DNA of 64,000 nt from Candidatus Eisenbacteria bacterium (lineage in GTDB: Bacteria; Desulfobacterota; Binatia; DP-6). Where the stretch lies: positions 1 to 64,000 of the forward strand of contig DATJZY010000129.1 in the NCBI GenBank assembly GCA_035577985.1. Reading direction: 5' to 3'. The position numbers and the translations under genes are program-made. Under the pieces are notes generated by a model, which had not been told where the DNA came from, ran no database searches, and saw only the letters and a list, made by a program, of their open reading frames with translations. This document shows positions 1 through 64,000 of this stretch, in pieces. Every line of letters begins with the position of its first letter. The stretch's first letter is position 1.

Positions 1-75
1 CGCGCGGCGAACTTAGCGGAGCCCTCGCCACCCGCCCCGCGCTCCGACGCCACGGCGCCCGCGCCTCAAGAACCG

Positions 76-1365
76 TCAGCTACACTGGGCCTGGCGCTTC
101 GGGTCGATGGCCGCCTTCGGCATGTTCGGGGGTTTCGCGAACGTCGGGCTCGTGAAGTCGAACAGGTCGGTCAGCGGATCGGTGTTGGCGTCGCGGGCCG
201 TGAGGGCGGGGAGGTCGAAGCGCGTCTCGATGAAGCGCAGGATCGCGGTGTGGTCGCGCGGCACGTGCGAGACGTAGTGCTTGCGCGCGTACGGCGACAC
301 GACGACCAGCGGAATGCGCACGCCGTAGGCGTCGAAGGCTCCAGGGACGTCGTTGGGCCCGAGGATCGGCGCGATCCCGTCGGGGACGCAGGCGGCGGGC
401 GGCGCCACGTGGTCGTAGTAGCCGCCGTGCTCGTCGTAGGTGTGGATGAGGGCCGTGCTCGGCCAGAGCGGGCTCGTCATGACTGCGTCGATGATCGAGG
501 CCGCGAAGGCCTGGCCGACCTGGATGTTCGTCGGCGGGTGCTCGTCGTTCTCGGCCTCGCCGGTGAACGCGGGGTCGACGAAGCTCACCTGCGGGAGCGT
601 GCCGGCCGCCGCGTCGGTGTAGAACTCGGAGATCGGGCGCAGGTTGGCGAGGCCGGTCGTCCGGACGTAACCGAACAGCCCGGCGAAGGGGAGGTCCGAG
701 TAGTAGACCCGCCACGTCACCGGCGGCATGGCCTCGTCGAGCAGGTTGAAGATCGTCCGTTGCGTGTACTCGGGCCCGCCCAGCGGTGGGATCACGTTGG
801 TCGTCTGCCCGAACGACGTGCCGGCGAGCAGATAGTAGCGGTTGGGGAACGTCGGACCCTGGAGCGCGCAGAATTGCCGGTCGCTGATCGCGAACGTCTT
901 GTAGAGCTTGTAGTAGTAGCGAAGATCGCTCTTCGCGTACGCACCCATCGCGCGGCTGCCGCTCGGATCGCTCGGATCCACGTTCTGCGCAGTGAAGCCG
1001 TCCATCTCGCCGTTGTCGACCTCGCGGTGCGTGCCGCTCCAACCGTGATCGAGATCGGCGACCTCGCAGTAGCGTTTCTGGTGGAACACCTTGATCGGAT
1101 GGCCGCCGAGCGGATCGGGGTTGGAGGCGTGGCGCGGCGGACCGCTCTTCTTGCCGTAGAGCCTCCCGAAGTAGTGGTCGAAGGAGCGGTTCTCCTGCAT
1201 CAGCACGACGATGTGGTCGATCGGGATCTGACTTCCGTGCGGCGTGCCGGGCGGCAGGGTGTCGGCGGGGAGGGCACCCATCCCGAACGGGCAGTCGACG
1301 GCGCGAGCTACGGTCGCCGCCGCGGCGATCACCAGGGCGACGATGACGGTACGCAAGGGACGCAT
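76..1365 (-). CDS. secreted phosphoesterase (phospholipase C / acid phosphatase family)
   Basis: A 429-residue protein with an N-terminal signal peptide (hydrophobic residues 6-22 ending ARA). The hallmark of the phosphoesterase family PF04185 follows at about residues 51-67: HIVVLMQENRSFDHYFG. The ENRSFDH segment supplies metal ligands in this family. A second metal-site-like motif, TYDEHGGYYDH, lies near residue 310. Family members hydrolyse phospholipids or phosphate monoesters outside the cytoplasm; the substrate here cannot be read from sequence. I chose the ATG at 1365 because the signal peptide begins directly after it; the open frame continues upstream into unrelated coding sequence. 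The next gene upstream on this strand starts at 2510, so the two could be co-transcribed, but the 89-nt gap allows a separate promoter. Confidence 0.88.
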   Translation of the reverse strand: MRPLRTVIVALVIAAAATVARAVDCPFGMGALPADTLPPGTPHGSQIPIDHIVVLMQENRSFDHYFGRLYGKKSGPPRHASNPDPLGGHPIKVFHQKRYCEVADLDHGWSGTHREVDNGEMDGFTAQNVDPSDPSGSRAMGAYAKSDLRYYYKLYKTFAISDRQFCALQGPTFPNRYYLLAGTSFGQTTNVIPPLGGPEYTQRTIFNLLDEAMPPVTWRVYYSDLPFAGLFGYVRTTGLANLRPISEFYTDAAAGTLPQVSFVDPAFTGEAENDEHPPTNIQVGQAFAASIIDAVMTSPLWPSTALIHTYDEHGGYYDHVAPPAACVPDGIAPILGPNDVPGAFDAYGVRIPLVVVSPYARKHYVSHVPRDHTAILRFIETRFDLPALTARDANTDPLTDLFDFTSPTFAKPPNMPKAAIDPKRQAQCS

Positions 1366-1454
1366 GCGATGCGGATAGGCTGGCCGCGCGCGGATCGTCA
1401 AGCGCGAAGCTGCGAACGCGCGATGAATCGCGGGGTTCGACGACGGCCCCGCCG

Positions 1455-2510
1455 CTACGGTCGAACCTCGAGGACGACGTTGAACGGCGTCTGGGTCGCC
1501 ACCCGAAAGCGCGTGAATCCCGCCTGACGACAGACCTCCTCGAGGCGCTTCGGCCCGGCCTGCGCGCCGAGTGCGAGCCCGACCTCCTGCGAGCGGGACG
1601 CCGGCGTGCAAATCATGGTGGATGCCGAGTAGAAGACGCGCCCGACCGGATTGAGATTCTGCTCGAGGCGGTCGCCGGCGAAGGGCTCGACCACGAGCCA
1701 GGTGCCGTCCGGCCTGAGCGACTCGCGGACGTGTCGCGCGGCGCCGACCGGATCGCCCATGTCGTGGAGCGCATCGAAGATGCAGACGAGGTCGTAGTCG
1801 CTGCCCGAGAAGCGCTTGGCCGCGACTGTCTCGAAGCTCACGTGGTCGGCGACGCCGGCCTCCTCGGCGTGCTGCCGCGCCGACACGATGGAGGGTTGGT
1901 GGTAATCGAAGCCGACGAACGTCGAGCGCGGATAGGCCTGCGCCATGATGATCGTCGACGCGCCGTGGCCGCAGCCGACGTCGGCCACGCGGGCACCGGC
2001 CTGCAGCTTGGCCTCGACCCCATCGAGCGCCGGGATCCACGACGCGACCAGGTTCGCGTTGTAGCCGGCGCGGAAGAAGCGCTCGGTGCCGCAGAAGAGA
2101 TCGACGTCGTGCTCGTGCCATGCGACGCCGCCGCCGCTGCGGAACGCCTCGGTGATGCAGTCGAGATCCTTGAACATGGAGCGCGCGATCTGGAAGCCGC
2201 CCAGGAAGTGCGCCGGGCTCGACTCGTCGGCGAAGGCGAGGCGCTGCACCTCGTTCAAGGAGAAGGTGCCCGCGCCGGGGTCGTAGTCCACGTAGCCCGA
2301 CGCGGCCTGCGCGCAGAGCCACTCGCGCACGTAGCGCTCGTCGGTGCCGCTGTGCCGGGCGAGCTCGGCGGGCGTCTGCGGCCCCGCGCCCGCGAGAGTC
2401 TTGTAGAGCCCGAGCCGATCGCCGATGCCGACCAGCGCCGCGGAGCACGTGGCTCCCAGGTCGCCGACCAGCTTGCCGAGGAACTCGTCGAGGGTTGGTG
2501 TCGTCGTCAT
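1455..2510 (-). CDS. class I SAM-dependent methyltransferase with N-terminal winged-helix domain
   Basis: A 351-residue protein. Residues about 1-90 look like the winged-helix dimerisation domain of O-methyltransferase-like enzymes (TPAELARHSGTDERYVREWL). A Rossmann methyltransferase domain follows, with the SAM-binding loop VADVGCGHGAST near residue 175 and an acidic FDYH segment after strand 2. This two-domain layout resembles the Rv2258c-like family, whose substrates are mostly unknown. The ATG at 2510 sits just after a purine-rich stretch (GGAGAGACACC on the coding strand). The gene lies only 23 nt after the hydrolase-glycosyltransferase fusion and probably shares its transcript, so glycosylated or acylated small molecules are possible substrates; that is inference. 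Confidence 0.85.
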   Translation of the reverse strand: MTTTPTLDEFLGKLVGDLGATCSAALVGIGDRLGLYKTLAGAGPQTPAELARHSGTDERYVREWLCAQAASGYVDYDPGAGTFSLNEVQRLAFADESSPAHFLGGFQIARSMFKDLDCITEAFRSGGGVAWHEHDVDLFCGTERFFRAGYNANLVASWIPALDGVEAKLQAGARVADVGCGHGASTIIMAQAYPRSTFVGFDYHQPSIVSARQHAEEAGVADHVSFETVAAKRFSGSDYDLVCIFDALHDMGDPVGAARHVRESLRPDGTWLVVEPFAGDRLEQNLNPVGRVFYSASTMICTPASRSQEVGLALGAQAGPKRLEEVCRQAGFTRFRVATQTPFNVVLEVRP

Positions 2511-2533
2511 GGTGTCTCTCCTCTCCAGTCTGC

Positions 2534-4735
2534 TCAAAGGAGCTCGGCGATGCGGGCGGCGGCGCGGCAGGCGCCGTCGTTCTCGACGTCGCGGTAGCTC
2601 GTGGGTCGTCCGATCTCGTCGGCGATCGCGGCGGCGATCGCGTCCGGCGTCGCCGTGTCGTAGTCCATGCAGCGCCCCGCGCCGTAGCGCTGGAGCCGAT
2701 GGCGCACGTGGACGTTCTGCTCGAAGTGGTGCCGGAGCGGGAAGTACAGGAACGGGCGCTTGCACGCCGTCAGCTCCATCGCGGTCGTGAGTCCGCCCTG
2801 CACGACGGCGAGGTCGCACGCCGCGAGGTGCCGGTAGAGGTTGTGCACGTAGGCGACCACCTCGAGACCGCGCGCGGACGGCAGCGACGCCGGATCGATG
2901 CGCGGTCCGGCGACGACGACCATGCGCAGCTCCGGGACGCGTCGCTTGGCTTCGGGATGGGCGGCGATCACGCGACGCAGGAGATGGTGTCCCACGCCCG
3001 AGCCGCCGACCGACACGAGGCAGATCCGCTCGTCGGGACGATAGCCGAGCTCGGCCCGCAACGCCGCGCGATCGCCCAGCGCCGCCGGATCGAAGCCCGA
3101 CACGTAGCCCGCGAAGGCGAAATGGCGCTCGGTCCACTCGCGGATGCCGGGGAGACCCGGACCGAAGCGCTCGGGCACGATGTCGTCCGCGTTGCCGACG
3201 AAGACGGCCCGGTCGCGGACGTGCGGGTTCCGCTCGATGTGCTCGATCATCTCGGCATTGTAGTCCGCGGTGAGCGCCCGCTCGCGCCGGCCGCCGTCGG
3301 CCATCGGGAGCCAGCCGACGAAGTCCGTGAGCCACGCGTACGGCGCGCGCTTCTCGCCCGGGTTCTCGTGCAGGTAGTAGTCCAGCTCCCACGCTTCGTC
3401 GCCGATCCAGAGGTCGTAGGGCTCGGCACGGACGACGTCGTGGAAGACCATGAAGTTCGCGACCAGGATCTCGTCCATGCGCCGTAGCGCCTGGAAGCAG
3501 TGGAGGTCGTGCTCCGCCGACTCGGATTCGAGGTGGCGCGATTCGCTGGCGAGCAGCGCGCTCGCGGGGTGGAGTCGCTCGCCCTCGGCGGCGAGGACGC
3601 GCGTGACGGGGTCCTGGGCGAGCCAGTCGATCTCGAGGTCCGGCACGATGCGACGCAGCTCCCGCGCGATCGCCACGTCGCGCTGCGCGTGACCCAGCCC
3701 GATGGGGGAGGACAGGAAGAGTGCGCGCCTGCGCCGGCTCCCGCGCGGCGCGGGCCGCACCGGCTTCTGCTCGTCGCCGTTCGTCTCGAGGAAGTCGCGG
3801 ATCGCGAGGTTCACGCCGACGGGCTTCCGCGCCAGCGGGAGATGACCCGCACCCGGCATGACGACGAGGCGGCCACGGGTTTCGTGCGCGAGCGCGCGGC
3901 CGTCGGCGAGCGAGGTGATGATATCGCGGTCGCCGTGGATCACGAGGACGGGGCACCGCACCCGCCGGGCGAGCTCGCGTTGCGCGCGGCGGGTGAACGC
4001 GGGCGTCGGGCCCAGCGTCGAACGGCGGAGCGTCTCGCCGTCCGATTCCAGCGCCCAGCCGACGCCGTCCTCGATCTGCTTGGTCGAATGGGGCTCGGGG
4101 AACATCTTGGTGATGAACCACTCGGCGAAGTCGGCGTGCTGCGTGCGCATGTGGTGGCCGTTGAACTTGCCCCAGCCGTAGGCGAGCCGCATCGGACGAT
4201 CGGCGAAGCGACGCACCACCGGGCTCGCGAGGATGCGCCAGAAGAGTCCGCCCGAGAGGCTCGCCGGGAACATCGGCGCGATGAAGACGGCGCCCTCGAC
4301 CCGATCGGGATGCTCGGCCGCGAGCAGGAGGCCGCGCTGCGCACCGCGCGAGACCCCGACGACGATCGCGCGCCCGACGCCGTTCGCGTCCATCACGTCG
4401 AGCGTGTCGCGGACGAATTCCTCCTCGGCGTACGCTTCGGTGGCGTGCGGCCGGTCGGACCGCCCGTTGCCGCGAGGATCGAACGCGAGCACCCGCGCAT
4501 GCCGCGCGAGGTAGGGGATCTGCGCCTTCCACATGCGCGAGTGGACGATGGACCAGGGCGGCAGGAGCACGATCGTCCGCTCGCCGTCGCCGTAGCGCTC
4601 CCAGAACACGCGAACGCCGTCCCGCTCGATGAATCCCTCGGCGTCGGGATAGCGCGCGCGCGATTGCTCACGTACGCCGGCGGCGGGAGAGAGCGCGGTC
4701 GGCGCGTCGTCCGGCATGCTGGCGGTGAGATGCAT
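2534..4735 (-). CDS. alpha/beta hydrolase - glycosyltransferase fusion protein
   Basis: One uninterrupted 733-residue frame holds two enzymes. Residues about 25-275 are an alpha/beta hydrolase. The nucleophile elbow is GVSRG (Ser129), preceded by the PRGNGRSD loop, and the histidine segment GAGHLPL comes near residue 255. From about residue 287 a GT-B glycosyltransferase of the MGT/UGT type begins (LFLSSPIGLGHAQRDVAIAREL). Its C-terminal nucleotide-sugar half carries VSVGGSGVG and a VVQGGLTTAMELTA segment resembling the usual HGG..T..E region. The combination suggests paired sugar transfer and ester or lactone chemistry on one lipid or small molecule; the substrate is unknown. The start overlaps the 3' end of the TetR gene by 68 nt; Met7 (4717) is an alternative start. 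Confidence 0.85.
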   Translation of the reverse strand: MHLTASMPDDAPTALSPAAGVREQSRARYPDAEGFIERDGVRVFWERYGDGERTIVLLPPWSIVHSRMWKAQIPYLARHARVLAFDPRGNGRSDRPHATEAYAEEEFVRDTLDVMDANGVGRAIVVGVSRGAQRGLLLAAEHPDRVEGAVFIAPMFPASLSGGLFWRILASPVVRRFADRPMRLAYGWGKFNGHHMRTQHADFAEWFITKMFPEPHSTKQIEDGVGWALESDGETLRRSTLGPTPAFTRRAQRELARRVRCPVLVIHGDRDIITSLADGRALAHETRGRLVVMPGAGHLPLARKPVGVNLAIRDFLETNGDEQKPVRPAPRGSRRRRALFLSSPIGLGHAQRDVAIARELRRIVPDLEIDWLAQDPVTRVLAAEGERLHPASALLASESRHLESESAEHDLHCFQALRRMDEILVANFMVFHDVVRAEPYDLWIGDEAWELDYYLHENPGEKRAPYAWLTDFVGWLPMADGGRRERALTADYNAEMIEHIERNPHVRDRAVFVGNADDIVPERFGPGLPGIREWTERHFAFAGYVSGFDPAALGDRAALRAELGYRPDERICLVSVGGSGVGHHLLRRVIAAHPEAKRRVPELRMVVVAGPRIDPASLPSARGLEVVAYVHNLYRHLAACDLAVVQGGLTTAMELTACKRPFLYFPLRHHFEQNVHVRHRLQRYGAGRCMDYDTATPDAIAAAIADEIGRPTSYRDVENDGACRAAARIAELL

Positions 4736-5333
4736 TGTGGGCCCTCCTCGGCTCGCGCGCGGCGAGCCAGCCGTCGATCCAGGTGAGCAGGGCGTCGTGC
4801 CCTTCGGTGATTCCGGACATCCGTTCGAGCTGGAACCCCTGAGCCATCGTCATGACCAGGGCCGTCACCGCCTCGAGTGGCCAGGTGCGCTCGTCGAGCC
4901 CGTACTCGCGCAGCGCGCGGCCGAACGCCTCGCGCAGGACGCCGCGCCACTCGGCGTTCACGTGCGCGACGCGCGCACGCAGCTCGGGACGGGTCCAGGC
5001 CATCGCCTGCAGCTCGAGGAAGATGCGGTCGTAGCCGGACGCGAGGTCCTCTTCCTGGAACCGCCACGCCGTCCGCCACTTCTCGAGGAAGGGAGCGTCC
5101 GCCTGGTACATGGCGCGCTGGCGCACGATCAGCCGCTCGGTGAAGCGATCGAGCACTTCGAGGAACACCTGCTCGATCGCGCCGAAATAGTAGTGGACGA
5201 GGCCCTGGTTCACGCGCGCTTCCGCCGCGAGCCCGCGGGTGGTGACGTTGGCGTGGCCGACCTCGATGAGCAGGCGCTCGGCCGCGTCGAGGATGGCCTC
5301 GGCGGTCTCGTTGCGGCGCGCGGCTACGGCCAT
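4668..5333 (-). CDS. TetR/AcrR family transcriptional regulator
   Basis: A 221-residue regulator. Its N-terminal helix-turn-helix is typical of TetR proteins (ILDAAERLLIEVG, then TTRGLAAEARVNQGLVHYYF at about residues 15-57), including the invariant YYF near the end of the recognition region. The C-terminal ligand-binding half is divergent, and the last 30 residues are Arg-rich, possibly because the frame overlaps the downstream fusion gene by 68 nt. The gene is followed directly by the hydrolase-glycosyltransferase and methyltransferase genes and is divergent from an SDR gene, with a perfect palindrome between the two. Family behaviour predicts a ligand-released repressor of itself, the downstream genes and perhaps the SDR. 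Confidence 0.9.
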   Translation of the reverse strand: MAVAARRNETAEAILDAAERLLIEVGHANVTTRGLAAEARVNQGLVHYYFGAIEQVFLEVLDRFTERLIVRQRAMYQADAPFLEKWRTAWRFQEEDLASGYDRIFLELQAMAWTRPELRARVAHVNAEWRGVLREAFGRALREYGLDERTWPLEAVTALVMTMAQGFQLERMSGITEGHDALLTWIDGWLAAREPRRAHNASHRQHAGRRADRALSRRRRT

Positions 5334-5361
5334 GCGGTCTCCCTGGAGTTAGGCATATGAC

Positions 5362-5377
5362 TTAGGCGATCGCCTAA
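5362..5377. promoter_or_regulatory. probable TetR operator (16-bp perfect palindrome)
   Basis: The sequence TTAGGCGATCGCCTAA reads identically on both strands. It lies 29 bp before the TetR start and 96 bp before the SDR start. A further TTAGGC copy at 5349-5354 gives an overlapping half-site. TetR-family operators are typically palindromes of this size between the regulator and a divergent gene. Binding itself is inferred. Confidence 0.65.
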
Positions 5378-5472
5378 CACCGACTCGGGACCTACGTCAA
5401 GAGGGTCGTGGGGCTCGCGGGGTGCCGAGGCCGCGTTGCGGTCGCCCCCGGGCGCGTGATCTTGCTGGACGC

Positions 5473-6231
5473 ATGTCGACGAACCGCTTCGAAGGTCGCA
5501 CCGCCATCGTCACCGGCGCCGGATCGGGGCTCGGCGCCGCGACCGCCGCCCGCCTCGGGGCGGAAGGCGCCGCCGTCGCCTGCGTCGACGTCGCCGTCGA
5601 CGGGGCGTCCCGCACCGCGGCCGGGATTCGCGAGCAGGGCGGGCGCGCGCAGGCCTACGCCGCCGACGTGTCCGAACCGGCCGCGGTGACGTCCGCGGTG
5701 ACCGCCGCGACGCGCGAGCTCGGGCGGCCCTCGGTGGTCGTCAACTGCGCCGGCATCGGGCGCTTCTACCACTCGCACGAGATGCCGTTCGCCGACTGGC
5801 AGCGCATCATCGCCGTCAACCTGACCGGCACGTTCCTCGTTTGCCAGGCGGCGCTCCCGCACCTGCTCGACGGCGGTGGCGTGATCGTGAACATCGCGTC
5901 CAACGCGGGACTCATGTCGCAGCCGTACAGCGCGGCCTACTGCGCGTCGAAGGGCGGCGTCGTGCAGCTGACGCGCGCGCTCGCCGACGAGTACCTCGAG
6001 CGCGGCGTGCGCGTGAACGCGATCGCGCCCGGCGGCATCGAAACGCCCCTCCAGGACGTCTTCCGCAAGGCGCCCGAGGGCATCGACTTCAAGAAGCTCG
6101 GCAAGATCAAGACCCCGCTCGGGAACGCGAAGCCGGTGGAGGTGGCGGCGCTGATCGCCTTCGTCGCGTCGGACGAGGGACGCTACATGACCGGCGCGAT
6201 CGTCTCGATCGATGGCGGCCTCACCATGTGA
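5473..6231 (+). CDS. SDR family NAD(P)-dependent oxidoreductase
   Basis: A 252-residue short-chain dehydrogenase/reductase of classical size. It carries the cofactor loop TGAGSGLG near residues 11-18, NCAG near residue 90, the catalytic Ser in NIASNAG and the YCASK catalytic Tyr/Lys near residue 155. The C-terminus has the common TGAIVSIDGGLTM ending. Substrate is undetermined; this family oxidises or reduces alcohol/ketone pairs. I chose the ATG at 5473, where homology to the fold starts, over an in-frame ATG at 5422 that would add an Arg/Pro-rich leader. The gene is divergent from the TetR gene and may be controlled through the palindrome at 5362-5377. Confidence 0.92.
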   Translation: MSTNRFEGRTAIVTGAGSGLGAATAARLGAEGAAVACVDVAVDGASRTAAGIREQGGRAQAYAADVSEPAAVTSAVTAATRELGRPSVVVNCAGIGRFYHSHEMPFADWQRIIAVNLTGTFLVCQAALPHLLDGGGVIVNIASNAGLMSQPYSAAYCASKGGVVQLTRALADEYLERGVRVNAIAPGGIETPLQDVFRKAPEGIDFKKLGKIKTPLGNAKPVEVAALIAFVASDEGRYMTGAIVSIDGGLTM

Positions 6232-6237
6232 GCCGCC

Positions 6238-7011
6238 TCAGGCGTCGCGGAACTCGGCCCACACGGCGGCGTGGTCGGAGGGCTGCTTACCCTTGCGCGA
6301 GTTCCGGTCGACGCCCGACGCGGTCGCGCGCTCGGCGAGCGCCGGCGTCGCGAGCAGATGGTCGATGCGGAGCCCGCGATTCTTCGGGAAGCCCAGCATG
6401 CGGTAGTCCCACCAGGTGAAGAGCGGCTCGGTGGGATGCATCGTCCGCAGCAGGTCCACGAGCCCCGCGTCCACGATCTTGCGGAGCTCGGTGCGCTCCG
6501 GCTCCGAGAACAGCACCTTGCCCTCCCAGGCCGCCGGATCGTGGACGTCGAGCGGGGCGGGCGCGACGTTGAAGTCGCCGCACAGGATGGCCGTCCGCCG
6601 CTCGCCGAGCTGCCCCTTCACGTAGCGGCGCAGCCGCTCCATCCAGTCGAGCTTGTAGCGGAACTTCTCCGAGCCGACGCTCTCGCCGTTCGGCACGTAG
6701 ACCGACATGACGCGGACGCCTGCGGTGGTGGCCGCGAGCAGGCGCGCCTGCGCGTCCTCGTCGCCGTCGCCGAAGCCGCGCGTGACGTCGTCGAGCTTCG
6801 TGCGCGAGAGGATCGCGACGCCGTTGTACGTGCGCTGGCCGTGGAACGCGCACTGGTAGCCGAGGCGGCGCAGCTCGTCGGCGGGGAACGCGCCGTCCTC
6901 GACCTTGGTCTCCTGGAGGCACATGACGTCGGGACGCTGCGCTTCGAGCCAGGCGAGCACGCGCCCCAAGCGCGCGCGGATGCTGTTCACGTTCCAGGTT
7001 GCGAGCTTCAC
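6238..7011 (-). CDS. xthA: exodeoxyribonuclease III
   Basis: A 257-residue endonuclease/exonuclease/phosphatase fold protein closely matching Xth/ExoIII. It opens with KLATWNVNSIRAR, has LQETKVED (metal-binding Glu), YNGVAILSR, the CGDFNVAP catalytic Asp/Asn segment, and ends with DHLLATPAL and the catalytic SDHAAVWAEF. The enzyme cuts DNA 5' of abasic sites and removes 3' blocks in base excision repair. I chose the GTG at 7011 because homology begins at the next residue; an ATG at 7065 would add 18 residues with no conserved features. The gene is convergent with the SDR and divergent from the dehalogenase gene. Confidence 0.94.
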   Translation of the reverse strand: MKLATWNVNSIRARLGRVLAWLEAQRPDVMCLQETKVEDGAFPADELRRLGYQCAFHGQRTYNGVAILSRTKLDDVTRGFGDGDEDAQARLLAATTAGVRVMSVYVPNGESVGSEKFRYKLDWMERLRRYVKGQLGERRTAILCGDFNVAPAPLDVHDPAAWEGKVLFSEPERTELRKIVDAGLVDLLRTMHPTEPLFTWWDYRMLGFPKNRGLRIDHLLATPALAERATASGVDRNSRKGKQPSDHAAVWAEFRDA

Positions 7012-7089
7012 GCGCGCGCATCCTGCCTCCCGGCGCGCCTCTTGTGAAGGCGGCGAGCCTGCCATATCCGATCACCTGGAGAACGACCC

Positions 7090-7980
7090 ATGGAGACACT
7101 TCGCACACCCGACGCTCGCTTTGCGAACCTGCCAGGCTACACGTTCGCGCCGCACTACACGGAAGTGGACGGCCTGCGCATCCACTACCTGGACGAAGGA
7201 CCGCGCAGCGCCGCGCCCGTGCTCATGCTGCACGGGGAGCCGTCGTGGTCCTACCTCTACCGGAAGATGATCCCGATCATCACCGCCGCCGGCCATCGCG
7301 CCGTCGCGCCGGACCTGGTGGGCTTCGGACGCTCGGACAAGCCGACGCGGCGCGAGGACTACACCTTCCAGCGCCACGTCGACTGGATGCGACACGTGCT
7401 GGTATCGCTCGATCTCCGCGGCGCGACGCTCGTGTGCCAGGACTGGGGCGGGCTGCTGGGGCTCCGCCTCGTGGCCGAGCATCCGGATCGCTTCGCGCGC
7501 GTCGTGGTGGCGAACACGTTCCTGCCGACGGGCGACGTCCCCGCCGGTCCGGCGTTCCTCGCCTGGAGGGAGTACTCGCAGACGACGCCCGAGTTCCACG
7601 TCGGCGGCATCGTGCGCGGCGGCTGCACGAGCGACCTCTCGCCCGAGATCATCGCGGCGTACGACGCACCCTTCCCGGACGATCGCTACAAGGCCGGGGC
7701 GCGGCAGTTCCCGGTGCTCGTACCGGTCACCCCCGACGATCCCGCGGCGCCCGCGAACCGCGCCGCCTGGGAGGTGCTGTCGAAGTGGGCGAAGCCGTTC
7801 CTCACGGCCTTCAGCGACCAGGACCCGATCACGCGCGGCGCCGATCGCATCTTCCAGGAGCGCGTGCCGGGCGCCAAGGGTCGGCCGCACACCACCATCG
7901 AGGGCGGCGGACATTTCCTGCAAGAGGACAGGGGCGAAGAGCTCGCGCGCGTGGTCGTCGACTTCATCGGGCGAAGCTGA
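7090..7980 (+). CDS. haloalkane dehalogenase (HLD-I-like)
   Basis: A 296-residue alpha/beta hydrolase with the dehalogenase signature. HGEPSW at residues 49-54 forms the oxyanion/halide region, and the nucleophile is Asp118 in CQDWGG, with Trp119 as the expected halide ligand. The catalytic His lies in the GGGHF segment near residue 279, and an acidic residue lies in SDQDP. The overall pattern resembles the DhlA/DhmA subfamily. The family hydrolyses carbon-halogen bonds to alcohol plus halide; some members act poorly on halides, so the substrate remains open. A GST-fold gene starts 10 nt downstream, which suits detoxification or use of halogenated compounds. Confidence 0.9.
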   Translation: METLRTPDARFANLPGYTFAPHYTEVDGLRIHYLDEGPRSAAPVLMLHGEPSWSYLYRKMIPIITAAGHRAVAPDLVGFGRSDKPTRREDYTFQRHVDWMRHVLVSLDLRGATLVCQDWGGLLGLRLVAEHPDRFARVVVANTFLPTGDVPAGPAFLAWREYSQTTPEFHVGGIVRGGCTSDLSPEIIAAYDAPFPDDRYKAGARQFPVLVPVTPDDPAAPANRAAWEVLSKWAKPFLTAFSDQDPITRGADRIFQERVPGAKGRPHTTIEGGGHFLQEDRGEELARVVVDFIGRS

Positions 7981-7990
7981 GGGAGGTCGC

Positions 7991-8983
7991 ATGTATCGCA
8001 TCTTCGGCGTCGAGCTGTCGCCGTATTCGGTGAAGGTCCGCTCGTACTTCCGCTACAAGCGCATTCCCCACGAATGGGTCGTGCGCGACGTGACGCGCAT
8101 GGACGAGTACAACCGCTATGCCAAGCTGCCGCTGATCCCGCTCGTCGTCACGCCCGAGGGAACGGCGATGCAGGACTCGACGCCCATCATCGAGAAGATG
8201 GAGGCGCTCCACCCCGAGCCGGCGCTCGACCCGGCCGACCCCGGGCTCGCGTTCCTCTCGGCGTTGATCGAGGAGTACGCCGACGAGTGGGGCAACAAGC
8301 CCATGTTCCACTACCGCTGGTTCTACCAGGCGGACGCCGACTCGGCGGCCGATCGGATCGCACACAGCATGAATCCCGGCCTCGACGCGGACGCGCTCCC
8401 GACCGTCACCGGCGCCGTCAAGGGACGCATGGTGCCGCGGCTCGCGTTCGTCGGCTCGTCGCCGCAGACCAAGGACGCGATCGAAGCGTCGTTCCATCGC
8501 CAGCTCGCGATCCTCGAAGCGCACCTGGCAATGCGGCCGTATCTCTTCGGCGGCCGCCCGGCGCTCGGCGACTTCGGCCTCTTCGCGCAGCTCTACGAAT
8601 GCTCGACCGACCCGACGCCGGGCGCCGTCATGCGCGCCAAGGCGCCGCGGACGCTCGCCTGGATCGCGCGCATGCTCGACCCCACGGGCGAGGGCGCCTT
8701 CGAGCCGTGGGAGCGCCTCGAGCCGACGCTGCTACCGCTCCTGCGCGACGAGATCGGTGCCGTGTTCTTCCCGTGGACGCTCGCGAACGCGCAGGCGCTC
8801 GCCGCGGGCGCGAAAGAGCTCACCTGCACGCTCGAGGGGAAACCCTTCGCGCAGGAGCCGCAGAAGTACCACGCGAAGTCGCTGGCGGCGCTGCGGGCGC
8901 GCTATGCGAAGGTCGCCGGCACGCCGTGGCTCGACGGCGTGCTCGAGCGCGCCGGGTGTCTCGCGGGGCTGCGCGGGAGCTGA
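7991..8983 (+). CDS. glutathione S-transferase fold protein (long variant)
   Basis: A 330-residue protein with an N-terminal thioredoxin-like GST domain. It shows the SPYSVKVR active-site region at residues 10-17, a cis-Pro in LPLIPLVV, and the QDST motif that contacts the gamma-glutamyl part of glutathione in GSTs. The remainder is a helical C-terminal domain about 100 residues longer than in ordinary GSTs. It starts 10 nt after the dehalogenase gene and ends 1 nt before the following hydrolase start, so the three genes are probably one operon. A second protein of the same architecture lies at 15395-16486. Glutathione use and substrate are unproven. Confidence 0.85.
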   Translation: MYRIFGVELSPYSVKVRSYFRYKRIPHEWVVRDVTRMDEYNRYAKLPLIPLVVTPEGTAMQDSTPIIEKMEALHPEPALDPADPGLAFLSALIEEYADEWGNKPMFHYRWFYQADADSAADRIAHSMNPGLDADALPTVTGAVKGRMVPRLAFVGSSPQTKDAIEASFHRQLAILEAHLAMRPYLFGGRPALGDFGLFAQLYECSTDPTPGAVMRAKAPRTLAWIARMLDPTGEGAFEPWERLEPTLLPLLRDEIGAVFFPWTLANAQALAAGAKELTCTLEGKPFAQEPQKYHAKSLAALRARYAKVAGTPWLDGVLERAGCLAGLRGS

Positions 8984-8984
8984 G

Positions 8985-9851
8985 GTGCGATTCGGGCGGC
9001 GCGCGCTCCTCCGGCTGCTCGGGGCCGGAGTCCTCGCCGTCGCGTGCGGGCAAGGGGAACCGCAGCAGGGCGCGAGCGCGCCCGTCGCGAGCGGGCCCAT
9101 CCGCATCGCGTACGGAAGCGCGGCGCGCCAGTTCGGCGATCTGCGGACGCCCGCGGGGCGGGGACCGTATCCCGTCGTGATCGTCATCCACGGCGGCTAC
9201 TGGCTCGCGGCCTCCGGGCTCACGTACATGGATTCGCTCGCCGACGCGCTCACCAAGGAGGGCGTCGCCACCTGGAACGTCGAGTATCGCGCGCTCGGCA
9301 ACGACGGCGGCGGCTGGCCCGGCACGTTCCTCGACGTCGGCGCGGCGGCCGACGCCCTGCGGGGGATGGCGGCCGAGCGGCGGCTCGACCTCGGGCACGT
9401 GACCGCGCTCGGCCACTCCGCGGGTGGACAGCTCGCGCTCTGGCTCGCGGGCCGCGCCAGGATCGCGTCGGGTCCGCTCCACGCCGACGACCCGCTGCGG
9501 ATCGCGCGCGCGATATCGATCGCCGGCGTCGCCGACCTGCGGGCCTTCGGCGCGGCGAAGGTCGACGTGATCGCGCAGTTGCTCGGCGGCGGCCCCGACG
9601 CGGTGCCGGAGCGCTACGCCGCCGCCTCGCCGATCGAGCTCCTCCCGCTCGGCGTACCGCAGGTGCTGCTCCACGGCACCGCGGACACCGTCGTTCCGTT
9701 CGCCATGAGCGAGCGCTACGTGGAGATCGCGAAGGTGCGCGGCGACGACGCCACGCTGATCGCGCTGCCGGGGATCGACCATCGCCAACCCGTCGATCCC
9801 GCCTCGGCGGCGTGGCCGGAGGTACGCGCCGCGGTCGGCTACTCCAGGTGA
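8985..9851 (+). CDS. exported alpha/beta hydrolase (BD-FAE-like)
   Basis: A 288-residue hydrolase. It has an Arg-rich, hydrophobic N-terminus (RFGRRALLRLLGAGVLAVAC) that could be a Tat or lipoprotein signal, with a possible acylated Cys21. The core has the oxyanion segment VIHGGYW near residue 69 and the nucleophile LGHSAGG (Ser145). A late HGTADTVVPF segment carries the acid residue, and GIDHRQPV the histidine. It belongs broadly to the BD-FAE/esterase-lipase group. The GTG start at 8985 lies 1 nt after the GST-fold stop, and no closer start precedes the signal sequence. The 3' end overlaps the convergent cytochrome fragment by 13 nt. Confidence 0.82.
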   Translation: MRFGRRALLRLLGAGVLAVACGQGEPQQGASAPVASGPIRIAYGSAARQFGDLRTPAGRGPYPVVIVIHGGYWLAASGLTYMDSLADALTKEGVATWNVEYRALGNDGGGWPGTFLDVGAAADALRGMAAERRLDLGHVTALGHSAGGQLALWLAGRARIASGPLHADDPLRIARAISIAGVADLRAFGAAKVDVIAQLLGGGPDAVPERYAAASPIELLPLGVPQVLLHGTADTVVPFAMSERYVEIAKVRGDDATLIALPGIDHRQPVDPASAAWPEVRAAVGYSR

Positions 9852-10150
9852 AGGAAGCCGAGCGCCATCTCGCCGAAGACGTCGCCCGCCCGCAGCGTCG
9901 CGAGCTCGCGTCGCGCCCCGTCGCCGACCATCTGCCCGAGGACGTAGAGGACGCGCTTGCGATCCGGCGTGTCCTCGCGGTTGCGGCCGCCGCTGGCGTA
10001 GTTGTGGCGCACCTCGCCCTCGAGCCACGATACCAGCTCGAAGGTGCTGCCCGGCTGGTGCCCGACGACGTTCACCAGCTTCTCCTCGGGCACGTTGTGG
10101 CATCCGAAGCACATGACGACCAGCGCGTAGGGCTGGTCGGGGCGGTGCAT
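9839..10150 (-). pseudogene. cytochrome c domain fragment, possibly frameshifted
   Basis: This short frame (103 residues) has one heme-binding motif, CFGCH, followed by NVPEEKLVNVVGH and a GEVRHN segment like those in multiheme cytochrome c families. It has no signal peptide in frame, although cytochromes c need export for heme attachment. A good ribosome site (AAGGAGG) and ATG lie at 10172, but in a different frame. Removing one G from the five-G run at 10151-10155 would join that start to this frame and give MPEHRQGMHRPDQPY. It may be a decayed fragment or a sequence with a one-base error. The final residues resemble part of a cyclic-nucleotide-binding fold, which I treat as chance. Confidence 0.5.
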
Positions 10151-10255
10151 CCCCCTGGCGATGCTCTGGCATGCTGCCCTCCTTGGCGCGCCGTCGCGCG
10201 CGAACGCGGCAGACAGTGAGTCAGTCCGGCGATGAAATCAAGATGGATGCCGCGA

Positions 10256-12271
10256 TCACTCGTCCGGGTCGTCGAACGTGCCGTCGGCGTCCGACGGCCA
10301 GAGCGGGCGATAGCCCGGCGAGCGGAGCTTCGCCGCGAGGCGTGCCACCTCGTCGGGGTAGAGGGGCGCGACGTTGCTCTGCTCGAGCGGGTCGGCGACG
10401 ACGTCGTACAGCTCGACCTCGATCGGCGGGAGGGGAAGCTGGTTCGACTTCACCGTCTCGGTGTACTTCCACTGCGCTTCGCGCACCGTCGCCCACACGC
10501 GCTGCGCCGGCCAGCCCTCGGTCACGAAGTCGGTCCGCCATGCGGGCGCCGTGCCGTCGAGGATGCGCACGAGGCTGCGGCCGTCGAACTGGATCGGCGG
10601 CAGCGAGACGCCGGCCAGCTCGGCGAAGGTGGGGCAGAGATCGATGTTGAGCGTCATGGCGTTCGACTCGATCCGCGCGAGCGGCGCCAGCGCCGGATAG
10701 CGCACGAACATGGGCGCACGGATCGCCTCCTCGAAGGGCTTGTTCTTGCGGTCCTGCCGGTGCTCGCCCCACAGCCACCCGTTGTCGGAGAAATAGACGA
10801 CGAGCGTGTGGTCGGCGATGCCGAGGTCGCGCAGGGTCTGCATGAGGCCCGTGATCGCGAACTGCGTCGAGCCGCCGATCATCTCGTCGACGGCTTGGAG
10901 CATCTCGAGCTGGTGCTGGCGGATCGCGTCGAGCGCCGCCATCGCGCCCATGTCGAGGAGCGGAGTGTTCTGGACCCACATCGGCATGTCGTCGAGCTCC
11001 GCGTCCGACTCGTTGTACGACGCGGGACGCCACGGCGCGATGCCGAGGTACTTGTCCACGTGGCGGGGCGCCGGCTCCTCGGGCAGGTGCGGCGCCTTCG
11101 GCGCCAGATAGAGGAAGAACGGCTCGCCCGTCGCCGCCGAGGTCGTGATGAAGTCCCGCGCGATCTCGCGCAGGACGTCGGTCGAGTAGTCGGCGTCCGC
11201 CGCGCCGTGGAGCTCCTCGACGTGGTCGTAGCCCACGCCGTTCCGGACCAGCGTGTAGTTGAAGTAGGTCGGCTGCTCGAAGACGTGCCACTCGTCCCAC
11301 CCCGCGGGCACGAACGGCGGGCTCCCCGCCGTCCAGAGCGCGGGGTAGCCGTTCAGGTACTTGCCGATGAAGCCCGTCCGATAACCGGCGCTCTGCAGCA
11401 TGGTGCCGAGGCTCACGCCGTCGGCCGGATAGACGTGCGCGCCGCCGTGCGGCCCCGAGTTCGAGAGCACGCCCGTCGTGTGCGCGTACTGCCCGCGCAG
11501 GATGCTCGAGCGCGACGGACAGCACAGCGGCGTCGTCATGAACGCCTGCGTGAAGCGCACGCCGGAGTCGCCTAGCTCGTGGTGAAGCCCGGGCATGATG
11601 AGCTCGCCCGCCGGCGCCTGCGTCGCATCGGTCGTGTCCCAGCGCTGATCGTCGGAGAGGATGAACAGGATGTTCGGCCGCAGCGGCTGCGGGTTCGGCC
11701 CGTTCCGGTCGACCCAGGTGCGTCCGAGCGTGTGCAGGCACGTCTGCAGCCCGGCCGTGTCGACCGGCGTCCCGACCGCGCCGACCGCCGCTGCGCACTG
11801 CGGGCCCACGTTCGGGATGACCACGCCGCTCGCGTCCGCCGCGACGGTGACCGCACATTTGAGGGGAATCTTCTCGAGCTGGCGTGCCGCGCGCTCGTCG
11901 GCGAGCGCCGGATCGATGCCGAGCGTGAGATAGCGGAGCTTCTTCCCGACGTAGCTCGAGACCGCCTTCCCGATCTGCTTCTGGCAGCGGTACTGGAGGC
12001 TCAGCGCGCCGGCGTCGATCTCCGCCGCCGGCGGATCGTTCGCCCCGTACGCGAGGCGCACGGCATCGGCGACCATCGTGTCCGCACACGTCGGCGGCAC
12101 CGTCTGCTGGCAGGTCGTGTTCTGGTTCTTGAACTTCCGATCGTTGCACCGCACCGCCTGCCGCAGGCTCTTCCTCACGGTCTGCGCATCGTCGGACGAG
12201 GTGCATCCCCCGAACGCCATCCTCGGCACGGCGGCAAGGATCAGAAGGCCCGCGACGACCACCGTCTTCAT
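10256..12271 (-). CDS. secreted type I sulfatase with Cys-rich N-terminal domain
   Basis: A 671-residue protein with a signal peptide at residues 1-21. A roughly 175-residue region follows with eight cysteines (near 23, 42, 54, 62, 96, 139, 159, 178). The alkaline-phosphatase-superfamily sulfatase domain begins near residue 198 (NILFILSDDQRWDT, metal-binding Asp pair 207-208). The formylglycine signature CCPSR puts the modifiable Cys at residue 250, followed by GQYAHTTGV. Sulfatases of this type hydrolyse sulfate esters, often on polysaccharides, after conversion of that Cys by a separate maturase not seen here. I chose the ATG at 12271, which directly precedes the signal; the frame stays open upstream to 12406. 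The Cys-rich region has no function I recognise. Confidence 0.9.
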   Translation of the reverse strand: MKTVVVAGLLILAAVPRMAFGGCTSSDDAQTVRKSLRQAVRCNDRKFKNQNTTCQQTVPPTCADTMVADAVRLAYGANDPPAAEIDAGALSLQYRCQKQIGKAVSSYVGKKLRYLTLGIDPALADERAARQLEKIPLKCAVTVAADASGVVIPNVGPQCAAAVGAVGTPVDTAGLQTCLHTLGRTWVDRNGPNPQPLRPNILFILSDDQRWDTTDATQAPAGELIMPGLHHELGDSGVRFTQAFMTTPLCCPSRSSILRGQYAHTTGVLSNSGPHGGAHVYPADGVSLGTMLQSAGYRTGFIGKYLNGYPALWTAGSPPFVPAGWDEWHVFEQPTYFNYTLVRNGVGYDHVEELHGAADADYSTDVLREIARDFITTSAATGEPFFLYLAPKAPHLPEEPAPRHVDKYLGIAPWRPASYNESDAELDDMPMWVQNTPLLDMGAMAALDAIRQHQLEMLQAVDEMIGGSTQFAITGLMQTLRDLGIADHTLVVYFSDNGWLWGEHRQDRKNKPFEEAIRAPMFVRYPALAPLARIESNAMTLNIDLCPTFAELAGVSLPPIQFDGRSLVRILDGTAPAWRTDFVTEGWPAQRVWATVREAQWKYTETVKSNQLPLPPIEVELYDVVADPLEQSNVAPLYPDEVARLAAKLRSPGYRPLWPSDADGTFDDPDE

Positions 12272-12399
12272 ACCCAGGACCCTACGCAGCAGGCGCTTCG
12301 CCCCGCAATACCGAATTCGGGGTGCGGAGAACTGCACCGTCCGCTCGACCGCGCACATGCGTTGCAAATTCTCCGTCCCCCGCTGTACGGTGCCGGCCC

Positions 12400-13296
12400 A
12401 TGGCAAGCGACATGCTGCAAATGGTCGTCAACATGCTGCGGGCCCAGCGCGACGCCACCCCGCAAATCGTCGACCCGGTCGCGCTGCGCGCCGGCATGGA
12501 GAGCATGACGAGCCTCATGCCGCTCGCGCCCGACGTCACGCACGAGCCCACCGCGGCCGGCGGCGTGCGAGCCGAGTGGGTGTCGGCCCCCGGTGCGCAC
12601 GAGGACCGCGTGGTCCTGTACCTGCACGGCGGCGCGTACGTGATGGGATCGATCAACACGCACCGCGACCTCGCCGGACGGATCTCGCGGGCGTCGGGCG
12701 CGCGCGTCCTGAACGTCGACTATCGGCTGGCGCCCGAGCACCCGCATCCGGCAGCCGTGGAGGATTCGACGGCCGCGTACCGGTGGCTGATCGGCGAGGG
12801 CTACGACGCCGCGGATCTCGCCGTCGCGGGAGACTCCGCGGGGGGCGGGCTCACCGTCGCGACGCTGGTGGCGCTGCGCGACCAGGAGCAGCCGCTGCCC
12901 GCGGCCGGCGTTTGTCTATCGCCGTGGGTCGACCTCGAGGGCGTGGGCGAATCCATGACGACGAAGGCCGACGTCGATCCCATGGTGCAGAGGGAGCACC
13001 TCGTGATGATGGCGCAGCACTACCTCGCCGATCATCCGCCGCGCACGCCGCTCGCGGCGCCCCTCTACGCCGACCTCTCGGGTCTGCCGCCGCTCTACGT
13101 CCAGGTCGGCACCGCCGAGACGCTCCTCGACGACTCGGTCCGGCTCGCCGAGCGCGCGCGCGAGGCGGGCGTCGACGTGACGCTCGAGCAGTGGGACGAC
13201 ATGATCCACGTCTTCCAGGCGTTCGCGCCGATGCTTCCCGAGGGACAGCAGGCGATCGACAAGATCGGCGAGTACCTCCGCGCGCGCTGGGCGTGA
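12400..13296 (+). CDS. alpha/beta hydrolase fold-3 (HSL family) esterase
   Basis: A 298-residue esterase of the hormone-sensitive-lipase group. It shows the oxyanion HGGAY at residues 76-80, DYRLAPEHPHPA near 107, and the nucleophile GDSAGGG (Ser146). Asp lies in the GTAETLLDDS segment near 245, and His in DDMIHVFQ near 276. Such enzymes hydrolyse short or medium acyl esters or lactones; monoterpene lactone hydrolases share this layout. I chose the ATG at 12400 over 12322, whose added leader is Arg-rich and unlike the family. It opens a co-directional run: its TGA overlaps the GTG start of the next gene. Confidence 0.88.
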   Translation: MASDMLQMVVNMLRAQRDATPQIVDPVALRAGMESMTSLMPLAPDVTHEPTAAGGVRAEWVSAPGAHEDRVVLYLHGGAYVMGSINTHRDLAGRISRASGARVLNVDYRLAPEHPHPAAVEDSTAAYRWLIGEGYDAADLAVAGDSAGGGLTVATLVALRDQEQPLPAAGVCLSPWVDLEGVGESMTTKADVDPMVQREHLVMMAQHYLADHPPRTPLAAPLYADLSGLPPLYVQVGTAETLLDDSVRLAERAREAGVDVTLEQWDDMIHVFQAFAPMLPEGQQAIDKIGEYLRARWA

Positions 13297-14570
13297 CGAC
13301 CGCGCGCGACGCCGCCGGTCCGCCGCCCGGCCTCTACGACTCGCCGTGGCCGGCGGAGGACGGCGGGCCGCGCCGGCAGCTCGTGCCGCGGACGCGCGGC
13401 CTCGGCGTCCGCGCCGGCGAGCGTCTCGGTGTGACGTTCCGTTCACTCTTCGTCTGCAACATGGTCGTGCTGCGCGCGCCGGGCGAGGTCTACCTCCAGG
13501 GCAGCACGTCCTTCTCGGCCGACGGCGCCGTCTTCGTCGAGCGCGTGGACCCGGTGTCGCTCGAGCCGCTGCGGCGCTCGCCGGATCTGGAGCTCGGCGG
13601 CGCGTGGTGGCCGGGCGGGATCGTCGCGCACCGAAACGGCTTCCTCTACGTCACGCAGGGCACGTTCTGTCACAAGCTCGACGCCGACTGCACGCTCGTC
13701 GCGAGCCGCCGGCTTCCCCGGCCGCAGGCGTACAACAGCCTGCTCGTGCTCTCCGACGGCAACCTCGTCATGAAGAACATGGTCTTCGACGGCAGCGCGC
13801 GCTCCGCGTTCGTCGTGCTCGAGCCAGACGAGCTGCGGCCGGTCGGTCCTGAGGTCGAGATTCCCGAGGGCTCGATCGCGCGCATCTCGAAGGACCTGTC
13901 GGACGCGGGCGAGCACGTCTACGTGGTCGGCGACCACACGATCTTCCGCCTGCGCTATGCGGGTGGCCGCCTCGCGCTCGACGACTGGCGCGTGCGCTAC
14001 CTGACGGCGTCCGACGCCGAACAGTCGTACGGCTGGGATCCGGTGATCGCGGGCGGGCACACGTGGTTCCTCGACAACGGCGCCAACACGTTCTCGGGAT
14101 CGTTCCGCGGCGGCGGCACGGCGACCGGGCCGATCCATCTGGTGCGAGTGTCGCTCGCCGACGCGCGCGACTGGGAGCTCATGACGCCGTTCGGCGTCGC
14201 GCACGGCACGGTCGCGAATCCGCCGGCCTTCGAGCCCGATCGCCGCATCGCCGTCGCGTACGACAGCGGCAACGCGCGCATCGCCGCCTTCCGGTTCGAC
14301 GGGCCGGGACGGTATGCGCGCCTGTGGGATCACCCGTTCGGCGCCGCGAACCACTTCCTCCTCTATCCGGATACGGGCGAAATCGCCGTCAACGACTTCC
14401 AGGAAGGCGTGGGCGAGCACGTCGTCGTCCTCGACCTCGAGACGGGCCGCGAGCTCGGACGGGTCGCAACCGGCAGCCCCGTGCAGTCGGTCGTGTTCCA
14501 GGCACCCGGGTTCGGGCGCGACCTCTATACCTGCGCGTTCGCGGGCGTCGCCCGCGTCGAGGTACGGTGA
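13293..14570 (+). CDS. uncharacterised protein, probable beta-propeller
   Basis: A 425-residue protein with no family I can name. The sequence shows repeated blocks of beta-strand-like segments ending in GGxxxLD or DLETGRELG patterns, for example GHTWFLDNGANTFSG and FLLYPDTGEIAVNDF, which suggest a PQQ/NHL-like propeller. No signal peptide is evident, so it is probably cytoplasmic. The GTG start at 13293 overlaps the upstream stop (GTGA), and the LLM oxidoreductase starts 3 nt after its end, so translation is coupled within the operon. The neighbours suggest a role in degrading or sensing an organic substrate; that is inference only. Confidence 0.75.
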   Translation: MTTARDAAGPPPGLYDSPWPAEDGGPRRQLVPRTRGLGVRAGERLGVTFRSLFVCNMVVLRAPGEVYLQGSTSFSADGAVFVERVDPVSLEPLRRSPDLELGGAWWPGGIVAHRNGFLYVTQGTFCHKLDADCTLVASRRLPRPQAYNSLLVLSDGNLVMKNMVFDGSARSAFVVLEPDELRPVGPEVEIPEGSIARISKDLSDAGEHVYVVGDHTIFRLRYAGGRLALDDWRVRYLTASDAEQSYGWDPVIAGGHTWFLDNGANTFSGSFRGGGTATGPIHLVRVSLADARDWELMTPFGVAHGTVANPPAFEPDRRIAVAYDSGNARIAAFRFDGPGRYARLWDHPFGAANHFLLYPDTGEIAVNDFQEGVGEHVVVLDLETGRELGRVATGSPVQSVVFQAPGFGRDLYTCAFAGVARVEVR

Positions 14571-14573
14571 GCC

Positions 14574-15398
14574 ATGAAGCTCGGCCTCTACCTCCGCAAC
14601 ATGGGACCGCAGTCGACGCGCGAGACGATTCTCGCGTGCGCGAGGGCCGCCGAGGCGGCCGGGATCGACGACCTCTGGGTCGCCGATCACATCGCGATCC
14701 CGCCCGACGAGGCCGAGGGCTCGGGCGGCCGCTACCTCGATCCGCTCGCGACGCTCGCCTTTCTCGCCGCCGCGACCACGCGCATCGGGCTCGGCACGGG
14801 CGTCCTCGTGCTGCCCTACCGGCCGCCGCTCGCGACCGCGAAGTGGGTCGCGTCCATCCAGGAGCTTTCGGGCGGGCGCCTGCGCTTGGGCGTCGGCGCG
14901 GGATGGATGGAGGCCGAGTTCCGCGCCGTCGGGGTGGCGCGGAAGGAGCGCGGCCGCGTGACCGACGCGACGCTCGCCTTCCTGCGCCGCTGCTTCGACG
15001 CCGACGAGGTCGAGTCGAACGGCCAGCGCTTCCTCTTCCTTCCGCGTCCTCCGCGTCCGCCGATCTTCGTCGGCGGCGCGCCGCCGCACGCGTTCCGGCG
15101 CGCCGTCGAGCTCGGCGACGGCTGGATGCCGAACGGCGGCAGCGACCCGGTGGCGCTCCGTCCCGCGATCGAGCAGCTCCACGAGCTGGCCGCGAAGTCG
15201 GGGCGACCGCGCCCGGAGGTCGTCATGGTGACGACGCTGCCGCTCGGCGAGCCCGCACGCGCCGCGGACGTCGTCCACGAGCTCGCCGATATCGGCGTGA
15301 CGCGCGTGGTGCACGGCCTTCGCTACCCGGACGCCGCCGCGTTCGCGCGCGCGGCCGAAGCGCTCGCGACGCACGTCGCGACAAAGGGGGTTTCGTGA
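14574..15398 (+). CDS. LLM class (F420-dependent type) oxidoreductase
   Basis: A 274-residue luciferase-like TIM-barrel protein. It has MKLGLYLRNMG at the start, GIDDLWVADHIAIP near residue 30, TRIGLGTGVLVLPYRPP near 65, and GGRLRLGVGAGWMEAEF near 100. This pattern is typical of probable F420-dependent oxidoreductases rather than two-component flavin monooxygenases. It implies that the organism makes F420, though no F420 biosynthesis gene lies in this window. It sits between the propeller-like gene (3-nt gap) and the GST-fold gene (GTGA overlap), within one transcript. Confidence 0.88.
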   Translation: MKLGLYLRNMGPQSTRETILACARAAEAAGIDDLWVADHIAIPPDEAEGSGGRYLDPLATLAFLAAATTRIGLGTGVLVLPYRPPLATAKWVASIQELSGGRLRLGVGAGWMEAEFRAVGVARKERGRVTDATLAFLRRCFDADEVESNGQRFLFLPRPPRPPIFVGGAPPHAFRRAVELGDGWMPNGGSDPVALRPAIEQLHELAAKSGRPRPEVVMVTTLPLGEPARAADVVHELADIGVTRVVHGLRYPDAAAFARAAEALATHVATKGVS

Positions 15399-16486
15399 GA
15401 TCCAGACACCATCGCTTCTACGCCGCCGAGGTCTCCTACTTCTCGGCGAAGGTGCGACCGGCCCTGCGCTACAAGCACGTGCCGTTCGACGAGATTCTGC
15501 CGACGCCCCAGGCGTACCGCGAGGTGATCCGTCCGCGGACGGGTCTCTCGCAGATCCCCGTGCTGGTCACGCCCGACGGCGAGGTGTTCCAGGATTCGAG
15601 CGTCATCCTGGACGAGATCGAGCGCCGCTACCCGGAGCCGCCGCTCTACCCGAAGACGCCCGTCCAGCGGATGCTGGGGCTCGTCCTCGAGATCTACGAC
15701 GACGAGTTCCTGCTCCTGCCCGGCGTGCACTACCGCTGGAGCTTCCCCGAGAGCGCCACCAAGGCGATCGCGGACTTCACCGCGTCCTCGGGCGATACGC
15801 AGGGCGCGACACGCCTCGCCGAGAGCGTACAGGTGTTCACGCGTGTGTCCGGCGTCACGCCGGAGACGATCCCCGCCGTCGAGGCGCACACGAAGGAGCT
15901 GCTGCGGGCCTTCGACGCCCATCTGGAGGAATACCCGTACGTCCTGGGTGCGCGGCCGTCGCTCGGCGACTGCGCCCTCATCGGGCTTCTGTATCCCCAC
16001 CTCTACCTCGACGCCGTACCCGGGCGGCTCATGCGCGAGATCGCGCCGCGGATCTGCCACTGGATCGAGCGGATGAACCACCCCGATCCCGAGAGCTTCG
16101 GTGACTGGCTCCCCGTCGACGCGATTCCGCCCACGATGCGTCCCGTCGTCGAGCTGGCCGGCGAAGACGCCGTCCCGTTCATCCTCGACATCGCGCGCGC
16201 CTTCGAAGCGTGGGCGGACGCCAACATGACGCACGAGGGATTCCTCCCGCGCGTGGTCGGGATGCACGGGTCGAGCTTGCGCGGCATCCCGCTCGAGCGC
16301 ATCACGACGCCGTACACCATGTGGATGGTGCAGCGGGTGACCGACGCGTATCGCGCGCTCGCGGCGCAGGAGCGCGCCGCGGTCGACGCGGCGTTCGCCG
16401 GCACCGGAGTCGAGGCGCTCCTCGCGTACGTGCCGCGCCGCCGGGTGCGCCGCGACCCGTGCCGGCTGGTGCTCGACCACACCTGA
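15395..16486 (+). CDS. glutathione S-transferase fold protein (long variant, second copy)
   Basis: A 363-residue protein. The N-terminal GST-like thioredoxin fold runs from about residue 8 to 85 and includes SYFSAKVRPALRYK, the cis-Pro QIPVLV and FQDSSVILDEIE. A long helical C-terminal domain follows, with an ALIGLLYPHLY helix near 195. Its architecture parallels the protein at 7991-8983, so the two are probable paralogs. The GTG start at 15395 overlaps the LLM stop codon. The 15-nt gap to sugE carries a GAGGGAGG ribosome site. Whether it conjugates, isomerises or reduces a substrate cannot be told. Confidence 0.83.
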   Translation: MRSRHHRFYAAEVSYFSAKVRPALRYKHVPFDEILPTPQAYREVIRPRTGLSQIPVLVTPDGEVFQDSSVILDEIERRYPEPPLYPKTPVQRMLGLVLEIYDDEFLLLPGVHYRWSFPESATKAIADFTASSGDTQGATRLAESVQVFTRVSGVTPETIPAVEAHTKELLRAFDAHLEEYPYVLGARPSLGDCALIGLLYPHLYLDAVPGRLMREIAPRICHWIERMNHPDPESFGDWLPVDAIPPTMRPVVELAGEDAVPFILDIARAFEAWADANMTHEGFLPRVVGMHGSSLRGIPLERITTPYTMWMVQRVTDAYRALAAQERAAVDAAFAGTGVEALLAYVPRRRVRRDPCRLVLDHT

Positions 16487-16501
16487 GGGAGGGAAGCCGC
16501 G

Positions 16502-16816
16502 ATGCCTTGGGTGGTCCTCATCGTCGCCGGGATCTTCGAGATGGGCTGGGCGATCGGGCTCAAGTACACCGACGGCTTCTCGCGCTTGTGGCCGACCGTG
16601 TGGACGGCGGCGTCGATGGTCGTGAGCCTCTACCTCCTCGGGCAGGCGCTCCGCACGCTCCCGGTCGGGACGGCGTACGCGGTGTGGACCGGCGTCGGGG
16701 CCGTCGGCACGGCCGTGCTCGGCGTCGTCCTGCTCGGCGAGCCCGCGACGCCCGCGCGCCTCGCCTGCATCGGCCTCGTCGTCGCCGGGATCGCGGGTTT
16801 GAGGATGGTGAGCTGA
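16502..16816 (+). CDS. sugE: SMR family transporter SugE/Gdx
   Basis: A 104-residue, four-helix small multidrug resistance protein. It begins [26 protein letters not shown], with the essential membrane Glu in helix 1 (Glu13), and has a [15 protein letters not shown] signature in helix 3. The sequence is SugE/Gdx-like rather than EmrE-like. Gdx members export guanidinium in exchange for protons. I see no guanidine riboswitch: only 15 nt separate it from the upstream stop. Its place in a hydrolase/LLM/dioxygenase operon suggests that it may export a nitrogenous product. Confidence 0.93.
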
Positions 16817-16818
16817 CC

Positions 16819-17973
16819 GTGGAGCTCCCGCCGCTCGACTTCGACGACGTCCACCGCCGCGTGCTCTCGGAGCGATTGCGCACCGGGATCGGCCGCATGG
16901 CGGCGGCCGACGTCGCCGGCGTGCCCTCGATCGCGCTCCGTCTCGTGGACGGCCGATCGTACCGCTTGACACCGGACGGAGGAGAGATCCGCATCGAAGC
17001 CGGCGACGACGCGACCACGGTCGTCCTGATGGACGAGGACGCCTGGTGCGACTTCGCCCGCGAGCTGGCGACGGCGGCGGGCCTCCTCTACGGCGATCGC
17101 CTGCGCTTCGTCGCCGGCGGATCACCGGACCTGGAGCGCTGGGAGCCTGCGCTGCGCGCGCTCTACAGCGGCCGGTCCATCTTCGATCCGAGACACACGG
17201 TGCTCCGCGGGCGCGACGGCGTGGCGCTCGACCCGAGCCGCAGCTTCGCGCTCGGCGATCCCGACGACGAGCTGCGGGACTTCCTGCACGCGACGGGCTA
17301 CCTCCACGTGCGGAGCGTCTTCACCCGGGACGAGATCGCCCGCCTCGTCGAGGTCGTCGAACGCCACCAGTCGGAGGCGAAGCCCGGTGACGGGCGCTCC
17401 TGGTGGGCGAAGCGGACCGACGGAGCGCAGGTTCTCTGCCGCCTCATCTATCTCGGGCTCGTGTCGCCGGAGATCGCGGCCCTCGCCGACGATCCGCGGC
17501 TGCGTCGCCTGGCCGCGCTCTCCGACACGCCGCTGCGGGCCGTGCACGACCACAGCGACGGCGACTCGGTCGTCATCAAGAACGCGAACGTGTCCGAAGG
17601 CCTCTCGGACCTTCCGTGGCATCGCGACTGCGGCCTCGGGGGGCATCCCGTACGGTGCCCCTCGATCAACCTCGGCGTGCAGCTCGATGCGGCGACGGAA
17701 GCGAGCGGCCGCCTCCATTTCGTTCCAGGGTCGTGGCGGGGATCGTGTCACCGCAGCGACCTCTCGCGTGCCGCGACCGTCGCCGTCGACACGGAGCCCG
17801 GCGACTGCACGCTCCACTTCGGCGACGTGATGCACGCCGCGCCGCCACCTACCGGCACCGGCCCGGGCCGCCGCGCCTTGTACGTGACCTACATGCCCCA
17901 CGAAGCCGACGCGTTCATTCCCGCGGGCAAGAGCTACAACGACGTCATCCTGAAGCGCGTCGGCGGGCTCTAG
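16819..17973 (+). CDS. phytanoyl-CoA dioxygenase (PhyH) family protein
   Basis: A 384-residue protein. The C-terminal half is a Fe(II)/2-oxoglutarate dioxygenase of the PhyH type. The metal triad is visible as His268 and Asp270 in WHRDCG and His339 in FGDVMHAAP. An Arg in GRRALYVTY near 355 would hold 2-oxoglutarate. The N-terminal 120 residues contain a region reminiscent of SCP2-like lipid-binding domains (IRIEAGDDATTVVL through LLYGDRLRF), which is tentative. Such enzymes hydroxylate lipids or small molecules, and some cleave phosphonates or halogenated compounds. The GTG at 16819 lies 2 nt after sugE. The stop is followed after 4 nt by a strong hairpin. Confidence 0.87.
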   Translation: MELPPLDFDDVHRRVLSERLRTGIGRMAAADVAGVPSIALRLVDGRSYRLTPDGGEIRIEAGDDATTVVLMDEDAWCDFARELATAAGLLYGDRLRFVAGGSPDLERWEPALRALYSGRSIFDPRHTVLRGRDGVALDPSRSFALGDPDDELRDFLHATGYLHVRSVFTRDEIARLVEVVERHQSEAKPGDGRSWWAKRTDGAQVLCRLIYLGLVSPEIAALADDPRLRRLAALSDTPLRAVHDHSDGDSVVIKNANVSEGLSDLPWHRDCGLGGHPVRCPSINLGVQLDAATEASGRLHFVPGSWRGSCHRSDLSRAATVAVDTEPGDCTLHFGDVMHAAPPPTGTGPGRRALYVTYMPHEADAFIPAGKSYNDVILKRVGGL

Positions 17974-17977
17974 GAGG

Positions 17978-18004
17978 CCGACCCAAGACTCCGTCTTGGG
18001 TCGG
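17978..18004 (+). terminator. candidate terminator hairpin after the PhyH gene
   Basis: A perfect 12-bp stem, CCGACCCAAGAC with its complement, closes a 3-nt loop, 4 nt after the stop codon. No T-tract follows, so intrinsic termination is uncertain. It could equally block 3' exonucleases or act on the convergent dehydrogenase transcript. Confidence 0.5.
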
Positions 18005-18074
18005 GGTAGGACGCGAGTGTGTCGCGTTCGTGGCACGCGCGACCGGCATGCCGCGGCCAGCCAAGCTGGCGCGG
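17978..18074 (+). repeat. two-hairpin dispersed element, copy A
   Basis: This 97-nt element begins exactly 4 nt after the PhyH stop. Hairpin 1 (17978-18004) has a perfect 12-bp stem with a TCC loop. Hairpin 2 (18051-18074) has CCGC and GCCAGC pairing with GCTGGC and GCGG around a CAA loop, with one bulged G. The same element, the same length and in the same relation to a stop codon, lies on the minus strand at 44928-45024. It looks like a REP-type or mobile 3'-end element and may also end transcription. Confidence 0.8.
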
Positions 18075-18117
18075 GAGACGAAATACGCCCGTTGGGTTGC
18101 GGCGTCACGCCGGCCTC

Positions 18118-19050
18118 CTAGTATCCTGCCGCAACGTCGACGACGCCTTCGAGGGGCTCGCCGGCGAGCATTCGGCGCAGGTTCGCGACGAACTTGCCGA
18201 CCAGGACGTCGCCGCCGCCGGGGCCGTTCCACGACACGTGGGCGGACAGGTGGACGCGGGGATGCGTGTACATCCAATGCCCATCGGGCAGCGGCTCCGG
18301 CTCGACCGCGTCGAGCGACGCCAGCGCCACGCGTTCGTCGTCGAGCGCGCGGCGGAGCGCCTCGTCGTCTACGAGCGGGCCGCGCGCCACGTTCACGAGA
18401 TGGACGCCGGGCTTCACGACGCGCAGCGCTCGCTCGCCGATGATCCCGCGCGTCTCGGCCGTGGCCGGCGTGACCAGCACCAGGTGATCCGCCGTCGCGA
18501 GCAGATCGTCCAGCGTCGGCGCGATCTCGACGCCGTGGATCGGGCTCGGCGCCGCCGTGCGCCGGAAGGCACGCACGCGCATGCCGAACGGCAGCGCGCG
18601 CGCGGCGATCGCGCTGCCGATGCCGCCGATCCCGACCAGCGCGAGCGTCTTCTCGTACAGGCCGCCCATGGTCGGCCGGAAGTTCCACGACGACGGGAAC
18701 GCGCGCAGCCACTCCGCGGGGAGGTTCTTCTCGAACGCGAGCATCTGCGCGAGCACCCACTCGGCGATCGGGATGGCGCTCGCGCCGCGCGAGCAGGTGA
18801 GGAGGCGATCGCCGACGACGTCCAGGGGAAAGCGATCGACGCCGGTGCCGACCGTGTGGATCCATCGCACGCCGGTGGTGGCGAGGACCTCGGCCAGGTT
18901 CGGCGTGCCCCACGGCAGCGTCAGCAGCGCGTCGGCGCGAAGCTGCGGGTCGATCGGATCGGCGGTAGGGATCACGATCGTCTCGACGCCGGGAACGGCC
19001 TCCGCGATCTGCGCCGCGAACGAGTCGCCGAGGTGGACGAGCACCCGCAC
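18118..19050 (-). CDS. D-2-hydroxyacid dehydrogenase (NAD-binding)
   Basis: A 310-residue member of the D-isomer-specific 2-hydroxyacid dehydrogenase family. The Rossmann dinucleotide loop is VGIGGIGSAIAAR near residue 140, the catalytic Arg lies in NVARGPLVDDEAL, the Glu in DAVEPEPLP and the His in SAHVSWN near residue 275. It interconverts a 2-hydroxy and a 2-oxo acid; substrate is not predictable. It lacks the ACT or regulatory domain of SerA. The gene is convergent with the PhyH gene across the repeat element and divergent from moaB, with 47 nt between starts. Confidence 0.9.
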   Translation of the reverse strand: MRVLVHLGDSFAAQIAEAVPGVETIVIPTADPIDPQLRADALLTLPWGTPNLAEVLATTGVRWIHTVGTGVDRFPLDVVGDRLLTCSRGASAIPIAEWVLAQMLAFEKNLPAEWLRAFPSSWNFRPTMGGLYEKTLALVGIGGIGSAIAARALPFGMRVRAFRRTAAPSPIHGVEIAPTLDDLLATADHLVLVTPATAETRGIIGERALRVVKPGVHLVNVARGPLVDDEALRRALDDERVALASLDAVEPEPLPDGHWMYTHPRVHLSAHVSWNGPGGGDVLVGKFVANLRRMLAGEPLEGVVDVAAGY

Positions 19051-19097
19051 GCTCCGCGTCCTAGCGCGGTCCCGCCGGCCCGGCTAGAGTCCGGCCC

Positions 19098-19601
19098 ATG
19101 TCGGTCGAGGCGCATCGCGCCGAGGGCAAGCGCGTGATCGCGTGCGCCGTCCTCACCGTGAGCGATACGCGGACGGTCGAGACCGACACGAGCGGAGCGA
19201 GGACGGGCGAGCTGCTCGCCGCCGGCGGCCACACGATCGTCGATCGGGCGATCCTCCCCGACGAGCCGGCGCGCGTCCGCCGACACGTCGAGGCGCTTCT
19301 CGGCAGGCCGGACGTCGACGCGATCTTCGTCAACGGCGGCACGGGGCTCGCACCACGCGACACCACCTACGAGGCGATCGCCGGGCTGCTCGAGAAGCGG
19401 CTCGACGGCTTCGGCGAGATCTTTCGCATGCTGTCGTTCCAGGAGATCGGCGCCGCTGCGATGCTGTCGCGCGCCGTCGCGGGCGTCGCACGCGGCAAGG
19501 TCGTCGCCTCGATGCCGGGATCGACCGCCGCCGTCGAGCTCGCGATGACGAAGCTCCTGGTCCCCGAGCTCGGCCACATGGTGAAGCTCGCGCGGGGCTG
19601 A
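19098..19601 (+). CDS. moaB: molybdenum cofactor biosynthesis protein B (MoaB/MogA family)
   Basis: A 167-residue protein of the MoaB/Mog fold. It begins its domain with ACAVLTVSDTRTVETDTSG, then NGGTGLAPRDTTYEAI near residue 77, and SMPGSTAAVELAMTKLL near residue 137. These are the molybdopterin-binding motifs of the family, which adenylylates molybdopterin before molybdate insertion. It heads a moaB-moaD-moaE cluster: moaD starts 2 nt after its stop. No Moco riboswitch fits in the 47-nt leader. Confidence 0.93.
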   Translation: MSVEAHRAEGKRVIACAVLTVSDTRTVETDTSGARTGELLAAGGHTIVDRAILPDEPARVRRHVEALLGRPDVDAIFVNGGTGLAPRDTTYEAIAGLLEKRLDGFGEIFRMLSFQEIGAAAMLSRAVAGVARGKVVASMPGSTAAVELAMTKLLVPELGHMVKLARG

Positions 19602-19603
19602 CC

Positions 19604-19846
19604 GTGACCGTCCGCCTGCGCGTCTTCGCGATCCTCCGCGAGCGGCTCGGCGCGTCCGAGATCGAGCGCACCGCGGGGCCCCGGACGACGGTGGGCGCGA
19701 TCTGGCGCGCGGTCGTCGCCGAGCATCCCGAGGTCGCGCGCGTGCGCGTCCGCTTCGCCGTGAAGGAAGCCTACGTCGACGCCGACTACCGCCCGAAGGA
19801 CGGCGACGAGGTGGCGGTGTTCCCGCCCGTGTCGGGAGGCGCCTAG
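19604..19846 (+). CDS. moaD: molybdopterin synthase small subunit MoaD
   Basis: An 80-residue ubiquitin-like protein with GTG start (VTVRLRVFAILRERLG) and the usual ending DGDEVAVFPPVSGG. It forms molybdopterin synthase with MoaE and donates sulfur from a C-terminal thiocarboxylate. The frame adds one alanine after the Gly-Gly (SGGA, stop TAG at 19844-19846). In characterised MoaD proteins the terminal glycine must be free, so this form would need trimming, or the base sequence is slightly off. It lies 2 nt after moaB and 1 nt before moaE. Confidence 0.88.
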   Translation: MTVRLRVFAILRERLGASEIERTAGPRTTVGAIWRAVVAEHPEVARVRVRFAVKEAYVDADYRPKDGDEVAVFPPVSGGA

Positions 19847-19847
19847 C

Positions 19848-20282
19848 GTGTTCCGGATCGTGAAGCGACGGATCGACCTCCGGGCGCTCGATGCCGCGGT
19901 CCGCCATCCGCGCGCGGGTGCGATCGTCACGTTCGTCGGGACGACGCGGAGCGAGAACGTCGGCCGTCGGGTCCGGCGGCTCGAGTACGAAGCGTTCGTC
20001 TCGATGGCGACGAAGGAGATGCGCGCGCTCGCCGCCCAGGCGAAGAAGCGCTGGCCGCTGCGCAAGGTGGCGATGGTGCATCGCCTCGGCGTCGTGCCGG
20101 TCGGCGAGGCGAGCGTCGCGATCGCCGTCTCGGCGGGCCATCGCCGCGAGGCGTTCGAGGCGTGCCACTGGCTCATCGACCGCCTGAAGGAGATCGTGCC
20201 CATCTGGAAGAAGGAGCACTATCACGGTGGCGAGGTGTGGATCGGCGTGCAGCAGGGCGGTCCCGCGCCGCGCTCGAGCTAG
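19848..20282 (+). CDS. moaE: molybdopterin synthase catalytic subunit MoaE
   Basis: A 144-residue protein that begins at a GTG 1 nt after moaD. It shows the MoaE motifs GAIVTFVGTTRSEN near residue 25, LEYEAFVSMA near 46, HRLGVVPVGEASVAIAVSAGHRREAF near 80-105, and the catalytic IWKKEHYHGG segment near 123. It converts precursor Z to molybdopterin together with MoaD. Cluster position and motifs make the call secure. It is convergent with ppk2, 18 nt apart. Confidence 0.95.
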   Translation: MFRIVKRRIDLRALDAAVRHPRAGAIVTFVGTTRSENVGRRVRRLEYEAFVSMATKEMRALAAQAKKRWPLRKVAMVHRLGVVPVGEASVAIAVSAGHRREAFEACHWLIDRLKEIVPIWKKEHYHGGEVWIGVQQGGPAPRSS

Positions 20283-20300
20283 TATCCGCAGTCCGAAGAG

Positions 20301-21218
20301 CTAGGCCTCCTTGTCGAGCGCGCGGCGGGCCTCCCGGAGCTGGGCCCGCTGCACGCGGTCGACCTTGGGATAGTGCAGGTCGAGGTCGATTAGCGCATCG
20401 ACGACCGCCGCCGCCACCACCAGACGCGTGAACCACTTGTTGTCGGCCGGGACGACGAACCACGGCGCGTGCGGCGCCGCCGTCGCGCGGATCGCGTCCT
20501 CGTAGGCCTGCATGTAGTCCTTCCAGTACTGGCGCTCGGTGACGTCGGCGGCCGAGAACTTCCAGTTCTTGCGGGGGTACTGGAGCCGTTCGAGGAAGCG
20601 CTTGCGCTGCTCGGCGCGCGAGACGTGCAGGAAGAACTTGAGGATCACCCATCCCTGCCGCGCGAGGTACTGCTCGAAGCCGCGAATGTCCTCGTAGCGC
20701 TCCTCCCAGATGTGCTTGCTCACGAGCTGCGGCGGCAGCTTCTGGCGCGCGAGGATCTCCTTGTGCACGCGCACCACCAGCACCTCCTCGTAGTAGGACC
20801 GGTTGAAGATCCCGATCCGGCCGCGCTCGGGGAGGCACCTGGCCGAGCGCCACATGAAGTCGTGGTCCAGCTCCTCGTTCGACGGTGCTTTGAACGAGTA
20901 GACCTGGCACCCCTGCGGGTTCACGCCCGACATCACGTGCTTGATCGTGCCGTCCTTGCCGGCGGCGTCCATCGCCTGGAAGACCAGCAGCACGCCCCAG
21001 CGATCCTGTGCGTAGAGCATGTCCTGCTGGGTTTTCAGCACCTCGATACCGCGGGCGAGCGTCTCGTTCGCCTTCTTCTTCCCGATGTCGAGGCCGCGCG
21101 TGTCGCCCGGATCGATGTCCTTCAGGCGAAAGTGCTTGCCCTTCGTCACCCGGAACGGCTTCACGAACCGCTCGGCGATCTCACCTGCGCGCCTGACATC
21201 CGGATCCTTCTTCGGCAT
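20301..21218 (-). CDS. ppk2: polyphosphate kinase 2 family protein
   Basis: A 305-residue PPK2. It has the Walker A-like FQAMDAAGKDGT near residue 81, FNRSYYEEVLVVRVH near 140 (Walker B region), WVILKFFLHVSRAEQRKRF near 185 and a C-terminal PWFVVPADNKWFTR. Single-domain PPK2 enzymes phosphorylate NDPs or NMPs with polyphosphate, or make polyphosphate from nucleotides; the class cannot be assigned from motifs alone. Length and motif order are normal. It is convergent with moaE and is followed upstream by the mgtC-like gene on the same strand (43-nt gap). Confidence 0.93.
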   Translation of the reverse strand: MPKKDPDVRRAGEIAERFVKPFRVTKGKHFRLKDIDPGDTRGLDIGKKKANETLARGIEVLKTQQDMLYAQDRWGVLLVFQAMDAAGKDGTIKHVMSGVNPQGCQVYSFKAPSNEELDHDFMWRSARCLPERGRIGIFNRSYYEEVLVVRVHKEILARQKLPPQLVSKHIWEERYEDIRGFEQYLARQGWVILKFFLHVSRAEQRKRFLERLQYPRKNWKFSAADVTERQYWKDYMQAYEDAIRATAAPHAPWFVVPADNKWFTRLVVAAAVVDALIDLDLHYPKVDRVQRAQLREARRALDKEA

Positions 21219-21261
21219 GCGCGAGACGTACCGTGGTGGGGTGCGCCGCGTCCACCAGGCG

Positions 21262-21954
21262 TCAGACCGCCGGCGTCTCCTCGTGGATCTCGCGCACCTC
21301 GGGAAGCGCGGCCAGCTGGGCGAGCAGATCGCGTTGGTGACGGCGTGGCAGGCGGAAGAGGAAGCGCCCCCGAGCGAAGTCGCCCGATCCCTCCACGGTC
21401 CCCACGACCTCGTAGGCGACGTCGAACGCGACCAGGAGCTGCTCGATCCGGATCAGCGTCTTGCCGTGGTTCGGGTCGAAGGCGATCGCGACGAGGGTGG
21501 GCGGCAGGCCTGCGATCCGGTGCTCCTCGACGAAATGCAGGGCCACGAGCGTCGCGCGGATCAGGAGCGCGAGGCCGAGGCCGGCGCCCGCCCGGCCCGC
21601 CCCGACGACCATGCCCATGGCCGCCGTGATCCAGATCGACGCGGCCGTCGTCGTGCCGGTGACGCCGACGCTCTCGCGCAGGATGACGCCCGCGCCGAGA
21701 AAGCCGATGCCGGTCACGATCTGGGCGGCGACGCGGCCGGAGTCGCCGGTCGTAGTGGTGAACGCGAAGGATGCCATCGTGAAAACGGCTGACCCGAGAC
21801 AGACGAGGACCAGCGTGCGCAGCCCGGCGGGCTTCTCGCGCTGTTCTCGTTCGGCGCCGACGATGGCGCCGCACACGATCGCGACGAGGGCCAGTGCGAT
21901 CGGCGCCGCGTGACCGGGGAGCAGGCGCCACCAGTCCTCGAGGACGTAGGTCAC
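21262..21954 (-). CDS. MgtC/SapB family membrane protein
   Basis: A 230-residue protein with about five N-terminal membrane helices and the MgtC signature GAIVGAEREQREKPAGLRT near residue 30. Two further MgtC-typical helices follow (IVTGIGFLGAGVILRES and a glycine-rich helix near 120). The C-terminal 85 residues form a soluble domain resembling an ACT-like fold. MgtC proteins modulate ATP synthase or Mg2+/acid adaptation in pathogens; the role in environmental bacteria is unclear. The ATG at 21954 gives MTYVLEDWWRLLPGHAAP, a normal family start. Confidence 0.9.
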   Translation of the reverse strand: MTYVLEDWWRLLPGHAAPIALALVAIVCGAIVGAEREQREKPAGLRTLVLVCLGSAVFTMASFAFTTTTGDSGRVAAQIVTGIGFLGAGVILRESVGVTGTTTAASIWITAAMGMVVGAGRAGAGLGLALLIRATLVALHFVEEHRIAGLPPTLVAIAFDPNHGKTLIRIEQLLVAFDVAYEVVGTVEGSGDFARGRFLFRLPRRHQRDLLAQLAALPEVREIHEETPAV

Positions 21955-22053
21955 GGGTGCCGCTTAGCGCGCCGCAGCGCGCGCCGCCAGGTGGGCAGTT
22001 GCGGTCGTGCGAGGCCGGACGCTATAGGGCGCCAACCACGAAAGGGGGGGCGT

Positions 22054-22515
22054 GTGGACGGCCAAACAGCAGCGTGGATCAACCGGGGACGATCGGGCGT
22101 GCACGCGGTGGCTCTCGCGATCACGCTCACGGCGATGTGGGGATGCGCGACGGGGGTGAAACCGAATCCGACAATCAACAAGGCGAACGCCGAGGTCGGG
22201 AAGATCAGGTACGAGCAGTACTGCACCCCGTGCCACGGCCCGGGCGGCGGACCCGGCACCGCCAAGTACCGCTCGACGGGCGAGCCGGTCGATCTGCGCA
22301 CCTACGTCGAGCGTAACGGTGGGACGTTCCCGGCGGCGCAGTGGATCGCCGTCACGCAGGACGTGAATCCCGGCGGCGTCCATGCCGACGTGTGGAACAC
22401 CATCCAGAAGTACAACATGTCCATGTCGCTCTCGAACGACGATAGCGACGCCAAGGGTGTCCTGGCGATGATCGCGAACTACATCATGTCGGTCCAGGTC
22501 CCCACCAAGAAGTAG
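22054..22515 (+). CDS. monoheme cytochrome c, possibly membrane-anchored
   Basis: A 153-residue protein. An N-terminal hydrophobic segment ends MWGC near residue 27 and could be a loose lipobox or a signal anchor. The heme motif CTPCH follows near residue 58 in YCTPCHGPGGGPG. A C-terminal Met in NMSMSLSND is a candidate sixth ligand. I chose the GTG at 22054 because an AGGGGGGG ribosome site lies just upstream; the frame is open further back but Arg-rich. It starts 99 nt from the divergent mgtC-like gene, and the DUF4136 gene follows after 10 nt. Confidence 0.8.
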   Translation: MDGQTAAWINRGRSGVHAVALAITLTAMWGCATGVKPNPTINKANAEVGKIRYEQYCTPCHGPGGGPGTAKYRSTGEPVDLRTYVERNGGTFPAAQWIAVTQDVNPGGVHADVWNTIQKYNMSMSLSNDDSDAKGVLAMIANYIMSVQVPTKK

Positions 22516-22525
22516 ACGCGCATCC

Positions 22526-23065
22526 ATGACACGACTGCCGTCCGTGCTCGTCGCCGCGTTGGCGCTCGCCCTCGCTGCCTGCAGCCAGTTCACGATCCGC
22601 ACCGGCTACGACAAGTCGGCCGACTTCTCGCACCTGCACACCTACGCCTGGCTGCCCATCGATCAGGCGGCGCCGGCAGACCAGAACGTCCCGGATCGGC
22701 TCATCGACACGCAGATCCGCGCCGCGGCCGACGACGAGCTGACGGCGAAGGGCTATCGCAGCGCGAACGGGGGCCCAGCGGACTTCCTGCTGAACTATCG
22801 CCTCACGACGCGGGCCGGAGAGGATCTCAGCGCCGACGCGTCGCCGTACGGCTGGGGGTGGTGGGGGTGGCCGGGCGCCGAGGTGACGACCTACTCCGAA
22901 GGGACGCTCTACCTCGGCGTGATCGACCCGAAGGCCAAGCGCATGATCTGGCTCGGCGCCGCCGAGGCGCGGATCATGCCGCAGATGTCGATCTCGTACG
23001 AGAAGCGGCGCGAGCGCATCTTCGACGCCGTCGACCAGATCCTGGCGAAGTTCCCGCCCCAGTGA
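22526..23065 (+). CDS. DUF4136 domain lipoprotein
   Basis: A 179-residue protein with a clear lipoprotein signal (ALALALAACS, Cys near residue 19). The DUF4136 pattern follows: YDKSADFSHLHTYAWLP near residue 32, a later GTLYLGVIDPKAKRMIWLGAAEA, and the C-terminal AVDQILAKFPP. The family is periplasmic or outer-membrane associated and has no established function. It lies 10 nt after the cytochrome c gene and converges on the lipoprotein hydrolase gene. Confidence 0.88.
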   Translation: MTRLPSVLVAALALALAACSQFTIRTGYDKSADFSHLHTYAWLPIDQAAPADQNVPDRLIDTQIRAAADDELTAKGYRSANGGPADFLLNYRLTTRAGEDLSADASPYGWGWWGWPGAEVTTYSEGTLYLGVIDPKAKRMIWLGAAEARIMPQMSISYEKRRERIFDAVDQILAKFPPQ

Positions 23066-23078
23066 CCCCGCGCCGCCC

Positions 23079-24941
23079 TCACGGAGTGGCGAGGTGCTCG
23101 ACGAGGATGCGGCGCACCTCCTCGATCGTGTGCGGGTTGTCCTGGCAGGAGTGACCCGACTTCACGACCAGCTCGGACTCGACGCCGTCGATGTGCGCGC
23201 TCTGGTACGCGACGATGCCGTCGTGGCCCTCCTCGACCGGACCGTCGCCCTGCACGGCGATGATGGAGTGTGCCTTGACGCCAGGCACGACCGAGAGGGA
23301 CGAGATCGACTTCGCGAAGCGGCTGCCGGGCGTCATGTTGTCGACCGCGGTCGCCACGCGCCCGAAGGACCTTGCCGTGGCGAGGTCGGGGTTCTGCCGC
23401 ATGACGTCGGTCACCGTGTGCGTGACGTCGAGAGGGAAGGTGATGAACCGGGCGGCGTAGTGGCTGAGCCAGTTGCCGGCGAAGTAGCTCCCGCGGTGCG
23501 GCGTCGCGATGAACACGACGCGCGTCACGAAAGGCAGGGGCTCCACGAACATGGATCGCGCGAGGAACGCGCGCGCATTCGGACTGAGGTTGACCTGGTC
23601 GAAGGGCTTGTTCGAGACGCCGTCCCAGAAGACGTTCCCGCTGTCGACCGCGGTGAGCTTCGTCAGGAGCCCGCCCTGGCTGTGGCCGATCACGATCATG
23701 TGGCGAAGCGCGGGGTCTTTCCCCTCGGGATCGAGCTGCGCAACGGCGCCGGCGAGCGAGTCGCGGAGCAGCATCGCGGAGTAGAGGATGGGGTTGCCGG
23801 TGTTGTAGCTGAACAGCCAGAACTGCACGCGATCGCGCAGGCGCGGATCGTTCGACAGCTCGTTCACCATCTGCGCCCAGCGGCCCGCGCTCGACGCCGT
23901 GCCGTGCACGAGCACGACCGGCACGCGGCCCGGACGATAGGGCGCCAGCGCGGCGAGCTGGGTCTTCTCGTCGATGAGGCCGGCGCCCTGCAGGAAGCCC
24001 TTCAGCTCCTGCGCCCAGACCGGCGACTCTGCGAGCGTGTAGGCGAGGTTCGCCGTCGACTCGACCTCGATCGGCACGGGCTTTCCCGTACCCGGGTCGA
24101 ACGCCTCGGCGCGGTCCGGCGTCACCAGCGCGAGGGTCGCATCGATGCGGGGCTGGCCGAGCTGCTGGCGCGCGTGGTCGATGCGTAGCAGCGCGGTGAC
24201 GGCGACCTTCGCCCACGGCTCGACGAAATCCGCGTAGCCCTTCTCGCGATCGAGCGGCTCGGTGCTGGCGCCGAGCGGCGCCCCGATTCCGGGCCATCGA
24301 TACCGCGTCTGCAATCCGCGCACGTCGAGATCGGCGACCGACGTGAAGTGGACGAGCCGGCGGCTGCCCCAGACGAGCCCGGTCGGATCGACATGGACGT
24401 CGAGCCAGCCGAACGGGAGCTGGTAGCTGCCTTCCTGGATCTGCACCTCGTGGTTCGGTCCGGCGAAGCCCTCGGCGATCCCGCGGTTGTAGAGATCGGC
24501 GGCGATGCGAAGGCGCGGATCGAACGGATCCGGCCGCGTATGGCCGTCGCCGGGGAAGAGGAACGCGTAGGCGTACACCGACGCCGCCAGGAAGTAGGGG
24601 CGCTTGCCGGTCTCTCCGGCGTGGTAGAAGGAGAGCTCCGCCAGCGCGAAGACGTCGTCGCGGTTCTCGCGCCCGGCCACGACCAGCGCGTGCAGGTCCG
24701 CGAGCGCGCCGTCGGGGTCGTCGTCGAACCGCTCGACGAGATCGCGTCGGTAGAGGACGTTCTTCGTGGACTGGCTGAGCTTGCCGCTCGAGAGCACGCT
24801 GCGCGTGAGGACGCGCTGGACCTGCTCGGGTGAGACGCGCCTCACGCCGACGGGCGTTTCGCAGCCGGCGCCCAGCACGACGGCGATCGAGAGCGCCACC
24901 GCGATGCTGCGGCGTCGACGTCCTACCGCGCGGCGCCCCAC
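23079..24941 (-). CDS. lipoprotein alpha/beta hydrolase (PGAP1-like lipase fold)
   Basis: A 620-residue protein. The first 27 residues are an Arg-rich signal ending in the lipobox LGAGC (Cys27). About 300 residues of helical and beta sequence without recognised motifs follow. The hydrolase domain has VVLVHGTASSAGRW near residue 350 (oxyanion), MIVIGHSQGGLL near 425 (Ser nucleophile), VVFIATPHRGSYFAG near 490, and the late His in GHSCQDNPHT. It is probably anchored at the outer membrane and acts on lipids or esters. I chose the GTG at 24941 as the last start before the signal; the frame is open further upstream. The gene is divergent from the mla cluster. Confidence 0.82.
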   Translation of the reverse strand: MGRRAVGRRRRSIAVALSIAVVLGAGCETPVGVRRVSPEQVQRVLTRSVLSSGKLSQSTKNVLYRRDLVERFDDDPDGALADLHALVVAGRENRDDVFALAELSFYHAGETGKRPYFLAASVYAYAFLFPGDGHTRPDPFDPRLRIAADLYNRGIAEGFAGPNHEVQIQEGSYQLPFGWLDVHVDPTGLVWGSRRLVHFTSVADLDVRGLQTRYRWPGIGAPLGASTEPLDREKGYADFVEPWAKVAVTALLRIDHARQQLGQPRIDATLALVTPDRAEAFDPGTGKPVPIEVESTANLAYTLAESPVWAQELKGFLQGAGLIDEKTQLAALAPYRPGRVPVVLVHGTASSAGRWAQMVNELSNDPRLRDRVQFWLFSYNTGNPILYSAMLLRDSLAGAVAQLDPEGKDPALRHMIVIGHSQGGLLTKLTAVDSGNVFWDGVSNKPFDQVNLSPNARAFLARSMFVEPLPFVTRVVFIATPHRGSYFAGNWLSHYAARFITFPLDVTHTVTDVMRQNPDLATARSFGRVATAVDNMTPGSRFAKSISSLSVVPGVKAHSIIAVQGDGPVEEGHDGIVAYQSAHIDGVESELVVKSGHSCQDNPHTIEEVRRILVEHLATP

Positions 24942-25044
24942 GTCGTGCTCTCTGGCCGACCGGCGGCGTGCACGCAAGGCGAGGCCGGTTTGCCCGTCCC
25001 GGCCCGGTCCGTTATGCGGAGCCCCGAGCGTCAACGGTTCCCTG

Positions 25045-26160
25045 ATGGAAATCACGCGCGCCGAGCAAGAGGGCGGCCGACTCGCGCTTCGACTCGCGGG
25101 CACCATCGGCCTCGACGCGGTCGCGACGCTTCGGGCGCGGGCGCAGGAGCTCGCGGGCGAGGCGGCCCGCGGCGTCGACTTCGATCTCTCGAAGGTCGAT
25201 GCCATGGACGGCAGTGCGATGGCCGTCCTGCTCCAGATGCGGACCGAGCTCGCCCACGGCGGCGCCGACGTCCGCGTGGTCGGCGCGCACGACGCGGTCG
25301 CGCGCCTCTACGAGCTGTACGACAGCGCCGAACGCAAGGCCTCGCTGCGCGAGCGACCCGCACCCGTGAGCACGCTCGAGCAGATCGGCCGCGAGGTGGC
25401 CGGACTGATCACCGGACTCTTCGAGCAGCTCGACTACCTCGGCAGTCTCCTCCGCGCCTTCCTCGACACCCTGGGCCGGCCCGCCAACGTCAACTGGGGC
25501 GACATCCCGCGCGTGATGGAGCGCGCCGGCGCCGACGGCTTCCCGATCGTCGTCATGATCACGTTCCTGGTCGGTATGGTGACCGCGTTCCAGGCCATCG
25601 TGCAGCTCCGGCAGTTCGGGGCCGACATCTTCGTCGCCGACCTCGTGGCGCTCTCGGTGGCGCGCGAGCTCGGGCCGCTCATGACGGCCATCATCGTGGC
25701 GGGCCGATCGGGGGCCGCGTTCTCGGCCGAGCTCGGTACCATGGCGGTCTCCGAGGAGATCGACGCCTTGAAGACGCTCGGCCTGTCGCCGTACGGGTTC
25801 CTCGTCTATCCGCGTCTCGTCGCGCTGCTGCTCGTGGTCCCGCTGCTGACGCTGATCGGCGATCTCTGCGGCATCCTCGGAGGCGTGTTCGTGTCGATGC
25901 TCCGCCTCGACATCACGCTCTCCGCCTACCTCCAGCGCACGCAGCAGATGCTTGACCTGTGGGACGTCGGGGGCGGCGTGCTGAAGAGCGTCTTCTTCGG
26001 TTGGGCGATCGCCCTCATCGCGTGCCAGCGGGGCATCGCGACGCGCGGCGGCGCTGCGGGCGTCGGGCTGTCGACGACGTCGGCCGTCGTCGCGAGCCTC
26101 TTCTCGCTCGTCGTCATCGACGCCGTCTTCACCATCATCTTCAACCTCTACGGCGTATGA
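25045..26160 (+). CDS. mlaE: MlaE-type permease with fused N-terminal STAS domain
   Basis: A 371-residue fusion. Residues about 1-100 form a STAS domain (FDLSKVDAMDGSAMAVLLQMRTEL) equivalent to the separate MlaB protein. From about residue 130 comes the MlaE permease domain, with FPIVVMITFLVGMVTAFQ, the conserved ARELGPLMTAIIVAGRSGAAF near 215 and GTMAVSEEIDALKTLG near 235. MlaE is the membrane subunit of the ABC transporter that moves phospholipids between inner and outer membranes. I chose the ATG at 25045, just before the STAS domain. The stop overlaps the MlaF start (ATGA). Confidence 0.93.
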   Translation: MEITRAEQEGGRLALRLAGTIGLDAVATLRARAQELAGEAARGVDFDLSKVDAMDGSAMAVLLQMRTELAHGGADVRVVGAHDAVARLYELYDSAERKASLRERPAPVSTLEQIGREVAGLITGLFEQLDYLGSLLRAFLDTLGRPANVNWGDIPRVMERAGADGFPIVVMITFLVGMVTAFQAIVQLRQFGADIFVADLVALSVARELGPLMTAIIVAGRSGAAFSAELGTMAVSEEIDALKTLGLSPYGFLVYPRLVALLLVVPLLTLIGDLCGILGGVFVSMLRLDITLSAYLQRTQQMLDLWDVGGGVLKSVFFGWAIALIACQRGIATRGGAAGVGLSTTSAVVASLFSLVVIDAVFTIIFNLYGV

Positions 26161-26894
26161 GCGAGCCCGTCATCGAGGTCGATCGCCTGACGATCGGATG
26201 GGGCGACGTGGTCCTCATGAAGGACATCACGTTCGAGGTACCGGCCGGCGACGTGTTCGCGATCCTCGGCGGCAGCGGCGCGGGCAAGTCGACGCTCCTG
26301 CGCAACATGATCGGGCTCGAGGTGCCGAAGAGCGGCACCGTGCGCATCCGCGGCGCGGGCGCGGGGCACGACGACGGCCGGCCGTCGTTCGGCGTCCTCT
26401 TCCAGTCGGGTGCCCTCTTCGGGTCGATGACCGTGGGCGAGAACGTCGCGCTGCCGCTGCGGCAGTGGACCGATCTCGACGACGACAGCATCGAGGCGAT
26501 CGTGCACGCGAAGCTGGCGCTGGTGGGGCTCGGCGGCTTCGAGCATCACCTGCCCGCGGAGATCTCGGGCGGCATGAAGAAGCGCGCCGGCATCGCGCGG
26601 GCGCTCGCGCTCGATTCGCCCATCATCTTCCTCGACGAGCCGTCGGCGGGCCTCGACCCCGTGAGCTCGGTCGAGCTCGACAACCTGATCCGGACGCTCT
26701 CCGACAACCTCGGCGTCACGGCCGTCGTCGTCACGCACGAATTGCAGAGCATCTTCGCGATCGTGAAGGACTGCATCCTGCTCGACCGCGACGCCCAGGG
26801 CATCATCGCACACGGCGACCCGCGCGAGCTCCGGGACCACTCGACCGATCCGCGCGTCTCGCGCTTCCTCAACCGCCGCATCGCAGAAGGGTGA
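26157..26894 (+). CDS. mlaF: MlaF-type ABC transporter ATPase
   Basis: A 245-residue ATPase. It has Walker A GGSGAGKST near residue 37, the Q-loop LFQSGALFGSMTV (the Q-S-G-A-L-F form typical of MlaF), signature SGGMKKRAGIARALA, Walker B IIFLDEPSAGLDP and the H-loop VTHE. It energises the lipid transporter. Start and stop overlap both neighbours (ATGA and GTGA), so expression is coupled with mlaE and mlaD. Confidence 0.95.
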   Translation: MSEPVIEVDRLTIGWGDVVLMKDITFEVPAGDVFAILGGSGAGKSTLLRNMIGLEVPKSGTVRIRGAGAGHDDGRPSFGVLFQSGALFGSMTVGENVALPLRQWTDLDDDSIEAIVHAKLALVGLGGFEHHLPAEISGGMKKRAGIARALALDSPIIFLDEPSAGLDPVSSVELDNLIRTLSDNLGVTAVVVTHELQSIFAIVKDCILLDRDAQGIIAHGDPRELRDHSTDPRVSRFLNRRIAEG

Positions 26895-27769
26895 CGTCCG
26901 TGTCGCAGACCAACCATTGGAAGCTGGGACTCTTCGTCGTGGCCGGGATCGGGCTCGGTCTGGCGACGGTGTTCTGGATCGGGCTGCGGCGTCTCAACCG
27001 CGACTCGATTCCGGTCGTCACGTACTTCGACGAGTCCGTGCAGGGCCTCGACGTGGGGTCGCCCGTCAAGTTCCGCGGCGTCACGCTCGGCACGGTCGCG
27101 ACCATCACGGTCGCGCCGGACCTCCGGCACGTCGAGGTCTGGATGCGCATCTACAGCGACGAGCTGCGCCGCATGGGCTTCGATCCCGACGGGCCGCGCG
27201 ATCCGCTGCTGCGCCCGCAGCTCGCGTCGGCGGGCATCACCGGCGTCAAGTTCGTCCAGTTCGATACCTTCCCACCCGAGCGCTACAAGGAGGTGGATCT
27301 GCCGTTCGCCGTGCCGGAGAGCTACTACGTTCCGGCCGTGCCCTCGACCTTGAAGAGTCTCGAGGAGCTCGCGAACGACTTCGTGGCGCGCCTCCCGAAG
27401 CTGCAGGACCAGCTCGGCGACACGCTCATGGAAGCCAAGAAGTCGCTGCGCAATCTCGCCGACCTCGTGGGCTGGGTGAAGAGCGACGAGAGCGGCGTGC
27501 GCAAGCTCATCGGGTCGCTCGACGAGGCCGCGCGGACGCTGAAGAAGGCGATCCGCGAGGCCGAGCTCGGGCAGACGACGGGCTCGGTGCGCGCGGCGGC
27601 GGGGAGCGTCGGGGGGACGGCGTCGCAGCTCGGCGGACAGAGCGCGCAGCTCGAAGCGACGCTGGTCGCACTGCGCGAGACGCTCGAGGCCGTGCGGGCG
27701 CTCGCGGCGCGGCTTGAGCGCGATCCGAGCGCGCTGCTGCGCGGCCGCACGGTGGAGGAGCCGAAGTGA
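26891..27769 (+). CDS. mlaD: MCE/MlaD family lipid-binding protein
   Basis: A 292-residue protein with one N-terminal membrane anchor (LGLFVVAGIGLGLATVFWIGL) and a single MCE domain. The domain begins VVTYFDESVQGLDVGSPVKFRGV near residue 38 and includes GITGVKFVQFD. The C-terminal third is a helical, coiled-coil-like region, expected to form the lipid channel stalk in hexameric MCE rings. The GTG at 26891 overlaps the mlaF stop; a second GTG at 26900 is possible. Unlike E. coli MlaD (about 180 residues), it has the long tail seen in many non-gamma-proteobacteria. Confidence 0.92.
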   Translation: MTSVSQTNHWKLGLFVVAGIGLGLATVFWIGLRRLNRDSIPVVTYFDESVQGLDVGSPVKFRGVTLGTVATITVAPDLRHVEVWMRIYSDELRRMGFDPDGPRDPLLRPQLASAGITGVKFVQFDTFPPERYKEVDLPFAVPESYYVPAVPSTLKSLEELANDFVARLPKLQDQLGDTLMEAKKSLRNLADLVGWVKSDESGVRKLIGSLDEAARTLKKAIREAELGQTTGSVRAAAGSVGGTASQLGGQSAQLEATLVALRETLEAVRALAARLERDPSALLRGRTVEEPK

Positions 27770-27780
27770 GGAGGCGAGGA

Positions 27781-28356
27781 ATGTCGATGCGGTGGATCGG
27801 GGCCGTCTGCGTGCTGCTGGCCGGGTGCCTGCTCCCGTCGCCGCCCGACCCCCCGCGCTACTTCGCGCCGACGACCGAAGACGGCATGCCGCGCGCCGCG
27901 ACGAACGCGCCCGTGCGCCTGGCGCCGGTGCGCAGCCCGACGTACCTCCGCGAGGCGATGGTATGGCGCCGCTCGGAGGTCGAGTACGGGTTCTACGACC
28001 AGCGGCGCTGGACCGAGCTGCCGTCGACCTACGTCGAGCGCGCGCTCGCCCGCGGCCTGTTCGCGGTCGAGCGGACGCCTGGGGAGGGCACGGCGAACCT
28101 GCCGGTCGTCTACGCCGAGGTGCGCGCGTTCGAGGACGTGCTCGCCCCCGTGCACGAGGCCCGGGTCGCGGTCGCGATCGAGGTCGTGGACGGCCGCTGC
28201 GTGCTCTTGCGGACGACCGTCGCAGCGACCCGCCCGCTCGCGAATGACGATCCCGGAGCGGCCGCGCGTGGCATCGGCGAGGCGCTCGACGAGGTCGCGC
28301 AGCAGGCCGACACGGAGATCCGCGACGCCGTCGCCCGTCGCCAGCCCTGCTCGTAG
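27781..28356 (+). CDS. ABC-type transport auxiliary lipoprotein (PqiC-like)
   Basis: A 191-residue lipoprotein. Its signal MSMRWIGAVCVLLAGC has a clear lipobox (LAGC, Cys16). The mature part contains RYFAP near the start, and VEYGFYDQRRWTELPSTYVERAL, matching the fold of the auxiliary lipoproteins encoded next to MCE transporters. I chose the ATG at 27781, which follows a GGAGGCGAGGA ribosome site, over a GTG at 27766 that overlaps the mlaD stop. It probably bridges the MCE complex to the outer membrane. Confidence 0.83.
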   Translation: MSMRWIGAVCVLLAGCLLPSPPDPPRYFAPTTEDGMPRAATNAPVRLAPVRSPTYLREAMVWRRSEVEYGFYDQRRWTELPSTYVERALARGLFAVERTPGEGTANLPVVYAEVRAFEDVLAPVHEARVAVAIEVVDGRCVLLRTTVAATRPLANDDPGAAARGIGEALDEVAQQADTEIRDAVARRQPCS

Positions 28357-28362
28357 CCGGTC

Positions 28363-30774
28363 ATGATCGGACGATTGCTCCGCCTCCTCGTGGGGATCGT
28401 CGTGGTCGTGACGCTGGCCGCCGGGCTCCTCGTCTGGCGCCTGCAACGCGCGCCGATCTCGCTCGACGTCTTCGTGCCGCGAATCGAGGCGGCGCTCGGC
28501 GGCGCGGCCGCCGTGCGCATCGGCTCGGTCGAGCTCGTGTGGAATCCGGAGCGCCACCGCCCCGAGCTGCGCGCACGAGACGTGAAGCTCGGGAGCCCCG
28601 ACGAGGGCTCGACGGTCTCGCTCGCCGAGGTGGCGATCCGCTTCGCGCTCCGCGACCTGCTGCACGGCGGGTTCGCCGTCACGGGGATCGAGGTCCTCGA
28701 GCCGCAGCTGAACCTCGTCCGCTCGCATGACGGCCGGATCGTGGCCGGCACGGCGGCGCCGGACGCGACGGCGCCGGAGCAGGGACCCGCGCTCGAGCGG
28801 ATGGACGCCGTGCTCGGACGGCTTCGCTACGTGGCGATCAGCGACGGGGACCTGAACGTCGTCGACGAAGTGACCGGGACGCGCTGGCACGTGCCGGACG
28901 TCGACGGGATGATGTGGCGAGAGGGCACCGGCATCCGCCTGGAGCTCGAAATGAAGCTCGAGTGCGACGCAGCCCGCGTTCCGCTGTCGGTCCAGGGGCT
29001 CTTCGACGAGGGCGCGAAACGGTTCGAGGTGCAGGCGAGCGCGGGCGCGCTCGAGACCGCCGCGGGTCTCGCGTGCTGGCCTCCCGGTGCCGCGTCGGAG
29101 GCGCGCGCGTGGGTGAAAGCGAACGTCACCGGGGGCACGGTGCGTGACGCGCGCCTAGTACTCGCGGGTCATGCCGGAGAGGGCGCCGGGCTCGACTCGC
29201 TCGCGGCGACGCTCGCCTTCGGGGATCTGACGGTCCGCTACGTCGACACCATGCCGCCCGCACGCGGCGTCGAAGGTACGGGCGCGTTCTCGCTCGGCGG
29301 CGCCGAGTTCAAGGTCGGCAAGGCCGCCGTCGACGCGCTGCAGGTGAAGCCGGCGAGCGTTCGCCTCGCCTGGGCGGGAGAGGGGCCGCCTCGCATCGCG
29401 ATCGAGGCCCAGTTCGACGGCCCTCTCTCCGGCGCGCTGGCGGTGCTCGACGCCGAGCCGATCGCGATGAGCGCCGCGCTCCGCATTTCCACCCGCGGCG
29501 CGACGGGCCGGATGGCCGGCCGGGTCGGGTTCGACTTCCGGCTCGGGGGCAAGCCCACGCCGGCTGGTCTCGGGCTCGCGGTCAGCGCGACGCTGCGCGG
29601 GGCGGCGGTCCCCGAGATGCCGGAGGCGCTGGCGATGACCGCGGGCGACCTCGACATCAAGGTGGACGGCCAGGGCCTCGGTGCGACCGGGCAGGCGCGC
29701 CTGCGGGGCGTTCCGGTCCGACTCCGCATCACCGAGCGCTGGGGCGATCCCACGGCGCGACGGATCGAGATCTCGGCTCGCCTCGATCGCGCCGCGCGCG
29801 CGACGTTCGATCTCGATTTCGGCAGCACCGTCGAGGGCCCGGTCGACACGAGGATCCAGCTCGGGCGGACGAAGGACGGACAGGACGTGGCGGACGTCGA
29901 CGTCGACCTCCAGACTGCAACCGTCACCATGCCGGGCATCGCCCTGCGCAAGGCGGCCGGCGTGCCGGGCCGGCTCACGTCCAGCCTCGTGCTGGCGGAC
30001 GGCCGGATCGCGAGGGTCGAGCGCTTCCAGCTCGCGGTCGGGCAGACGCGGGTGCGGGGAAGCGCCACACGGGCATCCAGCGGAGATCGCTGGGCGACGA
30101 TCGACGCCGACGCGACGCTGGCGCCCCAATTCCCCGGCGGCCTGCCCGGCACGGCGGTGCTCGCGTTGCGCGGCAGCGACGGTCCCCGGTACGGGGCGAC
30201 GCTCAGGTCGAGGGACGCCGGTAATCTGGTCGCGAGCTTTGGAAACCCGAACGTGCGCGGCGGGACCCTTTCCTTCGAGGGGACGATCGACCCGTTCGCC
30301 GCGGGATCGCCGTTCGCTGGACGCCTCACCTGCGAGAAGATCACCGTTGCGGACATGCCATGGCTCATCCGCGTCATCACGCTGACCTCGATCGCAGGCC
30401 TGCTCGGGTCGGACAACGTCGTCCCGTTCGACGCCGTGACGGCGACGCTCGACTACCGCGCGCCGACGCTGGTGGTGAAGGATCTGCGAGCACAGGGTCC
30501 GAAGCTCGACCTGCTGCTCGACGGTGCCATCGATCTCGTCGAGGACCGGCTCGACTTCACCGGAACGCTCATCCCATCGTATTACCGGCTGAACGGGGTG
30601 CTCGGCCGGATCCCGTTCATCGGCGGCGTGCTCTCGAAGGCGACCGGTGACGCCATTTCGGCAGTCACCTTCACCGTGCGAGGAACGCGGCAGAACCCGG
30701 ACGTCAGCGTGAAGCCGCTCTCGACGCTCGCGCCGGGCGCGCTGCGCGACGTTTTCCAGAAGCTGGGATTGTGA
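28363..30774 (+). CDS. AsmA-like / DUF3971 envelope protein
   Basis: An 803-residue protein with one N-terminal membrane helix (LLRLLVGIVVVVTLAAGLLVW) and a long periplasmic beta-rich body. Repeating strand patterns such as ALRDLLHGGFAVTGIEVLEPQLNLVRS are typical of AsmA, TamB and YhdP. Near the C-terminus, TGTLIPSYYRLNGVLGRIPFIGGVL resembles the AsmA/DUF3971 C-terminal motif. Members form hydrophobic grooves thought to carry phospholipids to the outer membrane. It starts 6 nt after the auxiliary lipoprotein gene, so the whole lipid transport set is likely one transcript. Confidence 0.87.
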   Translation: MIGRLLRLLVGIVVVVTLAAGLLVWRLQRAPISLDVFVPRIEAALGGAAAVRIGSVELVWNPERHRPELRARDVKLGSPDEGSTVSLAEVAIRFALRDLLHGGFAVTGIEVLEPQLNLVRSHDGRIVAGTAAPDATAPEQGPALERMDAVLGRLRYVAISDGDLNVVDEVTGTRWHVPDVDGMMWREGTGIRLELEMKLECDAARVPLSVQGLFDEGAKRFEVQASAGALETAAGLACWPPGAASEARAWVKANVTGGTVRDARLVLAGHAGEGAGLDSLAATLAFGDLTVRYVDTMPPARGVEGTGAFSLGGAEFKVGKAAVDALQVKPASVRLAWAGEGPPRIAIEAQFDGPLSGALAVLDAEPIAMSAALRISTRGATGRMAGRVGFDFRLGGKPTPAGLGLAVSATLRGAAVPEMPEALAMTAGDLDIKVDGQGLGATGQARLRGVPVRLRITERWGDPTARRIEISARLDRAARATFDLDFGSTVEGPVDTRIQLGRTKDGQDVADVDVDLQTATVTMPGIALRKAAGVPGRLTSSLVLADGRIARVERFQLAVGQTRVRGSATRASSGDRWATIDADATLAPQFPGGLPGTAVLALRGSDGPRYGATLRSRDAGNLVASFGNPNVRGGTLSFEGTIDPFAAGSPFAGRLTCEKITVADMPWLIRVITLTSIAGLLGSDNVVPFDAVTATLDYRAPTLVVKDLRAQGPKLDLLLDGAIDLVEDRLDFTGTLIPSYYRLNGVLGRIPFIGGVLSKATGDAISAVTFTVRGTRQNPDVSVKPLSTLAPGALRDVFQKLGL

Positions 30775-30855
30775 GCAGCCCCCGCCGCTCTGCGAGGCGC
30801 GCGAAAACGGTTTGCGTTTTGCATGTTCGTCGGTCATGGTTGGGTGTATTCCGTC

Positions 30856-32592
30856 ATGTGGCCCCGTGTAGCGGCCGTTTTGGTACTTGCCGTCGTGCTG
30901 GTGAGTGGCTGCGCAGGGGTAAGGCAGCGACTCATGGGGACGGGCATGCCCGGAACCCCGGTCGAGTTGCCGTCCGAAGCGGAGCCGCTGGGTCACTTCC
31001 TGCGCGGACAAGTCGCGCTCACGCGCAACGACGCGCCCGCCGCCATCAAGGAGTTCGAGAAGGCGATCGCGGCCGACCCGTCGACGCCGTGGCTGCGCCT
31101 ACGGCTCGCACAGCTCTACGTGCGCGTCGGCAAGCTCGATCTCGCGCTCGAGCAGTGCCAGTACGTCGTCGAGGCCGAGCCGAACAACCTCGATGCGCTC
31201 GCGCTCGAAGGCGGCGTCCTGTCGGCGCTCGGTCGCGACCAGGAGGCCATCGCGGTCTACGAGCACGTGCTGCAAGTCGATCCCGACGTGCAGGAGGCGT
31301 ACCTCTATCTGGGCGCGCTCTACGGAAAGCGCGGCGATCTCGCCCTCGCGGTGGCGACGCTGCAGAAGCTCACCGCGCGCAATCCGACGTCGATCCTCGG
31401 CTACTACTACCTGGGCCGCGTGTACGCCGGCGCCGGGCAGCTCGACAAGGCGGAGCACTACTACCTCGAAGCCCTGAAGCTCTCGCCGCAGTCGGAGCTG
31501 ATCCTCACCGATCTCGCCGTCGCGTACGAGGCGCAGGGCAAGACGCAGAAGGCGGTCGAGCTCTACGAGCGCATCCTCGCCGCGAATCCGCAGAGCGTGA
31601 TCGTTCGGCGCCGGCTCGGCGGCATCTACGTCGGTCAGAAGCGGTTCGACGACGCGCTGGCGCAGTTCCGCGAGATCGAGCGCATCGACGGCGACCCGCG
31701 CGAGGCGCGCACCAAGATCGGCCTCATCTACTTCGAGAAGGGTGACCTCGACCGCGCCGCCACCGAGTTCAACCTCGTCCTCGCCGCCGATCCCAAGAAC
31801 GACCGCGTGCGGTACTACCTCGGCGCGGCGTACGCCGAGCTCGGCGAGACGTCGCACGCGCTCGACGAGTTCGACAAGGTCGACGAGAAGTCCGACTACT
31901 ACGTCGACGCGCGCGTCCGGCGCGCCACGATCCTCCAGAAGGACAACCTCAAGCAGGCGATCTCGGAGATCCAGGACGCCTTGAAGGTGAAGCCCGACTC
32001 GCCCGAGCTGATGAGTTACCTCGCCTCGCTCTACCGCGAGCAGCGCGACTACCCGAAGGCCGTGACGATGCTCGAGCGCGTCGTCCAGCAGTATCCCGAC
32101 AACGATCGCTATCGCTTCACGCTCGGCGCCGCGTACGACGAGATGAACAACAGGGATCGCGCCATCGAGGAGATGCAGCGCGCGATCGCGATCAACCCGA
32201 AGAACGCGCCTGCGCTCAACTATCTCGGCTACACGTACGCGGACATGGGCGTGAAGCTCGACGAGGCGGAGGTGCTGATCCGCCGCGCGATCGAGCTCGA
32301 GCCCGACGACGGCTTCTACATCGACAGCCTCGGCTGGGTGTACTTCCAGCGCGGCGACTACAACCGCGCGGTCGAGACGCTCGAGCGCGCCGCGGAGCTC
32401 GCCGGCGAGGATCCGACGATCGTCGAGCACCTGGGCGACGCGTACCTGAAGACCGGACGGGCCGACTCGGCCCTCCAGTCCTACAAGGACGCGCTCGGAC
32501 ACTCGAAGGACCAGGCGCAGATCGAGCGCTTGAAGGAGAAGATCCACGGGCTGGGCGAGGCGAGCCGCGCCGAGGCGTCGCCCCATTCCTGA
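30856..32592 (+). CDS. TPR-repeat lipoprotein
   Basis: A 578-residue protein with a lipoprotein signal (MWPRVAAVLVLAVVLVSGC, Cys19). A long run of roughly fifteen tetratricopeptide repeats follows, with the usual W-LG-Y-A-P spacing, for example YLYLGALYGKRGDLALAVA and YLGYTYADMGVKLDEAEV. TPR lipoproteins scaffold envelope complexes; no enzyme domain is visible. I chose the ATG at 30856 because the signal starts there; an ATG at 30823 would add 11 residues. Neither has a good ribosome site, and an A/T-richer stretch just upstream (30797-30822) might hold promoter elements. Confidence 0.87.
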   Translation: MWPRVAAVLVLAVVLVSGCAGVRQRLMGTGMPGTPVELPSEAEPLGHFLRGQVALTRNDAPAAIKEFEKAIAADPSTPWLRLRLAQLYVRVGKLDLALEQCQYVVEAEPNNLDALALEGGVLSALGRDQEAIAVYEHVLQVDPDVQEAYLYLGALYGKRGDLALAVATLQKLTARNPTSILGYYYLGRVYAGAGQLDKAEHYYLEALKLSPQSELILTDLAVAYEAQGKTQKAVELYERILAANPQSVIVRRRLGGIYVGQKRFDDALAQFREIERIDGDPREARTKIGLIYFEKGDLDRAATEFNLVLAADPKNDRVRYYLGAAYAELGETSHALDEFDKVDEKSDYYVDARVRRATILQKDNLKQAISEIQDALKVKPDSPELMSYLASLYREQRDYPKAVTMLERVVQQYPDNDRYRFTLGAAYDEMNNRDRAIEEMQRAIAINPKNAPALNYLGYTYADMGVKLDEAEVLIRRAIELEPDDGFYIDSLGWVYFQRGDYNRAVETLERAAELAGEDPTIVEHLGDAYLKTGRADSALQSYKDALGHSKDQAQIERLKEKIHGLGEASRAEASPHS

Positions 32593-32593
32593 C

Positions 32594-33361
32594 GTGCCGC
32601 GGGCCGCGCTCCGGAGCCGGATCTGGCTCCTCGGCCTCGTGCTCGTCGCCGGGTGTGCCGGTCTGCGGGGCCTCGGGCCTGCGCGGCCGACGACGACCGA
32701 CGAGCTCCTCGCCGGCGTCTCCGCGCGCCGCGCAGCCGTGACGTCGCTCCGCGCGCGCGTCCGGCTGCGTTCGGGCCTCGCGCGCGTGTGGACGCGCCAG
32801 GCGGTGCTCGTGCAGCGGCCGGCCGCGATCCGCATCGACGTTCTGTCGCCGTTCGGCCTCGCGCTCGCGGTCGGAACCGAGGGGCGCACGCTGTGGGCGT
32901 ACCCACCCCAGCAGGGCGTGCTCTACGAAGGCGTCGCGAGCCCGGCGAACCTCCAGCGTCTGCTCGGCACGCCGCTCGCGGTCGAAGATCTGGTCGACGT
33001 GTTTCTCGGTGCGGCGCCGGCCCGAACGCCCACCGCGGAGCCCACGCTCGCGCGCGACGGCGACGCGTACGTGCTGACGATCCCGTACCAGGGCGGGACG
33101 CAGATCCTGCGCTTCGCCGTCGACACGCTCGACATGGTCGGCATCGAGGAGCTGCGTGACGGGGCGGCGCCCATCCGCGTCACCTTCGGCGACTACGAGG
33201 ACGGCTTCGCGCACGCGCTCGATCTCACGGGTGCCGACGGCGTGGCCGCGAGCATCGCGTACGACCAGGTCGAGCGAAACGCGACGATCGACCCCGCGGC
33301 GTTCACGCCGCCGGCGGCGCAGCGGGTCCTGCCGCTCGAGCGTGCGGCGGCGCCCTCCTGA
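32594..33361 (+). CDS. LolB-like outer-membrane lipoprotein
   Basis: A 255-residue protein with signal [13 protein letters not shown] (Cys21). An early [26 protein letters not shown] segment, then [17 protein letters not shown], is typical of the LolB/LolA-like or DUF4292 fold. These bind acyl chains and insert lipoproteins in the outer membrane. The motif match is by eye, so exact family is unsure. The GTG at 32594 follows the TPR gene by 1 nt and the stop overlaps the next ATG (TGATG), so it is translationally coupled on both sides. Confidence 0.75.
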
Positions 33362-34317
33362 TGCCGCTCCTTTCGGTCGAGCACCTGACGATGGAGTTTC
33401 CGAACGACGGGGCTCCGGCGCGGGCGATCGACGACGTCTCGTTCGAGCTCGAGCGCGGGCACGTGCTGGGGCTCGTCGGCGAATCGGGGTGCGGCAAGAG
33501 CATGACCGCGCTCTGCGTGATGCGGCTCGTTCCGACCTCCGGCCGGATCGCCGCCGGCCGCATCGTCTTCGACGGGCGGGATCTCCTCGCGCTGCCGGAG
33601 CACGAGATCCGCGCGCTGCGCGGCGCGCGCATCGCGATGATCTTCCAGGAGCCCATGACGGCCCTGAATCCCGTGCTCACGGCCGGCTACCAGATCGCCG
33701 AGGCGCTGCGCATCCACGAGCCCATCTCGCGCCGCGACGCGTGGGCCCGCGCCGTCGAGCTCCTGGGGGAGGTCGGCATCCCCGAGCCGGCGACGCGCGC
33801 CCACGACTACTCGCACCAGCTCTCGGGGGGCATGCGCCAGCGCGTCATGATCGCGATGGCGATCGCGTGCAAGCCCGACCTCCTCATCGCCGACGAGCCG
33901 ACGACCGCGCTCGACGTGACGATCCAGGCCGAGATCCTGGATCTGCTACGCCGCCTGCGCGACACGCGCGGCATGGCGGTCGTGCTCATCACGCACGATC
34001 TCGGTATCGTCGCCGAGCAAGCCGACCGCGTCGCGATCATGTACGCCGGGCGCATCGTCGAGCAGGCGCCGACGCGCGAGCTGTTCGCGAACCCGCTCCA
34101 CCCCTACACGCGCGCGCTCCTGCGCTCGATGCCGACGCTCGGCGCGCACCGCGAACGCCTGGAGGCCATTCCCGGCAACGTGCCCGACATCACCCGCCGC
34201 CCGAGCGGCTGCAGCTTCCGCGACCGCTGCGCGCTCGCGACCGCGGACTGCGCCACCGCGCCACCCGCGCTCGTGCCCAAGGCCCCCGCGCACGCCGTCG
34301 CGTGCATCAACGTATGA
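33361..34317 (+). CDS. oligopeptide/dipeptide ABC transporter ATPase (OppD-like)
   Basis: A 318-residue ATPase. It has Walker [10 protein letters not shown] near residue 40, Q-loop [12 protein letters not shown], signature [16 protein letters not shown], Walker [17 protein letters not shown] and H-loop ITHDLG. The C-terminal oligo_HPY region ([15 protein letters not shown]) is followed by a cysteine-containing tail. It energises a peptide or nickel importer together with the OppF-like partner directly downstream (ATGA overlap). No permease or binding protein gene lies nearby, which is unusual. Confidence 0.93.
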
Positions 34318-35285
34318 CCCCGCTCGTCGAGGCCACGAACCTCACCAAGACGTTTCCGGTCGGGCGCAACGTGCTCGGCCGGCCGCGGGCATGGGTGCGC
34401 GCGGTGACGGACGTGTCGATGACGCTCCAGCCCGGTGAGACGCTCGGGCTGGTCGGCGAGTCGGGATGCGGGAAGTCGACGCTCGGGCGGCTGCTCCTGC
34501 GTCTCATCGAGCCGACCTCGGGCGACGTCCGCTTCGAGGGACGCTCGCTGCTCGGTCTGCGTGGCCGCGAGCTGCGCGCGCTGCGGCGCCGGATGCAGGT
34601 CGTGTTCCAGGATCCGTACGGGTCGCTCAACCCGCGCATGCGCGTCGAGTCGATCGTGGGCGAGGGCCTCTTGATCCACAAGATGGGCAACCGCGCCGAG
34701 CGCCGCGCGAAGGTGCGCGAGCTGCTGGAGCTGGTGGGCCTTCCGCCCGAGGCGGCCGTCCGCTACCCGCACGAGTTCAGCGGCGGGCAACGCCAGCGCA
34801 TCGGGATCGCGCGCGCGCTCGCGCTCGGCCCGAGCTTCGTCGTCGCGGACGAGGCGGTCTCGGCGCTCGACGTGTCGATCCAGGCACAGATCCTGAACCT
34901 GCTCCAGGACCTGCGGCGGCGGCTGGCGCTGACGCTGCTCTTCGTGTCGCACGACCTGCGGGTGGTGGAGCACCTCGCCGATCGGGTGGCGATCATGTAC
35001 CTGGGACGCATCGTCGAGGAAGGGCCGCGCGCGGCGGTCTACGGCAACGCGCGTCACCCCTACACCCGCGCGCTCCTCTCGGCCGTTCCGGTTCCCGATC
35101 CCACGCGCAAGGCGGAGCGGCAGCATCTCCCGGGCGAGCCGCCGAGCCCGGTCGCGCCGCCGCCCGGCTGCGCGTTCCATCCGCGCTGCCCGTTCGCGAT
35201 CGAACGCTGCCGGGTGGACGTGCCCGAGCTCGTGGCGGGGCGGGGCGGGCACGCCGTCGCGTGCCACGTGTTTCCCGTCGAGTGA
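34314..35285 (+). CDS. oligopeptide/dipeptide ABC transporter ATPase (OppF-like)
   Basis: A 323-residue ATPase. It carries Walker [18 protein letters not shown] near residue 48, Q-loop [13 protein letters not shown], signature [17 protein letters not shown], Walker [17 protein letters not shown] and H-loop VSHDLR. The C-terminal [16 protein letters not shown] and Cys-rich [15 protein letters not shown] are typical of OppF/DppF. Start overlaps the stop of the OppD-like gene. It converges on glk 19 nt downstream. Partner permeases must be encoded elsewhere, or the pair serves another transporter. Confidence 0.93.
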
Positions 35286-35304
35286 CGGCCGGCGCGTCGC
35301 GGAA

Positions 35305-36285
35305 TCAGGTCCGCGGCAGCATCCGGCGCGCGACGGCGGCGGCGCCAGCCAGCGCCGCTTCGCCGGTCACCACGCGCACCGGAATGCGCCGCAGGAGGTC
35401 CGTCTTGCGTCCCTTGGCGACGAAAGCCTCCATGAAGAGGTCGCTCCAGCGGCCTTCGAGCAGCCGGGCCGCGATGCCCCCCGCGACGTAGATGCCGCCG
35501 AACGTCAGTCCCTTCAGGGCGAGGTTCCCCGCCTCGGCGCCGTAGCTCCGGCTGAAGATCTCGAGCGCGCGCACGCAGATGAGGTGCTCGGCCGCGATGC
35601 CCGCGGACGTGACGACCATCGACGGCTCCTTCGCGATCGCGAGGCTGCGGCGGAGCTCCGGCGGCTCCTCCTCGCGCCCGGAATCACGCAGGAATTCGTA
35701 GACCCGCACGATGCCGGGGCCGGACACGACCGCCTCCCAGCTCACGTGCCCGCTCGACCGCGCCAGCCACTCGTAGAGGGCCACGTCGAGCTCGTCGCGC
35801 GGGGCGAAGTCGGCATGGCCGCCCTCGGAGGCGAGCGCGACCGGCGTGTCCTCGTGCCATCCGACGAGGGTCTCGCCGAGCCCCGTCCCCGCCGCGATGA
35901 CCGCGACGTTGCCGCGTGGAAGCGCGGTGCCCATCGCGATCGTCCGCAGCTCGGCGTCGGGAAGCTCGATCACGCCGTAGGCCGCGGCCTCGAGGTCGTT
36001 CAGCAGGCGGACCTTGGCCCCGCCGAGCGCTTCCGACAGCGCGGCCGCATCGAGCTGCCAGTCGAGGTTGGTCATCTTGATGCGGCCCTCGAGGACCGGT
36101 CCGGCGGCCCCGAACGCGGCGGCCAGGACGCGTGGATTGCCGGCGTCGTCGAGGAAGCGGCGGATCACGCCCTCGGGGCCCTCGAAGTCGACGTTCGAGA
36201 AGATGCGCTCGTCGCCGAGCGGTCCACCCGCATCACCCAGCACGAGCCGGGTTCGCGTACCTCCGATGTCGCCCGCGAGAATCAC
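35305..36285 (-). CDS. glk: glucokinase
   Basis: A 326-residue kinase of the bacterial Glk family. It has the phosphate-1 loop LAGDIGGTRTRLVL at residues 3-16, LTNDW-like MTNLDWQLD near 70, LLNDLEAAAYG near 94, GTGLGETLVGW near 133 and the ASEGGHADFAP substrate segment near 152. A C-terminal IYVAGGIAARL follows. It phosphorylates glucose to glucose-6-phosphate with ATP. The start at 36285 sits 47 nt from the divergent bactofilin start. Confidence 0.93.
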   Translation of the reverse strand: MILAGDIGGTRTRLVLGDAGGPLGDERIFSNVDFEGPEGVIRRFLDDAGNPRVLAAAFGAAGPVLEGRIKMTNLDWQLDAAALSEALGGAKVRLLNDLEAAAYGVIELPDAELRTIAMGTALPRGNVAVIAAGTGLGETLVGWHEDTPVALASEGGHADFAPRDELDVALYEWLARSSGHVSWEAVVSGPGIVRVYEFLRDSGREEEPPELRRSLAIAKEPSMVVTSAGIAAEHLICVRALEIFSRSYGAEAGNLALKGLTFGGIYVAGGIAARLLEGRWSDLFMEAFVAKGRKTDLLRRIPVRVVTGEAALAGAAAVARRMLPRT

Positions 36286-36332
36286 GAAGTCCCTGATTTA
36301 CAGCAGCCCCGAATGCACATATAGGCACGCCG

Positions 36333-36746
36333 ATGGCAAGTGCACCCGACCTCCTCACGCGAGCGCAGAGCTGGCAGGACGTGCGCGTCTCGCTCGGGTC
36401 CGACGCCGAGGTGTCGGGCAAGCTCTCGTTCGCGACCGCGACCCGCATCGAGGGGAAGCTGAAGGGCGAGATCCGCTCGAGCGACCTCCTCATCATCGGT
36501 CCGTCGGCCGTCGTGCAGGCCACGATCCGCGCCGATCGTCTCGTCATCCTCGGCGAGGTGAACGGCGAGGTGCAGGGCGCGACGCGCGTCCAGATCTGCT
36601 CGGGCGGCAAGCTCTACGGCGACGTCGAGACGCGCGGCCTCGTGATCGAGGAAGGCGCCGTGCTCGAAGGCCGGTGCAAGATGGGCGATGCGGCGCCGGC
36701 GACGGCGAAGCCCGTCGCGACGCCGGCGACGCAGCCGAGCGCGTAG
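36333..36746 (+). CDS. bactofilin (polymer-forming cytoskeletal protein)
   Basis: A 137-residue bactofilin-domain (DUF583) protein. The right-handed beta-helix repeats are visible as EVSGKLSFATATRIEGKLKGEIRS, LIIGPSAVVQATIRADRLVI and GEVNGEVQGATRVQICSGGKLYGDV. A short unstructured Ala/Pro/Thr tail follows. Bactofilins polymerise without nucleotide and place cell-wall or polysaccharide machinery. The small size and lack of a membrane segment are normal for the family. Confidence 0.92.
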   Translation: MASAPDLLTRAQSWQDVRVSLGSDAEVSGKLSFATATRIEGKLKGEIRSSDLLIIGPSAVVQATIRADRLVILGEVNGEVQGATRVQICSGGKLYGDVETRGLVIEEGAVLEGRCKMGDAAPATAKPVATPATQPSA

Positions 36747-36901
36747 CGAGCGGTCGGTCTACAGCACTTCTCGTCTTCACGATACGGTGACGACGATAGA
36801 GGTCGACCATCGTTCCCGGGCCCATGAAGCGCGCTTCCCGCCTCTCTCATGCCACGGAGGGGCACGTCGACTTCCCGACTCCACGACACGAGCGAGTACG
36901 C
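36747..36901. other. intergenic region between convergent bactofilin and collagen-like gene
   Basis: These 155 nt lie between convergent genes. I see a 12-bp palindrome (GAAGCGCGCTTC, 36826-36837) and no open frame, RNA motif or hairpin with a T-tract. It may contain weak terminators for either gene. Confidence 0.4.
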
Positions 36902-37585
36902 TCAGGGCCCGACGGCGTGCAGCGGCGGCGTGATCGCGAGGTCGGCGAGCGTCTTCGTCGACGCCTGGAGCAGTGAGTTCAGCGTGGACATGTACGCCGG
37001 CAGCTTGCAGCAACCGCCCCGCGGCGTGATCGTGACGCAGCCACCCGAGAAGTTCGAGGTCTCGTTCGAGTTCGCGATCGTGACACTCGCCGGAAGACCC
37101 GGGACGAAGACGGTGTCGCCGACGGCCTCGAGTTCCGGGAGGAACGTGTCCCCCAGAACCATCGGGGAACCGGTGCAGTCCGTGGACGTGTAGTAGACCG
37201 TCCCCACGGGCTTGCCGGTGTAGTCGACGCCGAGCAACGCGGGTCCGGGGAGCGCATCGCGTCGCACGAGCACTTCGATCACCGTTAGGCCCTCGAGGAG
37301 GTTCTTGCTGGCCGCCAGGGACCACTCGACGTAGACGGCCGGGCCCACTTCCCGTGATTTGCTGTCCACCAGGCGGATGGGCGACGGACCGGTCGGTCCC
37401 TTCGGTCCCTGCTGCCCCGCGGGACCCGGCGCGCCCACGCCCTCGAGGGCGACCGGCACTTCCTTCGCGCGACACGCATCGCGCACGACGATCGTGCTCG
37501 CGCGCGTCTTGCACAGGACGGCGGCGCCGCCGTCGGTCGCGCCGAGGAGCGACAGGGCAACGCCGATTCGCACGAGCCTACCCAT
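36902..37585 (-). CDS. secreted collagen-like protein, paralog 1
   Basis: A 227-residue protein. A signal peptide covers residues about 1-22. The conserved head LC-x12-C-x3-E (LCKTRASTIVVRDACRAKE) comes near residue 24, then six Gly-X-Y triplets (GAPGPAGQQGPKGPTGPS). A C-terminal beta-rich domain has a CTG motif (STDCTGSP) and a late Cys pair near GGC...GGCC. Function is unknown; it is probably an extracellular or surface trimer. I chose the ATG at 37585, which follows AGGTGAGG; an ATG at 37609 lacks a ribosome site. It is 7 nt downstream of paralog 2. Confidence 0.82.
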   Translation of the reverse strand: MGRLVRIGVALSLLGATDGGAAVLCKTRASTIVVRDACRAKEVPVALEGVGAPGPAGQQGPKGPTGPSPIRLVDSKSREVGPAVYVEWSLAASKNLLEGLTVIEVLVRRDALPGPALLGVDYTGKPVGTVYYTSTDCTGSPMVLGDTFLPELEAVGDTVFVPGLPASVTIANSNETSNFSGGCVTITPRGGCCKLPAYMSTLNSLLQASTKTLADLAITPPLHAVGP

Positions 37586-37592
37586 CACGACC

Positions 37593-38282
37593 TCACCTGA
37601 CGACCGCATGGAACGGCGGCACCAGACCGAACACGCTCAGCGGGACGCGCGCCGTCGGGACCTGGCCGCTCACGGTGCCGCTGCTCGTTCCGCAACACGT
37701 GCCGCGCCCCGTCGGGCTGAGTCCGACCGGACAGGAGCTCCCCTCGAGCGTGTACTCGTAGGATCCAGTGGTGATGCTGCGGGCGCTGCCGGTCGCGTAG
37801 TACGCCGCGAGCCCCCACACCGGCGCAAGCGGCGCGAGGCCCATGGGCGGAAGGTAGAAGCTCTCGATGTATGCGACACCCGAGCAGTCCGCGCTCTCGT
37901 AGGCCAGCTGGTCAAGGCTCGAACCGAAGCCCGAAGGATAGACCTGCAGCATGAGGGGCGTCGGGAGCGACGCCGCAGTCACTTCGACGAGCGCCGCTAC
38001 GGAATAGAAATTGACGATCTTGCCCACCTCGACGCCGTTCGAGTCGACGAGCCGGAGGGGGAACTGTCCGGGATCGCCCGCGGGTCCGGGATCGCCCATC
38101 GTTCCGCGAGGACCCGCAGCGCCGAAGGCGCTCGTATCGACGGGGTGCTCCCGCTTGCGGCATGCGTCTCGCACGAGGAGCTGGCCCTTCTTCTTCTCGC
38201 ACAGCGCTGCGCCGCTCGCCGAGGACGAGAGCGCCGCGACCACGACGGCCGCGATCAGCAGGCGCGTCGGCGTCCGTCTCAT
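37593..38282 (-). CDS. secreted collagen-like protein, paralog 2
   Basis: A 229-residue protein with a signal (RLLIAAVVVAALSSSASGA). The shared head LCEKKKGQLLVRDACRKRE follows, then seven Gly-X-Y triplets (GAAGPRGTMGDPGPAGDPGQF) and the same C-terminal plan: SADCSGVAY, later SSC and GTCC. I chose the ATG at 38282, which overlaps the stop of paralog 3 (ATGA); a longer open frame upstream is Arg-rich and lies in that gene's other frame. The paralogs differ widely outside the head, collagen stretch and cysteines, so the duplication is old or fast-evolving. Confidence 0.82.
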   Translation of the reverse strand: MRRTPTRLLIAAVVVAALSSSASGAALCEKKKGQLLVRDACRKREHPVDTSAFGAAGPRGTMGDPGPAGDPGQFPLRLVDSNGVEVGKIVNFYSVAALVEVTAASLPTPLMLQVYPSGFGSSLDQLAYESADCSGVAYIESFYLPPMGLAPLAPVWGLAAYYATGSARSITTGSYEYTLEGSSCPVGLSPTGRGTCCGTSSGTVSGQVPTARVPLSVFGLVPPFHAVVR

Positions 38283-38953
38283 CGCTGCACCATGAAGGGG
38301 AGCGTCACGCCGAGCGTGGAGATCTCGATGGTCTTCGCCGGCGAGCCTGCAGCACTCCCGCTGAAATCCGTGCAGCACGTACCTCGCGAGGTGGCGACGG
38401 AGCCGCTCGAGCAGCTTCCGGGCGATGGGGACTCGAGCGATTTGTGCTCGATCACGTCCGGCGCCGCGGTCGCGTAGTAGCCTACGGTGCCGACCACGAT
38501 GACGGGCGGCACGAGCCCGACGCTGCCGTAGACGAACGGCGTGCCGGTACATCCGGGCTCCTCGTAGTAGACGTCGGGAACATCGGCGAGGAAGCCTCCC
38601 TCCACGGATACTACGAACTGCACCGGCGTTCCGTCAGGCAGCGTCACCTCCACGCGCACGCGTGCCGTGTCGAAGCCAAGCACCAGGCCGAACGGATGGC
38701 CCTGCGCGTCGACGAGACGATACGGATGTCCGCCGGGCGACCCGGTCGGGCCGGCGATGCCGTCCGCGCCCGCGGGACCGACGAGCCCGACTGCCGTCTC
38801 GTCGATCGCGCGTTCGCGCTTCCTGCACGCCGTCCGCTCGACCACCTGACCCGACCGCTTCACGCAGAGGACATCGCCGCGCGCATCGCGGAGGGCGACG
38901 CCTGCGAGCGCGACCGTCGCGACGAGAAGGAAGGCGCGGGTTCGGCTGGCCAT
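38279..38953 (-). CDS. secreted collagen-like protein, paralog 3
   Basis: A 224-residue protein. A signal peptide covers residues about 1-26. The head LCVKRSGQVVERTACRKRE follows, six Gly-X-Y triplets (GLVGPAGADGIAGPTGSP) come next, and the C-terminal domain has EEPGCTGTPF and the terminal SCSSG...GTCC. It is the first gene of a three-gene operon with paralogs 2 and 1. The gene starts 58 nt after the rplS stop, so read-through from the ribosomal operon is possible. Confidence 0.82.
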   Translation of the reverse strand: MASRTRAFLLVATVALAGVALRDARGDVLCVKRSGQVVERTACRKRERAIDETAVGLVGPAGADGIAGPTGSPGGHPYRLVDAQGHPFGLVLGFDTARVRVEVTLPDGTPVQFVVSVEGGFLADVPDVYYEEPGCTGTPFVYGSVGLVPPVIVVGTVGYYATAAPDVIEHKSLESPSPGSCSSGSVATSRGTCCTDFSGSAAGSPAKTIEISTLGVTLPFMVQR

Positions 38954-39005
38954 CGGCAGCAGGTGCGGGCGGACGCTACGCCGAGGGTGTCGGCGGCGTC
39001 AAGGC

Positions 39006-39028
39006 GCGGCGCTAGCTCTTCGCGCCGC
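39006..39028 (-). terminator. weak candidate hairpin at the end of rplS
   Basis: A 7-bp GCGGCGC/GCGCCGC stem with a 9-nt loop spans the rplS stop codon. There is no T-tract, so it is a weak terminator or attenuator candidate ahead of the collagen-like operon. Confidence 0.25.
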
Positions 39029-39365
39029 TGTCTTCGGCGACGCGGGCGGCACGGCCTGCGCGGCTACGCAGGTAGTAGAGCTTCGCGCGGCGCACTGAGC
39101 CGCGCGTGGTGACCTCGACCTTGTCGATGCGTGGCGAGTTCACCGGAAAGATGCGCTCCACGCCGACGCCGTAGGACGTCTTGCGCACGGTGAAGGTCTC
39201 GCGGTTCTTCGAGCCCGCGCGGCCGATGACCGTGCCCTCGAAGACCTGGACGCGCTCCTTGTCGCCCTCGACGACCTTCACGTGCACGCGCACGGTGTCG
39301 CCGGGCTTGAAGGGCGGCACGTCCTTGCGCAGCTGCTCGGCCTCGATCCGGTCGATCGGGTTCAT
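39012..39365 (-). CDS. rplS: 50S ribosomal protein L19
   Basis: A 117-residue L19. It carries the family motifs [22 protein letters not shown] near residue 19, [21 protein letters not shown] near 42 and [19 protein letters not shown] near 67, and ends with [19 protein letters not shown]19 lies at the interface of the 30S and 50S subunits. It is the last gene of the ffh-rpsP-khpA-rimM-trmD-MTase-rplS cluster, 14 nt after the methyltransferase gene. Confidence 0.97.
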
Positions 39366-39379
39366 GGAACTCCGGGTTT

Positions 39380-39940
39380 CTATCGTCCATTGCGGAGTCG
39401 GTCAAGGATGACGGCGGCCGCGCTCCGGACGGACAGGTGGTTGTAGTCGCCGATCCCGCGCACCGGCTCGAGGAGCGCATCGCAGCGATCCAGGACCTCC
39501 TTCGTGAGCCCCCAGCCCGTTCCGAAGACGAGCAGGACGGGCGGGCCGTCGCCGCGGATCTCGTCGCGCAGCGCACCGTAGGAGAGCCGATCGGTCCCCT
39601 CGCGCGCGCTCGTCGCGACCAGGCGCGGCAGCACGCCCGTCTCGCGCTCGACGTCGGTCATCGCGGCGTCGAGCTCGTCGACCACGCGCACGACCGCGAG
39701 CGCCTCCTTGCGGGTCTCGTTGTAGGCGGCGCCGGGGCCGGTCTCCCAGTGCCAGATGATGCGCGTCACCAGACGCTGGAGCGTCGGGACGGGCGTGCAG
39801 ACGTAGAAGCCGCGCACGCCGTACGTGCGCGACAGCCGTGCGATGTCGTGCACGTCCATGTTCGTCACGGCCGTCGTCACCACCGCGCCGTTCTTGTCGA
39901 GCACCGGGTGGTGGACGAGCGCGACGTAGAGGTCAGCCAT
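39380..39940 (-). CDS. TrmD-associated SpoU-like RNA methyltransferase
   Basis: A 186-residue protein of the SPOUT knot type (SpoU_MTase_2, PF09936-like). It begins [34 protein letters not shown] late [11 protein letters not shown] near residue 137 and [20 protein letters not shown] at the end form the SAM knot. The same family occurs beside trmD in many bacteria, and its RNA target is not established. The start at 39940 overlaps the end of trmD by 8 nt. Confidence 0.88.
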
Positions 39941-40667
39941 CGGGCGGCTTCCATCCGAGCGATCGCAGAAAGCTCCGGTCCGCGTCGTCGAGCGGCGCGG
40001 TCGCGAGCAGGTCGGGCCGGCGCTCGAGCGTCGTGCGCAGCGCCTGCTGGCGGCGCCAGCGCGCGATGGCGCCGTGGTCGCCGGAGAGGAGCACGTCGGG
40101 CACACGCACGCCGCCAAGATCCGGCGGCCGCGTGTACTGCGGTCCCTCGAGGAGGCCGGTCGCGAACGAATCGTCGACCGGAGACGCCGCGTTGCCGAGC
40201 ACGCCGGGGAGGAGGCGCACGATCGCGTCCAGCACCACCAGCGCCGCGAGCTCGCCGCCCGACAGCACGTAGTCGCCGATCGACAGCTCCTCGTCGACGT
40301 GCGCCGCCACCCGCTCGTCGATTCCCTCGTAGCGCCCGCACACGAAGAGCAGGCTCGGCAGCGCCGCCAGCTCGGCCGCCTTCGCCTGCGCGAAGCGCGC
40401 GCCCCGCGCCGCCAGCATGATCGTGCGCGGCCGGCCGTCGGCGCGGACGTGCTCGATCGCCGCGAGCAGCGGCTCGGGCTTCATCACCATCCCCTGGCCG
40501 CCGCCGTACGGGACGTCGTCGACCATCAGGTGCTTGTCGGTCGCGTAGTCGCGGAGCTGGTGCACCGCGACGTCGAGCAGGCCCTTCTCGCGCGCGATGC
40601 GGATCGGCCCGGTCGCGAGGGGCCCGCCGAACAGCTCCGGAAAGATCGTGAGGAAGTGGACCTTCAC
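39933..40667 (-). CDS. trmD: tRNA (guanine-37-N1)-methyltransferase
   Basis: A 244-residue TrmD. It has FLTIFPELF at the start, [19 protein letters not shown] near residue 48, [13 protein letters not shown] near 110 and the knot [17 protein letters not shown] near 134. The enzyme methylates G37 next to the anticodon and prevents +1 frameshifting. The gene follows rimM by 4 nt and overlaps the SpoU-like gene, as expected in this operon. Confidence 0.97.
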
Positions 40668-40671
40668 GGCG

Positions 40672-41277
40672 TCACTCGAGCAGGCCCGGCATGGGCTCGA
40701 TCACCACGCGCCGTCCCTCGCGATCGATCTCGCGCACGACGTCGGCGATGATGGGGATCAGGTGCTCGCGCCCCGCGCCGCGCACGATCCACACGTCGTT
40801 GAGGCCGGTCGGGAAGGTCTCGTCGATCGTGCCGAGGGCGCGGCCGTCGGTCGTGACGACGGCGAAGCCGTGCAGCTCGTAATGGTAGAATTCGTCGTCG
40901 GCCGCAGCGGGGAGATCGGCGGCGCGGACGAGGAGGCGCATGCTCGTGAGCGCCTCGGCCGCGGTGCGATCGCCCACGCCGTCCAGCACGAGCAACATGC
41001 TCTGTCCGTGCGGCGCCGCCTCGGCGACGCGCGACGCCAGCCATACGCCGTCGCGCTCGAGCAGCACGGGGCGACCGGGCGTCAGGCTCGGCGCGCCGGG
41101 TTGATACGCCCGGAGCCGCACCGCGCCGCGAAGCCCGTGCGGGCTTCCGAGCTCGCCGACCGCGACCGCGGTCGGGTCGGGGAGAGCCGGGGACGGGCCG
41201 GTCGGCGCGGGCCGCGGCTCACTTGTCTTCGATGATCTCGAGGACGACCTTGCGGTTCGTGCGGGACGCGACGGCAT
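40672..41277 (-). CDS. rimM: ribosome maturation factor RimM
   Basis: A 201-residue protein. The RimM domain begins near residue 40 ([18 protein letters not shown]), and the C-terminal PRC-barrel has [14 protein letters not shown] near 128 and [14 protein letters not shown] near 150. RimM helps 30S subunit maturation near the 16S head. The only start in frame is the ATG at 41277, which overlaps khpA by 59 nt and gives a 38-residue Pro/Ser-rich leader. A shorter natural start at a rare codon is possible. Confidence 0.9.
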
Positions 41278-41455
41278 TCAAAATGGTGCGAATCGACTTG
41301 GCGGTCCGTCCCTGCTTGCCGATGACTCGGCCGATGTCTTCCTTGGCGACCTTGAGCTCGAGCACCGACGCCGTGTCGCCCTGGGTCTCCTTCACTTCGA
41401 CGGCGTCGGGATGATTCACCAGCTGCTTTGCCAAAAACAAGACCAGTTCCTTCAT
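41219..41455 (-). CDS. khpA: KH domain RNA-binding protein KhpA
   Basis: A 78-residue single-KH protein. It begins MKELVLFLAKQLVNHPDAVEV and has the GxxG loop VIGKQGRTAKSIRTIL near residue 46. KhpA (YlqC) binds RNA, often with KhpB, and affects ribosome or small-RNA function and cell elongation. It lies between rpsP (42-nt gap) and rimM, the usual position. It overlaps rimM by 59 nt at its 3' end. Confidence 0.94.
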   Translation of the reverse strand: MKELVLFLAKQLVNHPDAVEVKETQGDTASVLELKVAKEDIGRVIGKQGRTAKSIRTILNAVASRTNRKVVLEIIEDK

Positions 41456-41497
41456 GGGAGTCTCCGGCTGCTCGGACCGGGTTCCCGGTCCCCGTGG

Positions 41498-41743
41498 CTA
41501 TGCGGGCGCGCTGTCGACGCCCGCCTGACGGATGAGCTGGGCTACGGTCTGGGTGGGCTGGGCGCCCTTGGCCCGCCACTTCTTCAACTTCTCGGCCTGG
41601 AACTGAATGAGCGGCTTGGACGGATCGTACGTGCCGACCTGATCGATGTAGCGTCCGTCGCGGGGCGACTCCGAGTTCGCGACGACGATGCGATAGAACG
41701 GATGCTTCTTGGCCCCATGGCGGGCGAGTCGGATCTTGACCAT
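41498..41743 (-). CDS. rpsP: 30S ribosomal protein S16
   Basis: An 81-residue S16 with the start [20 protein letters not shown], then [20 protein letters not shown] and [21 protein letters not shown]16 stabilises the 30S body during assembly. I chose the ATG at 41743; the frame remains open upstream through the shadow of ffh. It is 38 nt after the ffh stop in the standard operon order. Confidence 0.97.
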
Positions 41744-41781
41744 CGGGTCTCCTACGGCTGCGGCGCGGGTGCGCGCCCGGG

Positions 41782-43113
41782 TTAGCGGAACATGCCCGGC
41801 ATGCCGCGCATCGTGGGCGCGGAGCCGAGCTTCTTCATCACCTTTCTCGTCTGTTCGAACTGCTTGATCAACCGGTTCACCTCGGCGACCGACGTGCCGC
41901 TGCCGGCCGCGATGCGCTTTCGGCGGCTCGCGTTGAGGATCAGGTGGTTGCGGCGCTCCTGCTTGGTCATGGAGTTGATGATCGCCTCGACGCGCCGGAG
42001 CTCCCCGTCGGCGCCGTCCAGCTCGGTGCCTTTGAAGAGTTTCTTCACGCCGGGGATCATGCCGAGGATCTCCGTCATCGAGCCCATCTTCTTCACCGCC
42101 GTCAGCTGCTCGCGGAAGTCCTCCAGATCGAACGCGTTCTTCTTCAGCTTCTTCTGCAGCTCCTCGGCGCGGCTGCGGTCGAACGTCTTCTCGGCCCGCT
42201 CGATCAGCGAGAGCATGTCGCCCATGCCGAGGATGCGCGACGCGACGCGATCGGGGTGGAACGACTCGAGCGCGTCGAGCTTCTCGCCCGTGCCGGCGAA
42301 CACGATCGGCTTCCCGGTGACCGAGCGGAGCGAGAGCGCGGCACCGCCGCGCGCGTCGCCCTCGATCTTGGAGAGGATGACGCCCGTGAGCGGCAGGCGC
42401 GCGGCGAAGCCCTGCGCGGTCGCGACCGCGTCCTGGCCGGTCATCGCGTCGGCGACGAGCAGAATCTGCTTCGGCGTTACGGCGGCTCGGATGCGCTCGA
42501 GCTCGAGCATGAGCCCTTCGTCGACCGTCTGACGGCCGGCCGTGTCGAGCAGGACGACGTCGGCGCCGCTCGTGCGCGCCGCTGCGACGGCGTCGGTCGC
42601 GATGCGCACGGGATCGCCCTCGGCGGGCGTCGGATGCACGGGCAGGTCGAGCTGGCCCGCGAGCAGGCGGAGCTGCTCGATGGCTGCCGGACGGTAGACG
42701 TCGAGCGAGGCGAGATACGGGTGGCGGCCGCGATCGTGCTTCAACCAGCGCGCGAGCTTGCCCGTGGTCGTCGTCTTGCCGGCGCCGTTGAGGCCCACCA
42801 GCATCACGACGACGGGGGAGGGCCCGCCGACGTCGAACGGCGCCGCCTTCTCGCCGAGCAGTCGGACCAGCTCGCGGTGGACGAGCTTGATGAAGTGCTG
42901 CTCGGGCGTGAGGCTCCGCAGGACCTCCTCGCCGACGGCGTCCTTCTTGACGGCGTCGACGAAGTCCTTGACTACGCCGACGTTGACGTCGGCCTCGAGG
43001 AGCGCCAGCCGCACGTCCCGGAGCGCCTCCTCGATGTTCTTCTCGGTGATCTTCCCCTGGCCCTGCAGCTTGCGCCACAGGCCTTCGAACTTCTCGCCCA
43101 GGGATTCGAACAT
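41782..43113 (-). CDS. ffh: signal recognition particle protein Ffh
   Basis: A 443-residue SRP54 GTPase. The N domain covers residues 1-95. The G domain has the G1 loop [15 protein letters not shown] near 106, [18 protein letters not shown] near 188 and [10 protein letters not shown]. The C-terminal methionine-rich M domain includes the RNA-binding [17 protein letters not shown] near 412 and ends MRGMPGMFR. It targets nascent membrane proteins to the Sec translocon through FtsY. It heads the ribosomal operon; the promoter should lie in the 43114-43477 gap. No SRP RNA gene was identified in the window. Confidence 0.97.
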
Positions 43114-43477
43114 CGGGTTAAACCAAGCGCTTCGGGGGCCGGGAAGGGCTGAAGCTAGAGGAGCCCCCCCAGGCTGTCAAGGAACGATCGCGCGTGCGGC
43201 GCTCGGCTTCGACGACGGTGCAGAGGAACGAGAGAGCGCCCTCCCAGGGGGTTGGTTTCCGGAAGGACGCCCTCTCGCGACCGACGACCGAGGCCCGGTG
43301 CCGGTCTTCCGTTGCGACTGTCCAACGACCGAGCGCCGGCGGCGGTTGACCGCGGTCGTCGCGCAGGGAGAGCGGCCCCGGGAGAACCTTCAGGACCGCG
43401 GCAAGACGTCGAGTTCCCCGCTCGGCCATGGAAACTTGGCGGCCCGACGGCACGCGGTGATATGGTGCGGCGCACCC
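43114..43477. other. 364-nt intergenic region between divergent ffh and a PaaK-like gene
   Basis: This is the longest non-coding stretch in the window. It must carry the promoters of the ffh-rplS operon on the minus strand and of the PaaK-like gene on the plus strand. I see no consensus promoter by eye, no tRNA and no protein frame with good signals. A TCCGGAAGGA tetraloop-like hairpin near 43257-43267 lacks the SRP RNA internal loop. Confidence 0.5.
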
Positions 43478-44848
43478 GTGGCCGACTACGAAACGCTTCG
43501 CCAGCGACACGTCGCGCGTTTCGGCGAGCTGTTGCCGGATCTCATCGCACGCCTTGCGTGGACGCCGGAGCGGCTGCGCGACGAGCGGCGCGCGAGCCTG
43601 CGGGCCATCCTCGCGCATGCGAAGGCGCGCTCGCCGTGGCATGGGCGGCGCTTGGCGGGCGTCGACGTGGAGCGCATGGAGGAGATCGATCTCCGATCGC
43701 TGCCCACGATGACCAAGGACGATCTCATGGCGCATTTCGACGAGATCGTCGTCGACCCGCGCCTCACTCGCGACGTCGTCGAGGCCCACCTCGCCGGGCT
43801 CACGGCCGACGCCTACCTGCTCGACGAGTACCACGCCTGCGCGTCGGGGGGATCGAGCGGTCGGCGCGGCACCTTCGTGTACGACTTCGAGGGTTGGGTC
43901 GTGACGTTCCTCTCCATGGTCCGGTTCAGTATGCGCATGGCGGCCGAGGTGACGGGGGGCAGCGTGACGCCCATGGCGATGATCATGGCCGACAAGGCCT
44001 CGCACATGACCTCGGCGTTCGCGCAGACCTTTCCGCCTCCCGGTGGCGACATCGAGCGCTTGCCGGCGACCATGCCCCTCGGGCGGATCGTTGCTCGGCT
44101 GAACGCGATCCAGCCCGTCTATCTCACGGGCTACAGCTCGATGATCCACCAGCTCGCCCACGAGGCATCGGCGGGCCGCCTGCGCATCGCCCCCCGGCTC
44201 GTCGGCGTGGGATCCGAACCCGTGCTGCCCGAGATCCGCAAGGCGGTCACCGAGGCGTGGAGGGCGCCACTCTTCAACGGCTTCGGCTCGACCGAGGGGC
44301 TCATGGGTGGATCGTGCAGCGCCGGGCAGGGCATCCATCTGAGCGACGACCTCTTCGTGATCGAGCCGGTGAATGCGCACGGCGCGGCGGTGCCACCGGG
44401 CGAGCGCGCCGCGAAGATATTGCTCACGAGCCTCGTCAATCGCGCGCAGCCGCTCGTCCGCTACGAGCTCTCCGACGAGGTGACCGTCTTGGGCGGTCCC
44501 TGTCCGTGCGGATCGGGCCTGCTCCGCATCGACGACATCCAGGGTCGCCTCGACGACTGCTTCACGTACCGCGGCGGGCCGACGGTCCATCCGTTCACCT
44601 TCCGCTCGCCGCTCGGACGCGACCGCCACGTCGTCGAGTACCAGGTGCGTCAGACGGCGCGCGGCGCCGACGTCCTCGTGGTGGCCCAGGCGGCCGTCGA
44701 CACGGAGCGTCTCGCCGCCACACTGCGCAGCGCGCTCGCCGAGCAGGGCCTCGTCGACGCGGAGGTGACGGTCACGCGCGTGGAAGCGCTCGAGCGCCAA
44801 GTGACGGGCAAGCTCCGCCGCTTCGTCCCGCTGCCGCCGTCGAGCTGA
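43478..44848 (+). CDS. PaaK-like adenylate-forming enzyme (phenylacetate-CoA ligase family)
   Basis: A 456-residue protein of the phenylacetate-CoA ligase / F390 synthetase-like group. It has the phosphate-binding HACASGGSSGRRGTFVYD near residue 120, LFNGFGSTEGLMGG near 265, a late PLVRYELSDEV near 325 and CPCGSGLLRIDDIQGRLDD near 345. It activates a carboxylate with ATP; the substrate is unknown. I chose the GTG at 43478 (VADYETLRQRH); a GTG at 43457 is also possible, and the frame stays open far upstream without motifs. It converges on groEL across the second repeat element. Confidence 0.83.
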   Translation: MADYETLRQRHVARFGELLPDLIARLAWTPERLRDERRASLRAILAHAKARSPWHGRRLAGVDVERMEEIDLRSLPTMTKDDLMAHFDEIVVDPRLTRDVVEAHLAGLTADAYLLDEYHACASGGSSGRRGTFVYDFEGWVVTFLSMVRFSMRMAAEVTGGSVTPMAMIMADKASHMTSAFAQTFPPPGGDIERLPATMPLGRIVARLNAIQPVYLTGYSSMIHQLAHEASAGRLRIAPRLVGVGSEPVLPEIRKAVTEAWRAPLFNGFGSTEGLMGGSCSAGQGIHLSDDLFVIEPVNAHGAAVPPGERAAKILLTSLVNRAQPLVRYELSDEVTVLGGPCPCGSGLLRIDDIQGRLDDCFTYRGGPTVHPFTFRSPLGRDRHVVEYQVRQTARGADVLVVAQAAVDTERLAATLRSALAEQGLVDAEVTVTRVEALERQVTGKLRRFVPLPPSS

Positions 44849-44927
44849 GCGATCGGTCGCCGATCGCGCGTCTGAGAGGGGTGGGGCAGGGGCGTGTAGC
44901 GCTAGCGGTCCGCGCGTACCCGGTTTG

Positions 44928-45024
44928 CCGCGCCAGCTTCGCTGGCCGCGGCACCCCGGTCGCGCGTCCACTAACGCTACACTCTCGCCCTCCGACCCCG
45001 ACCCGAGACGGAGTCTCGGGTCGG
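44928..45024 (-). repeat. two-hairpin dispersed element, copy B
   Basis: A 97-nt element on the minus strand, beginning 4 nt after the groEL stop. It repeats the plan of 17978-18074. Hairpin 1 (44998-45024) has a 12-bp perfect stem with the same TCC loop in element orientation, and hairpin 2 (44928-44951) has the CCGC/GCCAGC pairing with a GAA loop and one bulge. Between the hairpins both copies share the block ACGCGCGACCGG. Copy A has A-T where copy B has G-C at stem position 8, a compensated pair. Confidence 0.8.
44998..45024 (-). terminator. candidate terminator hairpin after groEL
   Basis: A perfect 12-bp stem CCGACCCGAGAC with its complement lies 4 nt after the groEL stop on the coding strand. 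No T-tract follows, so it may stabilise the 3' end rather than end transcription. Confidence 0.5.
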
Positions 45025-45028
45025 CGCC

Positions 45029-46970
<1,942 letters not shown>

Positions 46971-47087
46971 GCCTGTAGCTCCTTTCCTTTCGTTCGGGGG
47001 TTAAGCGGACGAAAACTATCCGCCGGAGCCGCCGTGTCAAGGTCCTGACCGTGAAACCGTCTAAAGTTGGACGGTCGGGGCGCCGAC

Positions 47088-48248
47088 ATGGCGGTTGTGA
47101 GATTCCGCGTTCCCTCCCTCCTTTGGGCCGTAGCCGTCGTGGGCCTCACGGGCTGCATGACGATCCATCAGCCCGCGGGCGGCGATCCGTCGCTGAAGCA
47201 CGCGCCGGCGGCCCCCGAGCCGCAGACCGGCGGCGAGCCGGGGACGATGCGGGCCCTTCCCCCCCTGGTCTCCGGCCAGCAGGACGAGGGCGCCCTGGAC
47301 CTCCTGGTCCACCTGCGCGACGAGCGCTTGAAGAACGGGCCCGGCACCGACACGCCCGTCGGCCCCGGCGACATCATCGAGGTCGCCGCCCCGGGCGTGA
47401 AGGAGCTCGCGTTCGTCACGACCCGCGTCTCCGGCGACGGGATCATCGCCCTGCCGGTGGTCGGGACGATCCAGGCTGGGGGGCGGACCGAGGATCAGAT
47501 CCGGCAGGAAGTCCGCTCGCGGCTCGGGGCGATCATGTACGATCCCCAGGTCTCGGTCTTCGTGCGCGAGTACCACAGCCGCAAGATCGCGGTGATCGGC
47601 GCCGTGCTGAAGGCCGGCCTCTACGAGCCCGCGAGCCCGAACGAGACCATACTCGACATGATCGCGATGGCCCGAGGCCCGTCGAACGACGCGTCCCGCC
47701 AGGTGGTGTTCATTCCGCACGGCGCCTCGAGCGCGGCCGAGCTGGAAGCCCTGGCGCGGCTGCCCAAGGGCGGCGCCGGCGCCGTGTCGGTTCCCGGCAT
47801 GCTGCGCAACGTCGAGCCCGTCGTCTTCAACATCCGCGACATGAGCGCGGCCATGACCGAGGTGGTGCTCTCGCTGCCGGTGCGGCCGGGCGACGTCATC
47901 ATGATTCCCGAGGCCGGGAACGTCTTCATCCAGGGATGGGTGGTGAGACCCGGCCCCTACAAGATCAACCAGGACCTCACCATGCTCGCGCTGATCGCCG
48001 CGGCTGGCGGTCCCATGTTTCCCGCCGACATGAGCGCCGCGCGGCTCATCCGCGCCGGCGTCAACGGCGAGAAGCAGCTCTACGACGTCGACCTGCAGGC
48101 GATCGCGCGCGGCGAGCAGAACGACGTGTACGTGCAAAACGGCGACGTCATCGAGCTCGGCTCGACAGCGCCGCGGCTCGCCGCGTACGGGCTCTACTTC
48201 TTCTTCACCAGCATCTTCCGGGTGGGAGCCGCCGTTTCGGTGCTGTGA
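47088..48248 (+). CDS. Wza-like polysaccharide export lipoprotein
   Basis: A 386-residue lipoprotein. The signal ends GLTGC (Cys21). The Poly_export domain starts near residue 97 (PVGPGDIIEVAAPGVKEL), and two SLBB-type soluble ligand binding segments follow, one near KIAVIGAVLKAGLYEP and one near NVFIQGWVVRPGPYKI. The C-terminal hydrophobic LAAYGLYFFFTSIFRV could be the amphipathic outer-membrane helix. Wza forms the export channel for capsule or exopolysaccharide. I chose the ATG at 47088. It is divergent from groES and its stop overlaps the next start (TGATG). Confidence 0.9.
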   Translation: MAVVRFRVPSLLWAVAVVGLTGCMTIHQPAGGDPSLKHAPAAPEPQTGGEPGTMRALPPLVSGQQDEGALDLLVHLRDERLKNGPGTDTPVGPGDIIEVAAPGVKELAFVTTRVSGDGIIALPVVGTIQAGGRTEDQIRQEVRSRLGAIMYDPQVSVFVREYHSRKIAVIGAVLKAGLYEPASPNETILDMIAMARGPSNDASRQVVFIPHGASSAAELEALARLPKGGAGAVSVPGMLRNVEPVVFNIRDMSAAMTEVVLSLPVRPGDVIMIPEAGNVFIQGWVVRPGPYKINQDLTMLALIAAAGGPMFPADMSAARLIRAGVNGEKQLYDVDLQAIARGEQNDVYVQNGDVIELGSTAPRLAAYGLYFFFTSIFRVGAAVSVL

Positions 48249-50422
48249 TGACCGACCTCGCCGAGCCCACGCACGACCTGCCGGGCATCGACCTCGCGCA
48301 CTACGCGGGCGTGGCGCGGCGCAACGCCGCGCTCATCGCCGCCCTGGTGGGGGTCGTGACCGTGTTCGCGACGCTGGACGCGCTGCGCACGCCGCGGCGC
48401 TACACCGCGGCGACGACGCTGCAGGTCGAGCCGCGCGATCCGCAGGTGGTGAACATCCAGGGCATGCACACCGAGGCGGTCGAGGACGAGACCCGCTACC
48501 TGCGCACGCTCTATCAGAACCTGAAGAGCCGCGAGCTCGCCGAGCGCGTGATCCGCGACAATGGGCTGCGGCACGAGCGCCTGCTCGGCGGCGTTCCCGC
48601 CGGGCCCGAAACGGATTGGGCCAAGCTCGATCCGGGCCTCGTCGACCGCTACCTCGCGGGCCTCGACGTCGAGGCGGTGCCCGGCACGCGGCTCATCAAG
48701 GTGACCTACGCGGCCGCCGATCCCGCGCTCGCCGCCCGTATCGCGAACGCGCACGTCGCCACCTTCGTGCGCCAGGGACTGCGCCAGCGTGCGTCGATCA
48801 ACCAGGCCGGTCTCGACTTCCTGCGCGATCGGCTGGGCGAGCTGAAGGCGCGCCTCGAGACCTCCGAAGCCGCGCTCAACAACTACCGCTGGCAGAGGGG
48901 CATCCTCGCGACCGACGAGAAGAAGGAGAACGTCGTCGTCGAGCAGCTCGACGATCTCAACAAGGAGCTCTCGAAGGCGGAGGCCGAACGGCTCGCGCTC
49001 GAGGCCGAGGTCCGGACGATCGACACCCAGGGCGTGGAAGCGCTGCCCGAGGTGACGCGGAACACGACCCTGCACGAGCTGCACGTGCAGCTCGCCGTGG
49101 CCGAGAGCGACTACGCGCGCATCGCGACGCTCTTCAAGCCGAACTATCCCGGCGTCGCCGAGCTGCGCAGCAAGGCCGACACGCTGCGGGCCCACCTGGA
49201 GGCCGAGACCAGGCGCGTCGCCGACGCCGTGCGCAACGCCTACCGGGCCGCGCGCGACACCGAGGACCGGCTGCGCGTGCGCCTGGCGGAGCAGAAGGCG
49301 CAGGCCATGGCGCAGAAGGACGCGGCGGTCGAGTACACGATCCTCGCGCGCGAGGTCGAGACCAACCGCGGCCTGTACGAGAGCGTGCTCTCGCGCATGA
49401 AGGAGATGACCGTCGCGGTCGAGGTGCGTGCGACGAACCTCAGCGTCGCCGACAAGGCGGTCCCGCCGACGGCGTCCGCGGGCCCCGGACGCCTGCGCAG
49501 CATCGCGTTCGCGGCCCTGCTCGCCGCGCTGGCCGGCATCGTGCTCGCCTTCGTGCGCGACGCCCTCGACGACAGCCTCAAGACCGCCGACGACGTCGAA
49601 CGGTACGGGCGGCTCCCGAGCCTGGGCGTCGTGCCGCTCGGCGCGAGCGCCGCCGCGGCGCAGCCGCTCCTGCCGTGGCCCTTCGCCGGCCGCCGCCGCG
49701 CTCCGGGTGGGACGACGATCGTCGTCTCCGGCCAGCCCGATCCGATCTCGAGCGACGCCTACCGCCAGGTGCGCACCTCGCTCCTGCTCGCGCAGCCGGA
49801 GGGGGCCCCGCGGACGATCCTGGTCACCAGTGCACGCGACGGCGAGGGCAAGACGCTCACCGCCGCGAACCTCGCGATCGCGTTCTCGCAGATCGCCGAG
49901 CGCGTCGTCCTGATCGACGCCGATCTGCGGCGGCCGTCCGCGCACCGGCTGTTCGGGCTCGCGGCAAAGCCGGGCCTGACCGAGGTGCTGGCCGGACGCA
50001 GCTGCCTCGACGAGGTGCTGCAGGCGGCGCGCGGCGACGCGCTCTCGATCGTGGCGGCGGGCGCGCTTGCGGTGAACCCGACCGAGCTCCTCTCCTCGCC
50101 CGAGATGCGAACGCTGATCGCAGCCGTGGCGACGCAGTTCGACTACGTGATCGTCGACTCGTCCGCGGCCCTCGCGGCGCCGGACGCCGTCGTGCTCTCG
50201 ACGCTGGTCGACGGCGTGGTCCTGGTGGCACGCGGCAACCAGACCTCGCGGCGCCTGCTGCAGAAGCTCCGCGCACGTCTCGCCTACGCGCGCGCGTCGA
50301 TCATGGGCGTCGTCCTGAACGGCGTCGAGGACGAGACCGAACCCTACGGCCCGCACGGCACGATGATCGAGGTGACGCCGCCGTCACCGCCGCCCGCATC
50401 CCGAGCGCATCAGGCCGCGTGA
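48248..50422 (+). CDS. Wzz/Wzc-type chain-length protein with BY-kinase domain
   Basis: A 724-residue fusion. An N-terminal Wzz domain has TM1 near residue 30 (NAALIAALVGVVTVFATL) and the TM2 region near 415 (IAFAALLAALAGIVLAF), with a long coiled coil between. The C-terminal CpsD/CapB-like kinase domain follows, with Walker A ARDGEGKTLTAANLA near 530, Walker A' VVLIDADLRRPS near 555 and Walker B VIVDSSAAL near 637. It controls polysaccharide chain length with Wza. The tail has only one tyrosine (ETEPYGPHG), whereas BY-kinases usually have a cluster. Confidence 0.9.
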   Translation: MTDLAEPTHDLPGIDLAHYAGVARRNAALIAALVGVVTVFATLDALRTPRRYTAATTLQVEPRDPQVVNIQGMHTEAVEDETRYLRTLYQNLKSRELAERVIRDNGLRHERLLGGVPAGPETDWAKLDPGLVDRYLAGLDVEAVPGTRLIKVTYAAADPALAARIANAHVATFVRQGLRQRASINQAGLDFLRDRLGELKARLETSEAALNNYRWQRGILATDEKKENVVVEQLDDLNKELSKAEAERLALEAEVRTIDTQGVEALPEVTRNTTLHELHVQLAVAESDYARIATLFKPNYPGVAELRSKADTLRAHLEAETRRVADAVRNAYRAARDTEDRLRVRLAEQKAQAMAQKDAAVEYTILAREVETNRGLYESVLSRMKEMTVAVEVRATNLSVADKAVPPTASAGPGRLRSIAFAALLAALAGIVLAFVRDALDDSLKTADDVERYGRLPSLGVVPLGASAAAAQPLLPWPFAGRRRAPGGTTIVVSGQPDPISSDAYRQVRTSLLLAQPEGAPRTILVTSARDGEGKTLTAANLAIAFSQIAERVVLIDADLRRPSAHRLFGLAAKPGLTEVLAGRSCLDEVLQAARGDALSIVAAGALAVNPTELLSSPEMRTLIAAVATQFDYVIVDSSAALAAPDAVVLSTLVDGVVLVARGNQTSRRLLQKLRARLAYARASIMGVVLNGVEDETEPYGPHGTMIEVTPPSPPPASRAHQAA

Positions 50423-50438
50423 GGGTCGTCCCTCCGCC

Positions 50439-51977
50439 ATGACCGCGATCGTCCTCCTGGCTCTCCTCGCCGCGACGGTGGCGAGCCTCGCCGCACCCTT
50501 GATGCGCCAGGTGGGCTTCGCCGTGGGCGCGATCGATCGTCCCGGGCATCGCAAGGTGCACGAGGTCGAGGTGTCGCGCCTGGGCGGCGTCACGGTGTGG
50601 GGCGCGTTCGTCGCCACGGCGATCGTGGCCGAACGCATGGGCGTCCTCGACGCGCAGGCGTTCACCCACGCCGGTGTCGCGTGGCCGCTCCTCGCCCTCG
50701 GTGCCGCGCTGCTCGCGGCGATCGGCGTCGTCGACGACGTGCGGAGCATGGGCGCGCACTGGAAGCTGCTCGTGCAGATCGTCGCCGCGTGCCTCGTCGT
50801 CGCCAGCGGCTGCGTGATCCGCGAGGCGACGAATCCGCTCACGGGCACCTCGCTCCAGCTCGGCTGGCTCGGAGCGCCGGTCACGATCTGCTGGGTGATC
50901 GGCATCACCAACGCGCTCAACCTGATCGATGGCCTCGACGGTCTCGCGGCGGGCGTCGGGCTCATCGTGTCCACCACCCTGTGCGTGATCTCGTTCTTCG
51001 CTGGCCGCGCCGACGTCGCGCTCCTCGCCGGCGTGCTCGCGGGCGCGCTGGTCGGGTTCCTGTACTTCAACTTCAACCCGGCCACGATCTTCCTCGGTGA
51101 TTCGGGGAGCCTCTTTCTCGGCTACGCGCTCGCCGTGCTTTCGATCGAGGCCGCCCACAAGGGAACGACGGCCGTCCTCCTCATGGCTCCGATCCTGGCG
51201 CTCGGCATCCCGATCATGGAGACGATGCTGACCGTGCTGCGCCGCCTGCTCGTCTCGGCGTCGATCATGCAGGCCGACCGCGACCACATCCACCATCGCC
51301 TGCTCGCGCTCGGCCTCTCGCACCGCCGGGCGGTGCTGGTGCTCTATGCCGCGTGCCTGCTCCTGAATCTCGCGGCGGTCTTCACGGCCCGGGCGGCGAC
51401 GCGCGATACGGCGCTCGTCGCGGTCGCGGTGGCGCTCGCGACGTTCCTCGGCGTGCGCAAGCTCCGCTACCACGATCTGGGGCTTCCGGGCATGGCGGCC
51501 ATCGGACAGCACGCGCTGCTCGCCCTCGCCGACGCCGCCTCGCTCATCGTCGCGTACGCCGTCGCGGTGCTGGCGCTCCACGGCGGCTCGCTCCCGCCCA
51601 ACGCCGGCATCGACGTCCTGCGCGCCGCCACGGTCGCGGGCGTGCTCGAGCTCTGCGTCCTGTTGCTGAGCGGCGTCTATCGCGACGAGCCCGGCGACCC
51701 GTCGCGCGGGCCGTGGCGCACGCTCGGCGTCTCGCTCGTCCTCGGCGCGATCGTCGCCAGCGCGGGACTCTACGCCACCCGCACGGCGCACTTCTTCGAT
51801 CCGACGACGCTCGCGCTCGACCTCATCCTGTCGGCCGCGCTGCTCGCCGCGCTCCGCGGAGCGGCGCACCTCCGGCGCCGGATGATCGCGCTGAGAGCGC
51901 CGGCCGGCGCCGTCACGATCGAGACGACGCCGCCCGCGGAGGGGACGCCCGCAGCCGGCGGGAGAGACGCGGCGTGA
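50439..51977 (+). CDS. WecA/TagO-like undecaprenyl-phosphate sugar-1-phosphate transferase
   Basis: A 512-residue polytopic enzyme of the MraY/WecA family. The active-site loops are visible: GVVDDVRSMGAHWKL near residue 95, NALNLIDGLDGLA near 163, FNFNPATIFLGDSGSLFLGY near 207 and the ADRDHIHHRL loop near 280. It transfers a sugar-1-phosphate, often GlcNAc, from UDP-sugar to undecaprenyl phosphate, beginning repeat-unit assembly. The C-terminus runs about 150 residues beyond the core and has several more membrane helices of unknown role. It lies 16 nt after the kinase gene. Confidence 0.92.
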   Translation: MTAIVLLALLAATVASLAAPLMRQVGFAVGAIDRPGHRKVHEVEVSRLGGVTVWGAFVATAIVAERMGVLDAQAFTHAGVAWPLLALGAALLAAIGVVDDVRSMGAHWKLLVQIVAACLVVASGCVIREATNPLTGTSLQLGWLGAPVTICWVIGITNALNLIDGLDGLAAGVGLIVSTTLCVISFFAGRADVALLAGVLAGALVGFLYFNFNPATIFLGDSGSLFLGYALAVLSIEAAHKGTTAVLLMAPILALGIPIMETMLTVLRRLLVSASIMQADRDHIHHRLLALGLSHRRAVLVLYAACLLLNLAAVFTARAATRDTALVAVAVALATFLGVRKLRYHDLGLPGMAAIGQHALLALADAASLIVAYAVAVLALHGGSLPPNAGIDVLRAATVAGVLELCVLLLSGVYRDEPGDPSRGPWRTLGVSLVLGAIVASAGLYATRTAHFFDPTTLALDLILSAALLAALRGAAHLRRRMIALRAPAGAVTIETTPPAEGTPAAGGRDAA

Positions 51978-53134
51978 GTGCGCCCCGCTTGAAGGTGCTC
52001 CAGGTCGGGAAGTTCTTCCCGCCGTACCGCGGCGGCATGGAGACCTACCTCGAGAGCCTCTGCGGCGAGCTCAGCCGCACGGTCGACGTGGAGGTGCTGG
52101 TCGCGAACACGACCGCACGCACCGTGCGCGAGGTCGTGAAGGGCGTTCCGGTGACGCGCACCGCGAGCCTCGGGCGTGTGCGCTCGGCGTCGTTGACGCC
52201 GCTGCTGGCGCGCGAGATCGCCCGCCGGGCGGCGGACGTGATCCACCTCCACACGCCGAATCCGATCGCGGAGCTCGCGGTCCTGCGCCACGTGCGCCGG
52301 CGTCGCACGAAGCTCGTGCTCACCTGGCACTCCGACATCGTCCGCCAGCGCTGGCTGGGGCGCCTCCATCAGCCACTCAGCCGGCGCCTGCTGGCGCGCG
52401 CGGACGCGATCTGTGTCGCGACGCCCCAGCACGTGACCACGTCCGCGCTGCTCCCGGACTACGCCGCGAAGTGCCACGTGTGCCCGTTCGGCGTCGACCT
52501 GGACGCCATGCGCGCCGACGCGGCCGACGTGAACGCCGTCCGGCGTCGCTATGGCACGCGCCCGATCGTGCTCGGCGTCGGACGGCTCGTTTACTACAAG
52601 GGGTTCGACGTGCTGCTCGAGGCGGTCGCCGGCCTCGACGCGACGCTGCTCATCGTCGGCGACGGTGAGCTGCGGCCGCGCCTGGAGGCGCGCATCTCGT
52701 CGCTCGGCCTCGAGGGACGCGCCTGGCTCGCCGGCGAGCAGCCGGACCTGCGGCCGTACTTCGCGGCCGCCGACGTGTTCGTCCTGCCGTCGACCCACCG
52801 CAGCGAGACCTTCGGCATCGTACAGCTCGAAGCGATGGCGTTCGAGAAACCCGTCGTCAGCACGCGGCTTGGCACGGGCGTCGAGTACGTGAACCTCGAC
52901 GGCACGACGGGTCTCACGGTGGCGCCCGGCGATCCCACCGCGCTGCGCGCCGCGATCGCGCGCCTGCTGGCGACCCCGGCGCTGCGCGCGCGGCTGGGCA
53001 CGAACGGTCGCCGTCGCGTCGAGGACGAGTTCACGATCCGCCGCGCGGCGGAGGGCGTGCTTGCGGTCTACCGGCGCGTCGCGGGGCGCGAGGTCGCGGT
53101 CGCGCCCGAGGGGCGGACGCGCGATGTGGCGTAA
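51974..53134 (+). CDS. glycosyltransferase family 4 protein
   Basis: A 386-residue GT-B enzyme. It has KVLQVGKFFPPYRGGMETYL at the start, PIVLGVGRLVYYKGFDVLL near 195 (nucleotide-sugar side) and the E-x7-E region HRSETFGIVQLEAMAF near 280. It adds one sugar to the lipid-linked repeat unit; donor and linkage cannot be read. The GTG at 51974 overlaps the WecA-like stop (GTGA), and its 3' end overlaps the flippase gene by 11 nt. Confidence 0.9.
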   Translation: MSAPRLKVLQVGKFFPPYRGGMETYLESLCGELSRTVDVEVLVANTTARTVREVVKGVPVTRTASLGRVRSASLTPLLAREIARRAADVIHLHTPNPIAELAVLRHVRRRRTKLVLTWHSDIVRQRWLGRLHQPLSRRLLARADAICVATPQHVTTSALLPDYAAKCHVCPFGVDLDAMRADAADVNAVRRRYGTRPIVLGVGRLVYYKGFDVLLEAVAGLDATLLIVGDGELRPRLEARISSLGLEGRAWLAGEQPDLRPYFAAADVFVLPSTHRSETFGIVQLEAMAFEKPVVSTRLGTGVEYVNLDGTTGLTVAPGDPTALRAAIARLLATPALRARLGTNGRRRVEDEFTIRRAAEGVLAVYRRVAGREVAVAPEGRTRDVA

Positions 53135-54674
53135 GCTCCTTCGCAACGCCCTCTCCAACGTGACCGGGACGGCGATCGGGCTCGCCGTCGGGTTCGTCAC
53201 GATGCCGCTCGTGGTGCACCACCTGGGTCCGACGCAGTTCGGGCTCTGGGTGCTCGCGACCGGCGTCGTCGGCTACGTGGGCGTGCTCGACCTCGGCCTC
53301 GCGCCGACGCTGGTGAACGAAGCCGCAGCGCTGCTCGCGCACGACGACGCCGAGACGCACACGCGGCTCGACGAGACGACGAGCACCATCTACGCCGTGT
53401 ACGCGGGACTCGGGCTCTTGGCCGCGCTCGGGCTCGCGGTCGTCGCCCTCGGCGCGAGCCGTCTCTTCCAGGTCGCGCCCGACGACCTCGCGACCTTTCG
53501 CATCGTGCTGCTCGTGGTCGGCGTGCAGACGGCGCTCGGGCTCCCGATGTCGGTGTGGAACGGCCTCCTCTCCGGCCTCCAGGCGTTCCACGTGCTCAAC
53601 GCCATCGGCGTCGCGACGACCGTCGCGCGCGGTGCGCTCACGATCGCGCTCGTCCTCACCGGGCACGGTCTGGTCGCGCTGGTCGGGTCGTCGTTCGCCG
53701 TCACGCTCGCCGGCTGGCTCGCGGCGCGGGCGTGCGTGCACCGCCGGATCGCGGGGCTGCGCGTGCGGCTCACGGGCTTCCGGCGCGCGCGCCTGCGCGA
53801 GATCGGACGCTTCAGCATCGCCATGATCGTGTGGACGGCCGCCGGCGCGACCCTCCACCAGCTCGACCGCATCCTCATCGGCATCGTGCTGCCGGTCGCC
53901 TCGCTCACGACCTACGAAATCGGTGCGCGGCTCGCGAACTACTCGCGCGCGCTCCTGCACAGCTGGCTCGGGATCGTGATGCCGGCCACCTCGGCGCTCG
54001 CGGCGCGCGGCGAGCGTGGCCGGCTGCGGTCGCTCTACCTGCGCACGACGCGCTACCTCATGACGACGTACGCCGGCGTCGTCGTGCTGCTGCTCGGCTT
54101 CGGCGGCCCGCTCGTGCGCCTGTGGATGGGCCCCGGGTTCGAGGAGGGCTACGTCGTGATGAGCCTCCTCCTCGTCGGCAGCCTCGTGCAGAGCCAGAAC
54201 GTGGTTGCCCACGTGATGCTGCCGGGCGTCGGCGAGCTGCGGATCTTCACGATCTTCATGGCGATCTACCCGGTGGTCACCGCGGCGTGCGCGGTGACGG
54301 GCATCCTCACCGCCGGCCTCACCGGGCTCGCCGCCGGTACGGCGACGGCGATGCTCGTCATGGAGTCGGTCTTCCTCGTCGTCGTGCGGCGCCGCTTGGG
54401 TGTGTCGCTGCGGCGCGTGCTCGCGCGCTGCCACTGGCCGGTCGCGAAGGCGACACTGCCGGCGGCGCTCTGGATCGTGCTCCTGCGCCTGGTGACGCCG
54501 GTCGAGTCGTGGCTCGCGCTCGCGGTCACCGGCGCCGTCGCGGGCCTCGTCTTCCTCTCCGCCGCGTGGACGGGCACGCTCACGCCCGCCGAGCGGCGGG
54601 CGGTGTCGTCGGCCCTGGGCGAGCGCTGGCGCGCGGCAACGCGTGCGGAGCTTCCGGGCGAGGCATCATGCTGA
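53124..54674 (+). CDS. Wzx-type oligosaccharide flippase
   Basis: A 516-residue polytopic protein with about 12 to 14 membrane helices in the polysaccharide synthesis / MATE-like arrangement. An early RNALSNVTGTAIGLAVGFVTMPLVVHHLG and later TLHQLDRILIGIVLPVASLTTYEIGAR are typical of Wzx/RfbX. It flips the undecaprenyl-linked repeat unit to the periplasm. I chose the ATG at 53124, where the first helix region begins; the frame is open upstream with an Arg-rich leader. It overlaps the methyltransferase gene by 7 nt. Confidence 0.9.
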   Translation: MWRKLLRNALSNVTGTAIGLAVGFVTMPLVVHHLGPTQFGLWVLATGVVGYVGVLDLGLAPTLVNEAAALLAHDDAETHTRLDETTSTIYAVYAGLGLLAALGLAVVALGASRLFQVAPDDLATFRIVLLVVGVQTALGLPMSVWNGLLSGLQAFHVLNAIGVATTVARGALTIALVLTGHGLVALVGSSFAVTLAGWLAARACVHRRIAGLRVRLTGFRRARLREIGRFSIAMIVWTAAGATLHQLDRILIGIVLPVASLTTYEIGARLANYSRALLHSWLGIVMPATSALAARGERGRLRSLYLRTTRYLMTTYAGVVVLLLGFGGPLVRLWMGPGFEEGYVVMSLLLVGSLVQSQNVVAHVMLPGVGELRIFTIFMAIYPVVTAACAVTGILTAGLTGLAAGTATAMLVMESVFLVVVRRRLGVSLRRVLARCHWPVAKATLPAALWIVLLRLVTPVESWLALAVTGAVAGLVFLSAAWTGTLTPAERRAVSSALGERWRAATRAELPGEASC

Positions 54675-55405
54675 CCAAGACCGAGAGCTCGCGCGCGGCG
54701 CTCCACGTGACCGCGCTCGCCTACCACGCCGAGCCGGGTCTGACGCCGCTCAGCGACGAGAAGACGGCCGTGCTCGCGCGCGTGCCGCCGGGGGCCCACG
54801 TCCTGGAGGTGGGCGCGCACACGGGATACTTCTCGGCCCAGCTCCGCGCGCGCGGCTGCACGGTGACGGCGCTCGAGGTCGACCCGCGCGCGGCGCCGCA
54901 CGCCTCGCGCTTCGCCGATCGCGTCGTGGTGGGCGACGTCGAGGACCCGCACGTGCGCGCGAAGCTCGACGGCCCGTTCGACGTCGTGCTCTTCATGCAC
55001 GTCCTCGAGCACCTGGTCGATCCCTGGACGACGCTCGGGGCGATGCGGGAGATGCTCGCGCCCGGCGGCCTCGCGATCGTGCTCTTGCCGAACGTCGCGT
55101 GCTGGCAGGTCCGCAAGACGCTCTTCTTCCGCGGCACCTTCGAGTACGAGGAAACCGGCATTCTCGATCGCACGCACCTGCGCTTCTTCACGCTCGGGTC
55201 GGGCCGAGGTCTCCTCGAAGCCAGCGGCTACGTCGTGCGCGCGTGGACGCCGACCGGCGTGTGCGTGCCGCTCGAGCGCCGGATCTCGCGCGTCCCGATC
55301 CTGCGTGCCCTCGCGCCCGTCTGGCACCGCTGGTGGCTGGCCTGGTTCCCGAACCTCTGCACGGAGATCGTGCTCTACGAGGCCGTGCCGCGGGGCAAGG
55401 CGTAG
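54668..55405 (+). CDS. class I SAM-dependent methyltransferase (sugar-modifying candidate)
   Basis: A 245-residue enzyme with the SAM loop VLEVGAHTGYFSAQL near residue 46, the acidic ALEVD near 71 and FDVVLFMHVLEHLVDPW near 110. The latter is a segment common in methyltransferases of polysaccharide clusters. It may O-methylate the growing glycan or lipid carrier; no direct evidence. Its start overlaps the flippase stop, and the following GT starts 3 nt later. Confidence 0.87.
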   Translation: MLTKTESSRAALHVTALAYHAEPGLTPLSDEKTAVLARVPPGAHVLEVGAHTGYFSAQLRARGCTVTALEVDPRAAPHASRFADRVVVGDVEDPHVRAKLDGPFDVVLFMHVLEHLVDPWTTLGAMREMLAPGGLAIVLLPNVACWQVRKTLFFRGTFEYEETGILDRTHLRFFTLGSGRGLLEASGYVVRAWTPTGVCVPLERRISRVPILRALAPVWHRWWLAWFPNLCTEIVLYEAVPRGKA

Positions 55406-55408
55406 GAC

Positions 55409-56746
55409 GTGGCGCGCGTCGCGTTCACGCTCGATGAGCCGCTCGCCCGTGCGGACGGCCGCATGGCCGGGCTCCAGGTGCGCGTGCTCGAGATGGCGAG
55501 CGCGCTCGCGCGCGCCGGTCACGACGTCGTGGTCGCGGCGCCGCCGCCCGTCCCGGCGGACGTGCGGTTCCCCGTCGTCGCGCCGGATGCGCTCGGGGCG
55601 GCGGGTCCGTTCGACGTCTGGATCACCCACCCGCGGATGGTCGCCGCCCACGCGGCGCGGCTCTCCACGCGCGCGCTCGTCGTCGACGGCTACGAGTCGC
55701 CGTTCGGGAGCTTCCTGTCGCAGGCGACGGCGCTCCTGCCGCGCCTGGGCGCACGCGTCGCCCGCGACTACCGCGCGACGGCCGTGCAGTTCCTCGCCGC
55801 CTTCGCGCGCGCCGATCGGGTCCTGTGTGCGAACGAGAGCCAGCGCATCTCGTACCTCACGATCCTCTCGATGCTCGGCCGCGTCGGTCCGCGCTCGCCG
55901 GGGACGGACGCCGTGCTCTGCGTCTCGTCGGGGGCAGCGGCCGCACCGCCCGAGCGCCCGCGCGACGCCGTCGCGCACGATCCGGTGCTCCTGTGGTGCG
56001 GCGGCTGCTACCCGTGGTTCGACGTCGAGACCTATCTCCAGGCGCTGCCGGCCATCGTCGCGGCGGTGCCACAGGTGCGCCTGCGCTTCGCGGGCATCGA
56101 CGGCGTCGGGGGCGACGAGCTGCCGCTCGCGCGGCGGATCCGCGACGTCGTCGCGGGGTCGCCCGACTTGCGTGCGCGCACCGAGTTCACGGACTGGCGT
56201 CCGTACGCCGAGCGCGGCGCGCTCTACGCCGGCGCCGACGTCGGCGTGTGCACGTACGGCGATCATCTCGAGACACGGCTCTCGATGCGCACGCGCACGA
56301 TCGACATGATCTGGGGCGGGCTGCCGTTGGTGGTGTCGGCGGGCGACGAGCTGAGTCGCACCGTCGAGTCGCACGCCCTGGGCCGGGTCGTGCCGCCGGG
56401 GGATCCGATCGCGCTCGCGGCCGCGGTGACGGAGCTTCTCGGCGACGCGCCGGGGCGCCGGCGCGCGACCGCGAACGCGCGCGCGCTCGCGACCGGCGCG
56501 CTCGGCTGGGATCGGCAGGTGGAGCCGCTCGCCGCCTTCTGTGCCGCGGTCGAGACGGGACGGATCGCGCCGCACGCGGCGCTTCCGGCGGCCGAGACGA
56601 TCGTGCGCCTGAACGACGGTCCGCGGCGGCGGGCGGCCGACGCCGTGCGCCGGCTCGCGTGGCGGCTCGGCAACGCGTGGCGGCGGGCGCGGACGGAAGG
56701 CGTCGGGCCGATGCTCCGTCCCATGCTGCGCAAGGTGGGGACGTGA
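55409..56746 (+). CDS. GT-B glycosyltransferase, divergent
   Basis: A 445-residue protein. The N-terminal half has MAGLQVRVLEMASALARAGHDVVVA near residue 20, and the C-terminal half begins near DPVLLWCGGCYPWFDVETYL near 195. RTRTIDMIWGGLPLVVS near 295 fills the place of the GT4 donor-binding segment. It is more divergent than its neighbours, and a 60-residue basic tail ends the protein. A role in adding a sugar to the repeat unit is inferred from context. The GTG at 55409 is the only start near the fold, and its stop overlaps the next GTG. Confidence 0.8.
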   Translation: MARVAFTLDEPLARADGRMAGLQVRVLEMASALARAGHDVVVAAPPPVPADVRFPVVAPDALGAAGPFDVWITHPRMVAAHAARLSTRALVVDGYESPFGSFLSQATALLPRLGARVARDYRATAVQFLAAFARADRVLCANESQRISYLTILSMLGRVGPRSPGTDAVLCVSSGAAAAPPERPRDAVAHDPVLLWCGGCYPWFDVETYLQALPAIVAAVPQVRLRFAGIDGVGGDELPLARRIRDVVAGSPDLRARTEFTDWRPYAERGALYAGADVGVCTYGDHLETRLSMRTRTIDMIWGGLPLVVSAGDELSRTVESHALGRVVPPGDPIALAAAVTELLGDAPGRRRATANARALATGALGWDRQVEPLAAFCAAVETGRIAPHAALPAAETIVRLNDGPRRRAADAVRRLAWRLGNAWRRARTEGVGPMLRPMLRKVGT

Positions 56747-57864
56747 GCCGGGCGCGGCTCCGCGTCGGCGTCGACGGCCGCGTGCTCTCCATTCCCGCGA
56801 CGCGCGGGTGGACGCGCTACGCGACGAACCTCCTGCGCGCGCTCTCGGCGCGCGACGACGTCGAGCTCGTCGTCTTCACGCGCGAGGACCCGTGTCCGCA
56901 ACACCTCGCCGGGGTGAACGCGCGCGTCGTGCGCGCCGACCTGCCGCGCGAAGCCCTGTGGAACGATTGGTGGCTGCCGCGTCGCCTGCGTGCCGAGGGC
57001 GTCGACGTCTTCCACGCGCTCGCCGATCGCGGACTGCCGTGCTGGAAGCCGTGCGCGCTCGTCGTCACGCTGCACAACTCCTTCGAGCGGGCGCACTGGC
57101 GGCGGCTCTTCCCGACACCCAAGCGCCGGCTCTGGTACTGGAAGCACGAGCTCGTGAACGCGCGACTCGCCGACCTCGTGCTCACGGTGTCGGACACGAC
57201 GCGCGAGGAGCTGATCGCCCACGGTGTGTGTGCGCCGGAGAAGCTGGCGCGCGTCTACCTCGCGCCGGCCGCCGAGTTCCGCGCCGAGCCCGAGCCGGGC
57301 GATCCCGGCGTGCGCCGCCGCCACTGCCTCGCGCGACCCTACGTGCTCTACGTCGGCGGATACGATCCGCACAAGAACGTCGACACGCTCGTGGAGGCGT
57401 TCGAGCGCGCCGCGCTCGCCGATCACGACCTCGTCGTGGTGGCCGCACGCACGCCGGCCGACGAGGCCCTGCGCGCGCGCTGGCGCGGGCTCGGCTGCTC
57501 GGGGCGGCTGCGGCTCCTCGAGGCACCGCCGGAGGACCTGCCGGCGCTCTATCGCGGCGCCGAGGTGTTCGTGAACCCGTCGCTGTGGGAGTCGTTCAGC
57601 TTCCAGCTCGTGGAGGCCATGGCGACGGGCGTACCGCTCGTCGCATCGCGACGCACCGCCATCCCCGAGATCGTGGGCGACGCCGGCATCCTCTTCGAGC
57701 CGTCGAGCGTCGCCGAGCTGGCAGCGCTCCTGCGTGTCGTCACCAGCGACGCGGCGCTGCGCACCGACCTGCGCACGCGCGGCCTGCGACGGGTGCGGCA
57801 GTTCGACTGGACGACGGTGGCGGCCGAGACCGTGGCGGCGTACCGCCAGGCGGCGGGCGGGTGA
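56743..57864 (+). CDS. glycosyltransferase family 4 protein
   Basis: A 373-residue GT-B enzyme. It has RVGVDGRVLSIPATRGWTRYATN near residue 7, RPYVLYVGGYDPHKNVDTLV near 200 and the donor-binding PSLWESFSFQLVEAMATGVP near 285. The middle DLVLTVSDTTREEL is also typical of GT4 mannosyl- or rhamnosyl-type transferases. GTGA overlap upstream and TGATG overlap downstream show tight coupling. Confidence 0.9.
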   Translation: MSRARLRVGVDGRVLSIPATRGWTRYATNLLRALSARDDVELVVFTREDPCPQHLAGVNARVVRADLPREALWNDWWLPRRLRAEGVDVFHALADRGLPCWKPCALVVTLHNSFERAHWRRLFPTPKRRLWYWKHELVNARLADLVLTVSDTTREELIAHGVCAPEKLARVYLAPAAEFRAEPEPGDPGVRRRHCLARPYVLYVGGYDPHKNVDTLVEAFERAALADHDLVVVAARTPADEALRARWRGLGCSGRLRLLEAPPEDLPALYRGAEVFVNPSLWESFSFQLVEAMATGVPLVASRRTAIPEIVGDAGILFEPSSVAELAALLRVVTSDAALRTDLRTRGLRRVRQFDWTTVAAETVAAYRQAAGG

Positions 57865-59039
57865 TGCGCGCCGTCCTCGTCCTTCCCGCCGCGCCGCTGC
57901 CGTTCGGCGACACCGCCGCACGCTGGTTCCATCTCCTCGCACGCCAGCTGCTCGCGGCCGGCCACGACGTGTCGTGCCTCACGGTGAGCGAGGAGCCGGC
58001 GGCGCGGATCGACGAGGCGCGCGGGCGCCTCGAGGCCGTGGCACCGGCCGGGCGGCTGCGCTGGGCCGCGTTTCCGCTGCGCAGCACGGCGGGTCCGCTC
58101 TGCCGCAAGCTCCGCAACGCGCGCCGGCCGTTCAGCGAGATGATCCACGCGCCCGGCTTCCGCGACGCGCTCGGGCGCGAGCTCGCGCGCGGCTACGACG
58201 TCCTGCACCTCGAGCAGCTCTGGTCGGGATGGGCCGGGCTCGGCGTGCCGCGCAGCCTCCTCAACGTCCACCACCTGGAGGTCATCGATCTCGAGCACGC
58301 GCGGCCGGCGACGTTCGCCCAGCGAAAGGAGCTCTGGCAGATGCGGCGTGCGACCGATCGCCTCCTGCGCGCGACCGACTCGATGCGGCTCTTCACGTCG
58401 CGCCTGCTCGATGCCGTCCGTCGCGTCAACGACGGCGCGCGCTGCTGGGTCGTCCCGTTCGCGCTCGACCTCGACCTCTATCCGTTGCAAGCGGTCGTCG
58501 ACGAGCCGGTGGTGGGGCTCCTCGGCTCGATGCACTGGCCGCCGTCGCGCTCGGCGGCCGAGCGCTTGCTGACGCGGATCTGGCCGCGCGTCGCCGCGCG
58601 CGCGCCGCACGCCCGCCTGCTGGTCGCGGGGTGGAACGCGCGGCGCTATCTGACGCCGTTCGCGGCGACGCCCGGCGTCACGATCGAGGAGAACCTCCCA
58701 TCGCCGGAGGACTTCTTCCGGCGCGTCTCGGTGCTGGCGTACGCCCCCGGACGCGGCAGCGGCATGAAGATCAAGGTGATGGAGGCGATGGCCTACGGCG
58801 TCCCCGTCGTGACGACCAGCGAGGGCGTCGAGGGCATGGACGTCGACGACGGCGTCCAGGCGTTCGTTGCCGAGGAGGACGACACGATTGCCGACCGCAT
58901 CGTGGCGCTCCTGGACGACCGTGCCACGCGCCTGCGCCTGCGGGCGGCGGCACGCGGATTGCTCGAGGACCGGTACACCCCGGGGCCCGTCATGGCCCGG
59001 ATGATGGATGTCTACGGACACGTGGCGAGGTGCGCATGA
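57864..59039 (+). CDS. glycosyltransferase family 4/1 protein
   Basis: A 391-residue GT-B enzyme. It has LVLPAAPLPFGDTAARWFHLLARQLLAAGHDV at the start, VVGLLGSMHWPPSRSAAERLL near 215 and GSGMKIKVMEAMAYGVPVV near 298. The last corresponds to the donor-binding E-x-E region. Sugar and acceptor are unknown. The start overlaps the upstream stop, and the downstream epimerase overlaps by 4 nt (ATGA). Confidence 0.9.
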   Translation: MRAVLVLPAAPLPFGDTAARWFHLLARQLLAAGHDVSCLTVSEEPAARIDEARGRLEAVAPAGRLRWAAFPLRSTAGPLCRKLRNARRPFSEMIHAPGFRDALGRELARGYDVLHLEQLWSGWAGLGVPRSLLNVHHLEVIDLEHARPATFAQRKELWQMRRATDRLLRATDSMRLFTSRLLDAVRRVNDGARCWVVPFALDLDLYPLQAVVDEPVVGLLGSMHWPPSRSAAERLLTRIWPRVAARAPHARLLVAGWNARRYLTPFAATPGVTIEENLPSPEDFFRRVSVLAYAPGRGSGMKIKVMEAMAYGVPVVTTSEGVEGMDVDDGVQAFVAEEDDTIADRIVALLDDRATRLRLRAAARGLLEDRYTPGPVMARMMDVYGHVARCA

Positions 59040-59974
59040 GGCCGATGATGGTGTTGGGTGGGGCGGGGTTCGTGGGGCATCATCTGGTGCCGCGGCTGCT
59101 CGAAGAGGGGCGCGAGGTCGTCGTGCTCGACAACCTGTCGCGCGGCTCGATCGAGCGGTTCGGCCCGCACCTGGGCGATCCGCGCCTGCACGTGGTGCGA
59201 GGCGACGTGACCGACGCCGTGCTCCTGCGCACCGTGGTCGCCGACGTCAGGCCCGCCGTCGTCTTCCACCTGGCGGCGATCCACTTCATTCCGTACTGCG
59301 TCGCGCATCCGAGCGAGGCGCTGGTCGTGAACGTGGTCGGCACCCAGCTCGTGCTCGACGCGCTCGCGGCGGTGCCCGACGCGCGGCTCGTGTTCGCGTC
59401 GAGCGCCGACGTCTATGCGCCGTCGGCGGCGCCGCACGCCGAGACCGACCCGATCGCGACCTCGAACGTCTACGGCGCCTCGAAGCGCTTCTGCGAGGAG
59501 CTCTTCGCCATCGAGCGTGCGAAGGATTCCGCGCGGCGCATCCTCACGGCGCGGCTCTTCAACGTGTTCGGTCCGGGCGAGACGAATCCGCACGTGCTGC
59601 CGGACATCCTGGAGTCGCTCCGGCGCGGCGGCACGCTGCGGCTCGGCAACCTCGAGCCGCGACGCGACTACGTCCACGCCCGTGACGTGGCGGACGCCCT
59701 CGCGCGCCTGGCGACCTACGCCGGGCCGGAGACCGTCTTCAACGTCGGCACCGGCGTCGGCACCTCGGTGCGCGAGCTGGTCGCGACCCTGTCCGAGGTG
59801 CTCGGGCGATCGCTGCGCGTCGAGCAGGACCCCGCGCGCGTACGGCCGATCGAGCGCATGCACCTCGTCGCCGATGCGGGACGGGCGCGGCGCGAGCTCG
59901 GATGGACGGCGCGCATGACGCTGCGCGAGGGGCTGCGCGACCTCGTGCAGCGGGAGCTCGCCGCGGTCGCGTGA
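59036..59974 (+). CDS. NAD-dependent epimerase/dehydratase (nucleotide-sugar)
   Basis: A 312-residue extended SDR. The dinucleotide loop GGAGFVG is at residues 8-14, FHLAAIHFIPYC is near 80, SSADVYAPSAAPHAE is near 120 and the catalytic YGASK is near 147. ARLFNVFGPGETNP near 175 is common in UDP-glucose 4-epimerases and dTDP-glucose dehydratases. It probably makes a nucleotide sugar for the glycosyltransferases around it; which one is not certain. Confidence 0.88.
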   Translation: MRPMMVLGGAGFVGHHLVPRLLEEGREVVVLDNLSRGSIERFGPHLGDPRLHVVRGDVTDAVLLRTVVADVRPAVVFHLAAIHFIPYCVAHPSEALVVNVVGTQLVLDALAAVPDARLVFASSADVYAPSAAPHAETDPIATSNVYGASKRFCEELFAIERAKDSARRILTARLFNVFGPGETNPHVLPDILESLRRGGTLRLGNLEPRRDYVHARDVADALARLATYAGPETVFNVGTGVGTSVRELVATLSEVLGRSLRVEQDPARVRPIERMHLVADAGRARRELGWTARMTLREGLRDLVQRELAAVA

Positions 59975-59981
59975 GCGACGG

Positions 59982-61217
59982 ATGGGAGCACGTCTCCTCT
60001 TCGTCGTTCCGAACGTGCCGTATCCGCTCGCGACGGGCGGGCATCTTCGGGACTGGCAGATCCTCAACCTGCTCGCGCGGCGCGGCGTCCGCCCCGCGCT
60101 GCTCTACTTCGGGGCGGGCGAGGCGTATCCGCTGGCCGCCGACGCACCCGTGCACGCGCTCGCGTCGAGCGTCGCCTTCGGCGGCGCCCGCGTCGAGGAG
60201 CCGGACGGGAGCCTGTGGGCGACGATCGCGCGCAAGCTCTCGTACGCGACCGGCGCGGGCACGACGCATCCGTTCGCATACCAGTACGACGCCATGAGCG
60301 CGCACGAGACGATCCTCGCCGAGGCGGCGCGCGTCGGCGCCCAGGCCGTCGTCGTACGGGCCTTCTGGTGCCACCACGCGCCGCGCCTTCGGGCGGAGGG
60401 GTTGCAGGTCGTCGCCAACTGTCCCGATTCCAACATCCGCCTCGCGCGCGAGATGGTGCGGTCCGTCGCGAGCCCGGCGGCGAAGCTGGGCCCGCTCTGC
60501 AACCAGGTCGCGGTCCGGCGGCTCGAGCGCGAGTACCTCGGGCGCGCCGACGAGGTGTGGGTGCCGACGGCGAGCGAGCGCGCCGAGATCGCCGCGCTCG
60601 GCGGGTCCGCGCGGCTGGTCACGGTGCCGAATCTGGTCGACGTCGACGCCTGCCCGAACCTGGCGGCGACCGCGCCCGAGCCCGACACGCTCCTGTTCGT
60701 CGCGAACTTCGGGTACGCGCCCAACGCCAACGCGGCGGGGCGCCTCCTTCGCCGCGTGTTTCCGGCCATTCGAAACCGGCGGCCGCGCGCGCGCCTGCTC
60801 CTGGTCGGGGGCGGCATGTCGCCCGCGCTGCGCCGCCTGGCGGCGGCGACCGACGGCGTCGAGGCCACCGGGTTCGTCGCGGATCTGACGCCCGTCTATC
60901 GCCGGGCCGCGCTCGTGCTGCTGCCGGTCCGCGAGGGCGCCGGGATGCTCTTCAAGACGATCGAGGCCCTCGCGTACGGGAAGGCGACGGTGGGCTTCCC
61001 GGAGGCGTACCGAGGCATCGACGCCGACCCCGAGTCGGCGTTTCTGACAGCCGGCCGCGACGCCGATCTGGCGCTCGCGGCGAGCCGACTGCTTGAAGAT
61101 GACGCCGCGCGCCGGATGCTGGGAGAGGGAGCCCGAGCGTTCGCCGCCGCCCGTCTGTCCTGGGACTACGGCGTGCGCTGTCTCGACGAATCGCTCGTGG
61201 CCCGATTGGGCGGATGA
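59982..61217 (+). CDS. glycosyltransferase family 4 protein
   Basis: A 411-residue GT-B enzyme. It has LLFVVPNVPYPLATGGHLRDW at the start, a DEVWVPTASERAEI segment near 190, DTLLFVANFGYAPNANAAGRL near 235 and GAGMLFKTIEALAYGKATV near 325. A candidate donor-binding Glu lies in this last motif. The start is 7 nt after the epimerase gene; the end overlaps the polymerase candidate. Confidence 0.88.
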   Translation: MGARLLFVVPNVPYPLATGGHLRDWQILNLLARRGVRPALLYFGAGEAYPLAADAPVHALASSVAFGGARVEEPDGSLWATIARKLSYATGAGTTHPFAYQYDAMSAHETILAEAARVGAQAVVVRAFWCHHAPRLRAEGLQVVANCPDSNIRLAREMVRSVASPAAKLGPLCNQVAVRRLEREYLGRADEVWVPTASERAEIAALGGSARLVTVPNLVDVDACPNLAATAPEPDTLLFVANFGYAPNANAAGRLLRRVFPAIRNRRPRARLLLVGGGMSPALRRLAAATDGVEATGFVADLTPVYRRAALVLLPVREGAGMLFKTIEALAYGKATVGFPEAYRGIDADPESAFLTAGRDADLALAASRLLEDDAARRMLGEGARAFAAARLSWDYGVRCLDESLVARLGG

Positions 61218-62623
61218 CGATGCGGCTGAACGATCACGGCGGGCTCGCGTGCACCGGCACGACGTGGAGCCTCTTCGCGCTCGTCGTCGTCGCGTGGCTC
61301 GTGGGACCGAGCCTCGCCCTCGTGCGCCGCGGCGGCTGGCGAGCCATGCGGACCTCGCTCCTGGGCTACGTGTGGCTCGGCTTCGCGATCGACTTCGTCG
61401 TCCGCTTTCTGCTGCTCGTCGTCGACTCGGTCGAGTTCGGGAACGACACCTTCCGACTCGCCGATCTGGCGGCCACGACCGTCGACCGCGCGCTCCTGCT
61501 GAGCCTCGTCTACTGGGCGTGCGTCGTTCTCGGCTTCGCGCTCTGGGGACGCCTGCGTTCGCCCGCTCTCCTCCGCGGGGTCGGCGTGCTCGGCGGCGAG
61601 GGGAGCACACGGCGCCGCGCCGCGCTCCTCGTCGCTACGACGGCGTGCTTCATCCTGTCGGTCGGCCCCTTCGGCGTACCGCTCACGCTGGTGACGCCGC
61701 TCGGCATCGCCGGCAGCCTGTGGGTGATTCCCGCCGCGGCCACGTGGGCCGACCACGTCACCGGGGAGACCGATCGCACGACCGATCCACGCGTGCGCTG
61801 GTTCGTCCTCGCGCCCGCGCTCGTCCGCTTCCTCGTGAGCCCGTATCGCGAGCACCTGGTGCCCGTCGTCTTGATTCCCATGCTCGCGTGGTGGTGCGCG
61901 CGCGGGCGGCTGCCGCGCCGCCAGGTGATGGTGGCCGCGGCCGCGCTGCCGCTCTTCGTGCTGGGCGGCAACGTGACGCAGGCGTATCGCGACGTGCTCT
62001 GGGGCGGCGCTCCGATCGGCCACGTCGCCGAAGGCGTCACCGGCTCGGACGACGACATGATCGTCGAGCCCGATCCGGGATGGCTGGTCGCCATCCGCCG
62101 GTTCCACGGGCTCGATTCGCTGCTGCTGACGATCGACCTCGTCCCGTCGGCGTTCCCGTTCCGCGACGACCCCGTCGTGAGCGACGCCTTCGTGCGCGGG
62201 CTCGTGCCGCGCGCGGTGCTGCCGACGAAGGCGCTCTCCGATCGTGGCCCCGAGTTCGCGCGCACGATCTGGTCGTTCGACAGCGGCATCGAGAGCGACG
62301 CGGCGATCGCGCCGTCGATGCCGGGCGACCTCTACCACGCGGGCGGCGCGTACACCGTCGCCCTCGGTGCGCTCGTGTGGGGGCTGCTGCTCGGCCTGGT
62401 CGATCGGTGGAGCGACGCGCTGCCGGCCTCGGGTCGTGCCGCGATGCTGGCCCTGTTCGCGACCCAGGTGGTCCCGAGCGTCGAGCGCGACTTCGAGCAC
62501 TGCGTGGCGACCCTCCTCCAGACGCTCGTCGTGATCGCCGTCGCGGGCGGCGTCCTCTCGCAGGTGTGGCGTCGCGCTCGTCCGGGGCCGCTGCCGGCCG
62601 GCATCCCGGAGCCGGTAGCATGA
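61214..62623 (+). CDS. polytopic membrane protein, candidate Wzy polymerase
   Basis: A 469-residue protein with about ten membrane helices. It lacks a clear family name, but several features fit an O-antigen or repeat-unit polymerase: position between glycosyltransferases in a Wzx/Wzc locus, a periplasmic-loop candidate IRRFHGLDSLLLTIDLV near 290, and the late PGDLYHAGGAYTVALGALVWGLLLG. Wzy proteins are very divergent, so the call rests mostly on context. No other polymerase candidate lies in the visible part of the locus. Confidence 0.65.
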   Translation: MTMRLNDHGGLACTGTTWSLFALVVVAWLVGPSLALVRRGGWRAMRTSLLGYVWLGFAIDFVVRFLLLVVDSVEFGNDTFRLADLAATTVDRALLLSLVYWACVVLGFALWGRLRSPALLRGVGVLGGEGSTRRRAALLVATTACFILSVGPFGVPLTLVTPLGIAGSLWVIPAAATWADHVTGETDRTTDPRVRWFVLAPALVRFLVSPYREHLVPVVLIPMLAWWCARGRLPRRQVMVAAAALPLFVLGGNVTQAYRDVLWGGAPIGHVAEGVTGSDDDMIVEPDPGWLVAIRRFHGLDSLLLTIDLVPSAFPFRDDPVVSDAFVRGLVPRAVLPTKALSDRGPEFARTIWSFDSGIESDAAIAPSMPGDLYHAGGAYTVALGALVWGLLLGLVDRWSDALPASGRAAMLALFATQVVPSVERDFEHCVATLLQTLVVIAVAGGVLSQVWRRARPGPLPAGIPEPVA

Positions 62624-63708
62624 AGGTCGCGATCCTCCTGAATCGCCCGCGGCCGCGCCTGCGCACCTTCGGCAAGCAGGTGCTCACCGCCGGCTACGAG
62701 CTGGCGCGCGGGCGCAGCGGGGCCGGAGCGGTCCTGCCGGAGTTCGACGCGTTCGCCGGCCTCCTCGACGAGGATCCGATCGTTTTCGGCACCGAGTCGG
62801 AGATCGACTGGGCGGCGCTCGCGCGCGCGGATCTCCTCCTGTGGGAGTGGGGTTGGACGGAGGTGCCGCCGGCGCGGCTGCTCGAGATCCGCCGGCGCTC
62901 CGACGTGCCGGCGATCCTCTTTCCTGGCCCGCTCGACCGCTTCTGGCGCGAGGTCGAGCCGCGACACGTGCCGACGCACCTGGCGGCGCTCGCCGCGACC
63001 GACGCCATCGGCGTCATGCTGCGCGACACCGCGAGCGTCTACGCGGCGCTCGCGCCGGCGGCGCACGTCTTCCACATGCCCGTCCCGGTCGACACCGAGC
63101 GCTTCGGTGCCATGGCGACCGATCCCGCCGGACGCGACGACGTGGTCCTGCTCTCCGCGCCGACGCGGTTCTGCGGGCCCGCGAGCCAACTCCCCATCAC
63201 GACCTTCCTCGCCTTCCGCCGCCTGGTGGCGGAGCGGCCGCGCCTCGAAGGTCTCGCCTTCTGCTACGACGACGACGAGGAGCGGCAGACCCGCGCCATG
63301 CTGCGCGAGCTCGGGCTCGCGGGGCGCGTGCAGGTGCGCGCCTACGTGCGCCCCCTCGGGCGCTTCCTCGACCTGGTGAAGTCCTGCCGCCTCGCGCTCG
63401 CGCTGCCGCACGCGGTGATCCAGGGCCGCACGGCCATGATGGCGGCGTGCCTGCGCATCCCGATGGTGACGAGCGAGGAGCTCGAGACCCACCGCACGCT
63501 CTTTCCCCACACGACGGTACGCTGGCACGACGTCGACGGCGCCGTGAGGGCGTGCCGCCGCCTGCTCGAGGACGAGCGCTTCGCCGCCACCGTGCGCGCC
63601 GAGGCGTGGACCGCAGTCGACTACTACACGGTGGCGCGCGCCCGCGCGCGGCTCGCGGCCGCCGTCCAAACCATCAGCGAGCGACGTCGCTTGCGGGAGG
63701 GCGCATGA
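62620..63708 (+). CDS. glycosyltransferase-like protein
   Basis: A 362-residue protein. It has MKVAILLNRPRPRLRTFGKQVLTAGYEL at the start, DLLLWEWGWTEVPPARLLEIRRR near 75, DDVVLLSAPTRFCGP near 180 and the GT-B donor half with HAVIQGRTAMMAACLRIP near 275. No exact GT family is obvious. The ATG at 62620 overlaps the upstream stop, and the downstream gene overlaps by 4 nt, so it belongs to the same translational unit. Confidence 0.78.
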   Translation: MKVAILLNRPRPRLRTFGKQVLTAGYELARGRSGAGAVLPEFDAFAGLLDEDPIVFGTESEIDWAALARADLLLWEWGWTEVPPARLLEIRRRSDVPAILFPGPLDRFWREVEPRHVPTHLAALAATDAIGVMLRDTASVYAALAPAAHVFHMPVPVDTERFGAMATDPAGRDDVVLLSAPTRFCGPASQLPITTFLAFRRLVAERPRLEGLAFCYDDDEERQTRAMLRELGLAGRVQVRAYVRPLGRFLDLVKSCRLALALPHAVIQGRTAMMAACLRIPMVTSEELETHRTLFPHTTVRWHDVDGAVRACRRLLEDERFAATVRAEAWTAVDYYTVARARARLAAAVQTISERRRLREGA

Positions 63709-64000
63709 AGATCCTCTACACCGGACCCCTGACCTCGGGTGACACGTGCGAGCTGCGTCGGCACGTCCTCGAACGCCTCGGCCACCAGACGATCCCCGTC
63801 GACTACCTGCCGTTCGTCCGCGGCTACGAGGGGCTCGCCCGCCGGGTGCAGTGGCACCTGCGCATGGGCCCCATGGTGCGCGACTACAACCATGCGCTCG
63901 AGGAAGCGCTCGCAACCGCCCCCGACGTCATGTGGGTCGACAAGGGCATCTTCGTCACGCCCGCGACACTCGCGGCCGCGCGACGCGCGGGCGTGCGCTG
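63705..64000 (+). CDS. glycosyltransferase N-terminus, cut by the window edge
   Basis: Ninety-eight codons are visible. They begin MKILYTGPLTSGDTCELRRHVLERLGH and include LRMGPMVRDYNHALEEAL and VMWVDKGIFVTPATL. This resembles the N-terminal half of CgeB-like or family-1-type glycosyltransferases; the donor half lies beyond 64000. It continues the exopolysaccharide operon (ATGA overlap). Confidence 0.7.
   Translation, partial: MKILYTGPLTSGDTCELRRHVLERLGHQTIPVDYLPFVRGYEGLARRVQWHLRMGPMVRDYNHALEEALATAPDVMWVDKGIFVTPATLAAARRAGVR

Follow-up and report, generated by a model that had tools for sequence, protein, structure and literature searches.

A family of short, very probably mobile hairpin elements that insert at CTAG, and thereby at gene ends, in a Binatia lineage

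We propose that a 97-nt two-hairpin block, found just past two stop codons in a 64,000-nt stretch of Candidatus Eisenbacteria DNA (the whole of which we call the window), belongs to what is very probably a family of short, non-autonomous MITE/REP-like mobile elements that insert at CTAG and thereby at gene ends. In the mechanism that we envisage, a transposase acting in trans would cut at CTAG, recognising the subterminal hairpin ends. Insertion into the CTAG of a stop codon doubles that stop, of which each flanking gene retains one, and where two convergent genes overlap at a shared palindromic CTAG, both gain a hairpin about 4 nt past their stop. Arms at gene 3′ ends would be kept longer since the hairpin would aid transcription termination or shield the 3′ ends of mRNAs, and one-armed copies, such as the two in the window, would be deletion derivatives.

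The 97-nt block of copy A starts 4 nt 3′ of the stop codon of a PhyH gene (PF05721), the TAG at 17971-17973 being followed by GAGG and then by hairpin 1 at 17978-18004. Copy B lies on the minus strand behind groEL (GroEL, PF00118, minus strand), its hairpin 1 (44998-45024) again 4 nt 3′ of the TAG at 45029-45031, and the two copies are 88% identical over 98 nt (BLAST E 2e-27); the first-pass annotation, which had described them as equal-length relatives at identical distances from the stops of unrelated genes, is correct in each of these respects. In both copies the 12-bp stem of hairpin 1 is perfect, and nowhere else in the 64-kb window does a perfect stem of 10 bp or more close a loop of 3-8 nt. 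On the plus strand of copy A, this hairpin, with its 3-nt loop, delimited by the stem scan and by covariation, is followed by a linker (18005-18048) that contains GTGGCACGCGCGACCGGCA, conserved in the alignment, and by hairpin 2 (18049-18075), of the type TGCCGCG-G-CCAGC CAA GCTGG-CGCGGCA with one unpaired G and, in this copy, one mismatch. Hairpin 1, linker and hairpin 2 form one arm only, and copy A runs on to 18121, where it closes with an inverted copy of its own first 11 bp, CTAGGAGGCCG at 17970-17980 being mirrored by CGGCCTCCTAG at 18111-18121. Each of these ends joins a CTAG, taken as the duplicated target by the logic of the empty sites described below, to a terminal inverted repeat: on the left CTAG 17970-17973 and GAGGCCG (17974-17980, plus strand; GGAG/GGAGC ends are conserved in relatives), on the right CGGCCTC (18111-18117, minus strand) and CTAG 18118-18121. 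The left CTAG holds the PhyH stop and the right one the stop (TAG 18120-18118) of a convergent 2-hydroxyacid dehydrogenase gene on the minus strand, which ends at 18118. Between the two CTAGs copy A is a one-armed element of 144 bp (17974-18117), from which the inner right arm is absent, the right repeat being read as the remnant of that deleted arm. Copy B, with hairpin 2 at 44926-44953 (minus strand), probably extends over 44902-45032 (minus strand), from a CTAG at 44902-44905, where we infer its far end to lie, to a CTAC at 45029-45032, which is a drifted minus-strand GTAG.

The complete unit consists of an arm, a variable centre and an inverted arm, with CTAG at either end, and measures about 240-330 bp (232-409 bp in a related genus), each arm comprising GGAG, hairpin 1, linker and hairpin 2. 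It is the related genus, in which arms mostly occur as inverted pairs, that identifies the inverted pair as the unit. One form, 295 bp between the outer stems, is present at 21 places with 88-100% identity and with nearly pure CTAG flanks on both sides, starting with GGAGCGCGACCC directly after CTA and finishing with GGGTCGCGCTCC directly before TAG, save for a few damaged ends; these near-identical copies represent a recent spread. Three related genomes (G005, G002 and G006) together contain 148 matches to the end motif TAGGRGSSCGACCCRAGA and 0 to a backwards control, and the end matches there mostly pair into short units. The element is not only bounded by terminal inverted repeats but short and free of any transposase gene, its longest open stretch being 98 codons in the 295-bp form. 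When ends were scanned in the related genus, one in four was without CTAG, through drift, small deletions or a looser choice of target, and reduced forms also occur, such as a 38-bp palindrome of hairpin 1 only at G005:C94:55692-55729.

The expectation that the pair in the window has further relatives was borne out by a genome-wide search with a covariance model for which 53 copies were used. The element's own genome (G000; 5.7 Mb in 191 contigs) gave 145 model matches, part of which are the palindromic hairpin read from the opposite strand, and 79 BLAST matches; after curation the list comprises 114 arms, of which 50 belong to inward-facing pairs and 64 stand alone. Since several contigs of this assembly (C107, C37, C102, C120 and C157 among them) end at or near an arm, further copies have probably been lost or collapsed. 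Model matches numbered 97, 57, 46, 2 and 2 in five genomes of the same family, the first three of which are the other genus; none was found in a sixth genome of the family or in 31 genomes of the same class from other families. The exact core motif was absent from the named genome collection in a search that excluded very near genomes, the element was absent at 20 groEL loci of deltaproteobacteria-like metagenome genomes (best groEL match 80%), and no Rfam family matched at its gathering score.

A search of the relatives with the fused flanks of filled sites recovered five orthologous empty junctions, each lacking an insert and bearing a single CTAG or CTAA in place of the two in the filled genome. 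Three sites with CTAG are filled in G005 and empty in G006, two of them aligning with a gap of at most 3 nt (L202 and L206) and one ungapped near the junction (L309); the two with CTAA, both ungapped near the junction, are filled in G006 and empty in G002 (L199) and filled in G002 and empty in G006 (L192). Because the empty sites carry a single CTAR against two when filled, these junctions show that insertion is precise, with either CTAG or only its inner TA duplicated, a 2-bp (TA) and a 4-bp (CTAG) duplication being inseparable as C and G flank both sides. At four of the five sites (all but L202) reading of the frames suggests that the single CTAR of the empty site is already the stop codon of a flanking gene, so that in these four cases the element appears to have inserted into an existing stop and doubled it rather than having brought the stop with it. 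No clean empty orthologue of copy A or copy B was found in the relatives, where the genes flanking copy A are present but not adjacent. Another G000 copy lies at the rpmB/ridA locus, where other genera are without the element and have intergenic DNA too diverged for a junction to be read.

The placement of the arms follows the same word. In the window, with a GC content of 71%, CTAG occurs 12 times against 169 expected from base composition, a depletion of about 14-fold, and six of these occurrences serve as coding-frame stops, the two ends of copy A among them. Because CTAG is so depleted and half of its occurrences in the window are stops, insertions tend to land at gene ends. Distances between arms and stop codons are accordingly not random: an in-frame stop lies no more than 14 nt upstream of 94 of the 112 testable G000 arms, and at exactly 4 nt in 38, whereas such a stop is found within 24 nt at only 1.7% of random window positions. 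TAG accounts for 70 of those 94 stops as compared with 29 of 92 stops in the window, among which TGA predominates (60 of 92). Some insertions, however, sit at CTAGs that are not stops, which argues that the guide is CTAG rather than the stop itself. The first-pass suggestion of a mobile, REP-like 3′-end element guided by the stop codon is thereby amended, in that the element is multi-copy, mobile and does fall on stops, but is guided by the palindromic CTAG. Insertion at CTAG-containing stops accounts at once for the fixed spacing between stop and hairpin, for the convergent pairs and for the common orientation of copies A and B relative to their genes; the last, although real at both loci, is no separate fact, since a complete element has an inverted arm at both ends, and with the same arm at either end both convergent neighbours see equal orientation and spacing. 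A fixed distance from repeat to stop codon need not, therefore, imply recognition of translation or of RNA. The result would be a transposon that is nearly harmless in a gene-dense genome, its target word having been purged by the host except in stop codons and being duplicated upon insertion, so that the neighbours keep their stops. Mycobacterial MIRUs, a dispersed repeat, insert at the stop-containing word DTGA at gene junctions. The genes that meet there run in the same direction and are translationally coupled, and MIRUs themselves contain small reading frames, whereas the word here is CTAG and typically lies at convergent ends.

The sequences of the arms give some evidence for a role of the hairpins. 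Seven pairs have changed on both sides, with 59 cells showing such double change where shuffling yields 14.7, and 98.8% of cells are paired against 23-39% for slid structures; in older-looking copies the spacing between stop and hairpin has drifted and the stems are intact. As the stems covary and the arms are enriched at stops, it is plausible on these sequence grounds that the hairpin serves as a two-sided mRNA 3′-end structure, although the paired changes could instead come from self-correction of the palindrome rather than from selection on RNA. The element resembles intrinsic terminators in its strong GC-rich hairpin just past the stop, and differs from them in that no U-tract follows the hairpin, in its spread by insertion, and in its conserved linker and second hairpin. 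A rival to such a role, to which we would give slightly less than an even chance, is that the element is purely selfish DNA, its hairpins serving transposition only and its position at stops reflecting the target word together with the removal of insertions within genes. Depletion of CTAG alone predicts insertion beside stops, and the lack of a U-tract fits the same reading. It sits less well with a hairpin-1-only remnant (L359) that is flanked by two convergent stops, a TAA and a TAG, and with the larger share of arms at stops in G000, the older-looking set, than in the younger-looking set of the related genus (94 of 112 against 72 of 109; Fisher p 0.003), a modest signal that is confounded, because the comparison is one between lineages and not of age alone. 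We put forward only tentatively, and with the odds against it, the fuller proposal that the CTAG of convergent stops is a safe harbour where the element deposits a two-sided mRNA 3′-end hairpin, that many gene ends of the lineage owe their terminator or mRNA cap to transposition itself, and that the mobiliser lies outside the RAYT, IS5/IS4 and IS630 groups. Should the hairpins in addition terminate transcripts, many genes of this lineage would owe their 3′ ends to a mobile element.

Two known kinds of element come close to the one described here, and descent from either is possible but doubtful. The first would make it a classic REP/BIME, that is, single-strand units moved by an HUH (Y1/RAYT) transposase, with a CTAG tag replacing the usual GTAG and with head-to-head dimers. 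In GTAG REPs, dimers whose tags face outwards lie close to gene ends, and the tag often supplies a TAG stop; the outer tag followed by a hairpin, head-to-head dimers with conserved spacers and a location between convergent genes have all been reported for them (PMC3733652). Our element shares with these REPs and BIME-like dimers the character of a high-copy extragenic palindrome, the TAG within the outer tag, which often supplies the stop codon, the inverted dimers with tags facing outwards, and the position adjoining gene 3′ ends and between convergent genes. It departs from them in its tag, which is CTAG plus GAG and not GTAG or CGTC, in its two hairpins per arm, in the perfect hairpin 1, and in the empty sites that carry a single CTAR. 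The genus with the youngest copies does have Y1_Tnp genes, but the genome with most copies, G000, has no Y1_Tnp match, and in the relatives neither the element nor tagged hairpins flank any of 21 Y1_Tnp loci, for which reasons RAYT/Y1 was rejected as the mobiliser. Three genomes of the related genus each hold 5-7 Y1/RAYT-like transposase genes (L212-L232), none with REP-like tagged hairpins at its flanks.

An origin as a MITE of an IS5- or IS630-kind DDE insertion sequence favouring CTAG seems to us equally improbable. IS5 duplicates YTAR, mostly CTAG (PMC5493358), and a close parallel is MITEPsy1 of Pseudomonas syringae, an IS5-type MITE whose ends read GGAAGG and whose target duplication is CTAG/YTAA (PMC3189936). 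Insertion of IS630 takes place at the TA within CTAG. As in MITEPsy1, the element is short, has no transposase gene and has inverted ends starting with GGA, and the doubling of CTAG or of its inner TA recalls the 4-bp duplications, CTAG or YTAR-like, of MITEPsy1 and IS5; unlike in these two, the end sequence is another, the hairpins are subterminal and the copies are concentrated at stops. Against this origin, neither the IS4/IS5 transposase domain (DDE_Tnp_1, PF01609) nor that of IS630 (DDE_3, PF13358) has a match in G000 or in G005, the latter with a very uniform copy set, and both were set aside as mobilisers. No long inverted end pair enclosing a gene was seen, and the end-motif matches of G005, G002 and G006, whose assemblies are fragmented, included neither an autonomous copy nor a parent insertion sequence that shares the ends of the element. 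TAG stops supplied by GTAG REPs and the targeting of CTAG by IS5 and MITEPsy1 are thus known already; the present family joins to these traits a CTAG tag and a second hairpin in each arm, and lacks a recognised transposase. A non-mobile family of conserved RNA terminators, arising or copied at gene ends and held there by selection, would fit the enrichment at stops, the covariation and the old copies with drifted spacing yet intact stems, but is very improbable in view of near-identical linkers and centres at unrelated genes, the exact CTAG at both ends, the insertions at CTAGs that are not stops and, above all, the five precise empty sites, which contradict it.

Two further junctions bear on the history of the CTAG-inserting family. 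One convergent junction holds different subfamilies in G005 (L309) and in G002 (L183) and is empty in G006 (L399), which suggests that the same stop-codon target has been used repeatedly. In the window, at 20279-20304, two CTAGs lie 22 bp apart (CTAGTATCCGCAGTCCGAAGAGCTAG), each a stop of one of two convergent genes; this pair could be the footprint of a heavily deleted hairpin element, or could have arisen by chance.
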